The position numbers were made by a program, and so were the translations under genes. A stretch of 64,000 bases of DNA. It comes from Brachycybe producta. Its lineage: Eukaryota > Arthropoda > Diplopoda > Playtdesmida > Andrognathidae. Below are positions 1 through 64,000 of this stretch, in pieces; the stretch's first letter is position 1; every line of letters begins with the position of its first letter. Below the pieces are notes generated by a model. It was not told the DNA's origin. It was given only the letters and a program-made list of their open reading frames with translations, and did not search any database. The stretch lies in NCBI GenBank assembly GCA_036925085.1, contig JAUPFP010000017.1, positions 1,236,001 through 1,300,000 on the forward strand, read 5' to 3'.

Positions 1-3000
1 GATTGCAATTGTTGGTTGTTTACACCACCAACATGTGACATTGACTGGAGTGACCAGCTCTGCCAAACTCCAAGCGTGGTCCTCCTAACTGCTATAGTTG
101 GGAGACGTTTGGTTCCGGCTGGAGAACGTTTGTCCTCTGTAAGGTTTACGGTGTAAGGTTTACTCATACAGGGTGTCACACAGTCATACATGTCTGGCTA
201 TACAGGGTGTCACAATACAAGTGCTGGTCCACATGACTGAGGTGTCTTTCCAACAATGTTGATAAGCATATGTTGCTGAAATCTTACGATTGAACAAATC
301 CAATGGATGAACTGTCAATCACAATTGTTTTAATTCTCTGTTTATGCAGTTGTACAGCATACTTCACACATGCTTGGAAATGAAACACATGCAGGAGGCG
401 TCATTCCCAATCATAAGTGGTTGTAATTTGGACAAGGTTTAGACATGATTGTCAAATTGGATTCATCCTAAAACAGAACTATATGCGCTGGAAGAAAATT
501 CTATAGTATAAATTCATTTGGATGTTACATTTGTTGTTAATGACTCACACTTCTACAGTTCTCTGAAAACCGTGGACAAATGGAAGCATGTGCATTCCGC
601 GCACTTGTCACAATTCTCAATGGCACTTTGCCTAACAATAATTGCTAGTCAAAAACATGGCTCATTGATAAGAATTGGTTGGCGATGTATTAAAAGTGAC
701 ATACTGGTGTTATATCCTTCCGTCAATGGTTTCCATCAGTTAGCACCACCTTCGTTATGAAGGTTAACGCCATCCAATGTTTTGACATGTTTGTGGCAAT
801 TCATAACTTTTTGTTTCCTCCTCCTCCTATATTTTTAAAAATGCCACACTATAATATACAAACAATTTTTTTTACCAGCCACATACAAATTGTATTTGTG
901 TGTATTTGTTCGATTGGTGTCTTAAGGTGCGTGGGAGGGTGGGGGGAGATGGAGGTTTGTTTATATAAACATATTATTTTGCTACGCGTGTGTTTGAACT
1001 TTGAGGATGATGCTCCTTGTGTCACTATGTCATGTCCGTAATATAAAATCGAAAATGCAAGGAGGAAAAGAACATCTTCAGTCGATGTCATCCATCAACC
1101 ACTTGACAATTTCGTTTAAGAAATGGAAATTATACTATTGAATGTCGGTTTTTATTCTCCTTTTTTTCTCCTACTTATTATTGATGTACTGTAGCCATCC
1201 TCTAGACCACCACATTGGTTCTTTAGGTGTCATGCAGGCTGCTGCACCTCTACCACATTCCAAACTCTTCTTTTTATTCTTGAGAAACTATTACTGCCAA
1301 TCAAACGTACATGTCTCTTTTTTTAAAAGTTTATCAGGGATATCCAAAGATAACAAGTGCAAGGGCCTTCAAATAAGGAAGGAATGTTTTAGGGCCTTCA
1401 ATCTATATCTCTCTGCTCCTGATCACTGATGAGTGATTACAACAAAACAAATATGTCGAATATATATCAACTTCCTTAGAAATGTGATCCACGGTGATTA
1501 ATGATGTTGCCATGAGTTCAGTACAAGTTCTACTTTTAGAAAGTTTGTCACAATATTAAATTACACTAGTAACTTGACTGCTTTACATGCCTGAACGTAT
1601 GTGCCACTCAAGATTCTCATAATGTAGGTCTGAATCTCAGGTCTATGACCTGGTCAACAAATACAGTATGTTGGTAAAGGCTGTTTTGGTATATACACAC
1701 GTGTATAAAAAAAACGCATCAACTTGCAAATTTTGCAAATGAATTACTGGGTTTATCACTGAAAATATAACAAGTGGATCTTATTGTAATTGTATTGCTT
1801 TCAACATACTGTAAATCTGTTCCACCACTGAGAAGATCGATGTCGCAAAGAGTAGAGTGTTTCCCCTCCCAAAACGCAATGAATTAATGCAGCTGCAATG
1901 CAAGGTCGCGCTCTATTGCGCATGTGCAAATATGTGTGTGCATCTATCTATTGCCAAGTACAGAGGGAACCTTGCATTGCTGCAGGTAAATTCACCGAAC
2001 TCCCTAGTACAGGATTCGTTTCTCGATCGAAGTGTTCCCAAAGCTTTCCTCCCCCCCCCCCCTTACTTGTTAAGGAAAGCTAGTTAAGTTGCTGCAAATC
2101 TTTTTTAACCATAAAGTCTTAAAGGTTCCCTTATGGATTTCTATTATGCTTTTTAACGTTCCCTTAATGCGAAGGAAGGAAAGAAAAAAAAGAAAACGGA
2201 ACCGTGGAACGTAAAGCTATATTTTGGGACTTTTTCTATCTTCGAAAATCCGTGCACGTATACCGTATAGGGCCAACAGATATTGAAATACAAGAACCTC
2301 GCGGGTCGCAGTTTGCTCCATGTCAATAAACTACTTGAAAACCTTTTTTTTGTGTGTGTTCCCCTCCGTTTTCTATAAGTGTATGGAAATAAAATGCTCA
2401 TTCTATTTTATGCTAAATCCCATTTTTTTTTTGTTTCAGTCGCCAAAAAAGAGAAAAAAAAAGCCTCCTAATGTCAAGAAGCTAAAAACCACCTAACATT
2501 TTAGAATTTAGAGTTGGTTTTCACGCAATGTGTTCATTTCTTCCTTCTGAACAAAAAAAAATTGTTCCTTTCTTTTTTACTTTAATATATATTAAAGACG
2601 ACTATATAGCTTTTCATGTTTTAAACCTTTTTCTTTTTTAGTCTGGAAAAAAAAAACCTCTTGACTTTTTTTTTTTTTCAATATCAACTTGATCGTTCAT
2701 TTCTTATTCTATGCGTATGGGAGCTTGGAGTTATTTTTTCTTCTCTCTTTTTCTTTTTCTGTGGCTGTGTGTGCGTTAGGGAAGAGAAGGAGGGTGGGAG
2801 GAGGCTAAATGTAGAGGCAATTGGGACTTGGGAATGAAAAACCCACGTGTCTAAAAAAGAAATGAATCGATAAACCGCTTTTTTGTGTGTGTATGTGTGT
2901 GTGCGTGTATGTTTCTTGTCCGTCGTCAGAAATAAACGTACAGAAATTAACCAGTTGTGGAAGACTACGAGAAAAAGAGTATTCCATATAGGGCTATATA

Positions 3001-3077
3001 TGTATCTGAGGTCAGGGGCCTCAGGGCCCAACATATGATCGACAATGGATTCTTAATGCCGCTTGCAAAATAATATC
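1..3077. other. AT-rich non-coding stretch
   Basis: No gene is recognised. Open frames here are short and low in complexity, mostly translating poly-T, poly-A and CT-rich runs. Two small structures are visible: the 14-mer CATACAGGGTGTCA occurs at about 165 and, as a one-base variant, again at about 200 as a direct repeat, and a short foldback lies at about 1888-1995 (listed separately). From 2400 to 3000 the DNA is dominated by A/T homopolymers and a GT-rich tract near 2885-2910. Confidence 0.6.
1888..1995. repeat. Short foldback (candidate MITE)
   Basis: An arm GCAGCTGCAATGCAAGG near 1889 is mirrored by CCTTGCATTGCTGCAGG near 1971, giving roughly 17-bp inverted arms around a ~65-bp centre. 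TTAA precedes the left arm and GTAAA follows the right, so it could be a very short TTAA-type MITE. No second copy was found in the window, so mobility is inference. Confidence 0.35.
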
Positions 3078-3782
3078 TTAAGAGGATAAATCACAAAATT
3101 ACTTCGAAAAATCTCTCTGCAAAGAGCGCTAGCATCGTTTTTCTATTGACCCCATAAACTCAATGTTAAAGAAAAAATGTTAATTTTTTAAAATACACAG
3201 TCATGGCGGCAATATGGTTTATTTTTTATATTTAAAGTTGTCCAATATTAAGTTTTCAAATTGCAATGTGCGCCTTAAATATATGCTGATCGAGTGATAG
3301 AATGACAAAAAATTGGTAAGTGCGGTTCTATTTTTAAAAAATATTTCAACTGTTAAACTCCATTGAGTATGCGCTCGTAAGCAAAAAAAACATTCTTTAA
3401 AATGTTGGTAAAAATAAGTAAAAATAATTTTAAAACCCACAATTAAACAACAGTGAAGCCAACACATTGGCGCACGTACAGATTTTGTTCTGTTTTCTTT
3501 TAAATTATTTTTACGTATTTTTACGAGAATTTTAATAAATGTTTTTTTTTTGCTTATGAGCGCGTACTCAATGGAGTTTAACATAAAGAGTTCGAAATTC
3601 GCGATTTTGAAATATTTTTTAAAAAATATAACCGCACTTAGCAATGTTTTGTCATTTTACACTCGATCAGAGCATATATTTAAGGTGCACACTGCACTTT
3701 GAAAACTTAATATTGGACAACTTTAAATATGAAATTAATTTTTCTTTAACATTAGGTCTATGGGCTCAATAGGAAAAACGAT

Positions 3783-4381
3783 GGGGCGACTGAATAAGCG
3801 CCAAATTGAACAAACGCCAAACTGAATAAGCGCCAAATAGAACAAACGCCAAACTGAATAACTGCCAAATTTTTGGCTTTTATTCAGTTTGGCGTTTGTT
3901 ACATTTAGCGTTTATTCAGTTTGGCGGTTATTCAGGTTTTTTGTAAATTCTGATGGTCCAAATATTGTGAGCTTTTATAGATGTCAGACTGTGCAGATTT
4001 ACAAACAGAACATGCTAACCTAACCTAACCAATCAAAACCTAACCTAACCTAACCAAACCTAACCTAACCAATCCTAACCAATCCTAACCAATCCTAACC
4101 TAACCTAACTTAACCTAACCTAACCTAACCAAACCTAACCAAACCTAACCTAACCTAACCTAACAATGTGTTTATCACATTTTGGTGGTTATTCAGTTTG
4201 GTGCTTGTTCAGTTTGGCGTTTGTTCCATTTGGCGCTTATTCAGTTTGGCGTTTGTTCCATTTGGCTTTTATTCAGTTTGGCGTTTGTTCCATTTGGCGT
4301 TTATTCAGTTTGGCGTTAGTTCAGATTGGCGTTTGTTCAATTTGGCGCTTGTTCAATTTGGCGCTTATTCAATTTGGCGCT
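3783..4381. mobile_element. Foldback element with tandem 16-mer arms and CCTAA core, copy 1
   Basis: The left arm (3783-3925) is a tandem array of a 16-bp unit reading GCCAAACTGAATAAGC or GCCAAATGGAACAAAC. The right arm (about 4183-4381) is the same array inverted, GGCGTTTGTTCCATTT alternating with GGCGTTTATTCAGTTT, so two 16-mers form a 32-bp dimer. Between them are a unique ~90-bp segment (about 3930-4012) and a CCTAA array (4013-4165). It sits inside TTAA foldback copy A, splitting the conserved AACGATG...GCGCTCTTTGCGG sequence. The arms make open frames rich in FGVCSIWRLF repeats. These are repeat artefacts, not proteins. Copies with the same arms lie at 30880 and 53518. Confidence 0.75.
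4013..4166. repeat. Telomere-like (CCTAA)n array
   Basis: About 30 units of the pentamer TAACC/CCTAA (complement TTAGG), interspersed with variants AATCC and AAACC. TTAGG is the ancestral arthropod telomere repeat. This array is interstitial and lies in the core of a foldback element, so it is not a chromosome end. Confidence 0.85.
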
Positions 4382-4426
4382 CTTTGCGGAGATTTTTCAA
4401 AGTAATTTTGTGATGTAGCGTCTTAA

Positions 4427-5006
4427 AGAGGCTTGTAACCTGTAAGTCGCCATTTTTCTAATCCAAAATATTTAAAAGAAAAAGTGGATTTCGATGCTTA
4501 TAGTAGATTAGAGGAAGTGACGTTAAAGGGATGGATGCAATCACAAGACCGAATTACGTTTACGAATGCTTTTCGGCTAATCCTGCTCTTGTGATTGCAT
4601 ATGATTAGGTTTATGTTCAATACAAAGATTTAAATTTGTGTAGATAAAAAAAAAATATATTTCTCAGGTGCTTCAGTATAGACTTAATTCCAAAACTTTT
4701 TTTCTTCTTAGTAATAGATTAATTTAGGAGAAAACAGCTTCCAAAAGTACTTTAAAAGTATTTCAGTCCAAGTATTTGTCAACTTTTTATAGGCTCCCAA
4801 GAAGATTACTTTAATGATAACGGCAAACTCATTTTCAGTTGATTTCATTGCAACCATTTCATATAATCAAGGCCTTGTTCAGACCATTGGGTTAATGTAA
4901 GTTGAGGTAAGGTCGCTCTTTACTGTGCACGTGCAGAATAAAGTCACGAAAGTATCATTACTCTTTTTGCACATGCGCAGTATTAACGGTCTTATTTTTA
5001 CCTACT
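4427..5006. other. Unassigned AT-rich stretch
   Basis: Between two copies of the TTAA foldback. No coding potential, RNA gene or further repeat was recognised. Confidence 0.5.
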
Positions 5007-5750
5007 TTAAGAGGCTACATCACGAAATTACTTTAAAAAATCTCCGCAAAGAGCGTTAGCATTGTTTTTCTATGGAGCCCATAGACCTGATGTTAAAGAA
5101 AAAAATGTTAATTTTTAAAATACACAGTCGCGGCGGCAATATGTTTATTTTTCATATTTAAAGTTGTCCAATATTGATGGTTGAAAGTGCAATATGCACC
5201 TTAAATATATGCTGATCGAGTGATAGAATGACAAAAAATTGGTAATTGCGGTTTTATTTTTAAAAACGAATTCAAAATCGCGAATTTCGAACTCTTTACG
5301 TTAAACTCCATTGAGTATATGCGCGCGTAAGAAGAAAAAAACATCCACTAAAATGCTCGTAAAAATACCTAAAATAATTTTAAAAAACTACAATTAAACC
5401 ACAGTGAAGCCAACACATTGGCGCACGTGCTGAATTTTTTTTTTTCTGTTTTTTTTTTTAATTATTTTTACATATTTTTACGAGCATTTTAATGGATGTT
5501 TTTTCTTATTTGGACGTACTCAATGAAGTTGAACATAAGAGTTAGTTATAACTGCACATTCCAATTTTTTGTCATTCTATATCACTCGATCAGCATATAT
5601 TGAAGGTGTACATTGTACTTTGAACCATCAACACTGGACAACTTTAAATATGAAAAATAAACATATTGCCGCCGCGGCTGTGTATTTTAAAAATTAACAT
5701 TTTTTCTTTGCGGAAATTTTTGGAAGTAATTTAGTGATGTAGCCTATTAA
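5007..5750. mobile_element. TTAA-flanked foldback MITE, ~740-bp family, copy B
   Basis: Complete copy: TTAA-GAGGCTACATCACGAAATTAC at the left and its mirror ending GATGTAGCCTA-TTAA at the right, 744 bp in all. Each arm carries the same ordered landmarks: CGCAAAGAGCG, a poly-A AATGTTAATTTTTAAAATACACAG block, GGCGGCAATATG, and a central GTGAAGCCAACACATTGGCG. There is no coding frame. Because it is uninterrupted it is the best reference for copies A, C and D. Confidence 0.85.
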
Positions 5751-7599
5751 ACCTTATGGTTTGAGATCCTAAACATAGCAAAACATGTGCTAGAACAGTT
5801 CTAAAGTGCTTAATGGAATTGAACACATCCATTAAATCAAATTTAGTGAATGCCTAACTAGGAAAGTATTCATTTTTGCCTAAATCTTCTTTGTATCCTA
5901 AGTTGTAATTTTCCATTGAAAGTAACTGGAGCTTCACAATTATAAGTTTTGTTTTTTAACAATTCGAAAGACAATTTTTTTTTCTTCAGAATTCTGAATT
6001 CTGACATTTTTTTTTAAGTCCGATGTCAATTTATTTGGATTAAAAATCCTGTGTGAACTTCATATGTACTTGTATGTTCTTTTGAAAAGAAGTGCCACAA
6101 AGCAAACCTAAGTGCATGTAATTCTGCATTGAGTTGTTATGTCTTTTGAGATTAGTGTCTTGAAAAAAAAAAGATAGAAGGAGAACTAACCTAGTAGACA
6201 CACACATTCAAGATAAATCATAAAGAAAAAAAAGAAGACACTTTTGTTTATGATGATTGACAAAAGGTCATTCATCAGAATCGATCAAAACCTTTTTAAT
6301 GAAAAAGTCAAGAGATTGAAGTAGGGAATTTTCATATAAAAGGAGTTTTCAAGTTTTCCTTTTCTCTGGGTGTCTTTTTTTATTTCACTTACTCATTTTT
6401 CTACAATATTTTCTTCGAAGAAAAAAAAAATTATCTTAAAAGTTGAATTTCTTAAGTTGAAAAGGGAAAAAAAAATTTTTTTTTGGAAAAGTGGGGGCGG
6501 ATAGATTTGTGAGAGAAGTAAAAACTGAGTGTCATTTGGAGATGTATAATAGGAATCCTTATGCTGCTGCATGATGATATTTGGGGTGGGTAAAGGGGGT
6601 GTAATTTGGAACTTGTGTGCCATTGTAGTGTTTCATGTCATGATGTGTCACATTGGCATATGTTTCGAATATGTTCCATTGCTTGCTAACCTAAAGGGAG
6701 AGAGGGTCGGTGACCATGTGGTTCATCTTTGTTTAACATTTGTCTCCCATGTCCATCTAATTCTGACTGGTCTCTACTCTCCAGCCTCTTCTCCTATTCC
6801 ACCCTCAACCCATACATCATTACGATTACCAATTTTCTCTTAAGAGAACCTGAAACATCTCAATTTTCCTCCTCCCTCCTCCTTCTCCTCTTTAGTTTAT
6901 CATCAATTTTCTTCTACTCGTCTTCAACAATTGAAAAACTTGTCTTGGAAGTTGTTTTTTTTGGTAGCAAAACCTCCTTTTTTAAATTATTTTTTTATAT
7001 GAGGGATGGGCAACACAAGTGTCCCAAGGTGCATTTGAAAACGCCTAGATTTGTTGCATTGATGGAAGCAGCATTGTAAGAATTGTTATTGTCGTAACAA
7101 TAGCAGCACTTACATAAAACATTCAATCATTTCGGCCCAGCCACAAATGTACTAGTCAGCATGTTGAATACAACAGACAGCAAATGCTGCATTCAGCATG
7201 ACAGAAGCGCCACCGTTATGTTTCATTTTTCAAGTAGCAATTTTGCCTGCAAGTAAACATACTGGCCTCGACCTGCTCACAAAAATTGAGCAGATTCTTG
7301 CTGAATAACTGCATCAGGGCATCTCAAAATTGACTTGAAATAATGGCATTATTTTTTTAATGATTAATTATCAAAATGCAGTGCAAAATTCCACAATGTT
7401 TTGAATTGATTCATTGAATGCATTATTGCATCGTTTATTACTTCTGTAAATGTTCTATGAAAATAGTAAGTAAAAACATTCCTGCTGTATGTTCTGACGT
7501 TTTGCTTCCTGATACATGCAAGCAGCATGCTAACAAAATTTCTGGCCTGAATCACTTGCTATATTGTATTTCCCATTGATGCAACAAAACCAAGTGTTC
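5751..7599. other. AT-rich non-coding stretch
   Basis: Nothing coding is recognised. Homopolymers (poly-T around 5990 and 6470) dominate. Frames at about 6571-7079 are open but show no motif, no start context and a shifting CT-rich composition. Confidence 0.5.
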
Positions 7600-7761
7600 A
7601 ATTGAAAATTTGCCACCCCCACCCGAATGGCGCCACTGCAGTGGCGCTCCATAGACGTTTTTTATTGTAAAATTTGAACGCAATGTGAATGCTTTTTAGA
7701 AACGAAAAAATTCGAATTGTTTTCAAAACTAGAATGATAACGGATTTTGCTATATTATGCT
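7600..7761. repeat. Fragment of interspersed repeat with GCCACTGCAGTGGC palindrome
   Basis: ATGGCGCCACTGCAGTGGCG followed by TTTTCAAAACTAGAATG is shared with 13935-14400. More diverged relatives occur near 54425 and 58480. The family usually begins TTTAAGGTGGC...ATAGATAT.TATTTTG. Here only an internal portion is present, abutting a TTAA foldback fragment. Confidence 0.5.
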
Positions 7762-8208
7762 ATAAAATGCTCGTAAAAATACGTAAAAATTATTAAAAAA
7801 AAGGACGTGCACCAATGTGTTGGCTTCACTGTGGTTTAATTTTGTTTTTGTTTTTTAAATTATTGTTACGTATTTTTACGAGTATTTTAATGTACGTTTT
7901 TTTTTGCTTTTTTTACATGAAAGTTAGAAATTCGCGATTTTGAAATAGTTTTTAAAAATAGAACCGCACTTACCAATTTTTTGTCATTCTATCACTCGAT
8001 CGGCATATATTTAAGGTGCACATTGCACTTTGAAAACTTAATATTGGACAACTTTAAATATGAAAAATAAACATATTGCCGTCGCGACTGTGTATTTTAA
8101 AAATTAACAATTTTTCCTTTAACATTGGGTCTATGGGCTCAATAGAAAAACATTGCTAGCGCTCTTTGCGGAGATTTTTCGAAGTAATTTTGCGATGTAG
8201 CCTCTTAA
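7762..8208. mobile_element. TTAA foldback MITE, ~740-bp family, copy C (left-truncated)
   Basis: Starts within the family's central region (ATGCTCGTAAAAATACGTAA) and runs to a normal right end, GATGTAGCCTC-TTAA at 8205-8208. The left arm is missing. The right arm keeps the landmarks of copy B. Confidence 0.75.
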
Positions 8209-8563
8209 ACACACATTAATGATGTAATACACCCAAAGACTTTTGCAGCAAAAGAACCCTGGAACTATTTTGAGTTCTATTATTATTATAAGAGAGAGCC
8301 ACATGTGGCTCACGAGCAGCTTGGTTAGATAATCTACCCATGGATTGTTTCTCTGCACCCCTCTGAAAAAGAAAGAAAAAAATCGCTGTGGGGTCACATC
8401 TGCTACAATCACCTTTTTTGTCCTTTTCCTAACCATTACTGTTGTTTCTCAAAAGAGTAAAATGATTCCAGATTTTCTTTTTTTTTTTATGAAGCAGGTT
8501 CAAAATAGAAATATGGAAAGAAAGAAATAGGAAACAATAACCGAATTATTTGAAATAGAAATC

Positions 8564-9094
8564 TTAAGCCGGTATTACACTAGCAACCTCCAATGCAATT
8601 CAACTTGCAATGCAACTCGTGATGTGACTTGCAACTAGAACTTTGTAATAAACTTTTATATCACACTATACAACCTAGTTCCAATCAAGTTTTTAAAACT
8701 TCGTTTATGTCAAGGGGCCGACACATTCGGGTGAATCTCGTACGGCATCAGAAGCCATTTTTCTTTTAATCCGCGTTTTACTGAATTTTAAAATTTCAAT
8801 TCTAATTCTGGAATGTCCAGTAAAATGCAGTTAAAAAGTAAAATGATTTTCCATCCACACGATTCTGCTGTGAATCTTAGTGAAAATCGTACATGATTTT
8901 CTTCAATGTCTGCCCCCTTGGTTTGTGTCCATATTGTGATCAACTAACAGGAAGTTCATAAACCGAAAGTCACACTAGTTAAAAAATAAAGTTTTATCAA
9001 GTTGCATGTCATATCACACTATAAACATTGAAGTAGCATGTCACATTGCATTTGTTTTCTTGCATCAAAAGTTGCTAGTGTAATAGCGGCTTAA
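8564..9094. mobile_element. TTAA-flanked MITE, ACACTAGCAAC family, copy 1
   Basis: TTAA-GCCGGTATTACACTAGCAAC at the left and its mirror GTTGCTAGTGTAATAGCGGC-TTAA at the right give ~24-bp terminal inverted repeats with a TTAA duplication, 531 bp in all. The interior matches 25780-26765 in inverse orientation, including an ATTCACCCGAATGTGTCGGCC block. There is no transposase frame. The TTAA target suggests mobilisation by a piggyBac-like transposase; that is inference. Confidence 0.85.
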
Positions 9095-9267
9095 AAACAG
9101 TTCGATTTTTTTTTGTTACTCGTTTTTTTCTTCTTCTATTGAAATCTATTTTATTCCAAACGTATATTTATTTATCCCTATAGATCAAATTTGAAGTAAC
9201 AAAAAAAAATTAAATTTAACTGTCGAGGTTTTTATACCCACTTCATATTTTTGTACAAAATATTGGT

Positions 9268-9307
<40 letters not shown>

Positions 9308-10667
9308 TTTGACCAGCTCAAAGTTTCTATCAAAGATTAAAAAAAAAACGTTTTTGTCACCAATAATTTGTCCAAAGTTTGAAACAACCGTAGGCTATAC
9401 AGGGTGTTTCCAATGAAGATATATCTCTTAACTGAATTTATGTAGGCTTTTTTTTTTGCCAATACAAGATCACAGATTAGATGGGCATTGACAGATTCAC
9501 TGGATATACTGTAGAAGAGGTTCTTGCTTCAGAAATCAATACGTGACTTATGATTCATGATCGAAACAACGGTTTTAGACCATAACTTAGACCTATATAA
9601 GTTACCGTTGGTTCTTTGGAAGATGATTGATAAATTACAGGGTGAGACCACAAAAACCGAAGATAGTTTGAATTGCATATATTATGTTTACTGAACTGCT
9701 TTCTTTTTTTTTTTACAATGCAAAGGTCTACAAGACATGGGTCGCACATGTGGCCCAAGAGACACATTTTGAGTTAAATTTAGACATATCGACCCTACAG
9801 AAGAAGAGTTAGTGTTTGTGTGTGTGTGTGTGACGTTTGAGATAATTTCTTTCTAAAAGCTTTAGCAAACAGTTGGTGTGTGTTGTGTGCCAATAGGAGA
9901 GGGGTTTTTGCACGTATTCAGCTTAAGAAGTTAAAAAGCTTGGTTCAGCTTATACTCTCTCTTTTCTCGCCTAATATGAACTGCCTGATATCAGGATATT
10001 TGACGAAATAAACCTGTCTGTAAACATAACACTGTTGTGGATTCTAAAACTGTTTGTTTTAAAAAAGGAGAAAGGAAAAAAAAATATATTAAAGACATTT
10101 TTAAAAAAAAAAAGTGATGTAAATAAATGTCGTAAAAAGTTCAATGGAATCTTCATTGGACACCAAACAGTTCGGAGGGGGGGGGGGGGGGGGGTTCTCT
10201 CTTTTTTCTTTTCTTCTTGGTTGGTTGGTATACAATTTATAATGTGTTTCTTACTGTTCTTCTTCTCCCAATGGAATAAGTGACAAAATGTTTTCTCTAT
10301 CTAAACAAAAAAGACATATTTACACAAGAAGAAGGTAGAAATGGAATGGATGGTGAGGGGGTGGGGGTGGGTGCTGCTATAGTATTTATGTTATTGCTCT
10401 TTGAGAAAACTCACAAATAACATTCAAGAATTTTCAGAGTCAGTTTATAACTTAAGACTTTTAAACGGTCGATTCATTTTTAAGTGGACCTATACTAACA
10501 ACACGAACATGGCATATTAGACAATAAAGAAAATTGGGAACTTTTTTTTTGGGTCGTTTTATTCTGAAAAACTGAAAATAAAATAGTTGAAGCAGAAATA
10601 ATAGATGTAGACTAAAACATCAAATGTACAAAACAGTCAACTGTTGAATTTATCCAATGATAAAAAA

Positions 10668-10758
<91 letters not shown>

Positions 10759-11080
10759 GGAATCTAAAAGAAATAATGTTAATAAAAAAAGAAGAATTGG
10801 CAACATATTTGTAGAGCAAATGGAAAGGATTTGTGCGCAGTTTATTTTTGTTATTCGCTGTGGAAAATGCACTTACTGTGAAAAATGATTTCCCACTTAT
10901 AATGTTTTAAAAAAAAAACCTAGATGCACATCCATCTTGTTGTTTTGAGCAGACGACAACGAGACAAACGAGTTTTAATATTATGGAGTTATTAGAACTG
11001 CAAGAAATCGACTCACAATTGCTCATTTAAAATACATTAAAGCGCGAAATGCAATAAAAAGTATTGTTCTTTACGTGCTC
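9095..11080. other. AT-rich stretch with microsatellites
   Basis: No gene seen. Holds a (TA)n run at about 9270-9304, a (TG)n run near 9818-9831, a long poly-G run at about 10178-10194 and a second, longer (TA)n run at about 10671-10753. CTATACAGGGTGTTTCC near 9395 resembles the repeated motif near 165 and 200 but could not be assigned. Confidence 0.55.
10667..10754. repeat. (TA)n microsatellite
   Basis: About 40 uninterrupted TA dinucleotides. The ORF across it (poly-IY) is an artefact. Confidence 0.95.
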
Positions 11081-11470
11081 GATTTATATAATTTTTGAAA
11101 AGGACCTTCTATTTTTAAACAAGGTTCAAAATCGTTCGTTTTTTTAACCCCATGTTAAATCCCATTGGATCAAAAACCGCCCCACAAACATTTGAAAAAC
11201 TCTTGTTAAAAACGATTTAGAAGAATAACAAAATAATTAGCACATACTTTCATGTATTGGCTTCAGGATGTTTCCTTTTTATAATTTTTGAAAAGGTCCT
11301 TCTATTTTTTTAATAACGTTTAAAATCGTACATTTTGTAACTCCATGTTAAGTCCCATAGGACCAAAAAACCGTCCAACAAACATTTGAAGAACTCCCAT
11401 TAAAAACGACTTAGAACAGTCACATCAAAATTAGCACGTGCATTAATCTATTGACGTCACGATGTTTTCT
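11081..11470. repeat. Tandem duplication, ~193-bp unit, two copies
   Basis: ATAATTTTTGAAAAGG begins at about 11089 and again at about 11282. Both copies continue in the same order with CTTCTATTTTT, AAATCGT, CCATGTTAA.TCCCAT, GGA.CAAAAACCG, CAAACATTTGAA.AACTC and ATTAGCAC. The units differ by many substitutions, so the duplication is old. A related block, CATGTTAAATCCCATAGG, occurs near 28640, hinting that the unit belongs to a dispersed repeat. Confidence 0.75.
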
Positions 11471-12139
11471 TTTTATTTTTCTATTAATTATTATATGACT
11501 TGAAAAATGGAGAAAAAACGTTAAAAAACCGTTTTTCAATCAAAAACGATCGCAGCGCCTACATTTGGAGAAACTTTGAACTAAATGCTGTAAAAAAAAA
11601 GAAGAAAAAAAAACTTCAAACTATGAAAGTTGGTAATAGAGTGAATGAAAAACTTTTAAATTAAACCAAATTTCTAGTCATATTTAAAAAAAATATAAGA
11701 CTAACGTCTTAAATTTCAAATTAACTAGTTTTATGTTTAAAAAAATTGCGAGAAGATTAAAGTAATTTTTATTAGGCATTCAATTAAGTTTTTCATTGTC
11801 ATGTTGTCAACTTGATACCATCTTTATATAACTAGAAGCCATAAATTGTATTAAATTTTGAAAAAAAAAATGAAATTGTTCTTTTTTTGATAGTCAAAAT
11901 TTACGTCAGTTTCTTTAATAATCTTTGCAAGTAATCCAAAATCAATGAAAACAAAATTCGAACAACACCTTGAACACATATTGAAAACAGCGAAGAAATC
12001 AAGAATGCCAAAAACACACTTTATTATTGAAAAGCATTGTAAATGAGAAATGTCTAATACACAGTCAAAATGAGTATTTTCGTGTTGTTTGATTGATGTG
12101 GTAATGCTTGTGACATGGGTCACTTTTGACCAAAAGACC

Positions 12140-12200
<61 letters not shown>
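11471..12200. other. AT-rich stretch ending in (TA)n
   Basis: No gene recognised. An open frame on the minus strand (11851-12123) has no motif. A (TA)n run occupies about 12144-12198. Confidence 0.5.
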
Positions 12201-12203
<3 letters not shown>

Positions 12204-12206
<3 letters not shown>

Positions 12207-12358
12207 ATAATATCTCAGGTCTGTGTATCTATCTATATATCTGTCTGTGAAGTAATGCTGTACAACCATTGAAAGGGGCGGAGGAAAAGAAATTCTAATA
12301 CTGGGCACAATTGCCTGTGAATTTTGCTCCCGTCATTTATGACGGGTTACCCCACTAG
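12204..12358 (+). mobile_element. Helitron-like 3' end, copy H1
   Basis: Ends with the hairpin CCCGTCATTTATGACGGG (12329-12346), then TTACCCCACTAG and a T. A 3' hairpin followed by CTRR with insertion before T is the Helitron signature. The 5' portion (ATCTCAGGTCTGTGTATC, then TAATGCTGTACAA) matches copies H3-H5 but most of the interior is deleted, leaving the tail of a CAGGCAATT MITE (12273-12319) just before the hairpin. No Rep/helicase sequence is present, so it is non-autonomous. Confidence 0.7.
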
Positions 12359-12573
12359 TATATATATAAAGATGAAGTACCCCATGGACTTTTGAAGCAA
12401 CTAGAAGGCCCACAGTGACAATCAAGGTGTCAAATTAAAGAGCACGATGTAGTTTTTTTGTAGACAGTTTCTTAAATTTCATTCAAAAACGTGGCAAAAA
12501 AAGTCAAAATAGGTCAGGTTGTGCGCGTGCCACCTGACGGCCTTCTGCACAATTGCGAATGACATCACATCAC

Positions 12574-12941
12574 CACAGAATAAGGAGAAGAACAGAAGGG
12601 ATCTCTCGTGCAACGCCTTTGAAGTTGCTGTGACAGAATTTCATGACCTTGGACTGAAAGCTTCTCTTATTTTAACCGGTTACTTGATAGCCGACATTTT
12701 GGAATGTATTACTGCATATGTGAAAGTAATACATTTCAAAATGGCGTTTTAACCGGTTACTTGATAGCCGCCATTTTAGAATGTATTACTGTGTATGTGA
12801 AAGTAATACATTTCAAAATGGCGTGAGCCGTAGCACAACAGAACAGCGACTAATATTCTGGGGCGACGCCGCACATGCGCAGAAAAATTCTGTCACAAGT
12901 TAATTGCTCAATTTCTCTTCTGTTGTTCTCCTTATTCTGTG
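12574..12941. mobile_element. MITE with CACAGAATAAGGAG termini, copy 1
   Basis: CACAGAATAAGGAGAAGAAC at the left is mirrored by GTTCTCCTTATTCTGTG at the right. The interior holds two tandem ~98-bp units, each containing AACCGGTTACTTGATAGCCG and a hairpin formed by GCC.CATTTT.GAATGTATTACT against AGTAATACATTTCAAAATGG. A second copy at 19791-20111 has the same layout. There is no conserved protein frame. Confidence 0.75.
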
Positions 12942-13491
12942 ACACCACCTTCCCAAAATCAAAAGTTTGACTGTGCGCTCTTGATTATATCCGAGAAATC
13001 CCTAAATAAACCGTCATTTTAACTTCAAATACTTTTTTTTTCTTCCATTTTTTCGAGGGTGTATACATAAAGGTAGCTCAACTTCATGTTAAGAAAAAAA
13101 AACCTCGTGGCTAAATGAGTTTTAATTGTATAGCTTCTCTTCAACAATCACAGCATCACAATAATAATCGTGTTGATTGGCCAGTTTTTTTTTTTATTTA
13201 ACTTGGCCCCATTACTAAGAAAATGTTGACAGATTTTGGGGCCCCATTAATTAATAGCTAATAGCTACTTTATACTAGCTGATCATGTTTTTTTTTTCTT
13301 TTATGCACACATGCAGATTCTTCAATCTCCATTCTCAGATGTCTCGTTTTAGCCCTTTAGGGACAGATATTAGAAAACAGATATGAAGCATCGTTTTATG
13401 CTAACAATTTATCACTTGAGAGATAGTATGTATAGACGTAGTTTCAGGGTTTTTTTTTAAAAAAAAAATTGTAGCAAAGCCTACAGGCATG

Positions 13492-13531
<40 letters not shown>

Positions 13532-13930
13532 AAAACAAGCGGTGAACTAGATAACTTTCGAAGCATCGGTAGCATTTGCTAACGTGTATTAAGTAAGGAT
13601 GCATATCTCTTATTTTGAACTCAGTGAAAGAAAGTATGAGAATCATCAATATACAAAGCAATAGGTCTTTCTTTCCTTTCTTCTTTTTTGCTTGCTCTAA
13701 TGATGTCTTTAATGAGGGGTGTAGACACTGTAGAAACTTCTTAGTAAGAAAATGCAAAAGGTGCATTTGGGAACACCCTGAAAGGTTTTTGTTGTAGCGA
13801 TGGAGGAACATTTACAGCATTGTAGGAGGATGTCGGTTCTAACAAGAACAGTACTTACAGAAAGCGTGCAGCACATGCCCCGCAAATTACACAGATTTAC
13901 AGCTGATGAGGATTATGAAGGAATATGTAT
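12942..13930. other. AT-rich stretch with (TA)n run
   Basis: No gene recognised. Contains poly-T runs and a (TA)n microsatellite at about 13495-13529. The minus-strand open frame over 13401-13811 runs through the TA repeat and has no recognisable domain. Confidence 0.5.
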
Positions 13931-13934
13931 TCTC

Positions 13935-14400
13935 ATTTAAGGTGGCCGAATAGATATGTATTTTGTTTTTTTGTTTCTTCACTCCCAGATGGCGCCACTG
14001 CAGTGGCTAATGCTATGCTCCCTAGATATTTTTTTTTGTGGAAAATTTGGATGCAAAAAAATGTCAAGCGAACAACAGTGCAGAAACAACATTGAGAAAA
14101 ATCAAATTGTTTTCAAAACTAGAATGGTAGAAGATTATGCCAAAAGTTTTTTTCATAACAATATCTTTAATAAACCTTTTATAGCAGTTTGAAATTTAGG
14201 TTTTTCCATTGATATTTCATAAAAAAATATTTTCGCCTTTTTGAAACTGGCGTAAGTAATTTATTTTGAAAGATATCAATCATGGCAAAACTTTTAGCAT
14301 TATTAGTGATCACCAAGTATATTCTAGTTTGTAAATCACTTGATTTATTCGTAATGTATCTCCTGAAGAAAGTTTTTTTTAAAAAAATACAAATTTTCTC
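13935..14400. repeat. Interspersed repeat with GCCACTGCAGTGGC palindrome, longer copy
   Basis: Begins TTTAAGGTGGCCGAATAGAT and carries GATGGCGCCACTGCAGTGGC. It continues with TTTTCAAAACTAGAATGGTA and TTTTATAGCAGTTTGAAA. Pieces occur at 7600-7761, 54425-54850 (with a hAT MITE inserted), 58480-58870 and 60537-60600. Class unknown. Confidence 0.5.
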
Positions 14401-14440
14401 AAAACCAGGAGGGTGGGGGAAAGAGACTGATTATATAAAA

Positions 14441-14467
14441 CTAGAAAGAAAGCCCGTCTTCGACGGG
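14441..14467 (-). mobile_element. Helitron-like 3' end, second family, minus strand
   Basis: Read on the minus strand this is a hairpin CCCGTCGAAGACGGG, a short CTTTCTTT spacer, CTAG, then T. That matches the Helitron 3' rule but differs from H1-H5 in hairpin sequence. It directly adjoins the outer end of the Tc1 remnant, so it may belong to a Helitron carrying that remnant. No 5' end could be identified. Confidence 0.5.
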
Positions 14468-14789
14468 TGTGATAGCGTTTCACACACTTGATTGATTCGC
14501 CTGAAATTTTCAGCATAAAGAGAGAGCATCTTATATTATAAATTTTCTGCTGGGCAGAAAACAAATTTTTTAAAAGGTAAAAATTAAAAAGAATTAAAAA
14601 CTGGAAAATGACCTTTTCACAATTATAGATGCACTAATAAACTTTTCACTTTTATTACAGTGACAAAATAAAATACTGAACACAACAGTAACATTAAAAT
14701 TAATAAAGTATATAACTGTCCTGAAAACATTTTTTTCTACATACTGGAAATTTACAGAAATTCTGCCCGAAGTAGCTAAAGTGGCACTT

Positions 14790-15260
14790 TTCAGGTCTAC
14801 TAATGTATTATTAATTTATTATCATGGCAATCTGCTTAATCATCACGTACGGTGATGTACCAAATGTTCTCTATAGGATTTAAGTTGAGGGAACATTTCG
14901 GCCGTTGGAAAGTGGTGATATTTTGGTTTTGTAACATTTCTTCGTTACGTTACTGGAGTGAACTGGTGCATTCTCTTGCTGGAATATTAAGCTAATGCTA
15001 GGGAATCGATGTTTTCGTAAGGCAGTGCATATTCTCCCAACATTTTCTGATAAACGATGATATTTATTTTGATTGAAATGAATCATAACTTCATAAGCTA
15101 TGCATTTCAAAAACTATGCTACTCATTTCAAAGACACTACATGTTTCCCATGTCATTAGGCTCACCCACTGCCAAAATTTTGATTAGAAAAGTATTGTGT
15201 TTTTTTCCTCGCATCCTTCCAATATGAAGAAAAGAAAAGAAAAAAAAATTCAAGATCATC
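14790..15260 (-). pseudogene. Tc1-family transposase, DDE-domain remnant (left half)
   Basis: A broken transposase gene. Reading down the minus strand in shifting frames, a WKDARKK...NQNFGSG segment (about 15225-15162) corresponds to the region before the Tc1 GGGS.M.WG motif, recognisable as VSLMTWET. Then comes FQQENAPVHSSNVTK (about 14984-14940), matching the canonical FQQDNAPxH that carries the second catalytic aspartate; here that position is Glu. LNLNPIENIW (about 14886-14860) matches the DLNPIEN.W motif that carries the third acidic residue. At least two frame changes separate these motifs, so the gene is dead. The N-terminal DNA-binding region is not visible. The family cuts and pastes at TA sites. 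Confidence 0.8.
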
Positions 15261-15394
15261 AAGATTGAATTTTTCTCTCTCAGAAAGTTTGGTGGTAGGA
15301 GCCAAAAAAAATGAGAAGTGTTTAGTGTCCCTTGTATTAATTAGCTTTTCCTTCATTTCAACCAAAAACAAATGTTTATTATCAGGCAACGTTA

Positions 15395-15525
15395 TGAGAG
15401 TGTCCCCTGGACTTAAATCCTACAGAAAACTTTTAGGACGTCATTGCAGATTGCCATGATTATACGACATCAATAGAGCTGAAAAGTGCCATTTTAGCTG
15501 CTTCTGGAAAGAATTTTTGTTAATT
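15395..15525 (+). pseudogene. Tc1-family transposase C-terminus remnant (right half)
   Basis: In the plus frame around 15401-15525 the sequence reads CPLDLNPTENF, a stop, then DVIADCHDYTTSIELKS and AILAASGKNF. This is the C-terminal end of a Tc1 transposase, starting at its DLNPIEN.W motif; the W position has become the stop. It matches the 3' half of the minus-strand remnant at 14790-15260, at both DNA and protein level, but points the other way. Nothing upstream of about 15390 on the plus strand is recognisably transposase, so the junction of the two halves lies near 15380-15395. Confidence 0.75.
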
Positions 15526-15834
15526 TGTTTATAAATATTGTGTAAAGTATGTAGACATCAATGTTTTAAGTTATAAAACATTAGGACAATCATATACTTT
15601 ATTAATTTTAATGTTACTGTTGTGTTCAGTATGTGATTTTGTGACAATAATTAATAAAAGTGAAAAGTACATTAGTTTGTTTACAATTATGAAACGGTCA
15701 TTTTCCAGTTTTTAATTTTATAAATGTTTACCTTTTTAAGAAAAAAATTTCTGCCCAGCAGAACGTTTATAATATATATGATGCTCTCTTTATGTTGAAA
15801 ATTTCAGGAGAATCTATTGAGTATAGCCCGAGTT

Positions 15835-16017
15835 CAGTGCCGGATTAAGGTGGGTGCTATTGATGCTGCAGCATTAGGCCGATTCCTGAAATAGGCCCAG
15901 ATGAAAACAGACGACAATGTTAAACAGTTTACTTAGTAATTTAACTGCGTTTCTTGCAATATCTTGGGGATTCTTGCACTGCTGCATCAGGCCCAATTTC
16001 ATCTTACTCCGGCCCTG
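15835..16017. mobile_element. hAT MITE (183 bp) with 8-bp target duplication
   Basis: Terminal inverted repeats CAGTGCCGGATTAAG and CTTACTCCGGCCCTG (mirror CAGGGCCGGAGTAAG). It is flanked on both sides by exactly CCCGAGTT (15827-15834 and 16018-16025). An 8-bp duplication with CAG...CTG ends identifies a hAT element. There is no coding sequence. It lies at the outer end of the Tc1 remnant and so inserted after it. Confidence 0.92.
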
Positions 16018-16169
16018 CCCGAGTTATAAACAATTTCTGGGGTGTGTCTATATATATGAAATGCACTGTATAACATCTCAAATTGAGAACATTTCCAGAT
16101 ATACATTTTGAGTAAATACTTTTCTTGATCCTAGTATAAACCTGCCTTGCGTTGAAAAAATGAATGTAT

Positions 16170-16245
16170 AAAAACCCCAGCCAGGACTTGAACCAAGCAC
16201 CTCTCACTTCTCTGCCAAAGGCATAACCAATTTTGCTACCAATGT
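16170..16245 (-). repeat. tRNA-derived SINE head
   Basis: On the minus strand TAGCAAAATTGG (16238-16227) fits a polymerase III A box and GGTTCAAGTCC (16194-16184) fits a B box, with tRNA-like spacing. The sequence does not close into a clean cloverleaf with an acceptor stem, so it is a SINE head rather than a functional tRNA. A second copy lies at 53445-53515. Confidence 0.65.
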
Positions 16246-16623
16246 AAATTGTGAGATCAAAGGTGACCTCACTGTAACCCACGTGGGTTAATTTATTCAT
16301 TTGAACAAAAGTATGATGCAATCATGCACGCTTTCCTGGCTGCCAACTTTATGTGTTCAAGGGTTTTGGTGAAATTTGATGATTTTTCACAAAAATCAGG
16401 CAAACGGAACAAAATTGAAAATTCTAATGTAGCTTACGAAGAAGCCCATCTAAAGATGTGTATACTGGTTAATTTTCACAATTTTAGAGTGTGTAGTTTC
16501 TGAGAACATTCGTGCACAAAGGGAGGGAGGGAGTGAGGGAGGGAGTCAGCCTTTAGCAAATTATGATATTAGATTTAACTACTGCAGTGGCGTCATCCTA
16601 GGGGACAAAAACAAAATAAATAT
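16246..16623. other. Unassigned stretch
   Basis: No gene. A GGGAGGGAG purine run lies near 16520-16545. Confidence 0.4.
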
Positions 16624-16975
16624 TAGGGATGGACCATTCGAATCCTGGAATCTTGAAAAAGATTCGAAAACTCGAATCGTCGCGCTTTTTTCGTCTTTCG
16701 AATCCTAACCTTAAAAAAATCCTGTTAAAAACTTTGGTAAAATTAGTTGGAACTCCATTGACGTCCAATAGAAGCGTTCACTAATAAAGAAACCCGGCGA
16801 TTGTTGCAATTTCGATCACTGTGTTTTTCATTATTAATAATATAATATTTAATATTATTTCATTTATTTATATCTTCTTAATGAATAATATAGGATTCTT
16901 ATATGAAGGATTCGAGAGATTCGAGAACCTTTTAGGATTCGGATTCGAGAAAATTTAGGATTCGCCCCACCTCTA
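16624..16975. mobile_element. hAT-like MITE, GATTCGA family, copy 1
   Basis: Ends TAGGGATGGACCATTCGAAT and ATTCGCCCCACCTCTA are imperfect inverted repeats (consensus TAGRGRTGG). The ends are built of repeated GATTCGA motifs and the core holds CTCCATTGACGTCCAATAGA. The matching copies at 51457 and 63273 carry 8-bp target duplications. Here the flanks do not match, probably because another MITE abuts the right side. Confidence 0.75.
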
Positions 16976-17127
16976 AAGCCTAGTACACACCGGATTCTTA
17001 GTTGCGATACATTGTTGCGGGACTGTTCCGATTCAATGTTGCGGGACAGAATCGTAACTGACGCGATTCAGCCCCGCAACAATGTATCGCTATAAAGAAT
17101 CCCGGTGTGTGTACTACCCTTTACGTT
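16976..17127. mobile_element. Short MITE with CCTAGTACACACCGG termini
   Basis: CTAGTACACACCGGATTCTT at the left is mirrored by AAGAATCCCGGTGTGTGTAC at the right. Further in, GCGATACATTGTTGCGGG pairs with CCCCGCAACAATGTATCGC. TAAAG and CTTTA flank it. It joins directly onto the preceding hAT-like MITE. Family unknown; no copy elsewhere in the window. Confidence 0.7.
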
Positions 17128-17890
17128 GTACAGAACGTTGCGTGGGGACCCGCTTTATGCCTAAATTCATCTAAGCCTATGAATCCATGCCACATCAATC
17201 TCAATCTGAGCTACTTTGCATGAATACTAACACAGTGAGTTGAATTGAATTGATGCAAATGTATTTTGCCCCAAAGGCGTCAATGAAAGGTTTTTATGTG
17301 GGGGGAAGGGGGAGGGGGAGGGAAGGATAATAAATATTCATTACTTTGCTATTTATTTTTTATCTTTTATTTTTTTTAATTGTTAAATGATACCTTCAGC
17401 ATTAATCAGTAACCAATTGACAAGAAGAGTAATTTTATAGAAACATAAAAAACCCGACCCCGTTGAAAGTGAAGAAGTGGTTGTTGTGAACCTGTGAGTT
17501 TGTTGAATGAACACACAAAGGCATATCATTACAGGTGCTACTTAACTGTTGAAAAGTTTTTTTTGTTGCTAGTCAATTAGGGGGAAAATGTAGACGATTG
17601 TGTCATTTCCTGCGGATATGAATTTATAAGTTTCAACTCAAACAACATGAATGGAGAGAAAGAAATACGAATTAAAAAAAATATATATATTCCATTTGAA
17701 ACGTTATAAAATAATAAAATAGTTTTTTGGATGTGCTTGAGTAACTTTGAAATTTGTACCTTTTTTTAATTATCTCCATAATATTAGAGAAATCATGTCT
17801 CATTCAAGTTTTCTGATTTGAAAATTATAATAGGAATAACATTTGGATAAATTATAATCATAGATTCGGCATGACTGTATTCATGGGATG
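17128..17890. other. AT-rich non-coding stretch
   Basis: No gene seen. A GGGGGAAGGGGGAGGGG purine run is at about 17300-17325. Confidence 0.5.
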
Positions 17891-18438
17891 GGGGTCACTA
17901 CAGCTACCAAGGCTCACAAGAGCTACTAGGGTGAGAGAAGCTACTTGGGTCACTACAGCTACCAAAAAAACAACACTTTCTCCCTAACAGAACCTTACCT
18001 AATAAAACGTAACCTAACCGAACCGAACCTAATGAAACGTAACCTAACCGAACCGAACCTAATGAAACGTAACCTAACCTAACCGAACCTTACTTAACCG
18101 AACGTTACCTAAACGAACCTTACCTAACCGAACCTTACCTAACCGAACCTTACCTAACCGAACGTTGACTAACCGAACGTTACCTAACTGAACCTTATCT
18201 AATAAAACCTAACCGAACGTTACCTAACTGAACCTTACCTAATAAAACCTAACCGAACATTACAGAACCTAATGAAACCTAACCCAACCGAATCTAACCT
18301 AAACTAAACGTATTGATAAAAAAGGACTTATCTTTTGGTAGCTGTAATGACCCTTGGTAGCTGTAGTGACCCTTTTGATTAAAAAAAAGGTCTATATATT
18401 CTTTTGGTAGCTGTAGCGAGCCTGGTAGCTGCAGTCAG
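17891..18438. mobile_element. Foldback element with GGTCACTACAGCTACC arms and telomere-like core
   Basis: The left arm holds GGTCACTACAGCTACCAA twice (about 17893 and 17950) plus a degenerate unit. The right arm holds the mirror TTGGTAGCTGTA.TGACCC at about 18335 and 18352, with further partial units to 18438. Between them, 17990-18303 is a degenerate array of 5-mers (CCTAA, CCGAA, CCTTA) and related AACGT units. The organisation repeats that of 3783-4381, short-repeat arms around a CCTAA-type core, though the arm sequences are unrelated. Confidence 0.65.
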
Positions 18439-18467
18439 TAGAGACCTACATTGAGTAAAAATTTGAA

Positions 18468-18985
18468 GCCCAGCCCAGCCCATGAGACTTTATGCTGGGC
18501 CCAGCCCACCAGGCCCACGAAGCCCATAAAGCACAACCAGGCCCATGGGCCTTTGACATAAATATGCCGACCCAAGCTCAGCCCAGCCCAAAAGCCCACC
18601 ATCCCATGGGCTTTGTGTATGTCTCTAATTTCCACACTAAATGGTTCACAAGTTCACATGCTTACCAAGAAAAGAAACTGCCCCATTAACGGCTTTAATA
18701 TGTTTATTTTATTGATTGGTCAGTGTTTGAATTTGTTATACATTTATTAATGTGTGAAATAATATGTGGTTCAGTTCTATACATTTGTAAAGAACCCCAA
18801 GAGAAAAGTGATGAAACGCCTTCCAAACCAGTGATGCCCACAAAGGACACCAAACCCACGATGCCCATGAAGCCCACCAAACCCAAGAAGCCCACCAGGC
18901 CCACGAAGCCCACAACGCTCACCGGGCCCATGGTCCTTTAATATAAAAATGTCGGCCCAAGCCCAGCCCGGCCCATGGGCTCTAG
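18468..18985. repeat. Cryptically simple GCCCA-rich sequence
   Basis: Two blocks (about 18468-18612 and 18830-18985) consist of GCCCA, GCCCACCA and GCCCACGAA words and GGCCCATGGGC palindromes, separated by ~220 bp of ordinary AT-rich sequence. Frames through it read as periodic FVGLVG or KPTKPK tracts. These follow from the repeat and are not considered a protein. The two blocks face each other, so this may be an insertion with GCCCA-rich ends. Confidence 0.6.
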
Positions 18986-19790
18986 TTGTGAGCCAGTCCC
19001 TATTCATGATACATTTGAGGGAACTGTTTTTTTTTAAAAAACCTATTGTCATTTCAATTGTTACTTTTGATTAAGTAATAATACACATAATTGAGGCCAA
19101 AAGTTTTATGTAGATAAAAATTCTTAGTGTGCTTTTTATGCAAATAGAAAATTAAATCCAAAAAATGCAGTCAATACAAAAAAACCCTATTTTAATGGTA
19201 TTCGTTAATGTAATTCGTTTTGGTAAAAAATATTCAAGATATTAATTGTATTCAGAACTTAAAATTGTCATATTGAAACTGAACTCTAGGTGAAAATCTA
19301 CAAAATAATTGGAAACAGTATCCAATTTTTGTAAGTGACTCCAGTCCCTTTTGCAATGGCTAATTAATAGTAATTGTAAACCATCTCTAATTTATTATTG
19401 ACGTGTATGTTTCTGCTTTGAATAAATTTATAATGAACGAAATTCAAATATGTATGTTTGAAACTAGAAGAGATATCTGAAAATACTTTCTTATTTATAA
19501 CATTTTTAGGCCGTTTGCATCATTTTTCACTGGGTTTCTTCAAAAAATAGTTCACAGACAAGAGCCCAACCCCCCCCCCCCCCCCCCAATTAAGAAACAA
19601 ATTTACTCTAGATAAAATAATGTTTTTATTTCAACTATGTAAAATGGTAACATTATAGAAAAAATTATTGAAAAATAAAAAATATTATCATCCAACTCCG
19701 CTAAGCTATAATTCGTATTTTGTGGATCGTGACAGTAATGCGCGCACGCAGAACACAGCCAGGAGCCTCTCGCCTATTTCAGACTTTCAG
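18986..19790. other. AT-rich stretch with poly-C run
   Basis: No gene recognised. A poly-C run is at about 19571-19587. Confidence 0.5.
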
Positions 19791-20111
19791 CACAGAATAA
19801 GGAGAACAACAGAAGGGAAACTCTCCTGCAGCGAATTTGAAGTTGTTGTGACAGAATTTCATGGACTGAAAACTTCTCTTATTTTAACAGGTTACTTGAT
19901 AGCCGCCACTATGGAATGTACTGCCAATGTGAAAGTAATACATCTCAAAATGGCGTTTTTAACCGGTTACTTAATAGCCGCCATTTTGGAATGTATTACT
20001 GCATATGTCAAAGTAATACATTTCAATGTGTGGCAGCGCCGCACATGTGCAGAGCAATTCTGTCACAAGTTAATTGCTCAGTTTCCCTTCTGTTGTTCTC
20101 CTTATTTTGTG
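19791..20111. mobile_element. MITE with CACAGAATAAGGAG termini, copy 2
   Basis: CACAGAATAAGGAGAACAAC is mirrored by GTTGTTCTCCTTATTTTGTG. Flanks CTTTCAG and CTTTTAG look like a 7-bp target duplication with one mismatch. The interior again has two tandem units with GGTTACTT.ATAGCCGCC. The first unit lost its left hairpin arm. Confidence 0.75.
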
Positions 20112-20223
20112 CTTTTAGGTTAGTCGTGCTTCTTTGCAAAAAAAAACTATTGTGACAGGGGTGCCATCTCTTGAGAACTGTGGTGCAAAAAAAGGGAGGC
20201 AAGCAGCAAAGACCAATATAATA

Positions 20224-20839
20224 GAGAGTTTGTGCCACGGTACAACTACTACTATCTACAGCTACTACTAATTGTAGATTGTCCTTTTCTGTGTTGAAAA
20301 GTTGTAGTTGTAGCCTTTAGGTTGCGCTCACAACTTCCACACAAAACAATAATATAGATTTTAAACCTGAAATACCCACCCACACCTTGCCAAACCAAAA
20401 ATGGAGTCTACAATAAAAAGCAAGATGGAATTGTTACACTAAAAGGAACGTGATCGATGTAGTATATTGGTTCACGTTTCGAAGTGAGTGTTATCCATGT
20501 GTTCAAGGGTGAAATTCATGAAAAATAATGAGCAAATCGTTATTTCCATCCATTTGTTTAACAATTGGAAGTTTGAAATAAGTTTTTGGAGTTGGTTTCG
20601 TTTTTTCATGTTTTTAACTGGTAAAACCAAGATGGAGACAAAAAAAATTTTTAACAGGAAGTGGGCCTCCCCATATGAAATGTGCATGTGCAGTTACCTT
20701 TTTTTTGTAGTTGTGTACGACTATAACTTCTGTTACAATCGTACAGATTCGAAGAGGAACGACAACTGGAGATAATTTTTTCACAAAGTTGTCGTAAAAT
20801 CCAGTTGTCGTGCCTATTTTTTGTGTGGCGCAAACTCTC
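20224..20839. mobile_element. MITE with GAGAGTTTGYGCCAC termini and TAATA duplication
   Basis: GAGAGTTTGTGCCAC at the left and GTGGCGCAAACTCTC at the right form 15-bp inverted repeats with one mismatch. Each end is flanked by TAATA (20219-20223 and 20840-20844). Subterminal GTTGTAGTTGTAG and ACAACTGGA motifs are spread over both ends. The 616-bp interior has no transposase motif. Confidence 0.75.
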
Positions 20840-20877
20840 TAATAAACAATTTTTCCCGCTTATTCACAAACTTGTGC

Positions 20878-21107
20878 AAACTTTGGCCACGCTTCTGGTA
20901 TCTACTACAACTGCTGAACGTTCTTTTTCGACTTTAAAGCGCTTAAAACATACCTAAGAAACGCTATGGGGCAAGAGCATCTAACTGGGCTAGCCCATAG
21001 CCTCCTATAATACAGGAGGCTATGGCTAGCCCTTCTCAGCATTTATAGAGATGTCGCTATTGAACCATCAGAAATTATAAACAGGCTAGTGCACGGAAGG
21101 CATAGAC
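20878..21107 (+). pseudogene. hAT transposase C-terminal (dimerisation) domain remnant
   Basis: TLATLLVSTTTAERSFSTLK followed by RLK (20879-20950) is the conserved block of the hAT C-terminal dimerisation domain, in the style of ZMYM/P52rIPK-like transposases. After a frameshift it continues LRNAMGQEHLTGLA, then, past an inserted palindrome (20987-21032), LLSIYRDVAIEPSEIINRL. A stop, frame changes and the palindromic insertion leave it dead. Upstream domains (BED finger, RNase H core) are not visible. An AATAAA signal at about 21308 follows in normal 3'-UTR position. Confidence 0.85.
20987..21032. repeat. Imperfect palindrome inside hAT remnant
   Basis: Left arm GGGCTAGCCCATAGCCTCCT (20987-21006), loop ATAATAC, right arm AGGAGGCTATGGCTAGCCC (21014-21032), with a single bulged C. 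The transposase reading frame runs naturally from LTGLA to LLSIYRD if one arm and the loop are removed, so the palindrome was added after the gene was laid down. Confidence 0.85.
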
Positions 21108-21305
21108 TAAATTTACTTCTATTGTTGTTGAGCAAGTTTACTTTGTTCGGAAAAGGCCTTTTTTTTACTTTCTCATATCTTTGCATGTTAAATTTAAAAA
21201 TGAAAGGAATTGCAAAAACCTGCTGTACATATTGTGCAATTTTTTTGGAAATCCTTCTATACCTTATGCTCTTGTTCACAAATATGTCTTTTTTGTTCAA
21301 ACTGC

Positions 21306-21312
21306 CAAATAA
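21306..21312 (+). promoter_or_regulatory. Polyadenylation signal of dead hAT element
   Basis: CAAATAAAG lies about 200 bp after the last recognisable transposase residues, consistent with the element's own 3' end. It is not expected to serve a host gene. Confidence 0.4.
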
Positions 21313-21339
21313 AGTTTATTTTTTTTAAATAAATCATTA

Positions 21340-21714
21340 AATAAATTGACTAATTATCTTTTGTTTACTCATATAGTTTCAAATACATCTTGAATTTTTT
21401 TTTATCAAATGATTTTTATTTCAAACCGAATAGATACCTGGTTTTACTGTGCAATAAGATATTATTAACAAATTGAGATTCAAATCCAGTGTGTGTTTGC
21501 CAATGGATTTTTTTTTATATTTAATGGATGAGAAAAAAGGCCGCTTGTTTTCTCATTGATTTCTATTGTATTTCAGAAAGTAGAGAGTCATTATTTCCCA
21601 TCCTACTTTTAACTGCAACTAATTCAATTAACTGTTTGAGAATTCCCGTGAAATTGTTGTTTATCTCAAATATACACACACAAACACAATGTATTAACAG
21701 GTTCTTTCTTTAAC

Positions 21715-21755
<41 letters not shown>

Positions 21756-22039
21756 AACCCAACGAATTTACCCATTTCATGCATAACACTTGGTCTCTTT
21801 TATCTCTCTCTCTCTCTCAATGCGTTTGCAATTGCGTCTTCGCTCCCCACCCCTAACTCCCATCCCCCAACTTTAGTTTCGATCCATACAATGCATATAC
21901 AGATCCTAATTACATCTATAACATCTCGACACTCTTAAAAGCACTCGCTCGCTCTCATCTATAAAGTAAATTGTATCTGCATTATAAAAGGTGATGTGTT
22001 TTAAGTTTTTTTTTTATTATTATTATTATTCGACTTTAC
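21340..22039. other. AT-rich stretch with (GA)n, presumed intron
   Basis: No gene seen. (GA)n at about 21716-21753 and (TC)n near 21801-21818. On the minus strand this lies downstream of the nephrin-type exon and should be intron. Confidence 0.5.
22034..22039 (-). promoter_or_regulatory. Splice donor of nephrin-type exon
   Basis: Minus-strand GTAAAG directly after the LG codon split. It matches the GTRAG(T) consensus and closes the Ig half-domain where family members often carry an intron. Confidence 0.7.
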
Positions 22040-22174
22040 CTAATACGAATCCATCCTTGGCCCACTGCACTTTGCCAGCTCGATGGTTAATTGAACAGTG
22101 TAGCGTGGCAGTCTGATTTCGGACCACGTCTGTGTTAACAGGCTTTTGTCGAAATGACTGTTTTTGTCCATTAC
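22040..22174 (-). CDS. Nephrin/Sns/Hibris-type adhesion protein, one exon (first half of Ig domain 1)
   Basis: The exon encodes 45 residues, GNGQKQSFRQKPVNTDVVRN followed by QTATLHCSINHRAGKVQWAK and DGFVL. LHCSI supplies the B-strand cysteine and VQWAKDG the invariant C-strand tryptophan of an immunoglobulin V/I-type fold. The VQWxKDGxxLG signature after a short polar N-terminus is characteristic of the first Ig domain of nephrin and of its insect relatives Sns/Hibris; Kirre-type proteins have a similar but distinct version. These are single-pass cell-adhesion receptors that act in myoblast fusion and slit-diaphragm contacts. A pyrimidine-rich tract and AAATAAAG precede the exon at the acceptor. 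G|GTAAAG at 22040/22039 is the donor. Length 135 nt and phase 1 at both ends fit a modular Ig exon. The second Ig half (Y.C motif) must lie on another exon; none was found downstream in the window. Confidence 0.85.
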   Translation of the reverse strand, partial: VMDKNSHFDKSLLTQTWSEIRLPRYTVQLTIELAKCSGPRMDSY

Positions 22175-22210
22175 CTTTATTTATTAAAATGAGAAAGAAA
22201 AAAGAAAACA
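22175..22210 (-). promoter_or_regulatory. Splice acceptor and pyrimidine tract of nephrin-type exon
   Basis: Minus strand TTTTCTTTTTTCTTTCTCAT, an A-rich stretch, then AAAG. A second AG 18 nt further in (AAACAG|TCATTT) is an alternative acceptor that would remove six residues. The first fits the 1-1 phase rule. Confidence 0.55.
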
Positions 22211-22235
22211 CATTAATTGAAGAAGCATCATATAG

Positions 22236-22720
22236 CAGTTTTATATTATATATTTATCTGTCTGTCTGTGCATAACGCTGTACAAACAAGGACAAAAACG
22301 TTTAACCATGTCGGAATTTATTTCAATTTAAATGAACCGGTTCTTTTTTTTCTCATGGCCAACTTTATGTTGCGCTCTCCCAATCCAAGAACCAAAACAA
22401 TAGACAGGCAATTAGAAAACGGGATGAACAGAAGTTGGCTCCGCCCTTTTTATGACGAATGCAACTTCTAATTGGTGGGTTACGTAGTCTGACGTCACAT
22501 GCTTCGCCCTTTTCAACGTTGAACTACACAACAAACCAATTAGAAGTTGCCATTCGTCAAAAGAAGGGCGGAGCCAACTTCTGTTCATCCCGTTTTCTAA
22601 TTGCCTGTAACAATAGTAAGGTGCTTATGAAGTATTTGAATAAAATAGTTAAATAATTTTAGTAGCAAAATTAAACTAGAATTTTGTTCCCGTCATTTAT
22701 GACGGGTTACTCCCCACTAG
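22236..22720 (+). mobile_element. Helitron-like element H2 carrying a MITE
   Basis: The 3' end is CCCGTCATTTATGACGGG, TTACTCCCCACTAG, then T. The 5' part (CTGTCTGTGCATAACGCTG, GTCGGAATTTATTTCAATTT, TCTCATGGCCAACTTTATG) follows the order seen in H3-H5. A CAGGCAATT MITE with its own target duplication sits in the middle (22404-22608). On the minus strand this element lies just upstream of the nephrin exon, inside its preceding intron. Confidence 0.7.
22404..22608. mobile_element. CAGGCAATTAG MITE, copy with 8-bp duplication
   Basis: ACAGGCAATTAGAAAACGGG at the left and CCCGTTTTCTAATTGCCTGT at the right. AACAATAG is repeated exactly on both sides (22396-22403, 22609-22616). Inside each arm are AGAAGTTGGCTCCGCCC and AACTTCTAATTGG. 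The loop has TGACGTCA. It folds into a nearly complete hairpin. Confidence 0.9.
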
Positions 22721-23489
22721 TTTACAATATTATAGACAAAAAAAAATTCATGGAAATTTTGTCTTTATCAACAATTATTTAAACAAAATAAATGTCCGAT
22801 CCACGACGCAAGCTGACAAAACAAATACAAAGCAGAAACTCTCAAGTGTTTCAAGAACAAAAATTGGTAACAATTCTAAAATATTTTCTGGCAACTTTTG
22901 TATTTTCTTATTGTTTTTTTTTGTCTGTAATTTCACAAACTCGGATCATGTCGATAAACATGAAAAGGTTTTTTGTTTTGTTTCGGTATTATGCAACATT
23001 TTGTCAACTTGGCTGTACGAGTGTGGACAGTTAGTATTAAAACAACATCGGAACAGTTGCACAGTTTACGTAGGACAGCTATAGAAAAAAAAACAAGAAC
23101 CAATTTGTGTTGTGTGACTTGTGTCACACATTGTTGTCTTTGTCTTGAGTATAGGCCTACTGCTGACAGTTGTTTCAGGTTTGTTTTTGTTTTCAAAACT
23201 GGCCTTTTTTCTAGCGTTTGTGATATATTTTTGTCTCGAACTCACGTTGCACTTTTTCAGTTTGCTGTGTGGATCACCCCGACCCCCCCCCCCCCCCCCA
23301 AAAAAAAAAACTAACAACATGTACGATATGGAGGAATAAAAACAAAATCACAAAAATGAATAAAAGTCGTTTGATGTGAACATTCCCCCATTGTAAGAAC
23401 CATGAGTAGAAACATATGTTTTCATGTTCGTTCAGTGTATGGCCGCGGCCTTAGTATTCATTTTACATGTTTCCTCCATATTACTCATA
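22721..23489. other. AT-rich stretch with poly-C/poly-A run
   Basis: No gene recognised. ACCCC(C)n followed by A10 lies at about 23277-23310. Open frames cross it without any motif. Confidence 0.5.
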
Positions 23490-23798
23490 TTAAGGCCTTG
23501 CTAGAGCTCAATGAAAAAGAACTCTGAAAAAAAATATTCCAAAAAAACATAAATTCCACAAAATGGAGCTCAGAAAAAAATTTGCAGCTTCTAAACGCTG
23601 AAAACAAAAGCAATTGTATAAATCCCAATGCTGCTGTCTGTACATGGTCACCCTGACCATTGCAGTGTTGCATTTCCCTAGATTCCCTATTGTATTTCAG
23701 AGCTTTTTTTCCGCCATTTGAAACAGCAGTTTTCGGAAGAAAAAACTTCCAAAAACTATCATTTCTGAATGTTTCATTGCGCTCTAACAAGGCTTTAA
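23490..23798. mobile_element. TTAA-flanked MITE, AAGGCCTTGCTAGA family, copy 1
   Basis: TTAAGGCCTTGCTAGAGCTC at the left mirrors GCGCTCTAACAAGGCTTTAA at the right, both with TTAA. The interior holds GACCATTGCAGTGTTGCATT and CAGTTTTCGGAAGAAAAAAC. The latter is repeated again just outside the right end (about 23826-23855). A partial second copy is at 27912-28165. Confidence 0.7.
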
Positions 23799-24475
23799 GA
23801 ATACTCAAATTTTCCACTCTGAAACGGCAGTTTTCGGAAGAAAAAAACTTCCAAGACATTCAACTTGTTCAATCTGAGAGAAAAAAAAATCACGCATAAC
23901 ACTGGTTAACTTGACTATAGCTTTTGTGTGTGACTTTTGTCTACTTTATGGCGTTTGTCAAATGTATGAATGTGTATTATGTCAAACAAGTGTTGTATGT
24001 GAACAACTGAATTAGTCATAAATGGTTTTCTTCAGATGGTTTCTTTAGATAATAAAATAAATTAGTCATCATTTGTTCATTTTTTCTCCCATTTGTTTAG
24101 CTTCTCTACTCGAGTGATTAATAGTCCTACCTAATAATTTTTCCCCTTCTTAGAATACTAGAAGTTTAAAACAGATAATATGCTAAGCAGATCTTATAGT
24201 ATTATAATCGTCTACTATTTAGCCTTAAGACAACCCATTTACATTTAATGGCTGAAAGTCAACAGAAATTGATAATTATTATTAATATCGTGGAGCCCCA
24301 TAGACATAAAATGTATCTCTATAAATTGTATAAATAATACTAGGAGCACTATATACATTGCCCTGTAGGAGTACAGGGTGAAGTGACTATTATACATTAT
24401 CTTGTAGAAAATGCTGTCTGGCTGGTGGCTGATATAGATAGCCTCTTGTGCTGTTTGGCACGCCTTTTGTCTTAT
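23799..24475. other. AT-rich non-coding stretch
   Basis: Apart from the duplicated CAGTTTTCGGAAGA block near 23830, no gene or named repeat was recognised. Confidence 0.45.
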
Positions 24476-24905
24476 GCCGCAGTCACACTAGGCTGGTTTC
24501 CCAGCCGCTGGTTGCTGCTGGCTGGTTATAGCGCTCTAGCAGCATAGTCTGAACTGCTACCAGCAGCTGCTTTTCCCAGCATGCTAGTGATTTTAACAGC
24601 GGCTGGTGAAGTTGGACATGTCCAACTTTAGCAGCTACCAGCTGGTCATGTGACTCCCTTCCTGCTGCTGCCATCTAGTGTGAACTTTTTGTTGCTAGTA
24701 GTGGCACTAGTGGTAGTTGAAACTCTACTGCTTGGGTTGGTTGTTGTTAGAGTTTGTGTTTTTGCAAGACGATGATTGGATGACTTGCACTGCTAATACC
24801 AACAGTGACTGGACAAGTGTGAACCCAAAGCAGCTGCTGCTTGCTGTTGCTGCTAATAGCCAGCAGCAACCAGCGGCTTGTAAACCAGCCTAGTGTGACT
24901 GCCGG
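24476..24905. mobile_element. MITE with CAGTCACACTAGGCTGG termini, copy 1
   Basis: GCCGCAGTCACACTAGGCTG and its mirror CAGCCTAGTGTGACTGCCGG bound a 430-bp element rich in GCTGCTGGT/AGCAGC words. Flanking TTAT/TTTA resembles a degraded TTAA duplication. A close copy lies at 51503-51930. Frames through it are CAG/CTG-driven artefacts. Confidence 0.8.
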
Positions 24906-25084
24906 TTTATTGTGCTGTAAGCCTGTAACCTATAACAAATCTCCAGAGTTTGCTATTCTCATACATGAGCCATATCTGACAACTGAAATCCTTTAGGTCA
25001 AAATATCCAATTTGATCAATTCGTATTCAGTGGTGCTAGCAGGATAATTTCATAGAGAGACGATTCCCAAGCTACTATTATGAA
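24906..25084. other. Unassigned short stretch
   Basis: Nothing recognised. Confidence 0.4.
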
Positions 25085-25408
25085 CAGGGACGTACTGGCT
25101 ATAAAATTCTAGGTCGGCAATATCCAGCATCGGCGCCTCGTCTCTCTTCCAATGTATTTTTTTAGTTGCGAGTGAAGCGAGCCAAAAAAAATCAGCAACA
25201 TTTTTTTCAATATAGCAACATACATGTAAACACGTATGAAATCGAAGTAGTTTTTAAATTTTGGTAAACGTAAATTTACATTTCACAGTTACGTAAGAGA
25301 CTCTCGAGGTCCATCCAATAATTTTGAGGAGTTCTCGAAGGCTTTCACGATTTCTATATGCTTAGGGGGGGCTTCTTAGTTTTGAGATGCTCCCAATGGC
25401 CTGCCAGT
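25085..25408. mobile_element. hAT element fragment, CAGGGACGTACTGG family
   Basis: Begins CAGGGACGTACTGGCTATAA, matching the inverted right end of the complete element at 34713-35387. It shares GCAACATACATGTAAACACG, AAATCGAAGTAGTT and CTCGAGGTCCATCCAAT with it. Its other end merges into the TTGCCACC element at 25409, so a terminus is missing. It is useful because it preserves the un-rearranged order of the segment scrambled at 35188-35314. Confidence 0.7.
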
Positions 25409-25611
25409 TTGCCACCTTTCCTCCTTTGTGGAGGAATCATTCGGAGGAAATGTCCTCCGCCAGGACCGTCGTCCTTCACGAAGTCAAAACATGTCCTCCT
25501 TCCACCACACAATAAATTTTTATAAAAACTTAAATACGTTCATGGAGGATGGTCCTGGCCGGAGGACAGTTCTTCCAAATGAAGGATTGTCCTCCACAGG
25601 TGGCAAGCCTA
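25409..25611. mobile_element. TTGCCACC foldback MITE, copy 1
   Basis: TTGCCACCTTTCCTCCTTTG at the left and CACAGGTGGCAAGCCTA at the right. The interior is made of GGAGGA.TGTCCTCC words in both orientations. Related copies at 32068-32274 and 44543-44746. Confidence 0.7.
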
Positions 25612-25779
25612 GTTGTAAAGAACCCCTTTGCAAAAGGATTCAAAAATGAAAATAAATCTGTAACAAGTGCACCAATCGTATGAAACCGGCAATAAGTCAT
25701 TTGTTCCGGTGTGAGAAGAAGACACATAATATGTACATAGTAAATAGGTAATTGTAATTAATAATTTAAAAGATGTCTC

Positions 25780-26765
25780 TTAAAGCTGCTATTACACTAG
25801 CAACTTTTAATGCAATAAAATATTGCAATGTGACATGCAACTTCAATGCTTATAGTGTGATATGACATGCAACTTGATAAAACTTTATTTTTAACTAGTG
25901 TCAAACTCAGTCTCATCGAGTTGCACAGGTTCAACTTTGAGAGACTTTTTTTCAAGTAACTTTCTGACAAACAACCAATCAGACCGTTTGCCGGAAATGA
26001 CATATATGTAACATTGTACGAATTCCCAGTTTCATTACTTCCGGTTTATGAACTTCCTGTTAGTTGATCACAATATGGACACAAACTAAGGGGACAGACA
26101 TTGAAGAAAATCATGTACGATGTTCACTAAGATTCACAGCAGAATCGTGCGGATGGAAAGTCATTTTACTTTTTAGCTGCATTTTACTGGATATCCAGAA
26201 TAGAATTGAAATTTTAAAATTCAGTAAAAACGCGGATTAAAAGTTAAATGGCTTCCGATACCGTACGAGATTCACCCGAATGTGTCGGCCCCTTGACATA
26301 AACGAAGTTTTAAAAACTTGATTGGAACTAGGTTGTATAGTGTGATATAAAAGTTTATTACAAAGTTCTAGTTGCAAGCAGGGGCGGATTTACCAATAGG
26401 CAGAGTAGGCAGCTGCCTAGGGCGGCAATTTTTGGGGGCGGCAAATTGTAAAATTTATTTTTTGGGAAATTCGTTTTGGATACAAAAAAAAAGTATTTGA
26501 CAATAAACTGCCTAATATAACTTGGTTGGCAAGAGTAATTGATGTAACAAGAGCCAGAATGACCACTTCTGACAAAACAGTTGACATTACCATTGTTAAA
26601 AGCATAAAAAAGTAACTTTATTACTTTAAGAAAGTATAGGCCATGTGTTTTCAGTTGCTGCCTAGGGGTGGCAAAATGGTAAATCCGCCACTGGTTGCAA
26701 GTCACATCACGAGTTGCATTGCAAGTTGAATTGCATTGGAGGTTGCTAGTGTAATACTGGCTTAA
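25780..26765. mobile_element. TTAA MITE, ACACTAGCAAC family, copy 2 (with nested hAT MITE)
   Basis: TTAAAGCTGCTATTACACTA and TAGTGTAATACTGGCTTAA are the ends, each at TTAA. It is the inverse orientation of copy 1 and contains extra internal sequence. A hAT MITE interrupts the right portion at 26379-26693. A minus-strand frame of about 68 codons near the left end recurs in copy 3, but small compensating indels between the copies argue against selection on a protein. Confidence 0.85.
26379..26693. mobile_element. hAT MITE (315 bp) with 8-bp duplication GTTGCAAG
   Basis: Termini CAGGGGCGGATTTACC and GGTAAATCCGCCACTG. GTTGCAAG is repeated exactly at 26371-26378 and 26694-26701. Subterminal GCTGCCTAGGGCGGCAA and TTGCTGCCTAGGGGTGGCAA extend the symmetry. 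Joining the flanks restores the ACTAGAACTTTGTAATAAAC-to-GTTGCAAGTCACATCACGAG order seen in copy 1 at 8564. Confidence 0.93.
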
Positions 26766-27019
26766 CAGCAGAAAGAAACTTTTCTTTCCCCGTTCTTTTC
26801 GAAATGAATAAATTAAATGGAATCATCATCATCGTGTTGTTGAATAAAATAATGAATCAAGTGAATGAATGAATGAAATTAACAAAATCCACATTTTTTT
26901 TTGTTCTTCTACGAGAGATGATCATAGGTTTTGATTTTTCTAAATTCAAAAAAAAAATCACCTTTAAGGTTCTCTCACATGAGCAAAATTAAGATTGTTG
27001 TGTAAACTTTTTCATCACA

Positions 27020-27076
<57 letters not shown>

Positions 27077-27911
27077 GAGGGTCCTCATTAAACAACTTTT
27101 TTTTTGTGTGTTGTTCTGTCTTCTGCTTTTTTTTTTCCTTCCTTCGTTCCATTCTCTCTCTCACTCACTCTCACCAATCTAAAGAAAGTCTCTCTCCATA
27201 TTAATTGCTCTGACTTTTAAAGTCAAGAGAAAATTCCCACGCCATTGCCCTCTCTTCACTTCTGTTTTTTTCTTCTTCTTCTTCACTTTCTCTGTCTTCT
27301 TAATTCCAGTTTGGTAGATTTCTTTTTCTGAAACTTTTTTTTGTTGTTGTTGTTGTTTGTTGGAGCTCCTTGATCTTCTGTTCTACTTTAAGTTGAACAG
27401 GAGATCAGAAGAAGAAGAAGAAGATGATGATGAAAAAAAAGTTTTAATACCTTTAATGCCTATATTCTTGCCAACCATTATTGTTTTTATTAGCTGCTTC
27501 ATTTCTTTATTGACGATCAACCATTTTATAAGTGGTTTATATAGGCCTATATATGTTATGTTAAGGTTAACATATTATCAGCAGTGTGAGTTGGTAGTAT
27601 GCACGCGATTTCTAGGGGCCCATATGAGCATTACAGAGGGGAGGGGAGGAGAGGAGAGGGGCCCCAGGTCTGACTTTTAGTACTCTGAATTGATCCTGTT
27701 TAAACAGTTCACACTTTCATTTTAAAGCTGACTTTCATTTTTAAAAAAGTTACTTGTCGACTTTTTTAAAAAATAAGAATTAATAAGAATTGACAATAAA
27801 ATAGTCATGTTGATAATTTTCTTGTTGAAAAAAAAATCAGATTTTTTAGTTTTTTAGGCATAATTAAGAATTTAAGACAATTATTTTCGACTTTCGAGTC
27901 CAACTTGAAGT
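26766..27911. other. Simple-sequence-rich stretch
   Basis: No gene recognised. (GA)n at about 27021-27072, CT-rich tracts, and a GAAGAAGAAGAAGAAGATGATGATG run near 27408-27432 that gives an acidic open frame. Confidence 0.5.
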
Positions 27912-28165
27912 GTAAAGGCCTTGCTAGAACTCAATGAAACACTCAGAAATGATAGTATTTGGAAGTTTTTTCTTCTGAAAACTGCTGTTTCAAAGAGTTT
28001 TAAATTTGAGAACTCTGAAATAATGTTTTTAATATTATTTCAGAGTACTCAGAAATCAAAAACTTTGAAATATAATAGGGAATCTAGGGAAATGCAACAC
28101 TGCAGCGGTCAGAGTGACCATGTGCAGAAAGCAGCATAGGGATTTAGACAATTGCTTTTGTTTTC
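27912..28165. mobile_element. AAGGCCTTGCTAGA family MITE, partial copy 2
   Basis: TAAAGGCCTTGCTAGAACTC, then TTTCTTCTGAAAACTGCTGTTTC and GGGAATCTAGGGAAATGCAA match the 23490 copy. The right end is lost after CAATTGCTTTTGTTTTCAGA. Confidence 0.6.
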
Positions 28166-28450
28166 AGAGTTTTATGGCAAGTTTGAAATGCCAAAAAAAA
28201 AAAATTTCATTTCGTGATGTTATCAAACGATTTTTTTTTTTTGTTTTTACCCAAACTAGAAGTGAAAAACGGAAATGAAGAAATTGAAATTGACTATTAA
28301 ATTATATTTAAGTTTTATTGGCTAATCGGATTGGATTGAATTAATCGATTTATCTACTCTTCTAATTTTTGAAGCAATTTGAATGTAAGAATAACAGGAA
28401 GTTCAAGGAACATTTTCAATTTAATTCAGTACGCGCCACAGTAAGTAGTT
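28166..28450. other. Unassigned AT-rich stretch
   Basis: Nothing recognised. Confidence 0.4.
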
Positions 28451-28451
28451 T

Positions 28452-29115
28452 CTACGGATTGGACATTCGAATCCCACGATTTCTTGAAAAATAATTCGAG
28501 ATGTGACGAAAATTGTTATTTTCAAAATTCAAATTGCAATATGTACATAACAATATTGCTCATCTAGTGATACGTTGGTACAAGTTTATAATTAGTTTTT
28601 CTATTTTTAATTTCATTTTAAAATCTCGTATTTTTTTAGCTCATGTTAAATCCCATAGGCGACAAACGCTCCTCCGTTTATACATTTTATAGGATCTAAA
28701 TTTCCCACTAACCATAAGTTTCATGATACCCTAAAATTTGACCACTAATTGTATACGACTCAAATTACTCACCATTGTAGATCAAAAGTTGCTCTTCCTT
28801 TTTTCAGTAGTGCATATTTACCCAAAAAAGAGTCGTTATTAAAATATACCCACTTTTATCTATCGATAAGAGAGAAAATGGCGGACAAAAGTGTATCAAA
28901 ATTGATTTTTTTGCCACATGTTGACGTCACAGCCACAGAAGCGCCTATATGCGAAGATTTTTGTAAGTTTTTTTTCGCTGTAGGCTCTTAATGAATAATA
29001 TGAAGGATTCTTATTATGAAGTATTCGAGAGATTCGAGTCTCGAGATTCCGGAGATTCGAGAACCTTTTAGGATTTTGAATAAAGAGAAAATTTAGAATT
29101 CGCCCCCTCCCCTCT
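28452..29115. mobile_element. hAT-like MITE, GATTCGA family, rearranged copy
   Basis: Starts GGATTGGACATTCGAATCCC and ends with GAGATTCGAGAACCTTTTAG followed by AATTCGCCCCCTCCCCTCT, the two termini of the family. The centre (about 28560-28980) is foreign to copies 1-3 and includes a CATGTTAAATCCCATAGG block shared with the 11.1-11.5 kb tandem repeat. Confidence 0.6.
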
Positions 29116-29915
29116 TTTTTTAGCAGTTTCTTTCTGAATTCACCTTAAAACTCACATTTGATTTACATTAATGGCATTTGTTCGACTCCTAATTAGTTAG
29201 CTTATCATTATGTACTGTAGTTACGCACACTTTTATATATTATGATCCAATCTAAGAATGTTACTTGACCACAGAATAATGAATGGCGCCAAATAGGTTG
29301 GCAACTAAGGGGTGGGGGAGGGATTTTTTTTTTTGCTGCCGCTGTAGTTTTTCTTCTGTCCTTAATTAATCTCCATTTAATTAGTTGCTGCTAAATTGTT
29401 GCTTTTTGATATTGATGTATTAAATTAATCTTCTTTGTCATAAAAGCATGAAGGAGAGGGGGGGGGGACTTTTATTAAAATCTTTTTGTTGTTGTTGCGA
29501 ATACACTAGGTTCTCCATTCTCCAATCTATTTGATATAATATTATTGTTCGTGATCCGATACTTTGCTTCACTTATTGGGTATTTTTTTTTTTCATTTTG
29601 TACACAATTTGATATTTTTCCAGATCATTTTTGTTCTCGTGTCAATAGTGCCACGTTTACAGTTCGTACTAAGCGTTTATCCGTCCAAGAATGAACAAGA
29701 ATGTACAGAGAGAAAAAAACTAATATCAGTAGAATTGGCTAATCCGAACCTATCGGTAGTCCGAAATTTCCAATAATTGGGAAAACGAAAAGGATAAAGA
29801 AAGAGGAAGATAAAAATTCAGACGAAAAAGAATTTTATTTTGTCAAACAAATGTTTACTAGAATTACGGTTATACACAAATTTGAACATTTCGTAATCCG
29901 AACTAGCTTTGGTTC
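29116..29915. other. AT-rich non-coding stretch
   Basis: No gene established. A frame at 29631-29776 follows TTTTTCCAG, a possible acceptor, and ends in a stop. It shows no domain and is not called. Confidence 0.4.
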
Positions 29916-30504
29916 CAGAGTCGGATCTAGAGCATGCTCCTTGCTTGGTTTTTTTTTTGCTCAGGTTGCCAGGCCAGGGGAGCGCCAAACGATTTTTAGG
30001 CGAAAAATAATAATAAAAAGAAACCCTTTTCCTCCTCTTAGGGTAGGTCCTCCTCTTAGGGTAGGTCCTCCAGAGTAGGTATTCCAAACTTTGCTAAGAT
30101 TTGCAAGCTTTTAAGCTTGTAAAAAATTAGTTCCCGAACGCTTAGCTTGTTCATATAAACACGTGGTCGTGCAAGCTTCACTGCATTTTATAACATTTTA
30201 TAAGCTTTGAAAAGTTGAACAATTTCAAAGCTAGCTTCCTGCTCTGGCGAAGGCAAAAACCTGAAGCTCTGACGTCGTTTTTGAAGCTTCGCAGGCTGCT
30301 TTGCCGCTTAGCAACGGAGTATAAACCAGGCCTTAGAGAGAGGCGCGTAGGCCTACTGCTTGAGAAGCACCAGAGCACGCAGTGGTTGTTGTCTGTTGCT
30401 TTAAATTTTAAGAGTGTTGGTCTAGTTAATTATTACGCATATATGCAGGGGCGCTAAAACTCTGGCTTGTCTTCCACCTCGAAACTTGGCTAGATCCGGC
30501 CCTG
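29916..30504. mobile_element. Candidate hAT element with CAGRGYCGGATCTAG termini
   Basis: CAGAGTCGGATCTAG at the left and CTAGATCCGGCCCTG (mirror CAGGGCCGGATCTAG) at the right resemble hAT ends. The adjacent 8-mers do not match, so the duplication is lost or the pairing is wrong. Inside are CCTCTTAGGGTAGGTCCT in tandem (about 30036-30072) and several AAGCTT words. Confidence 0.45.
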
Positions 30505-30562
30505 ATATTCTCTATAGTAGTCCTTGAATATAGCCCAGTAGGCCTATACAACTCTTTTGTTA

Positions 30563-31264
30563 TTAAGCAGCCCACAGACTTGCAACTTGCTTGCCAACCA
30601 TGTTGTCAACGTTTCATGTTGCAAACAGTGTTGAAGATCTGTGGGATGATGGTTGAAGTTGCCATTTCAGGTTGCACCAACGGTTGCAGTGAAATCAGAA
30701 TGTTTAGACTTTTTGTGGGAGGAGCCTAATGTTGACAACACTGTTGCGCCGTCTGTAGTGGGGTTGACAACTTGGTTGGAAACATTAGTACACCACAAGG
30801 AGTTCCAAAGTGAAAAGTAGTGCATTAAGACGTTGTTATAAATAAAAAGAAAATGGCTACCATCCCAAATAATAAAGCCAAACGCCAAACTGAATAAGCG
30901 CCAAATGGAACAAACGCCAAACTGAATAACCTCCAAATATTTAGCTTTTATTCACTTTGGCGTTTATTCTATTTGGCGCTTATTCAGTTTGGCGTTTGTT
31001 CAGTTTGGCGTTAGTTCCAATTGGCGTGTATTCAGTTTGGCGTTTGTTCCATTTGGCTTTTATTCAGTTTGGCGTTTGTTCCATTTGGCGTTTATTCAGT
31101 TTGGCGTTAGTTCAGATTGGCGTTTGTTCAATTTGGCGCTCATTCAATTTGGCGCTTGATCAGCGCCACCGTTTCTGATGTTGCTGTAAAGGTTGCATAT
31201 AGTTTGTGGCAAACAAGTTGGCAACATGGTTGGCAACCAAGTTGCAGGTCTGTGGGCTGCTTTA
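30563..31264. mobile_element. TTAA-type MITE with GCAGCCCACAGACTTGCAAC termini
   Basis: TTAAGCAGCCCACAGACTTG mirrors AGGTCTGTGGGCTGCTTTA. Subterminal GTTGCCAACC/GGTTGGCAAC words are repeated in both arms. A tandem-16-mer foldback is inserted at 30880-31168. The minus-strand frame over 30667-30936 reads through the junction and is not a gene. Confidence 0.75.
30880..31168. mobile_element. Foldback element with tandem 16-mer arms, copy 2 (core deleted)
   Basis: AAACGCCAAACTGAATAAGC units at 30884-30940, then GGCGTTTATTC, GGCGTTTGTTCC and related units in the opposite sense to GGCGCTTGATCAGCGCCACC at about 31149-31168. Unlike copies 1 and 3 it has no CCTAA core; the arms meet almost directly near 30945. 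The GATCAGCGCCACC terminus is the mirror of the start of copy 3. Confidence 0.7.
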
Positions 31265-32067
31265 GTCCCTTTCCTTTTGTGCAAGATACACGACGAGTTT
31301 ACTAACATATCATAATTGACTCTTGAATGAAGGCGCGCGTGCAATTTTTGATGAAATATTTACTCTTGTTACATAAAAGCAAAACTCATATCCAAGTATA
31401 GTACCACAACCAACTACAAGGGTATATTAGGGTTTTTTTTCCCAAGAACTAATGGTCCGCCGTGGTCGCAAATTGGTGATCTCAAAAAACGCTCGCAAAT
31501 ACCAATCAATTGAGAATTGGTCATTTCTAGTTCTGCTTGAAGAATAAGAAATTCACAGCAAATACCACATGAGAAAGTATTACATGCGATTAATAACGTA
31601 AATCGATAAATATAGGAAGGAGTGGACTTGTGTAATATGTTTTTTTTGTTATTTATTTAGATATTGCTTATATTTTTCTCTTCTTTTTTATTTTGTGGGT
31701 GGAGAAGGGTTTTAGCTTTCGTTTACGTTTTTTTTTGGCGTTTCGTTTAAACAAATGCTTTAATATGCTGATCCATAATTTGAAAATATCCATCATAATG
31801 CGATAATGATTTAATAAACGTCATCATGAAAAAGTAATCGATCATTTTGGCGCTCACAACTAACAAAATGTAACACCACAGTTTAATAAATTTATAACCG
31901 TGTTCAATCCTTTTTTCAATACCATAAATGAACAAGGGAACTTAGGAAATCTGGAGTAGCGGCCTTTACACACACACACACAGACGCTTTCCTGTGCGAT
32001 TAGGCGGTGTGCACGCTTTCACGCGCCGTCCTAGGACAGTAACCCAGCCTAGGACGGGCTATACACT
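31265..32067. other. AT-rich non-coding stretch
   Basis: No gene recognised. A short (CA)n lies at about 31968-31982. Confidence 0.5.
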
Positions 32068-32274
32068 TAGGGTTACCACCTGACCGAAGGACTGTTCTTC
32101 CGAATGGAGGACTGTCTCCTCCATTCGGAAGAACAGTCCTCCGGTCAGGACCATCCTCTACGACCGTATTTAAGTTTTTATACAATTTATTGTGTGGAGG
32201 ACATGTTTGTCTTCGTGAAGATAGGGTCCTGGTCGGAGGACTGTTCTCCACAAAGGAGGAAAGGTGGCAAGCTA
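32068..32274. mobile_element. TTGCCACC foldback MITE, copy 2, with internal palindrome
   Basis: TAGGGTTACCACCTGACCG and AAAGGTGGCAAGCTA are the ends. At 32088-32140 a perfect 24-bp arm (AGGACTGTTCTTCCGAATGG, then AGGA) is mirrored across a 5-bp centre. This inverted duplication is absent from the 44543 copy. Confidence 0.65.
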
Positions 32275-32370
32275 CTAGTTTTATAGAATTTAGAATTGCG
32301 CTAATTTTATTGACCATGTTAAAGACCATTGACTTTAAAAAGGTCCATTTTGCTAGACACCTTTCAGTTC

Positions 32371-32822
32371 TTAAAGCCTCGTTTTCAAGGCGATAGTTCT
32401 TTCGTGAGAGTAGCTGTGTCATGAAAGTTGCGATAGTTCACTCTAACGGTTAGTAACAATAGCAACTGTCTACATGCCTCGAAGTAACGTGATAGCTCTG
32501 TCATGACAAGTGTGTAATGTCTACTTCACAGATACCATTCGAGTCAACAACAGTGTTGCCTCTCTGTCTCTCTCCCTCCCTCCCTCCAGAAGCGAAATTT
32601 CCCTACAAAGTGGATATTTCCCTACAAAGCGGTCAACTCAACAAATATTACTATTGCGATAGTACTATCAACTATCTAATCAAACGATAGTGTGATAGTC
32701 ACTAACGCAACATTGTGATAGTGACTATCATGTGGTTTGCACGATGATACAGTAGTTCTCGCGATAGTTGCTGTGATGACAGCAACTATCGTGAAAGCCA
32801 TTATCGTGAAAACGAGGCTTTA
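32371..32822. mobile_element. MITE with AAAGCCTCGTTTTCA termini, copy 1
   Basis: TTAAAGCCTCGTTTTCAAGG mirrors TCGTGAAAACGAGGCTTTA. The interior is full of GATAGT.ACTATC words and a GTCAACAACAGTGTTGCCTC block. Copies: 51113-51328 (right-truncated) and about 59988-60520. Frames here are not conserved. Confidence 0.75.
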
Positions 32823-32930
32823 GAAACATATTTAAGCTTTAATGAAAATTGGGTGCATTCCTAATTAATACTGTCTGTTCTTCAGGTAAACTCACCACTT
32901 TTCGAATTGCCGTTTGACTGACTGGCAATA

Positions 32931-33054
32931 AGAAAACGGGATAAACAGACGTTGGCTCCGCCCTTTATATGCCGAACGCAACTTCTAATTGGTTGCCGTT
33001 CGTCATAAAAAGGGCGGAGCCAACGTCTGTTTATCTCGTTTTCTAATTGCCTGT
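32931..33054. mobile_element. CAGGCAATTAG MITE, short copy
   Basis: ACTGGCAATAAGAAAACGGG to TCTCGTTTTCTAATTGCCTG. It consists of two arms (GTTGGCTCCGCCC / GGGCGGAGCCAAC) with almost no loop, the central TGACGTCA segment having been lost. Flanks TTTGACTG and TTAACTGT may be a diverged duplication. Confidence 0.8.
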
Positions 33055-33083
33055 TTAACTGTTATAGGCTATAACAGTTAAAC
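33053..33083. repeat. Perfect 31-bp palindrome at a MITE end
   Basis: GTTTAACTGTTATAG, a single G, then CTATAACAGTTAAAC. Continuing outwards both sides run into MITE end sequence (CTAATTGCCTGT on the left, ACAGGCAATTAG on the right), so the MITE terminus and its flank have been copied in inverse orientation. The ACAGGCAATTAGAAAACGGG fragment at 33084-33103 is therefore probably part of the inverted copy, not a separate insertion. Confidence 0.85.
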
Positions 33084-33103
33084 ACAGGCAATTAGAAAAC
33101 GGG

Positions 33104-33645
33104 TGGAACCGCAAATTAGACCCACGTCTCATATGGCAAGTGCAACTTTGGAGTGTCTTATTCTCTTTTTAAAAAATAAAAAGCTGATTTATTAAATATT
33201 TCTTTAAAAAAAATTATATTTTTTTTGTTCCAAACTGCACGCAATACGCACCCACACGCGTGACTAGAGGTTGGGAAGATCTTTTATCACACAACTTTTG
33301 GGACAAGCACTCCCGTGTAGTAGACATCATTATTGTTTGCTTTTTGCGTCTGTGTGTTTTGTCTTATTAAAAATTAATGCATAATGACTCATGAGTCATA
33401 ATGACGTCATTGATTCACTCTACATGTGTGTGGGGAACGGTATAGGGAAAGTAGGGTATAATAAGGTAATTCGTGGGTTCATAAAGTTACATTAACACTA
33501 TTATTATTATTGAGTACTGGTAAAAGTACTAAAAAAGCCAACGGCCCGTCTCATCAGAGGTACATAAACAGGACAAAAGCCTGGAATCGTATCCTGGTAT
33601 ATATATTCCAGGTATCTATTGCCTCACCAATGTCAGAGGTTGATA
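33104..33645. other. AT-rich non-coding stretch
   Basis: No gene or named repeat recognised. Confidence 0.45.
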
Positions 33646-33653
33646 AATTAAAC

Positions 33654-33838
33654 ACAGGCAATTAGAAAACAGGATGAACAGAAGTTGGCTCCGCCCTTTT
33701 TATGACGAACGGCAACTTCTAATTGGTTGGTTATATAGTCTGACGTCACATGCTCCGCTCCTTTTCAACGTCGAACCACACAACAAACCAATTAGAAGTT
33801 GTCGTTCGTCATAAAAAGGGCGGAGCCAAATTGGCTGT
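33654..33838. mobile_element. CAGGCAATTAG MITE with 8-bp duplication AATTAAAC
   Basis: ACAGGCAATTAGAAAACAGG to GGAGCCAAATTGGCTGT, with AATTAAAC exactly repeated at 33646-33653 and 33839-33846. The right arm has lost its CTTCTGTT...GTTTTCTA segment. TGACGTCA is in the loop. Confidence 0.88.
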
Positions 33839-33846
33839 AATTAAAC

Positions 33847-34704
33847 AGCTTAATTTATCAATCGCTGACGTTGGTGAGACAACTTTAGCTTTGTGATCAA
33901 TTTGATTTTGGCCAATAGGAACGCAGTATTTGAAGCTTGTATCATTTTGTCTAATTAAAAAGAAGGGGGGGAGGGGGGTGGTTAATACCCAAAAGAATAC
34001 AACAACCATTTTTTTTACACAATTCTATTTTTTTTTTGTTCTGACAACACAGGTGTCATCTTACAGTAATGCAACTATAATTTAGCTGGGCGTGTTCCCC
34101 CCTCACCTCCCCCCCTTCACCATTATCTATTGTGTCAGTGGAGTAAACTTTATATAATGCAACTTAACTATTGTGATGTCTAAAAGTGACATCTACCTCC
34201 TGTTTAAAATACTTTTTTTTTTTGTTGTTTTGTTTTTTAAAACAAAAAATCATCTTAAATTTCAATCAAAGAAAATCTCAACAAACAAAAAAATGCTGAC
34301 ATTTTTCAGCTGTTATGATTTTTTTATCCAGTAGCTCAATTTTTTTCTCCTTATCAGTTTTAAAAGATCATTGTTGTGGCTATGAAACATAATCACGAAA
34401 TTGCAGCGCATGTACTGTATATAGAATTCTACCCTTCAATATAATTTTCATTTTTTATTCATATTTTTTTCTTCTTCTTCTTTAGTTAAATTTAAAACTC
34501 AAAACTTTTTTTGAAATTATTTTTTCAGAAATGTATGTAATTACATTTTTAAATATTTCTCGTGTGAATTCCAACATTGCATGGTTTCAGTGACGCTATA
34601 ATTACAAACAAGAAAAAACACATTTAAACACATTGGGGCATTAGGTAGGAATCCGAGTAAACTTGTCACTACCTTCTGCGTCGATCACATTGGCAATATT
34701 TAAA
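33847..34704. other. AT-rich non-coding stretch
   Basis: No gene recognised. Poly-T and poly-C/poly-G runs only. Confidence 0.5.
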
Positions 34705-35187
34705 GCAAGATTCAGGGATGTACTGGTGGTACGTGGTACAAGGCGGCAAATGCCACCTGCGTCGGTCCTTTCAGGCGCCAGTGCATCAAATATTTACTTT
34801 TATCACGTTAATATCTGGTTAGATTCGTATTTCAAAAAAAACTATAACACCTACATTTTTGTAATTTAAGCTAATTGTTAACAGCACATTAAAATATACA
34901 ATTCTAACTATATACTGCATTACTTTAAAATTAAAGAAGTTACAGAATAAACAAGCCAACAGGAGCCTAACAAAATTGTGAAGGCGTCGGGATGTTTTTG
35001 AAACTGCGAGACATCCAAAAACCTCTCAAAACTGGAAGGCCATTGGGAGCCTCTAAAAACTAAGAAGACCCCCCCCCAAGTATATAAAAATCGTGAAAGC
35101 CTCGGGAACTTCTCAAAATTGGATGGACCTCGAGAGCCTCTTTCATAACTGTGAAATGTAAATTTACATTTACCGAGATTTAATAAC

Positions 35188-35224
35188 TACTTCGATTTCA
35201 ATACGACGTATTGAAATCGAAGTA
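35188..35224. repeat. Perfect 37-bp palindrome, one-base centre
   Basis: TACTTCGATTTCAATACG, A, CGTATTGAAATCGAAGTA. Confidence 0.92.
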
Positions 35225-35269
35225 TTTTTTTAGCATTTTAGCATCGAAGCATTTTTTTTTTAGTATAGC

Positions 35270-35314
35270 ACCATACATGTAAACACGTATTGAATACGTG
35301 TTTACATGTATGGT
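35270..35314. repeat. Perfect 45-bp palindrome, one-base centre
   Basis: Arms of 22 bp (ACCATACATGTAAACACGTA plus TT, and its mirror) around a single G. Symmetry continues outward with mismatches through TAGTATAG and T-rich sequence. Confidence 0.92.
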
Positions 35315-35387
35315 ACTATACTAAAAAAATGTTGATTTTTTTTTTGCTCGCTACGCTCACAACTGAAATGTAGCCAGTACGTATCTG

Positions 35388-35783
35388 GCAACATTCACTG
35401 CAATGTGTCCTTGAATTAATTGCAATTGCCAAATATGATAATTGTATTGTAAGACTTAAGGTCGTTTCTTACAGAAAACGCTCATCTTCACATTTTATCA
35501 TTCACAGCAATATTTGACTTAGTGTTTTACTGCGAGGAAAATAGCCAGTGTGATTGCTGCTTAAAACCTTCTATTTGCAGCCTACCTGTATTCTAAAGGG
35601 GGAGGCAAAAAGTGCACAAGACTGTGCTTACCTTGTTGTTGCTTAGCACAAGACACTACATATTAATAATGCAAATTTTATAATGGACTTGATCTGACAG
35701 ATATGAGCCAACTGCCTAAATGGATTTTCTACTTGGTAGCCATTTTATTCTTTCTTTTATTAATGGAAAATTTACTTTCTGAA

Positions 35784-35814
<31 letters not shown>

Positions 35815-35960
35815 TATACACTTAAATCTTAGTTTAAAAAGTTTTAAAAAAAATTATCATCAAGTTAAATGTTAAAATAACGCTAAAAACTCTTGAGTTT
35901 GTATGTCTCATTACAAGTTTTATCGCTTTTAAGTTTAATGAAAAGTTGCTTGTGTAAATT
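35388..35960. other. AT-rich stretch with (TA)n
   Basis: No gene recognised. (TA)n at about 35791-35818. Confidence 0.45.
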
Positions 35961-35962
35961 GT

Positions 35963-36414
35963 TGCTTTAAGCAATGCAACCTGTGATGTGACTTGCAACT
36001 AGAACTTTGCAATAAACTTCTATATTACACTTTGCAACCTAGTTGCAAATCAATTTTTTAAAACCTCTTTGAAAAATAAAATGGCGTCCAGACAACAGGC
36101 AGACATTATTTACAGGACGCCATTATGATTAGCCCCTAACAGAAAGTTCATAAAACGGAAGTCATGAAACTGGAAAGTCACTCAATGTTCTGATGTCATT
36201 TCCGGCCAACAGCCTGATTGGTTGTTTTGTCAGAAAGTTTACTGTAAAAGTCTCTCAGAAGTTGAACATATGCAACTCAATGAGACTGAGTTTGACACTA
36301 GTTAAAAGGAAAGTTTTATCAAGTTGCATGTCATATCACACTATAAACAAGGAAGTTGCATGTCACATTGCACATTTTATTGCATTAAAAGTTGCTAGTG
36401 TAATAGCGGCTTTA
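35963..36414. mobile_element. TTAA MITE, ACACTAGCAAC family, copy 3 (left end lost)
   Basis: CAATGCAACCTGTGATGTGA at the left corresponds to internal family sequence. The right end is GTTGCTAGTGTAATAGCGGC-TTTA. The interior matches copies 1 and 2, with extra sequence (AAATGGCGTCCAGACAACAG) at about 36080-36100. Confidence 0.75.
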
Positions 36415-36492
36415 CTTATGAATTTTTTTTTTGCTTTTGGGCTAAAACCATAAAGTGTTTAAACCAACTTTTTGAGAAAAAAAAGTGACTAA

Positions 36493-36675
36493 CTAACTAG
36501 ATACAAATAAATTAGATAACTGTTTTACAAAAAAGTTTTTTAAAAAGTCAATCGTGCAAGGTGTGTCCCCATCTCGCACGGCCATTAGGGTTCGAGGTGT
36601 GCCGGGATGCTTGCCCCTCGTTAGTTTCTTCATAGATATTGGCAGAAACACATTTCCTCCCACTAGTGTAGCCAT
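36493..36675 (-). other. Unassigned open frame with gene-like composition
   Basis: A 60-codon minus-strand frame starting ATGGCTACACTAGTGGGAGG and encoding MATLVGGNVFLPISMKKL, then TRGKHPGTPRTLMAV. Its first ~45 codons are much less AT-rich than the surroundings and use mixed codons. No domain is recognised, no splice sites are evident and the last 15 codons fall back into AT-rich sequence. It may be a fragment of an exon, a processed gene or an element. The next frame upstream on the same strand (36801-37043) partly overlaps a MITE remnant. Confidence 0.15.
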
Positions 36676-36879
36676 TTGTTTACTTAACAGGGAGTGACGG
36701 ATGTTGTTAACTGGTCTTGGGAGATGCGATGTACCAACACACTCGGTATTTTAATGTAATCCCCTAATAGGTAATTAATTCTACCTCCACGCCCTCGTTG
36801 TCATGTGCTGTAGACTCGTGTATATGACACGAAGTCGTTCGAGATGGGCATAGCCTTGTTGTAAGAGCCTAGGACAGAC

Positions 36880-37012
36880 CGGGCGATAATCGCCGACGCC
36901 AAACTAGAAATTGTAAAGGGCGGGGCACGTGACATCAGACCAAGTAACAAACCAATTAGAAATTGATGACGCTCATAAAAGGGCGGGGCCAACAAAATTT
37001 TACTGCTGGTCA
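36880..37012. mobile_element. CAGGCAATT-like MITE, degenerate copy
   Basis: AAGGGCGGGGCACGTGACAT, CAAACCAATTAGAAATTGAT and CATAAAAGGGCGGGGCCAAC are the inner blocks of the CAGGCAGTT subfamily (compare 50392). Termini are diverged (TTTTACTGCTGGTCAGAA). Confidence 0.55.
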
Positions 37013-38094
37013 GAAGACGCCTGTCACAGACAAAAGGTTGCAATCAATGTTTATGTTGTAAATGTTCCACACTCACAGTAGTGGTGATGTGCAACTTATG
37101 CGCCACCCAGCACATACAGTACATACGTGTATGTTCACACATAAACACAAGAATTTCTTGTGCTGAAAAGTCTTATTAGAATTTAGGCACACAAGGGAGT
37201 AATTATCTTGTGTTGGGGAGGGGGGGGGGGGAACATGTTCAAGAGAAATGTCGTCATGGGGAGATTGTGTACCCCTTGTGATCATTTTCCTTCTCAGATG
37301 TTTTATATGGCACTGTGTCTCGTGACCTCCACCCCCATTTAGAAATTCTTAAGACAATTTATCTGAAATAGACAATTTATCTCTTGGCCATGTGTGTCCA
37401 TTTGCTTGTTTGGGTTTTTCAAAAAAAAAAAAAAAAGAAGGAAAATGTTTTAAAGAGTTTTGTGTTTTTTTAAGCTTTTTTCACATTTCTTCTGTTTGTG
37501 GTATTTAGTGTAGGCCCTATGGAAGACCACTCTCGTTCTCATCGTATAAACATTTTAACGTTTCTAATTTAATGGATTTATGATCTTTTTTTTTATTTAC
37601 AGCAATGTTGTGACTGGATATGGATCCGTTTACATTGGATTGTGGAACTTAAAAAAATTTTAAAGTAAGTTTAAAAGGTTTCTAATAGTAGTTTATTAAG
37701 AAGACATTCAACCGGGAGGGTCAAATGTAGATATAATCAACAATGTCTTCAGAGGCGTGCTGGCCATTGGGCAGCTCTTGCAAATGCCAGAAGGGCTGGT
37801 ATTCAATTGGGCCGTTTTTTTGTTCAAAAATATTTCAATTTGTCTCACAATAACAACAAACACCCGCCTACACAGTTACTGCGTGTATGTGAAACAAGTG
37901 TTTTTAATATATTGAATCTGGGGTCCGAGGAAATAATTGAAGCTGAAACAAGTGTAGTGTGCCCCCTCCCCCCATTCCCACAAAAAAAAAAGATAACTGG
38001 AGCCATAGTTCAAAGATGGAAGGTAGCCATTAAAATATCTCTGAACTTATCCTACAGTACATCATTATTGCATGATTACGTCCATGTTTTAGAA
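37013..38094. other. Non-coding stretch with G-run and possible hAT end
   Basis: No gene recognised. Poly-G at about 37216-37231. CAGAGGCGTGCTGGCCATTG near 37753 resembles a hAT terminus, but no matching partner end was found. Confidence 0.4.
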
Positions 38095-38441
38095 CAAGCA
38101 TGTCAAACTCAAAGGCTAACACGGGCCAAATAAACAAGGTCTAAGTTTATGTGGGCCGCACAACAAAAAACTTCAATTTTTATAGAAAAGTAGATTTATT
38201 TCGAAAAGTACAGACTTATAAAAATGAACGAGGACAACGGTAAAATTAATGTTTTCTTCCTGTGACACTTGGCATCGCTTCTCTGCTACACTCTTTCCTA
38301 CTATGGGGGAAATCTTGTTCGCAGTGGTTACTTTCAAAACTGACTCAAGTTGAAATGTCAGTAATCCTATATCTGACAGAGGCTGGGCCAGCAAAGATAT
38401 TCGTTGTGGGCCGCATGCGGCCCGCGAGTTTGACATGCTTG
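38095..38441. mobile_element. hAT MITE, TGTCAAACTC type, with 8-bp duplication
   Basis: CAAGCATGTCAAACTC and GAGTTTGACATGCTTG are perfect inverted ends. TTTTAGAA is exactly repeated at 38087-38094 and 38442-38449. Subterminal GGGCCGCA and GCGGCCCGCGAG resemble the widespread animal hAT termini of CAGGGGTGTCAAACTC type. 347 bp, no coding sequence. Confidence 0.93.
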
Positions 38442-38449
38442 TTTTAGAA

Positions 38450-39163
38450 CATTTATTAAAACATGCATTGCAGATTTGTTTTGTGTTACCAATTTACAAC
38501 TGTATATAATGTATGTAAAAAATGTAAAATGTTGTCATAAAGTGTATACTTATCAAGATCAGTAGTACACAAACACAGCGCCTGATGTAGGGCCTATTCA
38601 TTCATTCATTGCAGTCAACTGTAACATAAATACACCTATTTAAATGCTTGAAATGATACCCTACTATTGTGATAAAAATGATTAATTTGCATAAAATGTT
38701 AATAGTGTCATGTTTGTTGATAACTGCATATTTTTTTAGATATTATGCGGTCGAAGTTGCAATCCGTCATGCAATAAAATTGCATGTTTCTGTAATATAT
38801 GTATTTTTTTTAACTTCTGAATTTTTAAAACTAGTACGGAGCAATAGAGGGCGCCACACGACGCATTACGCTGCCTAATACATGTACATTATTATTTGTG
38901 TTGTATAACTTCCTAAAAAAACGAGCCTATTATAACAGCTACGATGAAATGAGACCAAATATTTCACAAACAGAAAACGTTAATTGAAAACGCGACTGAA
39001 AAAATTTAATTCCATTCTATTTGGCAGAATTTAGGCAACACAAAAGCTGAATTAAGTTGCAACTATTTTTTTTTCAAATCACATAGATAAATTGTATTTT
39101 CAGACACATTTTCACGTGATAGTTTTCTGCATGTGGGACCTTGGCTTTACTTTCATTTTCTCT
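38450..39163. other. AT-rich non-coding stretch
   Basis: No gene or repeat recognised. Confidence 0.45.
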
Positions 39164-39922
39164 TTAAAATTACTTCGAAAAATCTCCGCAAAGAGCGCAA
39201 GCATAGTTTTTCTATTGAGCCCATAAACCCAATGTTAAAGAAAAAATGTTAATTTTTAAAATACACAGTCATGGCGGCAATATGTTTATTTTTCATATTT
39301 AAATTTGTCCAATATTAAGTTTTCAAAGTGCAATGTGCACCTTAAATATATGCTGATTGAAAAATAGAATGACAAAAAATTGGTAAGTGTAGTTATATTT
39401 TTAAAAACTGTTTCAAAATCGTGAATTTCTAACTCTTATGTTAAACTCCATTGCGTACGCCCAAATAAGAAAAAACAACCATATTTAAAATGATCGTAAA
39501 AATACCTAAAAAATAATTTTAAGAAACTACAATTAAACTACAGTGAAGCCAACACATTGGCGCACGTGTTGATTTTTCGTCTGGTTTTTTAAATTATTTT
39601 TACGAGCATTTTAATGGACGTTTTTTTCTTATTTAGGCGTACTCAATGGAGTTTAACATAAGAGTTTGAAATTCGCGATTTTCAAATACTTTTTAAAAAT
39701 AGAATCACTCCATCAGCATATATTTAAGGGTGCACATTGCATTTTGAAAACTTAATATTGGACAACTTTAAATATGAAAAATAAACATATTGCCGCCACG
39801 ACTGTGTATTTTAAAAATTAACATTGTTTCTTTAACATCGGGTCTACGTGCTCAATAGAAAAACGATGCTAGCGCTCTTTGCGGAGATTTTTGCGAAGTA
39901 ATTTTGTGATGTAGCCTCTTAA
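39164..39922. mobile_element. TTAA foldback MITE, ~740-bp family, copy D
   Basis: The left end reads TTAA-AATTACTTCGAAAAATCTCC, lacking the usual GAGGCTACATCACAA. The right end is complete (GATGTAGCCTC-TTAA). Both arms and the central GTGAAGCCAACACATTGGCG are present. Confidence 0.8.
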
Positions 39923-40717
39923 ATTTGAAATCCTAAATTTGGCTTATGTATGTTTTTTTTTTCTCCTTCTTGTTCTCCTTAAAATCACCGGAACAGTTCA
40001 CAAATCAATTAAATGATTATGATTTGTGTTGTCCATGGTTTTAAAAAAACCTACTGTATATGATGACTCGATGAGACAATATATTGCTAAGTGAAAGATA
40101 CCAATTAGCAATTACCGTGTGCTGTTGTTTCACTGAATAAAGACAGGGATTATAATAAATTGCTAATGAATAGGATGTGGAGGTGTAGTCTACACCTCCA
40201 CATCCTACATTCTACATCGTGTAGAAAAATGAAAAATTGAGTACCAGTTTCACGCTTTATTACAAAATTCCACAACAAAGAATTCCGAAAATCTGCACAA
40301 AATCACTATTCACTATAAATTTATATAACAAAAATGGTTATAAATGAAGTTTGAACAAAATCACTGAAAAACAAAATCTGGTTAAGGTGGTTAGTTTTAA
40401 AATGTAAAACGTCTCTTTGATTATTTTGTCTTTCAGGAGCAAAAAATGAAGAAAAACTTAATTAAATGTTTTAAAAACTAGAAGGGTAACTAGCAGGAGT
40501 AAAAAATGAAGAGAAACTAAAATGTTTTAAAAACTAGAAGGGTAGCAGGAGCAAAAAATGAAAAGACACTTAAATGTTTTAAAAACTAGAAGGGTAGCAG
40601 GAGCAAAAAACGAAGAGAAACTTAAATGTTTTAAAAACTAGAAGGGTAGCAGGAGCAAAAGTTAGGAGCAAAGCAGGAGCTATTTACCTATTTTCTACCA
40701 ATGAACAGAAAAACGTT
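39923..40717. repeat. AT-rich stretch with AGCAGGAGCAAAAAATGAA tandem repeat
   Basis: A ~58-62-bp unit (AGCAGGAGCAAAAAATGAA, GAGAAACTTAAATG, then TTTTAAAAACTAGAAGGGT) is repeated about four times between 40432 and 40660, with the first unit longer. A perfect palindrome lies at 40171-40207. No gene. Confidence 0.65.
40171..40207. repeat. Perfect 37-bp palindrome, one-base centre
   Basis: TAGGATGTGGAGGTGTAG, T, CTACACCTCCACATCCTA. Not at any recognisable element end. Confidence 0.92.
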
Positions 40718-41295
40718 CAAATGAACTCCCCTGTAAAATGTAGAAATTTCTTTTTAAAATATTGTCAAGACTTACCCAAACAATTGTCAAAACGATTTTT
40801 AAATTTTAAAATAAGTCAATAAAACCATAAAAAAACTTAAAAACGAAGTGATTTTTCCCGAGCCACGAAACGACGCCATTTTAAATTTCCAAAAACGAAA
40901 GTCTCCCCCCCCCTATTTTTTGTGGCAAAGGTTGTCACCTCACATTTCCAGAATTCCTTAATGAAACATAGGTATTCCCTATTCATATTCAACCCAATAC
41001 AACCTTCCATGTGGAATAATTCAAATATTAAATCCATAATATTTTGAAATGAAAGTAATGTGAGGTGATTGCAACACATCAGAATTCGAATAGAGGAGTA
41101 GACTTTGGGGGGTTTTGTTACCAGTGTCTGTTGTTTGGTGGCGCATCTATCTGATAAAAGTTCATTTACATGAAGTTGACTGTTTTTAAATTTTTTAAAT
41201 TGTATTAATCTCTTTATTTTAAATTTTAAAAATCTTTGAGTAATTCTTGACAATATTTTGACAAGAAATTTCTGTAGGTGTAATGGTGTCTTTAA
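40718..41295 (-). mobile_element. MITE of the AATTTCT.GAGGTAATGGT family, copy 1
   Basis: The right end AAATTTCTGTAGGTGTAATG, GTGTCTTTAA and left AGAAATTTCTTTTTAAAATA match 61972-62556 in inverse orientation. The interior carries GATAGATGCGCCACCAAACA and TTCCAGAATTCCTTAATGAA. A minus-strand frame (40837-41298) overlaps the frame of the other copy over about 110 codons. Confidence 0.7.
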
Positions 41296-41364
41296 CACAG
41301 TTTACCCCAGAGGCACTCATATAGTGACTGCTGTATCTCAGTGTATTTTCTTAGCACTTAGCAA

Positions 41365-41917
41365 TATACAATTATATATATATTAAGCCAGGTCTGTGTG
41401 TGTGTGTAACGTCGGAATTTATATAAATTTAAATGAATAAATGAACCACTTTTTTTGTTCTCAAGGTCAACGATATGTTGCACACTCCCCATCCAAGAAC
41501 CCCATTGATATTAAATTGGAGGGGAAAAGGTTGGAAAGTGTAGAAGGGGGTAGGGAGAGAGAGAAACGTGGAGGGGGAAAAAGTGGGAGGGAGAAACTGA
41601 AATTGAAATGAAAGGAGTAAAAAAGGAACAAACGATGCGCATGCGCACACCAGAGAAAATGAAAAACTCATTTTCTCTTTCAAATATAAAAAGGGGAGGG
41701 GATAAATAGTAGCAAAATTAAACTACAGTTTATCACAGGCAATTGTGCCCAGCATTAGAATTTCTTTTCCTCCGCCCTTTTATGAACGTCATCAATTTCT
41801 AATTGGGTTTGTTACTTGGTCTGACGTCATAAAAGGGCGGAGGAAAAGAACTTCTAATGCTGGGCACAATTGCCTGTGAATTTGGCTCCCGTCATTTATG
41901 ACGGGTTACCCCACTAG
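41365..41917 (+). mobile_element. Helitron-like element H3
   Basis: Starts near TATATATTAAGCCAGGTCTG, followed by (TG)n and AACGTCGGAATTTATATAAA. It ends CCCGTCATTTATGACGGG, TTACCCCACTAG|T. The middle has a GGGAGGGAGAAACTGAAATT purine-rich block and GCGCATGCGCACACCAGA. A CAGGCAATTGTGCCC MITE (41735-41877) lies just before the hairpin, as in H5. Confidence 0.75.
41735..41877. mobile_element. CAGGCAATT MITE, subfamily B
   Basis: ACAGGCAATTGTGCCCAGCA mirrors TGCTGGGCACAATTGCCTGT. The inner arms are TTTCCTCCGCCCTTTTATG and CATAAAAGGGCGGAGGAAA. The loop has TCTGACGTCA. It occupies the same place in H5, so it travels with the Helitron. Confidence 0.85.
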
Positions 41918-42685
41918 TTATACATAAAAGTTTCAATATAATTCATAAAAGAATTTTTTGAAGTTATTTTAATTCCATCTACTCGCAGTGAGTTCGTATT
42001 GATCTAAACGTAACTGAATTGTAACCATGGAAAAGCTCTCATTCAACCAAAAAGAATGTAGTTATCAAGCAATTATTGCATTGGACTTATTTCAAGTATA
42101 ATTTGCAATACAATAAACCATTTGAATGAGTTTTTCCCTTTATTAATTTTTTTTCATCATTCACTGATCTCTTACAGTGTACACTCTCCCGTTATTTTCG
42201 ATTGCGGTTTTTCTTTAAAAATCCAAATGATATATGTCAAATACAGAAACATTCAGTTCAGTTAATCCAACTGAATAAAACTGCAATCAGTTCGAAAGGG
42301 ACATACTGTAGGGGAAACATTACTAATATGATATAAACCAAATTAAATTTTCAACTTCCGTTTTTTATTGTTTATTAAAATATTTGATTCTGTAATAATT
42401 GTCTCCGAAATCACTTTTTCACTCTTTTTTTTTAAAAAAAGTGATAAGTTTCTTGCTTTAGTTGCACTTAAGTTAATTCATTGAATTAATACTCTGCAAG
42501 CAGCTCAAATGGCTTATGGCAGAGTGACAACAAAGTCCAAAAGCAACATAAAGATTGCTTTGTCCATAATTAACAATATCTGCAAGTGTTGAAAAGACTC
42601 CTATGAATTCTCCAAAATGAAAAGTTCCCCATGCACAACAACATCCTCTGGAAGCAAGTTCCATTGTCGAATAACTTTAGGAACA
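41918..42685. other. AT-rich non-coding stretch
   Basis: No gene recognised. Confidence 0.45.
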
Positions 42686-43375
42686 AGGGCTCGGATTTTT
42701 ATGCACTATCAAGCAAAATGTTTCTCAATCTGTGGCCCAAGAGAGCCAATTGCCAATTGCCAATTGTGAATCGTTTAGATTTATCGACAACACTGGATTC
42801 GAGATTAGAACTCTTAGTTGACAACTGATAATATGAACTGTATAACCAAACAGCTAGCCTCTAATCGGGCCTTTTTGATTAGAAAAAGTATAATTGCAGT
42901 TGCTCTAATGAGGTTTTTAATGGTTTTTCGCTACGCAGTACATGAGGAACCCAGAAACACATCTGCAAGTAGTACTGCTAATGAGGAGGATAGCACAGAG
43001 GAAACTGACTAAATACAATTATTTGGAGTAGGATTGCATTACAGTTGCAGTTACATTGCGTTACAGTTGTTATTGTTTACAGTGCATTGCGTTACAGTTT
43101 GCAACGTGCAGTGCAGTGGACAATACTGTAGATGTCCTACATCAATAATGTGAACATTATTTGCGAGATCGGCGTCATATCATCCTATTTCTCAGCTTGG
43201 AACTGACATTCATACTAACATGTGACTTATTTGGGAACACTTGGTTGTGCCCATGGGCATGGGTGGCCTAAAGGCAGGCGGACCAGAGTCATATTTCGCC
43301 ACAATCGGCACTTGAACAACAAATTATAAAACATTTGCTTGATATTGTATAAAAATCCGAGCCCTACTCATTAAT
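42686..43375. mobile_element. MITE with AGGGCTCGGATTTTTAT termini
   Basis: AGGGCTCGGATTTTTATGCA, CTATCAAGCAAAATGTTT at the left mirrors AAACATTTGCTTGATATTG, TATAAAAATCCGAGCCCTA at the right. The interior includes GCGTTACAGTT-type short repeats (about 43025-43100). A frame at 42818-43012 has no homology I recognise. A fragment AGGGTCAGGATTTTTATGCA near 53014 may be a relative. hAT-like by its ends, but no clear duplication. Confidence 0.65.
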
Positions 43376-44542
43376 TAAATCTTGTTTTTTTTCTTCCCTC
43401 TCTTTCATTTTTTTCTTGTTTTGGTCAAAAAAAGGAGTCACGCAAAACTGAGAAAAATAATTTAAAAGTATTAAAAAAAAGGGAAGATTAAATAAGTGTT
43501 AGATAGGATATATTGTTTGAGTGGGTGGGTGGATTGGACTGTGAATATACATGTATGTTTAGGCCTATACAGTATATACATATATACCACAAACATAACT
43601 TGTATATAATGATGAGGTTCACTGCTTGAATGCGTTTTTGAAGCGAAAAATGAGAATGTTCGAAATAAGCACCTCCATAAAGAGGGAAGAAAAAAAAAAT
43701 CTCTCGCAAGTTTCGAAAAAAAAACTTAAGTGTTTTACGCGATCACCAAGTGGAACCACCACAAAATGAACAAATTTAACAGATACACACATGTGTATGT
43801 ATGAAATAAGTGAAAATAAACATGGGTGCCCCCACACTGGTTTTTTTATTAGAGGTGTAGAAGAGAACCAGTTAGGCGTTGCATTTCCGAATATTATTAT
43901 TTTGATGTGTGTACATATTTGTGGATTTTTTATTTATGAATTATGAATTACTTTTTCAGATATTAGGAGAAAAAAAAGTTGAATATGAATTTTGAAAAAT
44001 TACTCTAGAAGCAGTCACATGAAGGGCTCTATGGCAGAGGGACCGATTTTAACTATGCCTAATCAGATCTCGGCCAACGAGGACGGCTCGAGGTGGAGGC
44101 CCAAATTAACCTCCAAATTAACGCTATGTTCCGACGGTTTGGGACTATTGCGAGACAAACTTCCCGTTGTCTTTTTCCAGTGTCATCTTAAGGCACCGGA
44201 TAGCAGGGCTGTAGCCCAGGGCTTTTCAAAAAAAAAATTTAACATTGGAGAAGAAATTTTTTTGGGGGAAATTTGTATCCCACCATTTCAGAATTTCAGA
44301 AGTGGAGTTATGGGTGGAGACATGGGTTATAAAAGTAGGTAATTGATGTTTATATGTAACATTTATGGGTGAGCATGTGGGAGCCCATTTTTCAATTAGC
44401 CCAGGTCCGCAAGAATTTTTAAGACGGCGCTTGTCTTTTCTATCTCACCCAAAATGGAAAACATGTTAACAATGTTGTTGCAACAGACATTAGGTATGGA
44501 CCCGCTAGATAACAACGCAACTGTATTATCGACAGTCCCTAT
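43376..44542. other. Non-coding stretch with one less AT-rich block
   Basis: The segment 44000-44220 is less AT-rich than its surroundings and carries an open plus-strand frame (43992-44342, MKNYSRSSHMKGSMAEGP start). It has no recognised domain or splice sites, so it is not called as a gene. Confidence 0.35.
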
Positions 44543-44746
44543 TAGGGTTGCCACCTTTCTTCCTTTGTGAGCTACAGTCCTCCATTTGGAAGAAATGTCC
44601 TCCGGCCAGGACCGTCCTCCACGAAGGCAAAACATGTCCTCCATACAATAAATTGTATAAATGACAAATAAGTTCGTGGAGGACGGTCCTGGCCGGAGGA
44701 CATGTTCTTCCGAATGGAGGACTGTCCTCCACAGGTGGAAAGCCTA
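44543..44746. mobile_element. TTGCCACC foldback MITE, copy 3
   Basis: TAGGGTTGCCACCTTTCTTC and CCACAGGTGGAAAGCCTA are the ends. GTCCCTAT and GTCCGGAT flank it (6 of 8 match), a plausible old hAT duplication. The two arms contain GAAATGTCCTCCGGCCAGGA and its mirror TCCTGGCCGGAGGACATG. Confidence 0.75.
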
Positions 44747-45483
44747 GTCCGGATACATTGTCACGGAACTTTGTATCCAAGTGTATATTAGGCTTAAGAC
44801 AAATTTATAGATCACAGGGTGGGTGGGTCTCCGAATTTTTTTTTAAAAACCGTTTTAAGTTACCTTGTTAAGTACTTGCATCAGAAAACTACAATAAAAA
44901 TTACTTTTTAGTAATAGTTATAACTTAATAATAGTTATAACTAGCTTAGTCTTATTTTAAAACTATAGGTATATAACTAACCTTTCTACTTTTTCTTCAA
45001 AAAAAAAAAAAACTAACTGCAATATTAAGTTACGGATTAAATAAAGTAATTAGACTTTAGATTTATTCGTAGACTTCAAAGTTAGATTTCAAATGAATGC
45101 ATAATTTTAAAGATTTTTAAATTTTCTTAATGGTTAAAAAGATTATACTACTAACTACAGTAGTTAGCTCTACTAAATTAATAATTTAGCTGCTTATTTA
45201 GAATACATTTTCTAAACTGCTATTCAAGTAGTTTAACACACAAAGTCATAAGCTGCAATAAATTATGAAAATCATTTCATTTTGTTTTTTTTTTCTTTTC
45301 ATTTATGTTATGGTGGTTATGGTGTAGTAAAAAACAGACAGAACTATAGTAATTGAAGCACTTCATGAAAGAAATCCAGAATGTATTTCAAACTAGAAAA
45401 GTAAGTTAAGGTTGTTTCTTTATGAGAGTTTATTCGCGTATACTCAAATATGTAGAATATACACGTAACTGGAGGAACTTTAA
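44747..45483. other. AT-rich non-coding stretch
   Basis: No gene recognised. Very AT-rich with TAATAGTTATAACT words near 44910-44940. Confidence 0.45.
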
Positions 45484-45525
45484 TTTAGGCCTGGCTCACA
45501 GCATGAAGTTTAATCAAGTGCTGAT

Positions 45526-46147
45526 TAGGACAGGCAATTAGAAATCGGGACAAACAGAAGTTATGACGTCAGACTACATAACCAACCAATTAGAAGTTGC
45601 GTTTGTCATAAAAAGGGCGGAGCCAATTTCTGTTTGTCCCGATTTTTAATTGCCTGTCTGATTAGGCTGTGGAGTCGCTCATTTTTGGTAGGAGTCAATA
45701 TAAAGTAAACGATTCCGACTCCAAGAGAAAAATGATTGACCGAACATCAAAATTGAGTCCTAAAGATGCAGCAATATTGACGTACCCTGAGATTACGCAA
45801 AATGCCGGCTCTAACCGCTAGGGCTTTATCACCGACTCCAGGTATCTGTGGAAAGATTATTTTCTGCTCTCTCCGAATTCTAAAATCTGATTTGAGAGCA
45901 TCGACGAAATAATCGAACATAATTGAAGCCATGATGCTATTTTTATGAACCAAATTCGATTTAAATTAAATTCGATTAAAATGTACAAATTATTTTTGAA
46001 TAAATATATAATGTTGATTTAGTTTCAATTATTTTTTTTTTTATTTTTGTTTGTCGGACTCAGTCGCAAGCCGTAGTGGAGTCGAATTACAAATTTCAAA
46101 TTACAGGAGTCGGAGTCGAACAATTATGTAACGACTCCACAGCCCTA
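45526..46147. mobile_element. hAT element with TAGGGCTGTGGAGTCG termini
   Basis: Ends TAGG(insert)CTGTGGAGTCG and CGACTCCACAGCCCTA, flanked by GTGCTGAT (45518-45525) and GTGCTAAT (46148-46155), an 8-bp duplication with one mismatch. GGAGTCGGAGTCGAACAATT-type words fill the right end. The left terminus is split four bases in by a CAGGCAATT MITE. Confidence 0.85.
45530..45657. mobile_element. CAGGCAATTAG MITE, 128 bp, with 9-bp duplication
   Basis: ACAGGCAATTAGAAATCGGG to CCCGATTTTTAATTGCCTGT. CTGATTAGG occurs exactly on both sides (45521-45529 and 45658-45666). TGACGTCA is present. It is the youngest layer of the nest. Confidence 0.92.
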
Positions 46148-46184
46148 GTGCTAATGCATTAATTCATTGTGTGAACCAGGCCTA

Positions 46185-46841
46185 ATATAGTAACAGTGAT
46201 ATACGATGTCGGCTGTGTAAGCGATTACATTGTAGAAATAATTTTGTCAAAATGTTTTTAACTTCAATGGTATTGATTTGTAGTTATTTTCATAAAGTTG
46301 AATAATTTTCCTTTTTTTAAAAAAAAATAAATAGATTTTTTAAAGTTGATTAGCACAATGATAGGATTAAATGAATCCAAAGAGACTCTTGTTCTAAACT
46401 ATCTTCCAAGTAAACTTTCCGGAGTGATTGACAAAACGATTTATATTTTTGGTAAATCTGTTCCTTATGATATTTGACAATGGAATTGACTTTAAAGATT
46501 TATTTTTTGAATAAGAAACGTATTGTTTTTAATGGGATTTATTGCTTTTTCTTGGTTTTTGACAATGGTGTGTTCCATCTCGGCCGACTTATTATAGTTG
46601 CAGACGGTTGTCTGCAACCATAATAATCGGCCGAGATGGAATAAGCCTGTGTGGTTTGTGGACCACATTGCGAGCGTCATGGGATTGGTGGGCTGGGGTT
46701 ACACCTTTTTACACAATGTAGGTCTCTACTATAGTCTACATTAGTTTTTAGTTGTAGTTAAACTCGTTAATGCTACCGTATTTTAGTAGTTTTTGTCCAT
46801 CATTGCCAAACAAAAAAAGACAAAACATAATGCAAATCTAT
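46185..46841. other. AT-rich stretch with a small foldback
   Basis: At 46573-46641 a hairpin with ~32-bp arms (TTCCATCTCGGCCGACTTAT, TATAGTTGCAGAC) and a 4-bp loop is isolated. No gene. Confidence 0.6.
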
Positions 46842-47391
46842 GGAGCCCTGCAGAAGACTTTTGCCAAAAAAATTTAAATCTCGACATGTCGACTTTTAAT
46901 CTTATTTTATTCGGCCATGTTAATTATGCCAAGTTGCGCACACCATAACTAATAATTAAATTATTGAAAGCGCCCTCTTGTAGCAGCAATAATTTAATTA
47001 TTAGAGTACGGTGCGCACAACATGGCATAATTAACATGGCCAAATAAAATAGATTAAAAGTCGACATGTCGAGATTCTGGAAAAAGTCGACATGTCGAGA
47101 ATAAAGTCGAGGTGTCGAGAATAAAGTCGACGTGTCGAGAATAAAGTCTGCATGTCGAGATTAAAGTCGACGTGTCGAGAATAAAGTCGACGTGTCGAGA
47201 ATAAAGTCTGCATGTCGAGATTAAAGTCTGGATGTCGAGATTAAAGTCGATATGTCGAGATTATGGAAAAAGTCGACATGTCGAGAATAAAGTCGATATG
47301 TTGAGATTATGGAAAAAGTCGACACGTCGAGAATAAAGTCTTCATGTCGAGATTTTAAGAAAAAAATCTGGCATGTCCTTTATAGGGCTCC
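46842..47391. mobile_element. MITE with GGAGCCCT termini and internal GTCGACATGTCGA minisatellite
   Basis: GGAGCCCTGCAGAAGAC at the left and GTCCTTTATAGGGCTCC at the right. A large inverted repeat (ATCTCGACATGTCGACTTTT, GGCCATGTTAATTATGCC) spans 46878-47100. It is followed by a 20-bp tandem repeat to 47365. A 58-bp minimal relative is at 48771-48828. Confidence 0.7.
47055..47365. repeat. 20-bp minisatellite, palindromic unit
   Basis: About 14 units of AAAGTCGACATGTCGAGAAT with CGACGTGTCG, CTGCATGTCG and CTGGATGTCG variants and two longer units containing TATGGAAA. The unit centre TCGACATGTCGA is itself a palindrome. Confidence 0.88.
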
Positions 47392-48164
47392 GTACAAATC
47401 TAAACTGATGTAGCACCGTTTCATTACCATTGTTTTAATAATACTATTGAATTGAATATTTGAAATAAATGGAAACACAAAAAAATGAACAAAACACCAC
47501 CACACCTCAATGTTCATACAACTTTTTCTTCTTTTAAAACGGAATAATAAATATCCGAGTATTGATAAGAAGAAAAAAAAGTATTTTTTTTTAAGAAGAA
47601 AGAATGAAAACTTAAAAGCAAATTTCTAAGCTGCCTGATCAAAAAAAGATGTTTGCCCATGCATGATTGCAATTTTCAAACACCCCCCCCCTCCTCCCCC
47701 CTCTCAAATTCACTGATGAAGAACAAGAATCCCTAAGTTTTCTGAATGGTGTAATGACATGTGCGGAGAGGATTCTTTCTATCACTCTTGTTTCTTATCC
47801 AGTATCCCACCCACACCATCATGAGGATTCGAACACACAGACATTATTCACACCAGAGGTAGACGACAAAAAAAAAGACCATAGCGATTACTGTACTTTA
47901 TATGAAGTAGTGGTGGACTACTTACTATATTTTTGATTATAGTTAGAAAAGATGGAGTGAGAGAGAAAAAAAAACTGTTAAGCACAGAAACGAATTACTA
48001 TAAAGAGAGAGAGAGGAGGGGGGGGGGGGGGAGGGGGGGGGGGGGAGAGAAAAGACAAAAAAAAAAAAAAAAAAGGTCATAGATGGCTAACTTCGTGAGA
48101 AAACCTCCTTTCGAAGTTCAAAGAGGGCTTTTGAGAGTTTACATGGAAGCAGCCTAGTGATGTG
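47392..48164. other. AT-rich stretch with poly-G/poly-A tract
   Basis: No gene recognised. A G-rich tract at about 48014-48045 is followed by poly-A. The 47667-47936 frame has no domain. Confidence 0.45.
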
Positions 48165-48370
48165 ACAGGCAATTAGAAATCGGGACATACAGAAGTTGAC
48201 TCCGCCCTTTTTATGACGACCGGCAACTTCTAATTGGTTGGTTATGTAGTCTGACGTCACATGCTCCGCCCTTTTCCACGTCGAACCACACAACAAACCA
48301 ATTAGAAGTTGCCGGTCGTCATAAAAAGGGCGGAGTCAACTTCTGTTCATCCCGTTTTCTAATTGCCTGT
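48165..48370. mobile_element. CAGGCAATTAG MITE, full-length copy
   Basis: ACAGGCAATTAGAAATCGGG to CCCGTTTTCTAATTGCCTGT, with arms AGAAGTTGACTCCGCCC and GGGCGGAGTCAACTTCT. The two arms share the compensating change GACTCC/GGAGTC. TCTGACGTCACATGCTCCGC is in the loop. Flanks do not repeat. Confidence 0.88.
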
Positions 48371-49439
48371 TCTTTGGTGGGCCTTCTACTTTCCACTAAG
48401 CGAAGGGCCGCCCGCATGGCAATCGCTTTCTGTCGCGTGCTGTGTTTTTTTAATTATGTTTGCAAATTTGAGCTTTTAAATGAAAAAAGCGATTGATTTT
48501 CTTTTTAAATGTATCAAAAACAGGCACGTGTTGTCTATCCACATAAATAAAGAGTATGAATTTCGGCGATAAACCACAAAGACGAAACAAAAAGTCGGTT
48601 TTGATGAGAGGACACTGTAATGTGCCTATAATAAAATAATTCATTTTAGTTGGATGGACAAAACGAAAGTCAATATTTTCTAAAGTGGCTTTTTTGTCTT
48701 CTGTTCATTGCACATAGCTGGCCGACCCGCCAAACCACGCCATTCTCCCCTAATCCCGAACCCCCAGGCTAGAGCCCTGTTAGCCCGACTTGTGCAAAAA
48801 AAATTGAAAATGTCCTCTGCAGGGCTCTGTATCAAGTGTAAAATTTCTTTCTTGAAAATTTGGATTAGAAAAAAAAAAAAAAAGATAAATCTTAGTTTTG
48901 GTTAATTTTCTTTTGTTTTCAACTCTCCTACGAACGTAATGAGCGAGTGTATTGCTCCAATCATAATATCAAAAATGACATAAGATAACTGTTTTAAGGC
49001 CAACCATATGTGCTAAGTACCCTCTAGGCTCTACCCCGCCCCCATCATCATCATCATCTTCTATTATCATCCCTTATTTGGCTCACTTTATAGATATCAT
49101 TGAATGAATGAATGAATGAATGTAATAATCAAGATTTCTACTATTCTGTTTTTGTCTTTCTCATTCAAGTTGTAATCACTTTGATCATCATTAAATGACA
49201 TTGAGATGGGAGGGAATCTCATCATTATTGTCGTTTTTAGGAGAATAAATTGCTAATCAACAATCGCCTCTGGCGATGAACACACACACCTCAATTGACA
49301 CTCATAATAAGACACAATAATATTGCATCTCTTATGTCTCGTAAAAACCGTTCAGATTACTTTGCTCTAACGGTGTAAACGCAGTTTAATTCACATTGGA
49401 AAAAAACGGGAATATAGGGAGGGGGGAGGGGAATTATAT
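48371..49439. other. Non-coding stretch with small repeats
   Basis: Contains a 58-bp foldback at 48771-48828 (AGAGCCCTGTTAGC / GTCCTCTGCAGGGCTCT) and (GAAT)n at about 49103-49121. No gene recognised. Confidence 0.5.
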
Positions 49440-49795
49440 ATTTTATATATATAATATCCCAGGTCTCTGTGTGTGTGTGTGTGTGGAGTAACACTGTACA
49501 AAACTCTTGAAGCACGTCGGAATTTATCTAAATTTGAATAAATGAACCTTTTTTTTTCCTTCTCAAGGTCAACTATATGTTGAACTCTTCCTTTGGAAAG
49601 TGTAGAAGGGCGAGAGAGAACAGTGGGAGGGGGTGAGGGGAAAAGGTTGGAAAGTGTAGAAGTGGGAGAGAGAGAGAAAAGTGGGAGGGGTGACTGAAAT
49701 TGAAATGAAAGGAGAAAAAAAAGGAAAAACGACGCGCATGCGCACAATTGCCTGTGAATTTTGCTCCCGTCATTTATGACGGGTTACCCCACTAG
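49440..49795 (+). mobile_element. Helitron-like element H4
   Basis: Starts near TATAATATCCCAGGTCTCTG, contains GTCGGAATTTATCTAAATTT and a doubled GTGGGAGG purine block, and ends CCCGTCATTTATGACGGG, TTACCCCACTAG, T. The internal MITE is reduced to CACAATTGCCTGTG. The next Helitron starts immediately at its 3' end. Confidence 0.72.
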
Positions 49796-50335
49796 TATAT
49801 ATATTAAGCCAGGTCTGTATGTGTGTGTGTAACGTCGGAATTTATATACATTTGAATAAATGAATCGCTTTTTTTTCTCAAGGTCAACTATATGTTGCAC
49901 ACTCCCCATCCAAGAACCCCATGATATTAAATTGGAGAGGGGAAAAGGTTGGAAAGTGTAGAGGGGGGAGAGATAGGGAAACGAGGGAGAAAAAGTGGGA
50001 GGGGGAAACTGAAATTGAAATGAAAGGAGTAAAAAAAACAAATGACGCGCATGCGCACACCAGAAAAAATGAAAAACTCATTTTCTCTTTCAAATATAAA
50101 GAGGGGAGGGTATAATAGTAGCAAAATTAAACTACAGTTTATCACAGGTAATTGTGTCCAGCATTAGAATTTCTTTTTCTCCGACCTTTTATGAACGTCA
50201 TCAATTTCTAATTGGTTTGTTACTTGGTCTGACGTCATAAAAGGGCGGAGGAAAAGAAATTCTAATGCTGGGCACAATTGCCTGCGAATTTAGCTCCCGT
50301 CATTTATGACGGGTTACCCCACTAGTTTTGTAATA
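49796..50335 (+). mobile_element. Helitron-like element H5, head-to-tail with H4
   Basis: TATATATATTAAGCCAGGTC at the 5' side directly follows H4's CTAG. The interior matches H3 closely, including the MITE at 50144-50285, and ends at CTAG 50332-50335 followed by T. Confidence 0.75.
50144..50285. mobile_element. CAGGCAATT MITE, subfamily B, in H5
   Basis: ACAGGTAATTGTGTCCAGCA to TGCTGGGCACAATTGCCTG, with the same arms as 41735-41877 and TGACGTCATAAAAGGGCGG in the right arm. Confidence 0.8.
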
Positions 50336-50391
50336 AGTATGTGCAAGGACTGGTGAAAGAAATTGTAGTTTGCTGGATGCAGATTAGACAG

Positions 50392-50542
50392 CAGGCAGTT
50401 CTGCACAGCACTAAAATGTCGTTTGCCCCCCCCCCCCCTTGCCTTTGATGAGCATCATCAATTTCTAATTGGTTTGTTACTTGGTCCGATGTCATAAAAG
50501 GGCGGAGCAAACAAAATTTTAGTGCTGGACAGAACTGCCTGT
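50392..50542. mobile_element. CAGGCAGTT MITE, subfamily C
   Basis: CAGGCAGTTCTGCACAGCAC mirrors GTGCTGGACAGAACTGCCTG. Inner arms carry TTGCCCC(C)n and GGGCGGAGCAAAC. Half-copies lie at 60600-60698 and, diverged, 36880-37012. Confidence 0.8.
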
Positions 50543-51112
50543 GCAGACTAGAGATGGCCAAATTTGTGTTGCCGGTTCTCAAAGGAGCGGGGCAAACGAC
50601 TATAAATAATTTACCGTCTTTACTTGCAGAGATACCATAGAGAGACGGCTCTTTCTATTTGTGATTAATAGATGGCGCTGATGCGCCCACGGCTGCTATT
50701 CTTTAAACCAAGCACCTTCCCTCCATAACAGAACTGAAGTAGACAAATGATAACTTTTTAAAAGTATGGCGCCTACTTGCTTTTATTTTAATGTAACATA
50801 ACCAAGTTGTGTGTGATTGTTACTCCAGTAAACTTTACTACATGTATAATGTATATCGTCTGCGATGGTATGTCGTGTGAAACAAACTTGTGAATTGCGC
50901 GCGCGGTGAATGATGCATCTCGTGTAACAAGCATGTTACGGTGTTGCTGATGTTCCTTGCCGTTTCATACAGTCACGTAAGCACGTAGTCGACCTGTGTT
51001 AAGCGACGTGGTAATATATAATTGGGGGGGGGGGGGGTGGAATGCTTAAGTTTGTATACCTACAGGGTTGCGGCCGTTGCCAAACAAAATGAAAACCTGA
51101 AAATGTCAGGGA
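50543..51112. other. Non-coding stretch with G-run
   Basis: No gene recognised. Poly-G at about 51023-51036. Confidence 0.45.
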
Positions 51113-51328
51113 ATAAAGCCTCGTTTTCACAGCGATATTTCTTTCTTGAGAGTAACTGTCATGAAAGTTGCGATAGTTCTTTCTTGAGAGTAACTGTCAT
51201 GAAAGTTGCGATAGTTCACTCTCGCGATAGCAACTGTCTACATGTCTTTGAAGTAACGTGATTGTTCTGTCATGACAGTGTGTGACGTCTACTTCACAGA
51301 TATCATTGAGTCAACAACACAGTGTTGT
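51113..51328. mobile_element. AAAGCCTCGTTTTCA MITE, left-end copy
   Basis: TAAAGCCTCGTTTTCACAGC start. A TTTCTTGAGAGTAACTGTCA unit is duplicated in tandem (about 51140 and 51180). Ends at the GTCAACAACACAGTGTTG block where a GATTCGA fragment begins. Confidence 0.7.
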
Positions 51329-51422
51329 TGCCTCTCTGAATTATATAGGATTCTTATATGAAGGATTCGAGATTCGTTATATTCGAAGGATTCGAGAAAA
51401 TTTAGGATTCGTCCAACCTCTA
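51329..51422. mobile_element. hAT-like GATTCGA MITE, right-end fragment
   Basis: GGATTCTTATATGAAGGATT through GGATTCGTCCAACCTCTA, the right terminus of the family. Confidence 0.65.
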
Positions 51423-51456
51423 ATTATTAGTGTACAGAAGTTGTTTTTAAAAAAAC

Positions 51457-52281
51457 TAGAGGTGGGACGAATCCTAAATTTTCTCGAATTCCAAACCTTT
51501 AAGCGGCAGTCACACTAGGCTGGTTTACAAGCTGCTGGTTGCTGCTGGCTGGTTGTAGCCAGCTAGCAGCATAGTCTGAACTGCTACCAGCAGCTGCTTT
51601 CACCAGCGGGCTAGTGATTTTAACAGCAGCTGGTGAAGTTGGACCTGTCCAACTTTAGCAGCTACCAGCTGGTCATGTGACTCCCTTCTTGCTGCTGCCA
51701 TCTAGTGTGAACTTTTTGTTGCTAGTAGTGGCACTAGTGGTAGTTGAAACTCCACTGTTTGGGTTGGTTGTTGTTAGTTTGTGTTTTTGCAAGACGGTGA
51801 TTGGATGACTTGCACTGCTAATACCAACAGTGACTGGACAAGTGTGAACCCAAAGCAGCTGCTGCTTGCTGTTGCTGCTAATAGCCAGCAGCAACTAGCG
51901 GCTTGTAAACCAGCCTAGTGTGACTGCCGCTATAAGGTTCTCGAATCTCTCGAATCCTTTATATAATACTATTTTATTCATTAAGAAGATACAAATAAAT
52001 GAAATAATAAAATTAAAAACAGTGTGGCACACAGGGTCAATGCCACAAGGTGATATTCGTGATCCGGGTACCACCGAAATTGCAACAATCACCGTTTTTT
52101 TTTGTTAGTGAACGCTTCTATTGGACGTCAATGGAGTTAAAACTAATTTTACCAAAGTTTTTAACAGTTTTTTTTTTAGGTTAGGATTCGAAAGATTCGA
52201 AAGATGAAAAAAGCGCGAAGATTCGAGTTTTCGAATCTCGAATATTTTTCAAGATTCGAGGATTCAAATTTCCCATTTCTA
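51457..52281. mobile_element. hAT-like GATTCGA MITE with 8-bp duplication and nested MITE
   Basis: TAGAGGTGGGACGAATCCTA to GAATTTGAATCC-type right end CAAATTTCCCATTTCTA. AAAAAAAC is repeated exactly at 51449-51456 and 52282-52289. A CAGTCACACTAGG MITE is nested at 51503-51930. The core CAATGCCACAAGGTGATATT is shared, in inverse orientation, with 63490-63520. Confidence 0.85.
51503..51930. mobile_element. MITE with CAGTCACACTAGGCTGG termini, copy 2
   Basis: GCGGCAGTCACACTAGGCTG mirrors CAGCCTAGTGTGACTGCCGC. TTAA on the left and TATA on the right suggest a TTAA target. It is very similar along its length to 24476-24905. Confidence 0.85.
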
Positions 52282-52289
52282 AAAAAAAC

Positions 52290-53440
52290 CAGCTAAAATA
52301 TCCAAATTTGGTATGAAAAACCTGGAAAAGTCAGGGAGACTCAGGAAATTTTAGAAATGAAAAATCGGTGGCAATCCTAACCTAAGCTATATATGAAGTT
52401 CATAAGATGAGAGCTCAGTAAACTCCAATAAAAGACTTTATATATGGATAATCTTATTGGATTTTAGCGTTAATGTTGTTGTTTGTGTGTGTGTGTGTGG
52501 GGGGGGGGACTAATGTGCAATATGCAATAATGTTAAATGGACATTATGGTTGGGTGTTGTCTTTAGTATAGGTGGTAGAAAAATGGGAGAGGACGAAGTA
52601 GGGGAGGGAGGAGAAGCAAGTCTAGCTGTAAAAGTAATAAGGTTGAAATTGGCATCCTTTTGTTATTTTATTACCATCCAATGAATCTTCTTCAGCTTAC
52701 ATACACAAACATAGTTTCCATTATCATGAAAATGTGACACCTACACGATTTAATTGTTTTATCATTTATTGTTTTGATGCAGTTGTGGGTCGACACCTCT
52801 CTCCCTCCCTCACAAACCACTTATTTCATTTAATTGTAATGTTTGTATTAGTTGTAGTGTTTATATATTATATATAAGTATTAACTCAATATTTTCAGTT
52901 TATTAACTGAATTAAATTGAATTTGATATAGTGTTTGTTTGTCCTTCACAGGGCTCTGTAGAACACGTTTATTATTTAAATGCATTTAAATTATCAGGTG
53001 TGTACTAAGCATTAGGGTCAGGATTTTTATGCAACACATACATGCATGTATTAATTAAAATGCAGAATAAAACTGTCGAATTTTGCACGAAAATACTAGA
53101 AAAGTATGCATTTTAAAATAAACAAAATTTAATAAAAAATGTTTTTGGATTTTAAAAACCTTCTGAGTATTTTTTGTTGTTGTGAATCTGCAACAGTAAC
53201 ATGCAAAATTGTTAGTTTTGCAATGTTGGTGCTTCTATAATGAAAGAGTATTACACAGGGCGTAGGCCTGCTGCAAAGGGGAAGAAAAGGAAGCATCTAA
53301 TGGGCAGTTAGTTTCACATGCATCTGCTAAAAAAACTTAAAAAAAAATTACCTAAAAACTAGCAACAATTGATTGGTTGGTTGGTTAACAACAGTTGCTA
53401 CTGTAAGTTAATTTGCAGGCAAAGGTGGGGGGGGGGTGCA
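52290..53440. other. AT-rich non-coding stretch
   Basis: No gene recognised. (TG)n then poly-G at about 52480-52508. A CCTTCACAGGGCTCTGTAG fragment near 52940 recalls the GGAGCCCT MITE ends. Confidence 0.45.
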
Positions 53441-53444
53441 CCTG

Positions 53445-53515
53445 CTTATCACGATGTGGTTATATTTATGGCAAAGAAGGGAGAGAGGTTCTTGGTTCAA
53501 GTCCTAGCTGGAGGG
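53445..53515 (+). repeat. tRNA-derived SINE head, copy 2
   Basis: TATCACGATGTGG at the A-box position and GGTTCAAGTCC (53494-53504) as B box. The intervening ATGGCAAAGAAGGGAGAG aligns with the 16170-16245 copy. It stops where a tandem-16-mer foldback begins. Confidence 0.65.
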
Positions 53516-53517
53516 TG

Positions 53518-53937
53518 GCGCTGATCAAGCGCCAAATTGAACACACGCCAATCTGAACTAACGCCAAATGGAACAAACGCCAAACTCAATAAAAGCCAAA
53601 TGGAACAAACGCCTACCTGAATAAGCGCCAAATGGAACAAACGCCAAACTGAACAAGCAACAAACTGAATAACCGCTAAAATGTGATAAACACATTGTTA
53701 GGTTAGGTTAGGATTGGTTAGGTTAGGTTAGGTTAGGATTGGTTAGGTTAGGTTAGGTTAGCATGTTCTGTTTGTAAATCTGCACAGTCTGACGTCTATA
53801 AAAGCTCACAATATTTGGACCATCAGAATTTACAAAAAACCTGAATAACGGCCAAACTGAATAAGCGCCAAATGGAACAAACGCCAAACTGAGTAACCGC
53901 CAAAGTTTTGGCTTTTATTCAGTTTGGCGTTTTGGCG
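53518..53937. mobile_element. Foldback element with tandem 16-mer arms and telomere-like core, copy 3
   Basis: GGCGCTGATCAAGCGCCAAA start, then GCCAAATGGAACAAAC and similar units to about 53690. GGTTA array at 53698-53762, a unique segment GCATGTTCTGTTTGTAAATC to CATCAGAATTTACAAAAAAC shared with copy 1 in inverse orientation, then further 16-mers to 53937. Confidence 0.78.
53698..53762. repeat. Telomere-like (TTAGG)n array
   Basis: TTAGG units with two GATTGG variants, inside foldback copy 3. Confidence 0.85.
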
Positions 53938-54424
53938 TTTCTGAGATATTACGTAAAATTGTCACACCCATTTTCTAAATTCCTTCCACTCAATAAAGAC
54001 TAATTTCGCTAATGTAGCTCTAGATCGTTTACCTTCAATGTCTGTCTGTATATATGGTGCTGCTTATTATGTTTCTTGACGTCAAAAAAAGCAACATCTG
54101 CCGAAATTAATGAAACTATTAAATTCTTAGAGTAGTTTTTGAATTACAGAACAATGGGCTGATCACTTGAATGATTGCCATTTCAATAGATCATTGATAA
54201 ACTACCATCTTTTTTTTAACCAATTGTCTTAATTTGTTAGACACTAGTACATCAGGTCAAACTCTTCTCAGATCCTTAAAGTTTATTTGTGAATGACGTC
54301 ATATTTGTCTGTAAATCTCTGTCTGTCATTTTATTAACTTAGTCTATTAAGAAGCGAAACGTTTTCATAAATGCATTTGTAACTTGAATGTTCACATAAA
54401 TTAGTATTTTTTGTAGGCATGCTG
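53938..54424. other. Unassigned AT-rich stretch
   Basis: Nothing recognised. Confidence 0.4.
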
Positions 54425-54850
54425 TTTAAGGTGGCTCGATAGATATTTATTTTGTTTTTGTTTTATGGATGGCGCGCCTATGTGGCTATTATATTCTATA
54501 GCAAGTCAGTGGTCTCCAAATTGAGGGTACGCGAGTCGTTACGTAGGGGTACGCCAAGAAAATTTATATTGACAAAAAAAATAAGAAAATTAAGTAAAGA
54601 ATAACATGAACACTAGATAGAACTATGATGAATTGGCACATTGCAGCGGGGGTACACACTTTATTTTTCTGTTTTAGGGGTATGCAATCAAAAGAGTTTG
54701 GAGACCACTGCTCTATGCAGCAATGTTATGCATACACAATAGACAGAAAACAATTGCTGTTTTTATTTTTTCCTAAAAACAATAATAAAGATCTTTAAAA
54801 ATTTAAAAACCAGATTAAGACGAAATATTAATGAAGTTTTTTTGTTTGTT
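54425..54850. repeat. GGTGGC..GATAGATAT repeat copy, interrupted by hAT MITE
   Basis: Starts TTTAAGGTGGCTCGATAGAT and GGATGGCGCGCC, then is split by the hAT MITE at 54507-54710. It resembles 13935-14400. Confidence 0.5.
54507..54710. mobile_element. hAT MITE with CAGTGGTCTCCAAA termini
   Basis: CAGTGGTCTCCAAATTGAGG and AGAGTTTGGAGACCACTG. Subterminal GGGTACGC and GGGTATGC extend the symmetry. Flanks CTATAGCA and CTATGCAG lie two bases out and could be a shifted duplication. A lone right end is at 58433-58467. Confidence 0.8.
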
Positions 54851-55451
54851 TCTGTAGATCAGTTATGAACTTTGCCTGAATCGCTGCTGGAAGAAATTAA
54901 TATAAAACAAGTTCTTTCAATGTTTTTTTTTAATAAAAAGACCTTAAAAAAGGGCAGGGTTTTAAAATTATTATAGATTAAAATATCAAGTGGTGCTTTT
55001 GTTTAGGGCCTTTAAATGTAGTTTGAAATGAACTGAAATGAAATGAACTAAACTGGCGGACAATACAAATCATTACAAGACAAGGTTTGAAAAACAATTC
55101 TTTTATTATTTCTTATAGTTAATAAGTTATGTTAGGTTTTTTGCAAAGTTCGGAGTAAAAGACTATAATATATCTGTGGATTGATAATGTTCTTACAGAT
55201 AACAATCACTTTATGAAGTTTTATAGAATACTGTTTAGTTTTTTCAAGTGATTGTACACTGTTGTAGTGCGTTCGTAATTGTTTTGCTTTTGTTGTCATT
55301 TTTAAACAATTATCTCAAGATTAGTATTTAAAAAATAATATTTGTGATTAAGAAAAAAAAAGATTTAAAAAAAATTCTGAAAAACATTTAAAGTGTTTTA
55401 TTGTGGTTATCGTTTAAATACTCGTCATATTGTAAATTTCTTGCATTTCAG
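54851..55451. other. AT-rich stretch, possible intron
   Basis: No repeat recognised. It ends in a plausible splice acceptor, TTTCTTGCATTTCAG at 55437-55451. Confidence 0.4.
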
Positions 55452-55699
55452 GACAACGATCTCGATTCAACATGGGTCGTCGAGGGGTGAACTTGGTAAA
55501 TGGACAACAAGTGAGGGTGGGGATACACAATGGTGGCTTGAATGTTATAGCTTTTTGGCCAAACTCTATTAAGAGTAGTGAGGTACTCGTTAGGAATAAC
55601 AATTATTACATGAGGTACCCATACATTAGGCTGCACACACTACTGGACACAACTGACATGCCAGAGCAAAGATTTCTAATGGTCAGTCCTAGGACTTAG
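55452..55699 (+). CDS. Hypothetical last exon, unrecognised protein
   Basis: A good pyrimidine-rich acceptor (TTGCATTTCAG) is followed by a frame open across the whole segment. It encodes QRSRFN then MGRRGVNLVNGQQVRVGIHN, and continues to LHTLLDTTDMPEQRFLMVSP before a stop at 55697-55699. Codons are mixed and the block is less AT-rich than both sides. I recognise no domain. The ATG at 55472 could also be a start for a 75-residue product. AATAAA occurs at about 56124, giving a possible 3' end. The next ~3 kb (to about 58300) lacks named repeats, which fits a unique locus, but an unrecognised transposon is equally possible. No neighbour was identified. Confidence 0.22.
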
Positions 55700-58432
55700 A
55701 AGTTTTTGCTCCCCAAAAGTGCTTTTCTTCTTGTTTCCCTTTTTTCCGCCCCGCTGCCTTTTCAATTTTTTGGATGCATTGCAGATTTGGAGCTCTGCAA
55801 TGGATTTTCATCGATGTAATGCACTGAGGTAATTTTAGAAAAACATTTCCATTCGCAAGACACCATTGGCATTCCTTGGAGGCCTCAAGAGCTGGGTTTG
55901 GGTTTTGTTAGGGTTGGCATGATCTTTCCATTGGTATGTCCTGTGCCATTTGAAAGTGTTGGCCTACATGCTATTCTTTATATTTGAAAGATAGCAACAT
56001 ATAATTCAAGATGAACTCAACATAATTTTACAAGTTGAACACTTGATTGTGGTTTTGGTGGAGATGATGGTATTGATGGGGTTGGCTTATAAATGATATA
56101 TTGTATCATTTGATGAGATTTATAAATAAAACGTATTGCCTGATTTGATGGCAGATCACAGTTCGTACACACCTGGTCTCGCATATCGTCTCGGGGAGAC
56201 CGACAGTGCTACTCTTCGGGGAGCATTTCAGGAGCAAAAGACATCAAAGTGATGTAAACATGTTCTATTTTGAGAACTGGTTATGGTTCCTGTCACATAC
56301 TAATGGGACTAGTGTGCATGGCTTGCACAGAAACTCTGATAAGTGATAACCAATGAAAAGCACTATAAAGAATTACAAAAGGCAAACACACTCACTCTTT
56401 GTCCATGTATCAAGTTTTAGGTATCGCTCTGCACTTCGTGGGATCATCATTCATCATCATTGGTTAAAGGTGTTAATTTTTTTAATTTTATATATTTTTC
56501 ATTTCACTCAGATCTTCGCTTACTTTTGCATTTGAAAGTGTAGCAATTGTTGCGATCATGACAACATTGCTATGCATTCAAAACTATTCAAATTTAGCCA
56601 TTCGCTTATGCATGCATGTTGTCAAATATTGGGTTTTGTCATCAATTTTAATTGAGTTTAATATTTAATCTTAATTGGGTTTAATTTTTTTACCTTTGAT
56701 TTATTTTTTAAATTTTGATTACCTTTGATCTTAACTGGGTTTAATATATTCTTACTTCGGGTTTAATTTTTAATCAAATTTGTGTAATTATTTGATTGTG
56801 TACATAATTGGGTTTTATTATTGATTGTTTAATTGGGTTTTGTCATTGTTCATTATAAATTTTGCTTTTAATTAATTGGGTTTTGTTGTTTCATGGTTTT
56901 GTCATTGGTTTATGGCACATATAAATAGTGCAAGTTACAATATGCAACTTGTGTTATTTTGTGTTTGAATGTGTAATTTGGTTTTTTGACAATAATTTGA
57001 CATTTGTTTTAGATGGTTTTCTCAGGTAACATTTATTTTTAATTGGTTTTTGATCATTCGGGATCAACACAGTTGAATAATTTGTTACAAGGGTTATTTG
57101 GTTTTGAAATGTAGTGTTTGATAGTTAATTGTAATTTGCATTTACACTTATTTTTTTCTTGCATACAGGAATAACTTTAATTTGTGTTTGGTTATGGTTA
57201 GGTCTTTGTTAGGGTTATGGATGTTAGGTTTTTGTCTACCCTTGGTTAGGTATTCTAATTACCATTTGCATGCAGCCACTTTGTTCATTTTCTTTGTCAT
57301 ATATCATCTGCAAACTAATCAAAATCATTTATTCACTTGTTTATAGTTCTTTCCATATGGTGTCAGTTAAATGAAAATTAAACAAGTTATTAGTGTTTTT
57401 GAAGGTACTAATGATTATTTTTTAATATTTGTTTTTAATGATAAATGCTAATTGGCTTTATTTTTTATTTAATAGATTTCTGGCTGAAAAATTTGTTGTT
57501 TAACAGCATGTTTGAATCGTTAACATACGAGTGCATATAATGACGAAGTTTTGATTATCAGTGCAAGTTTTATTATCATGCACTTATTGTTGGGAGAAAT
57601 GCCACGAGTACTTTAAGACAACTAAACTGTGCTGTCTCCATCCAATGACTTGCAAGTCTTGACAAGCACCTCTTTAATGTACCAACACCAATCACAGCCA
57701 GATGAGCCTCTGGCTTGTGTTACTTGTATCGCTGCTCGTGAGTCCGTCCACATTACTTGGGCTTGTTGCAGATCTGAATCGCAACTGATGCAAGTCAGCC
57801 TCACAATAATGTATTACAACAAAGGATTCAGGTGTGTACTAGCCATAAGACTATTATTGGGAACTATATTATGGGGATTATATTGTACATAAGAGTATTT
57901 AAGAATAACGACACTGCCAGGAATGAACGTCTAGGACAAGCAGGTTAAACATAAGAAAATGACAATTTTGTCCAATGCAAGCATACTCATAAGTGGATGT
58001 CCTGTTGTAGTGCAGATTTTATTATTGGGAATATTATATTGTACATTGAATATTTAAAAATATCAACACTGCTAGGAAGGAATATCTTGAAGAAACAGGT
58101 TAACCCATGGGGGTTGCTATAAGACCCAAAGGAAATCTGGAATTCATGAATGCTTTTATTTCCACTGTGCATTACGCACTTGATAAGTTAGACCAATTCA
58201 TTGGAGTGGATATCGTTGAAGACTTTCTATGGATTCTCATGATAATGCTACTTCGAAAGTTCTTTGCATGTGGATGCGAAAAGTGTTAATGCAACTGTTG
58301 AGTGTAATATATTCCAAGAGCATTCTGGAAGGTAGGAATGTCTTCATTTCTAGTGTGCCGTGCACATTTTAACTGTGTCATCCCAATGGACACAGGGGGT
58401 CCATGCTATTAATTTTTTTTGTTTTAGGTGCA
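55700..58432. other. Repeat-poor stretch
   Basis: The longest span in the window without a recognised element. GGGTTTTGTTATTGATTGTT-like words recur over 56630-57250. The segment 57600-57900 is less AT-rich with frames open on both strands but no domain. AATAAAACG near 56125 is a possible polyadenylation signal for the preceding frame. Confidence 0.4.
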
Positions 58433-58467
58433 CGGTACACAATTAAAAAAGTTTGGAGACCACTGTT
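58433..58467. mobile_element. hAT end (TTTGGAGACCACTG), isolated
   Basis: AAAAAAGTTTGGAGACCACTG equals the right terminus of the 54507 MITE. No left partner was found nearby, so it is truncated. Confidence 0.55.
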
Positions 58468-58479
58468 CTAAAGGAGGTA

Positions 58480-58870
58480 TCTTCCCCTCACTTACCGTTT
58501 TGAGAAAATTCATATTTTTCAAGTGAACGTTTTTCACGAGAGACATTACGAAAAAAAAAAATTCAAAGTGTTTTAGAAACTAGAATAGTTGGTAATAATG
58601 TTAAATGTTTTTTTATGAAATGCTATCTTTAAAAATTAACTTTTTATGACACTTTGAAAAAGGCGAAAATATTTAGCTTTTCATGAAAAATGTCAATTTC
58701 AAAACCAAAAATCCGGGTCATTTTCAAACTGCTATAAAATGTTTATTTTTTAAGATAATGTCATGAAAAAACTTTTAACATTTAACTTTTTAACATAATT
58801 ATTTTACTATTCTAATTTTGAAAGCCATTTGAATTTTTTTCATACTGTTGCTAAAAAAAACGTTCGCTTT
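58480..58870. repeat. Foldback related to the ACTAGAATRGT repeat
   Basis: AAACTAGAATAGTTGGTAAT, ATGTTAAATGTTTTTTTATG in the left half are mirrored by CATGAAAAAACTTTTAACAT and ATTATTTTACTATTCTAATT in the right half. CAAACTGCTATAAAATG is shared, inverted, with 14175-14192. Confidence 0.5.
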
Positions 58871-59987
58871 AACATTTTTGCGATCAAATTTTCCAAAAAC
58901 AGTCTATGGCGTTTAGGAAGACAATCAGCAAAATAAATATTTATTTTGCCACCTGTGACCTCTGTGGCTATTAGAAGTGACTTTTGCTGTAAATGTCGCC
59001 AGTGACTTTTCGTATTTGATTTCAACTTCAAAATATGATTGAAGTTCAACATTGTAAATTTGTCACTGTTTGAAGGGAGAGAGAGGGGAGGGTTATGTAT
59101 TTCTTTCAATTGTATAATTTTCAATGTTCCAATTGTAAGCATATAAAATCCATTTAATTTTATATGAGCTCCTCCTGAAATGTCAGTTTTATTTTCATTC
59201 TATTCTGGCGTGTAGATTTTTTTTTCTTTCTTTCACGCTGCCATTTCATTTCTTTTAATCTGAGGTACAAGAAAATATGGAGGGGAGGAGGAGGATGTTT
59301 TCAGCAAAAAAATATAAGTGTATTAAAAAATAAGTCTACAAATTGGTAGTGTTGCTAAAAATCATAAAATAAAAGAGAGAGATAGGGAGGTCGCTGTTGT
59401 ATACAATTGTGGTAGGCAACAAGAAAACAAAAAAATTGCAGAGACACAACAACAATGATTATACGTAAAAAAAAAGGGGTTAATAATGGAGTTTTCATGA
59501 TATTCGTACATGATGATGATTATGATGATGATGGGATTCTACACCTCTGGATTTAAAAGTTCCGTTCCGTAACTTCCTGTCTTTTTGTATGCATTACGAA
59601 AACTGCTCTCTATTACTATAGTTATTTCTTTAAAAAAATATATTCTTGATGATTTTCGTGAAAAGAGAGAAGAAAAAAACAATTTTCTAACCATTCATTG
59701 TGTTATAAGAATAGGAAGGGTTAAAAATCATTCACGTATAACCACAAAATTTAAGAATAAAAAAAAAAAAAACTTCACGAAAATAAAATCTAAAGTGAAA
59801 AAAAAACTGTTAATGATTATCCCTCAAAAAAATGGAAAAAGGCAGCATTTTAAGCTGTGCTTAAGCTCGAGGGAAATTTTAAGTTATAGCAAGCAGCCAA
59901 TGAAAATTTTAACGTTGAATTTGGATTTGAATAGTTTGCTCTGAAAGCAGCCTTATGAGATCTGTGTGCTAGGGAGAAAATCCTGAG
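58871..59987. other. AT-rich non-coding stretch
   Basis: No gene recognised. GATGATGATTATGATGATGATG at about 59512-59533. The lysine-rich frame at 59585-59944 reflects poly-A. Confidence 0.5.
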
Positions 59988-60520
59988 CATAGGCTAGTTT
60001 TCGTGATAGCTGCTGTCATGACAGCAATTATCGCGAGAACTATCATTGCTTTTGCGACAGTGATAGTAACTATCATGATTACTATCACCTTGCATACAAC
60101 ACTGTCGCAATAGTAATAGTTGTTGAGTGACCACTTGTAGAGAAATATCCACTTTGTAGAGAAATTTGGCTTCTGGAGGGAGAAAGGTAACACTGTTGTT
60201 GACTCAAACACATTTCTTTACTGCTGGTGGGTTTTTTTTGTTGCTGTCAATTCACTGAATTTGTCAAATCAAGCAAGAAAATAATGGCGGAACGGTTTGA
60301 GGTTAAGTTTTTCGAGGAATACCAAAGATTTCCATGTTTATCGAAAAAGAATTGTCCAGATTTCAAAAACAGAATTGAGAAAGACCTACTATCACTGTCA
60401 TAACAGAACTATCATATTACTTCAAGACATGTAGACAGTTGCTATCGTGAGAGTGAACTTTCACAAATTTCATGACAGCTACTTTCACGAACGAACTATC
60501 GCGGTGAAAACGAGGTTTAA
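59988..60520. mobile_element. AAAGCCTCGTTTTCA MITE, copy 3
   Basis: The left end is diverged (GGCTAGTTTTCGTGATAGCT). The right end GCGGTGAAAACGAGGTTTAA stops at TTAA. The GATAGT.ACTATC words and GTTGTTGACTCAAACA block identify it. An extra segment with AATGGCGGAACGGTTTGAGG lies at about 60235-60380. Confidence 0.7.
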
Positions 60521-60536
60521 AAGTGCAGCTTGCAAA

Positions 60537-60700
60537 ATGCATTCTACGTGTTTTTTAAAGGTGGTAGAATACATTTATTTTGTTTTTGTACATTTTTGCA
60601 TGTGACATCAGACCAAGTGACAAACCAATTAGAAATGGATGACGCTCATAAAAGAGCGGGGCAAACGAAATCTTAGTGCTGGGCAGAATTGCCTATGATG
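60537..60700. repeat. Chimeric fragment: GGTGGC repeat joined to CAGGCAGTT MITE half
   Basis: AAAGGTGGTAGAATACATTT belongs to the 13935 family. From about 60600, GTGACATCAGACCAAGTGAC to GGGCAGAATTGCCT is the right half of MITE subfamily C. Confidence 0.6.
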
Positions 60701-61970
60701 CAGTGCAGTTCAAAGTGCTCGCAGTAAACGATTGATCAACTGCAAAAAACAACAGAACAAGGTCACTAGGTGACCTACACTTCAGAACCTTTTTTTATAT
60801 CGGTGATTAGGTGTGTGGTTACGTTAAATTGAGCTTGTTGCAGGGTTTCTGGAGGGCCGCGCCCCACGCCCACCCCCATAATTTAAAAAAGTGTAGGTCA
60901 CTGAGTGACCCACAGTTCTTCTCCAAACAGCTATTTGAAAGTGTAGGTCACTGAGTGGCCTACGATTAGTCTGTCCCAACAACAACATACTCTCCATTAT
61001 GGATGCGAGGTGAGCATTTCAAGAGAGCACGAGCAAACATTGGCGAGCACGAGCAAATGTTTGCTCTGGGTCGCTCTTTTGGTGAATACCCACCCCCCCC
61101 CCGCCCCCAACTCCAGCTTCAAACAAACCTTTGGTCGCCAATTGTGTGTAAGCGTGATTTGAATTTGAAAAATTACTCTGCAAGATGATGATGGTTGGTT
61201 AAAGTTTCAAACAGATTTCATTGTTAACAGTATATAAGCAACCAAGTTATCCCTTTCTTTATATACATATCTTCTTCTAACAGATCCACTACAAATTTAT
61301 TTTCTAGTACTTTATATTTTACTTTTTATGCTTCTTAAGGAAAGAAGAAAAAAAAATTCGCTAAAAAAAGTCTGCATTGAATGAATTTTCTTTTTCATTT
61401 CAACATGTCTATCAGAAAATGGGAGGTGGATGCAAAATGTTTTTATACCTCGGATATACATTGTATAAGAAGAAGAAGGAAAAAAAAAAAACCTATTTCT
61501 CGCTTCTCTGCACATTGCATCTAATAATGTATATAATAAGAGACATTGGATTGCTTCTAGACTAGAAGAAGAATAAAAAACTGAAGCGATGGCGGCCTTA
61601 TGGTACATCCCTGATAAACGAATGCAACTTTGGTTGTTGATGTTTGCATATGGTTCCAAAAAAAATATTGCTGTGTTCTTTTCTATACTGCATCAAAAAG
61701 TACTCGCTCTATCTACTATTCTACAGCCATAATATGATTATGTTCTCATTTTTTTTGTTGTTGTTGTTGCTGTTGTAGAGAGAAAAATGACAAACTTGCA
61801 TATATTTAAATGTTTCTATGCATGTGGTCTTCTTCTTCTCTCTCTCTCTCTTCCCATTTTTCGTGATACAAAAGCATTTTCATGTGTTTTGTAAGCACAT
61901 AAAATATATGTATGGGACCAAGTGTAGCATGTAGGCAATAAGTATACATGTACAAGGTGATTTAAAGAGA
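60701..61970. other. Non-coding stretch with AGGTCACT repeats
   Basis: AAGGTCACTAGGTGACCTAC (about 60760) and GTGTAGGTCACTGAGTG.CC (about 60890 and 60940) form direct and inverted repeats. GAGCACGAGCAAA is tandem near 61027-61058. No gene recognised. Confidence 0.5.
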
Positions 61971-61971
61971 C

Positions 61972-62556
61972 CATATTACCTCCAGAAATTTCTTGTTAAA
62001 ATATTGTCAAGAATTATTCAGCAATTACCAAAACGATTTTTAAAATTTAAAATAAGCCATTAATATAATTTAAAAAATTAAAAATCAGTTGACGTTATGT
62101 AAATTAACTTTATCAGATAGATGCGCCACCAAACAACAGACATTGGCAACAAAACCATCCAAAGTCTACTCTTCTAGTCGAATTCTGATGTGTTGTCACC
62201 AGCTCACATTACTTTCATTTGAATGTACCACTGATTTAATATTTGGATTATTCCCCACGTGGAAGGTCGTATTAGAGTTAAATATGAATATTGAATACCT
62301 ATATTTCATTAAGGAATTCTGGAAATGTGAGGTGACAACCTTTGCCACAAAAATGGAGGGGGGCGGGGGTGGAGACTTTCGTTTTTGCAAATTTAAAATG
62401 GCGTCGTTTGGTGACTCCAGAAAAGTCTCTTCATTTTCAATTTTTTCTTATGGTTTTAATGACTTATTTTAAATTTTAAAAATCAGTTTTGACAATCTTT
62501 GCATAAGTCTTGACAATATTTTGAAAATATATTTCTGGAGGTAATGGTCTCTTTAA
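61972..62556. mobile_element. TTAA MITE, AATTTCT.GAGGTAATGGT family, copy 2
   Basis: TTAAAGAGACCATATTACCT, CCAGAAATTTCTTG mirrors TATTTCTGGAGGTAATGGTC, TCTTTAA, with TTAA at both ends. Interior GATAGATGCGCCACCAAACA and CATTAAGGAATTCTGGAAAT are shared with 40718-41295. A plus frame (62089-62472) aligns with the minus frame of the other copy. Confidence 0.8.
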
Positions 62557-63272
62557 TTGTGCTGAAAAGAGCCATCATAAAATATATAATGCGGTTATTA
62601 TTTTGATCATAGTAGTTCAGCTGTATATGTATTTTTTTATACACACTGTAAAATGTATATGGTGCAATTTCTGCTGCTGCTGCGTGTGAGTTTCAGAAAA
62701 GGAAACAAACACACGCAACATAATATCGAGTCAACAATATTATGAACATTAGATGTTTTTGTAGCATCATTTAGTCTGAAACTACTCATTTTATATTTAA
62801 TGGCATGGCTTCGATGATACTAAATAAACTTCGTTAAATTTAAACCTGTTTTGGATGATTTTTCAATGGACTGTAACGTCAGTGATGTGCATCAATAAAG
62901 GTCATGTTCAAGGTTAGAAAATTGTATTAAGGGCAACTCATCTAACCAAAAACAAAAAAAAAAACATTTACAAGAAACAATGTTTATAAATAGGATGATG
63001 ACACGATTTCCAGCAATTCAACCAATATTGGAGAAAATCTGTGGGAATATATTGCTCTATTGTTTCATGGATTTTTTTTAAAAAAAATATATGTATATTT
63101 TCTACATATTCTATTTTTAGCAACACAAGATTGTTTGTTGTTTAAAATTACGGAGATGCAATATAATATTCGATTAAGAACCTGATTCTCTTTGTTTGCC
63201 ATTGTTTACTACGAATACCAATGAAGAGGGTTTTTTAGAATTATATTGACCACAACTGAAGTAAAAAAAAAG
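62557..63272. other. AT-rich non-coding stretch
   Basis: No gene or named repeat recognised. Confidence 0.45.
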
Positions 63273-63711
63273 TAGGGATTGGACATTCGAATCCTCTAAT
63301 CCCACGAATCTTGAAAAATATTCGAGATTCGAAAACTCGAATCTTCGCGTTTTTTTCGTCTTTCGAATCCTAACCTAAAAAAAAAACTGTTAAAAACTTT
63401 GGTAAAATTTGTTATAACTCCATTGACGTCCAATAGAAGCGTTCACTAACAAAAAAAGGTGATTGTTGCAATTTCGGTGGTACCCAGATCACCAATATCA
63501 TCACCTTGTGGCAGTGACCCTGAGTGCCACACTTGGTTTTTATTATTAACAATTTAATATTTAATATTATTTCATTTATTTGTATCTTCTTAATGAATAA
63601 ATAATATAGGATTCTTATATGAAGGAGATTCGAAAGATTTGAGATTCGGGAGATTCAACGGATTCGAGAACCTTTTAGGATTCGGAAAATTTAGGATTCG
63701 GCCCACTTCTA
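63273..63711. mobile_element. hAT-like GATTCGA MITE with 8-bp duplication AAAAAAAG
   Basis: TAGGGATTGGACATTCGAAT to GGATTCGGCCCACTTCTA, 439 bp. AAAAAAAG lies exactly on both sides (63265-63272 and 63712-63719). It contains CTCCATTGACGTCCAATAGA like copies 16624 and 51457. Confidence 0.85.
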
Positions 63712-63719
63712 AAAAAAAG

Positions 63720-64000
63720 ACACTGCTGTTCATGTGATTTACACACAAAAGTAGTCACTCATCATCTTTCATTGGTTGTTGCATTCAACATTTGCAAGAA
63801 GCAAGGTTGCTGCATGTGTGTCATGAGAGTTGCTAGAAAGAAATAAGAAACTGCTGACATTCTGGTTTTTGTTAGCTGCAAATTGCAACGAGTGACTTAT
63901 TTGCTTTAGCTAACAAACGCAGGAATCCTTTCTAATAATAGGCGTAGGAGGCGCGCCTATACAAAAACAAACTTCGACACAACACCCATTACAAAATTAA
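63720..64000. other. Unassigned window end
   Basis: Nothing recognised. Confidence 0.4.

Follow-up and report, generated by a model that had tools for sequence, protein, structure and literature searches.

A foldback family with a telomere-type CCTAA array and evidence for its transposition in Brachycybe producta

Three copies of a foldback element in the window

The window, a stretch of 64,000 nucleotides on contig 17 of the host assembly (295.3 Mb in 442 contigs), contains three copies of a repeat designated here family A. Copy 1 occupies positions 3783..4381 of the forward strand. Its start at 3783 is exactly GGGGCGACTGAATAAG (0 mismatches), so that the 5' terminus is intact, and the 3' terminus lacks its final ~14 bp. 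The copy begins with a left arm of forward 16-bp units with the terminal sequence GGGGCGA (3783..3871), followed by right-type (inverted) 16-bp units that run from the fold point to the spacer (3872..3935), a spacer of 79 bp (3936..4014), a degenerate CCTAA array containing CCAAT and CCAAA variants in register (4015..4164), a small hairpin, AATGTGTTTATCACATT, which closes the array (4165..4181), and an outer right arm composed again of inverted 16-bp units (4182..4381). All family A arms are built in this way from stacked 16-bp units, which run forward in the left arm and inverted in the right one. In the family the left-arm units are followed by the fold point CCAAATTTTTGGC, then by right-type units, the spacer, the array, the small hairpin and more right-type units. 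Because of this order the array is embedded in the right arm, away from the fold. The original prediction had the arms enclosing the CCTAA repeats; the array does lie within the unit, but inside its right arm and not at the foldback centre. Tandem Repeats Finder detected periods of 16 and 32 bp in the arms of copy 1 and a period of 5 bp at 4015-4164. The 32-bp period results from two 16-mers in alternation, as had been proposed. When positions 3783-3932 were folded as single-stranded DNA a z value of -14.4 was obtained.

Copy 2 (53514 to ~53938) lies on the reverse strand, with an intact 3' terminus and a lost 5' terminus. It shows the parts of copy 1 in reverse: an arm, AATGTGATAAACACATT, the array (53697-53761), the spacer (53762-53840, 79 bp) and an arm. 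Copy 3 (30879-31170, forward strand) consists of arms only and has likewise kept its 3' and lost its 5' terminus. The first reading of the sequence had noted the common order of parts in the copies at 3783 and 53518 (53514 in our delimitation) and the arms-only structure of the third. Both observations were confirmed, the order being reversed in copy 2, and the spacer, estimated at ~90 bp, was corrected to 79 bp in the window copies. Since each of the three copies keeps one intact terminus only, a target duplication is invisible inside the window.

Two further inverted repeats were seen next to these copies. Just before copy 1, at ~3358-3580, an inverted pair around GAGTATGCGCTCGTAAGC / GCTTATGAGCGCGTACTC was recognised by eye and is perhaps another MITE, and at ~30560-31260 an inverted repeat of GTTGGCAAC-type motifs encloses copy 3.

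Termini, target duplications and internal structure of family A

The ends of family A are GGGGCGACTGAATAAGCGCC and GGCGCTTGATCAGCGCCACC, and the termini are unequal, with GGGGCGA... on one side and ...GCGCCACC on the other. Exact matches in the assembly number 527 for the 5' end (with AAA), 546 for the 3' end and 237 for the spacer-array junction. Each of the reversed control patterns gave 0 matches, which rules out chance. Target duplications were analysed in 72 distinct copies with both ends (at most 4 mismatches per end), drawn from 80 loci, of which 60 had been picked by similarity and 20 from the contigs C1-C5, mostly by length. In the similarity searches scoring was confined to the 40 best of 495 and the 40 best of 1196 first-look candidates, so that the sample leans to young, query-like copies. 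An exact 8-bp duplication flanked 51 of the 72 copies, and 7 or 8 bases matched in 60. After 200 shuffles of the partners the mean number of exact 8-bp matches was 0 (maximum 0) and that of 7-or-8 matches 0.18 (maximum 2). Other lengths were nearly absent (one exact duplication at 9 bp and two at 7 bp), and a convincing duplication was missing in 12 of the 72 copies.

Family A shows the properties of a MITE, being short and high in copy number, with terminal repeats and target duplications, and non-coding as judged from its repetitive sequence; 61 of the 64 exact end pairs found within 8 kb on C1-C5 measure 128-927 bp. It also shows those of a foldback element, namely long inverted ends of variable length made of short tandem repeats, ends that fold back, and an 8-bp duplication. 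The mobile foldback unit that had been postulated is borne out by these duplications. We consider it highly probable (about 0.88) that family A belongs to the non-autonomous DNA transposons of the cut-and-paste class, as a foldback-type MITE which carries the array as cargo and spreads internal telomere-type repeats by transposition.

The modular structure of the arms is most obvious in copies reduced to them. No spacer was found in 15 of the 72 two-ended copies. Eleven of these do not exceed 304 bp, and each has a length exactly divisible by 16 bp. The remaining four, of 476, 531, 574 and 728 bp, do not follow this rule, and a changed spacer and an array are present in at least one, L114. An exact junction lies inside 24 of the 64 end pairs on C1-C5, and among the junction-less pairs of up to 352 bp 12 of 15 are multiples of 16, the exceptions being 183, 209 and 328 bp. 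At 128 bp the shortest of the 15 spacer-less copies is made up entirely of eight 16-bp units, and its duplication matches at 7 of 8 positions; three copies of 144 bp have exact 8-bp duplications. Arms-only copies of as little as eight units mean that very little sequence suffices for the machinery that moves family A. Two arms-only copies, folded as single-stranded DNA, gave z values of -14.8 and -12.2 against 200 shuffles, and 48 of the 50 fold points found lie at one common 16-bp phase. Three copies are unusual in other respects: in L103 and L115 the region of the fold point is reversed relative to other copies, as would result from an inversion of the centre through arm-to-arm recombination, and L102 has a nested insertion, starting near CCCAGGTAGCACACATATGG, within an arm.

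The spacer, compared over 69 ungapped bases in 38 distinct copies (from L031-L060, for which all of copy 2 with its spacer had served as the query, and L101-L120, retrieved by their ends), differs from its commonest form by at most 3 mismatches in 36 copies and by 8 and 10 in the other two. The array could be delimited in 54 of the 72 two-ended copies, which places it within the mobile unit, as the original prediction had it. It measures 17-402 bp (median 72), and in 46 of the 54 copies its length has the same remainder (2) modulo 5. CCTAA accounts for 682 of 1034 five-base units, a minimum value, since some few copies had been cut in the wrong register; CCAAT (116) and CCAAA (106) are frequent variants. 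The left junction of the array is AACAGAACATG in 41 of 55 copies and has G in 9 of 55, and the right junction is TAACAA in 37 of 47 and TAACCA in 9 of 47. Few junction types, a near-constant spacer and a variable length fit a single entry of the array, at least two subfamilies and a drift in length. The addition of repeats by telomerase copy by copy was rejected on account of the few junction types and the degenerate arrays.

That the array is dispensable for insertion follows from the copies that lack it. Of the eight arms-only copies read (L106-L113, 128-240 bp), exact duplications flank five, two match at 7 of 8 positions and one has none, and L115, with approximately one CCTAA unit left, nevertheless has an exact 8-bp duplication. 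Nothing points to a role of the array as a landing or replication signal, a possibility raised initially, and copies without an array were inserted too.

These observations suggest how the family may have arisen. The spacer, the CCTAA array and the closing hairpin would have entered the right arm of an ancestor once and would then have been copied along. A transposase encoded elsewhere or now lost might bind the GG ends, make cuts staggered by 8 bp and so move the element. Slippage or unequal exchange would alter the numbers of units in arms and array. Arrays differ in length by multiples of 5 bp, their flanks being near-constant, and spacer-less copies by multiples of 16 bp.

The host telomere and other carriers of CCTAA repeats

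Contig 3 of the assembly begins with CCTAA from base 1. The repeat is pure over 200 bases and still almost pure at 3.2-3.8 kb (L156). On contig 1 CCTAA follows 5,000 N. CCTAA is therefore the telomere unit of the host, a point that the first reading had proposed to check. Among the 19 largest contigs, with 38 ends between them, these two ends alone show telomere repeats; at its left end contig 9 is N, and it was resampled there at 4,950-5,150. The exact 5' ends of family A nearest to these two telomeric ends lie 3.36 Mb (contig 1) and 1.72 Mb (contig 3) away; the mean spacing of such ends is ~0.56 Mb (295.3 Mb / 527). An enrichment in subtelomeres, which the first reading had proposed to look for, was not seen, as far as exact 5' ends and these two contig ends are concerned.

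A pattern matching the boundary of a CCTAA run gave 514 matches in the assembly, some arrays being counted twice and interruptions of telomeres included, and a single match when reversed. Among 100 listed boundaries on C1-C5, 50 have an end or junction of family A no more than 900 bp away, so that the suggested seeding of telomeric repeats at internal sites holds for this family. Twenty stretches covering 21 of the 50 other boundaries were read; they were hand-picked to favour isolated places. Nine belong to a family C, five to a family D, two each to families B and E, one is the telomere of contig 3 and one (L150) is unassigned. Three further boundaries are family C by position. A scan of 251,519 bp (L001-L060 and the MULE loci L121-L134, mostly picked through family A) revealed 77 clusters of CC[TAG]AACC[TAG]AACC, of which 65 have motifs of family A or B no more than 400 bp away and 12 lie inside a MULE on L133/L134. 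This pentamer class makes up 9 of the 11 pentamer runs of at least 15 bp in the window and 132 of 138 in L001-L060, loci picked through family A.

Family B is a second foldback and is present in the window at 17888-18437 (forward strand), with arms of tandem GGGTCACTACAGCTACCAA and a degenerate CCTAA/CCGAA/CCTTA array at ~17983-18312. There are 763 first-look candidates in the assembly, of which 40 were scored and eight copies read (L135-L142). Seven copies with two ends showed five exact 8-bp duplications, one match at 7 of 8 and one at 5 of 8. By eye the arms of families A and B have no evident common sequence.

Family C (L145, L147-L149, L151-L153, L158 and L159) is a Mutator-type MITE of ~230 bp with ends ACTAGCGTTTGCCC... 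and, by eye, duplications of 8-9 bp. It carries three CCTAA units beside one end (ends ACTAGCG), and 95 exact end-array junctions are present in the assembly. Its subterminal stretch looks, again by eye, like the ends of the MULE at L133/L134, which are ACTAGCG... and are flanked by an exact 9-bp duplication on one copy and an 8/9 match on the other. The two copies of this MULE (L133 3314-7486 and L134, on contigs C13 and C28) are 99.4% identical over 4.2 kb and have a 796-aa open frame, terminal repeats of 70 bp and a 21-bp tandem array with repeated GGTTAGGTTAGG.

The remaining two families were encountered less often. Family D (L144, L146, L155, L157, L161) is a repeat of ~530 bp that is tandemly arranged near 1.475 Mb of contig 1; one of its edges resembles CCTAACCTAACCCAACACTAACCC, and by eye L144 has a tRNA-like GGTTCAAACC stretch. 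Family E (L160, L162) is a third foldback in which tandem TGTCAATTGACACTTTTT-type arms surround a few CCTAA units. Twenty of the 50 listed boundaries outside family A are clustered at C1:1403559-2736950, at a distance of 1.40-2.74 Mb from that contig's telomeric end. The stretches read there were two of family D and one of family C, and some family other than A may be linked to the region of contig 1 near 1.4-2.7 Mb.

Most of the internal telomere-like DNA at the sites examined is cargo of transposons, and the spread of telomere-type repeats by these elements is well supported. Internal telomere repeats are usually taken as scars of chromosome fusion or of breaks healed by telomerase. Where they travel as transposon cargo, counts of them would therefore say little about fusions in such genomes.

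Transposase, origin of the array and known systems

A longer autonomous relative, for which a search had been suggested, was not found among exact ends up to 8 kb apart on C1-C5, nor when unpaired ends on C1 and C2 were followed further by eye. Three long end pairs had other explanations. The pair of 2,229 bp represents three separate insertions in a row, that of 1,542 bp has another insertion nested in its arm, and that of 1,465 bp is a copy of 1,219 bp with expanded arm and array, followed by a family A arm up to a second 3' end. The MULE on C13/C28 was rejected as a source because its ends (ACTAGCG...) are different.

Two superfamilies have to be considered. Family A has the terminal GG characteristic of Merlin elements (GGGGCGA and GGTGGCGC) as well as a duplication within the 8-9 bp of that group, and it may be Merlin-like in its working. 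The Merlin transposase domain DDE_Tnp_IS1595 (PF12762), however, had 0 matches in the assembly, in which searches for Mutator and COX1 gave matches, and for this reason we do not file family A under Merlin. The MULE domain PF10551 had 21 matches. No family A ends or units were detected within ~1.5 kb of the 12 MULE loci fetched, the best resemblance having 3 mismatches of 16. Membership of Mutator is possible, since the authors of PMC3169594 and PMC4079207, in the portions of text available, place the elements Tm1 and Tetris there. As a by-product, cox2 was seen to follow directly after cox1 on the mitochondrial contig, with no tRNA between them, an arrangement which, taken with TTAGG telomeres, would point to an arthropod that is neither insect nor crustacean; nuclear copies of cox1 were seen at C1:12697416 (full domain with one internal TAA) and C17:4027703-4029047.

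How did a telomere repeat come to lie in one arm of a transposon? That the array at 4015-4164 is itself a fossil chromosome end or a fusion point would explain the identity of its unit with the telomere unit, but this is extremely improbable. The array is internal and degenerate, and true ends differ from it; hundreds of copies have the identical spacer-array junction, duplications bracket the whole unit in other copies, and exact copies lie far from the two telomeric contig ends found. A possible explanation, which we put forward tentatively, is that an ancestral element suffered a break, as might follow a failed excision or gap repair, and that this was healed by telomerase or by captured telomeric DNA, leaving CCTAA in one arm to be multiplied by transposition, and that the same happened in other families. 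The exact match to the host unit, the asymmetric placement in one arm, the presence of the same unit in the unrelated families B, C (the MULE-type MITE) and E and the predominance of the telomere class among long pentamer runs (9/11 and 132/138, the latter in loci picked through family A) all agree with such an origin. On the other hand no copy was seen mid-event, and the present arrays are degenerate (at least 682 of 1034 units are CCTAA) whereas the start of contig 3 is pure over 200 bases, so there is no sign of ongoing input from telomerase.

Ordinary growth of microsatellites within MITEs might equally have produced the arrays, the match to the telomere unit then being a coincidence or a consequence of a general abundance of this pentamer. 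Lengths that change by whole units, the short runs of just a few units in families C and E and the abundance of AACCT microsatellites in Penaeus monodon (PMC3124438, in the part available) would be in keeping with this; the near absence of the reversed pentamer pattern (1 match versus 514) and the sharing of one unit by several families of unrelated sequence argue against it. It seems rather unlikely that the array is a working part, retained by unrelated transposons because a host protein binding the telomere motif aids their transposition, expression or survival. The motif does recur in several families, and the stretch from spacer to hairpin is at least 17 bp long in all 54 copies having both, but the arms-only copies and L115 were inserted with target duplications all the same. 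The strongest hint of a real link to telomeres is the recurrence in unrelated families together with the near-absent reversed pentamer, families D and E being thinly sampled; for families C and E, with their short runs, coincidence may be the explanation. We offer as a conjecture, rather less probable than its opposite, that several unrelated families (two or three foldbacks differing in their tandem arms, a MITE of Mutator type and a Mutator element whose 21-bp array contains GGTTAGGTTAGG) independently took up the host telomere repeat, through telomerase healing or because these families are favoured by a telomere-binding host factor, and that nearly all internal telomere-type DNA is such cargo. 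If several families truly acquired the repeat separately, they would constitute a natural experiment on whether telomerase or telomere proteins meet transposons.

No report of foldback elements carrying CCTAA was found in the literature searched, which is weak evidence as most subscription journals lie outside its coverage. The pentamer of family A is known from shrimp and virus work: according to the accessible parts of the two papers, AACCT telomere-type microsatellites are particularly abundant in Penaeus monodon (PMC3124438) and a nimavirus is integrated in telomeric repeats (PMC7016691), but these are arrays or insertions into arrays and not transposons that carry an array. Merlin/IS1595 elements, as described in the available portion of PMC8101967, share with family A the ends starting with GG, duplications of 8-9 bp, imperfect terminal repeats and, in some families, tandem repeats; their transposase domain is the one not detected in the host assembly. 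Tetris of Drosophila virilis is, in the text of PMC4079207 at hand, likewise a foldback with inverted ends of tandem repeats, duplications of 8-10 bp and no autonomous copy found; its repeats are of ~220 bp, and a telomere repeat is absent from that part of the description. Tm1, a Mutator/Foldback element of root-knot nematodes, has composite inverted ends with variable numbers of an internal motif of ~14 bp (PMC3169594, consulted in extract). Family A differs from it, as far as that extract goes, in its 16-bp unit, in a duplication of 8 bp rather than mostly 9, in having no transposase-coding version found and in the CCTAA array inside one arm, but the two have in common short unequal terminal motifs outside the inverted repeat, duplications within the 8-10 bp range and MITE-like versions.
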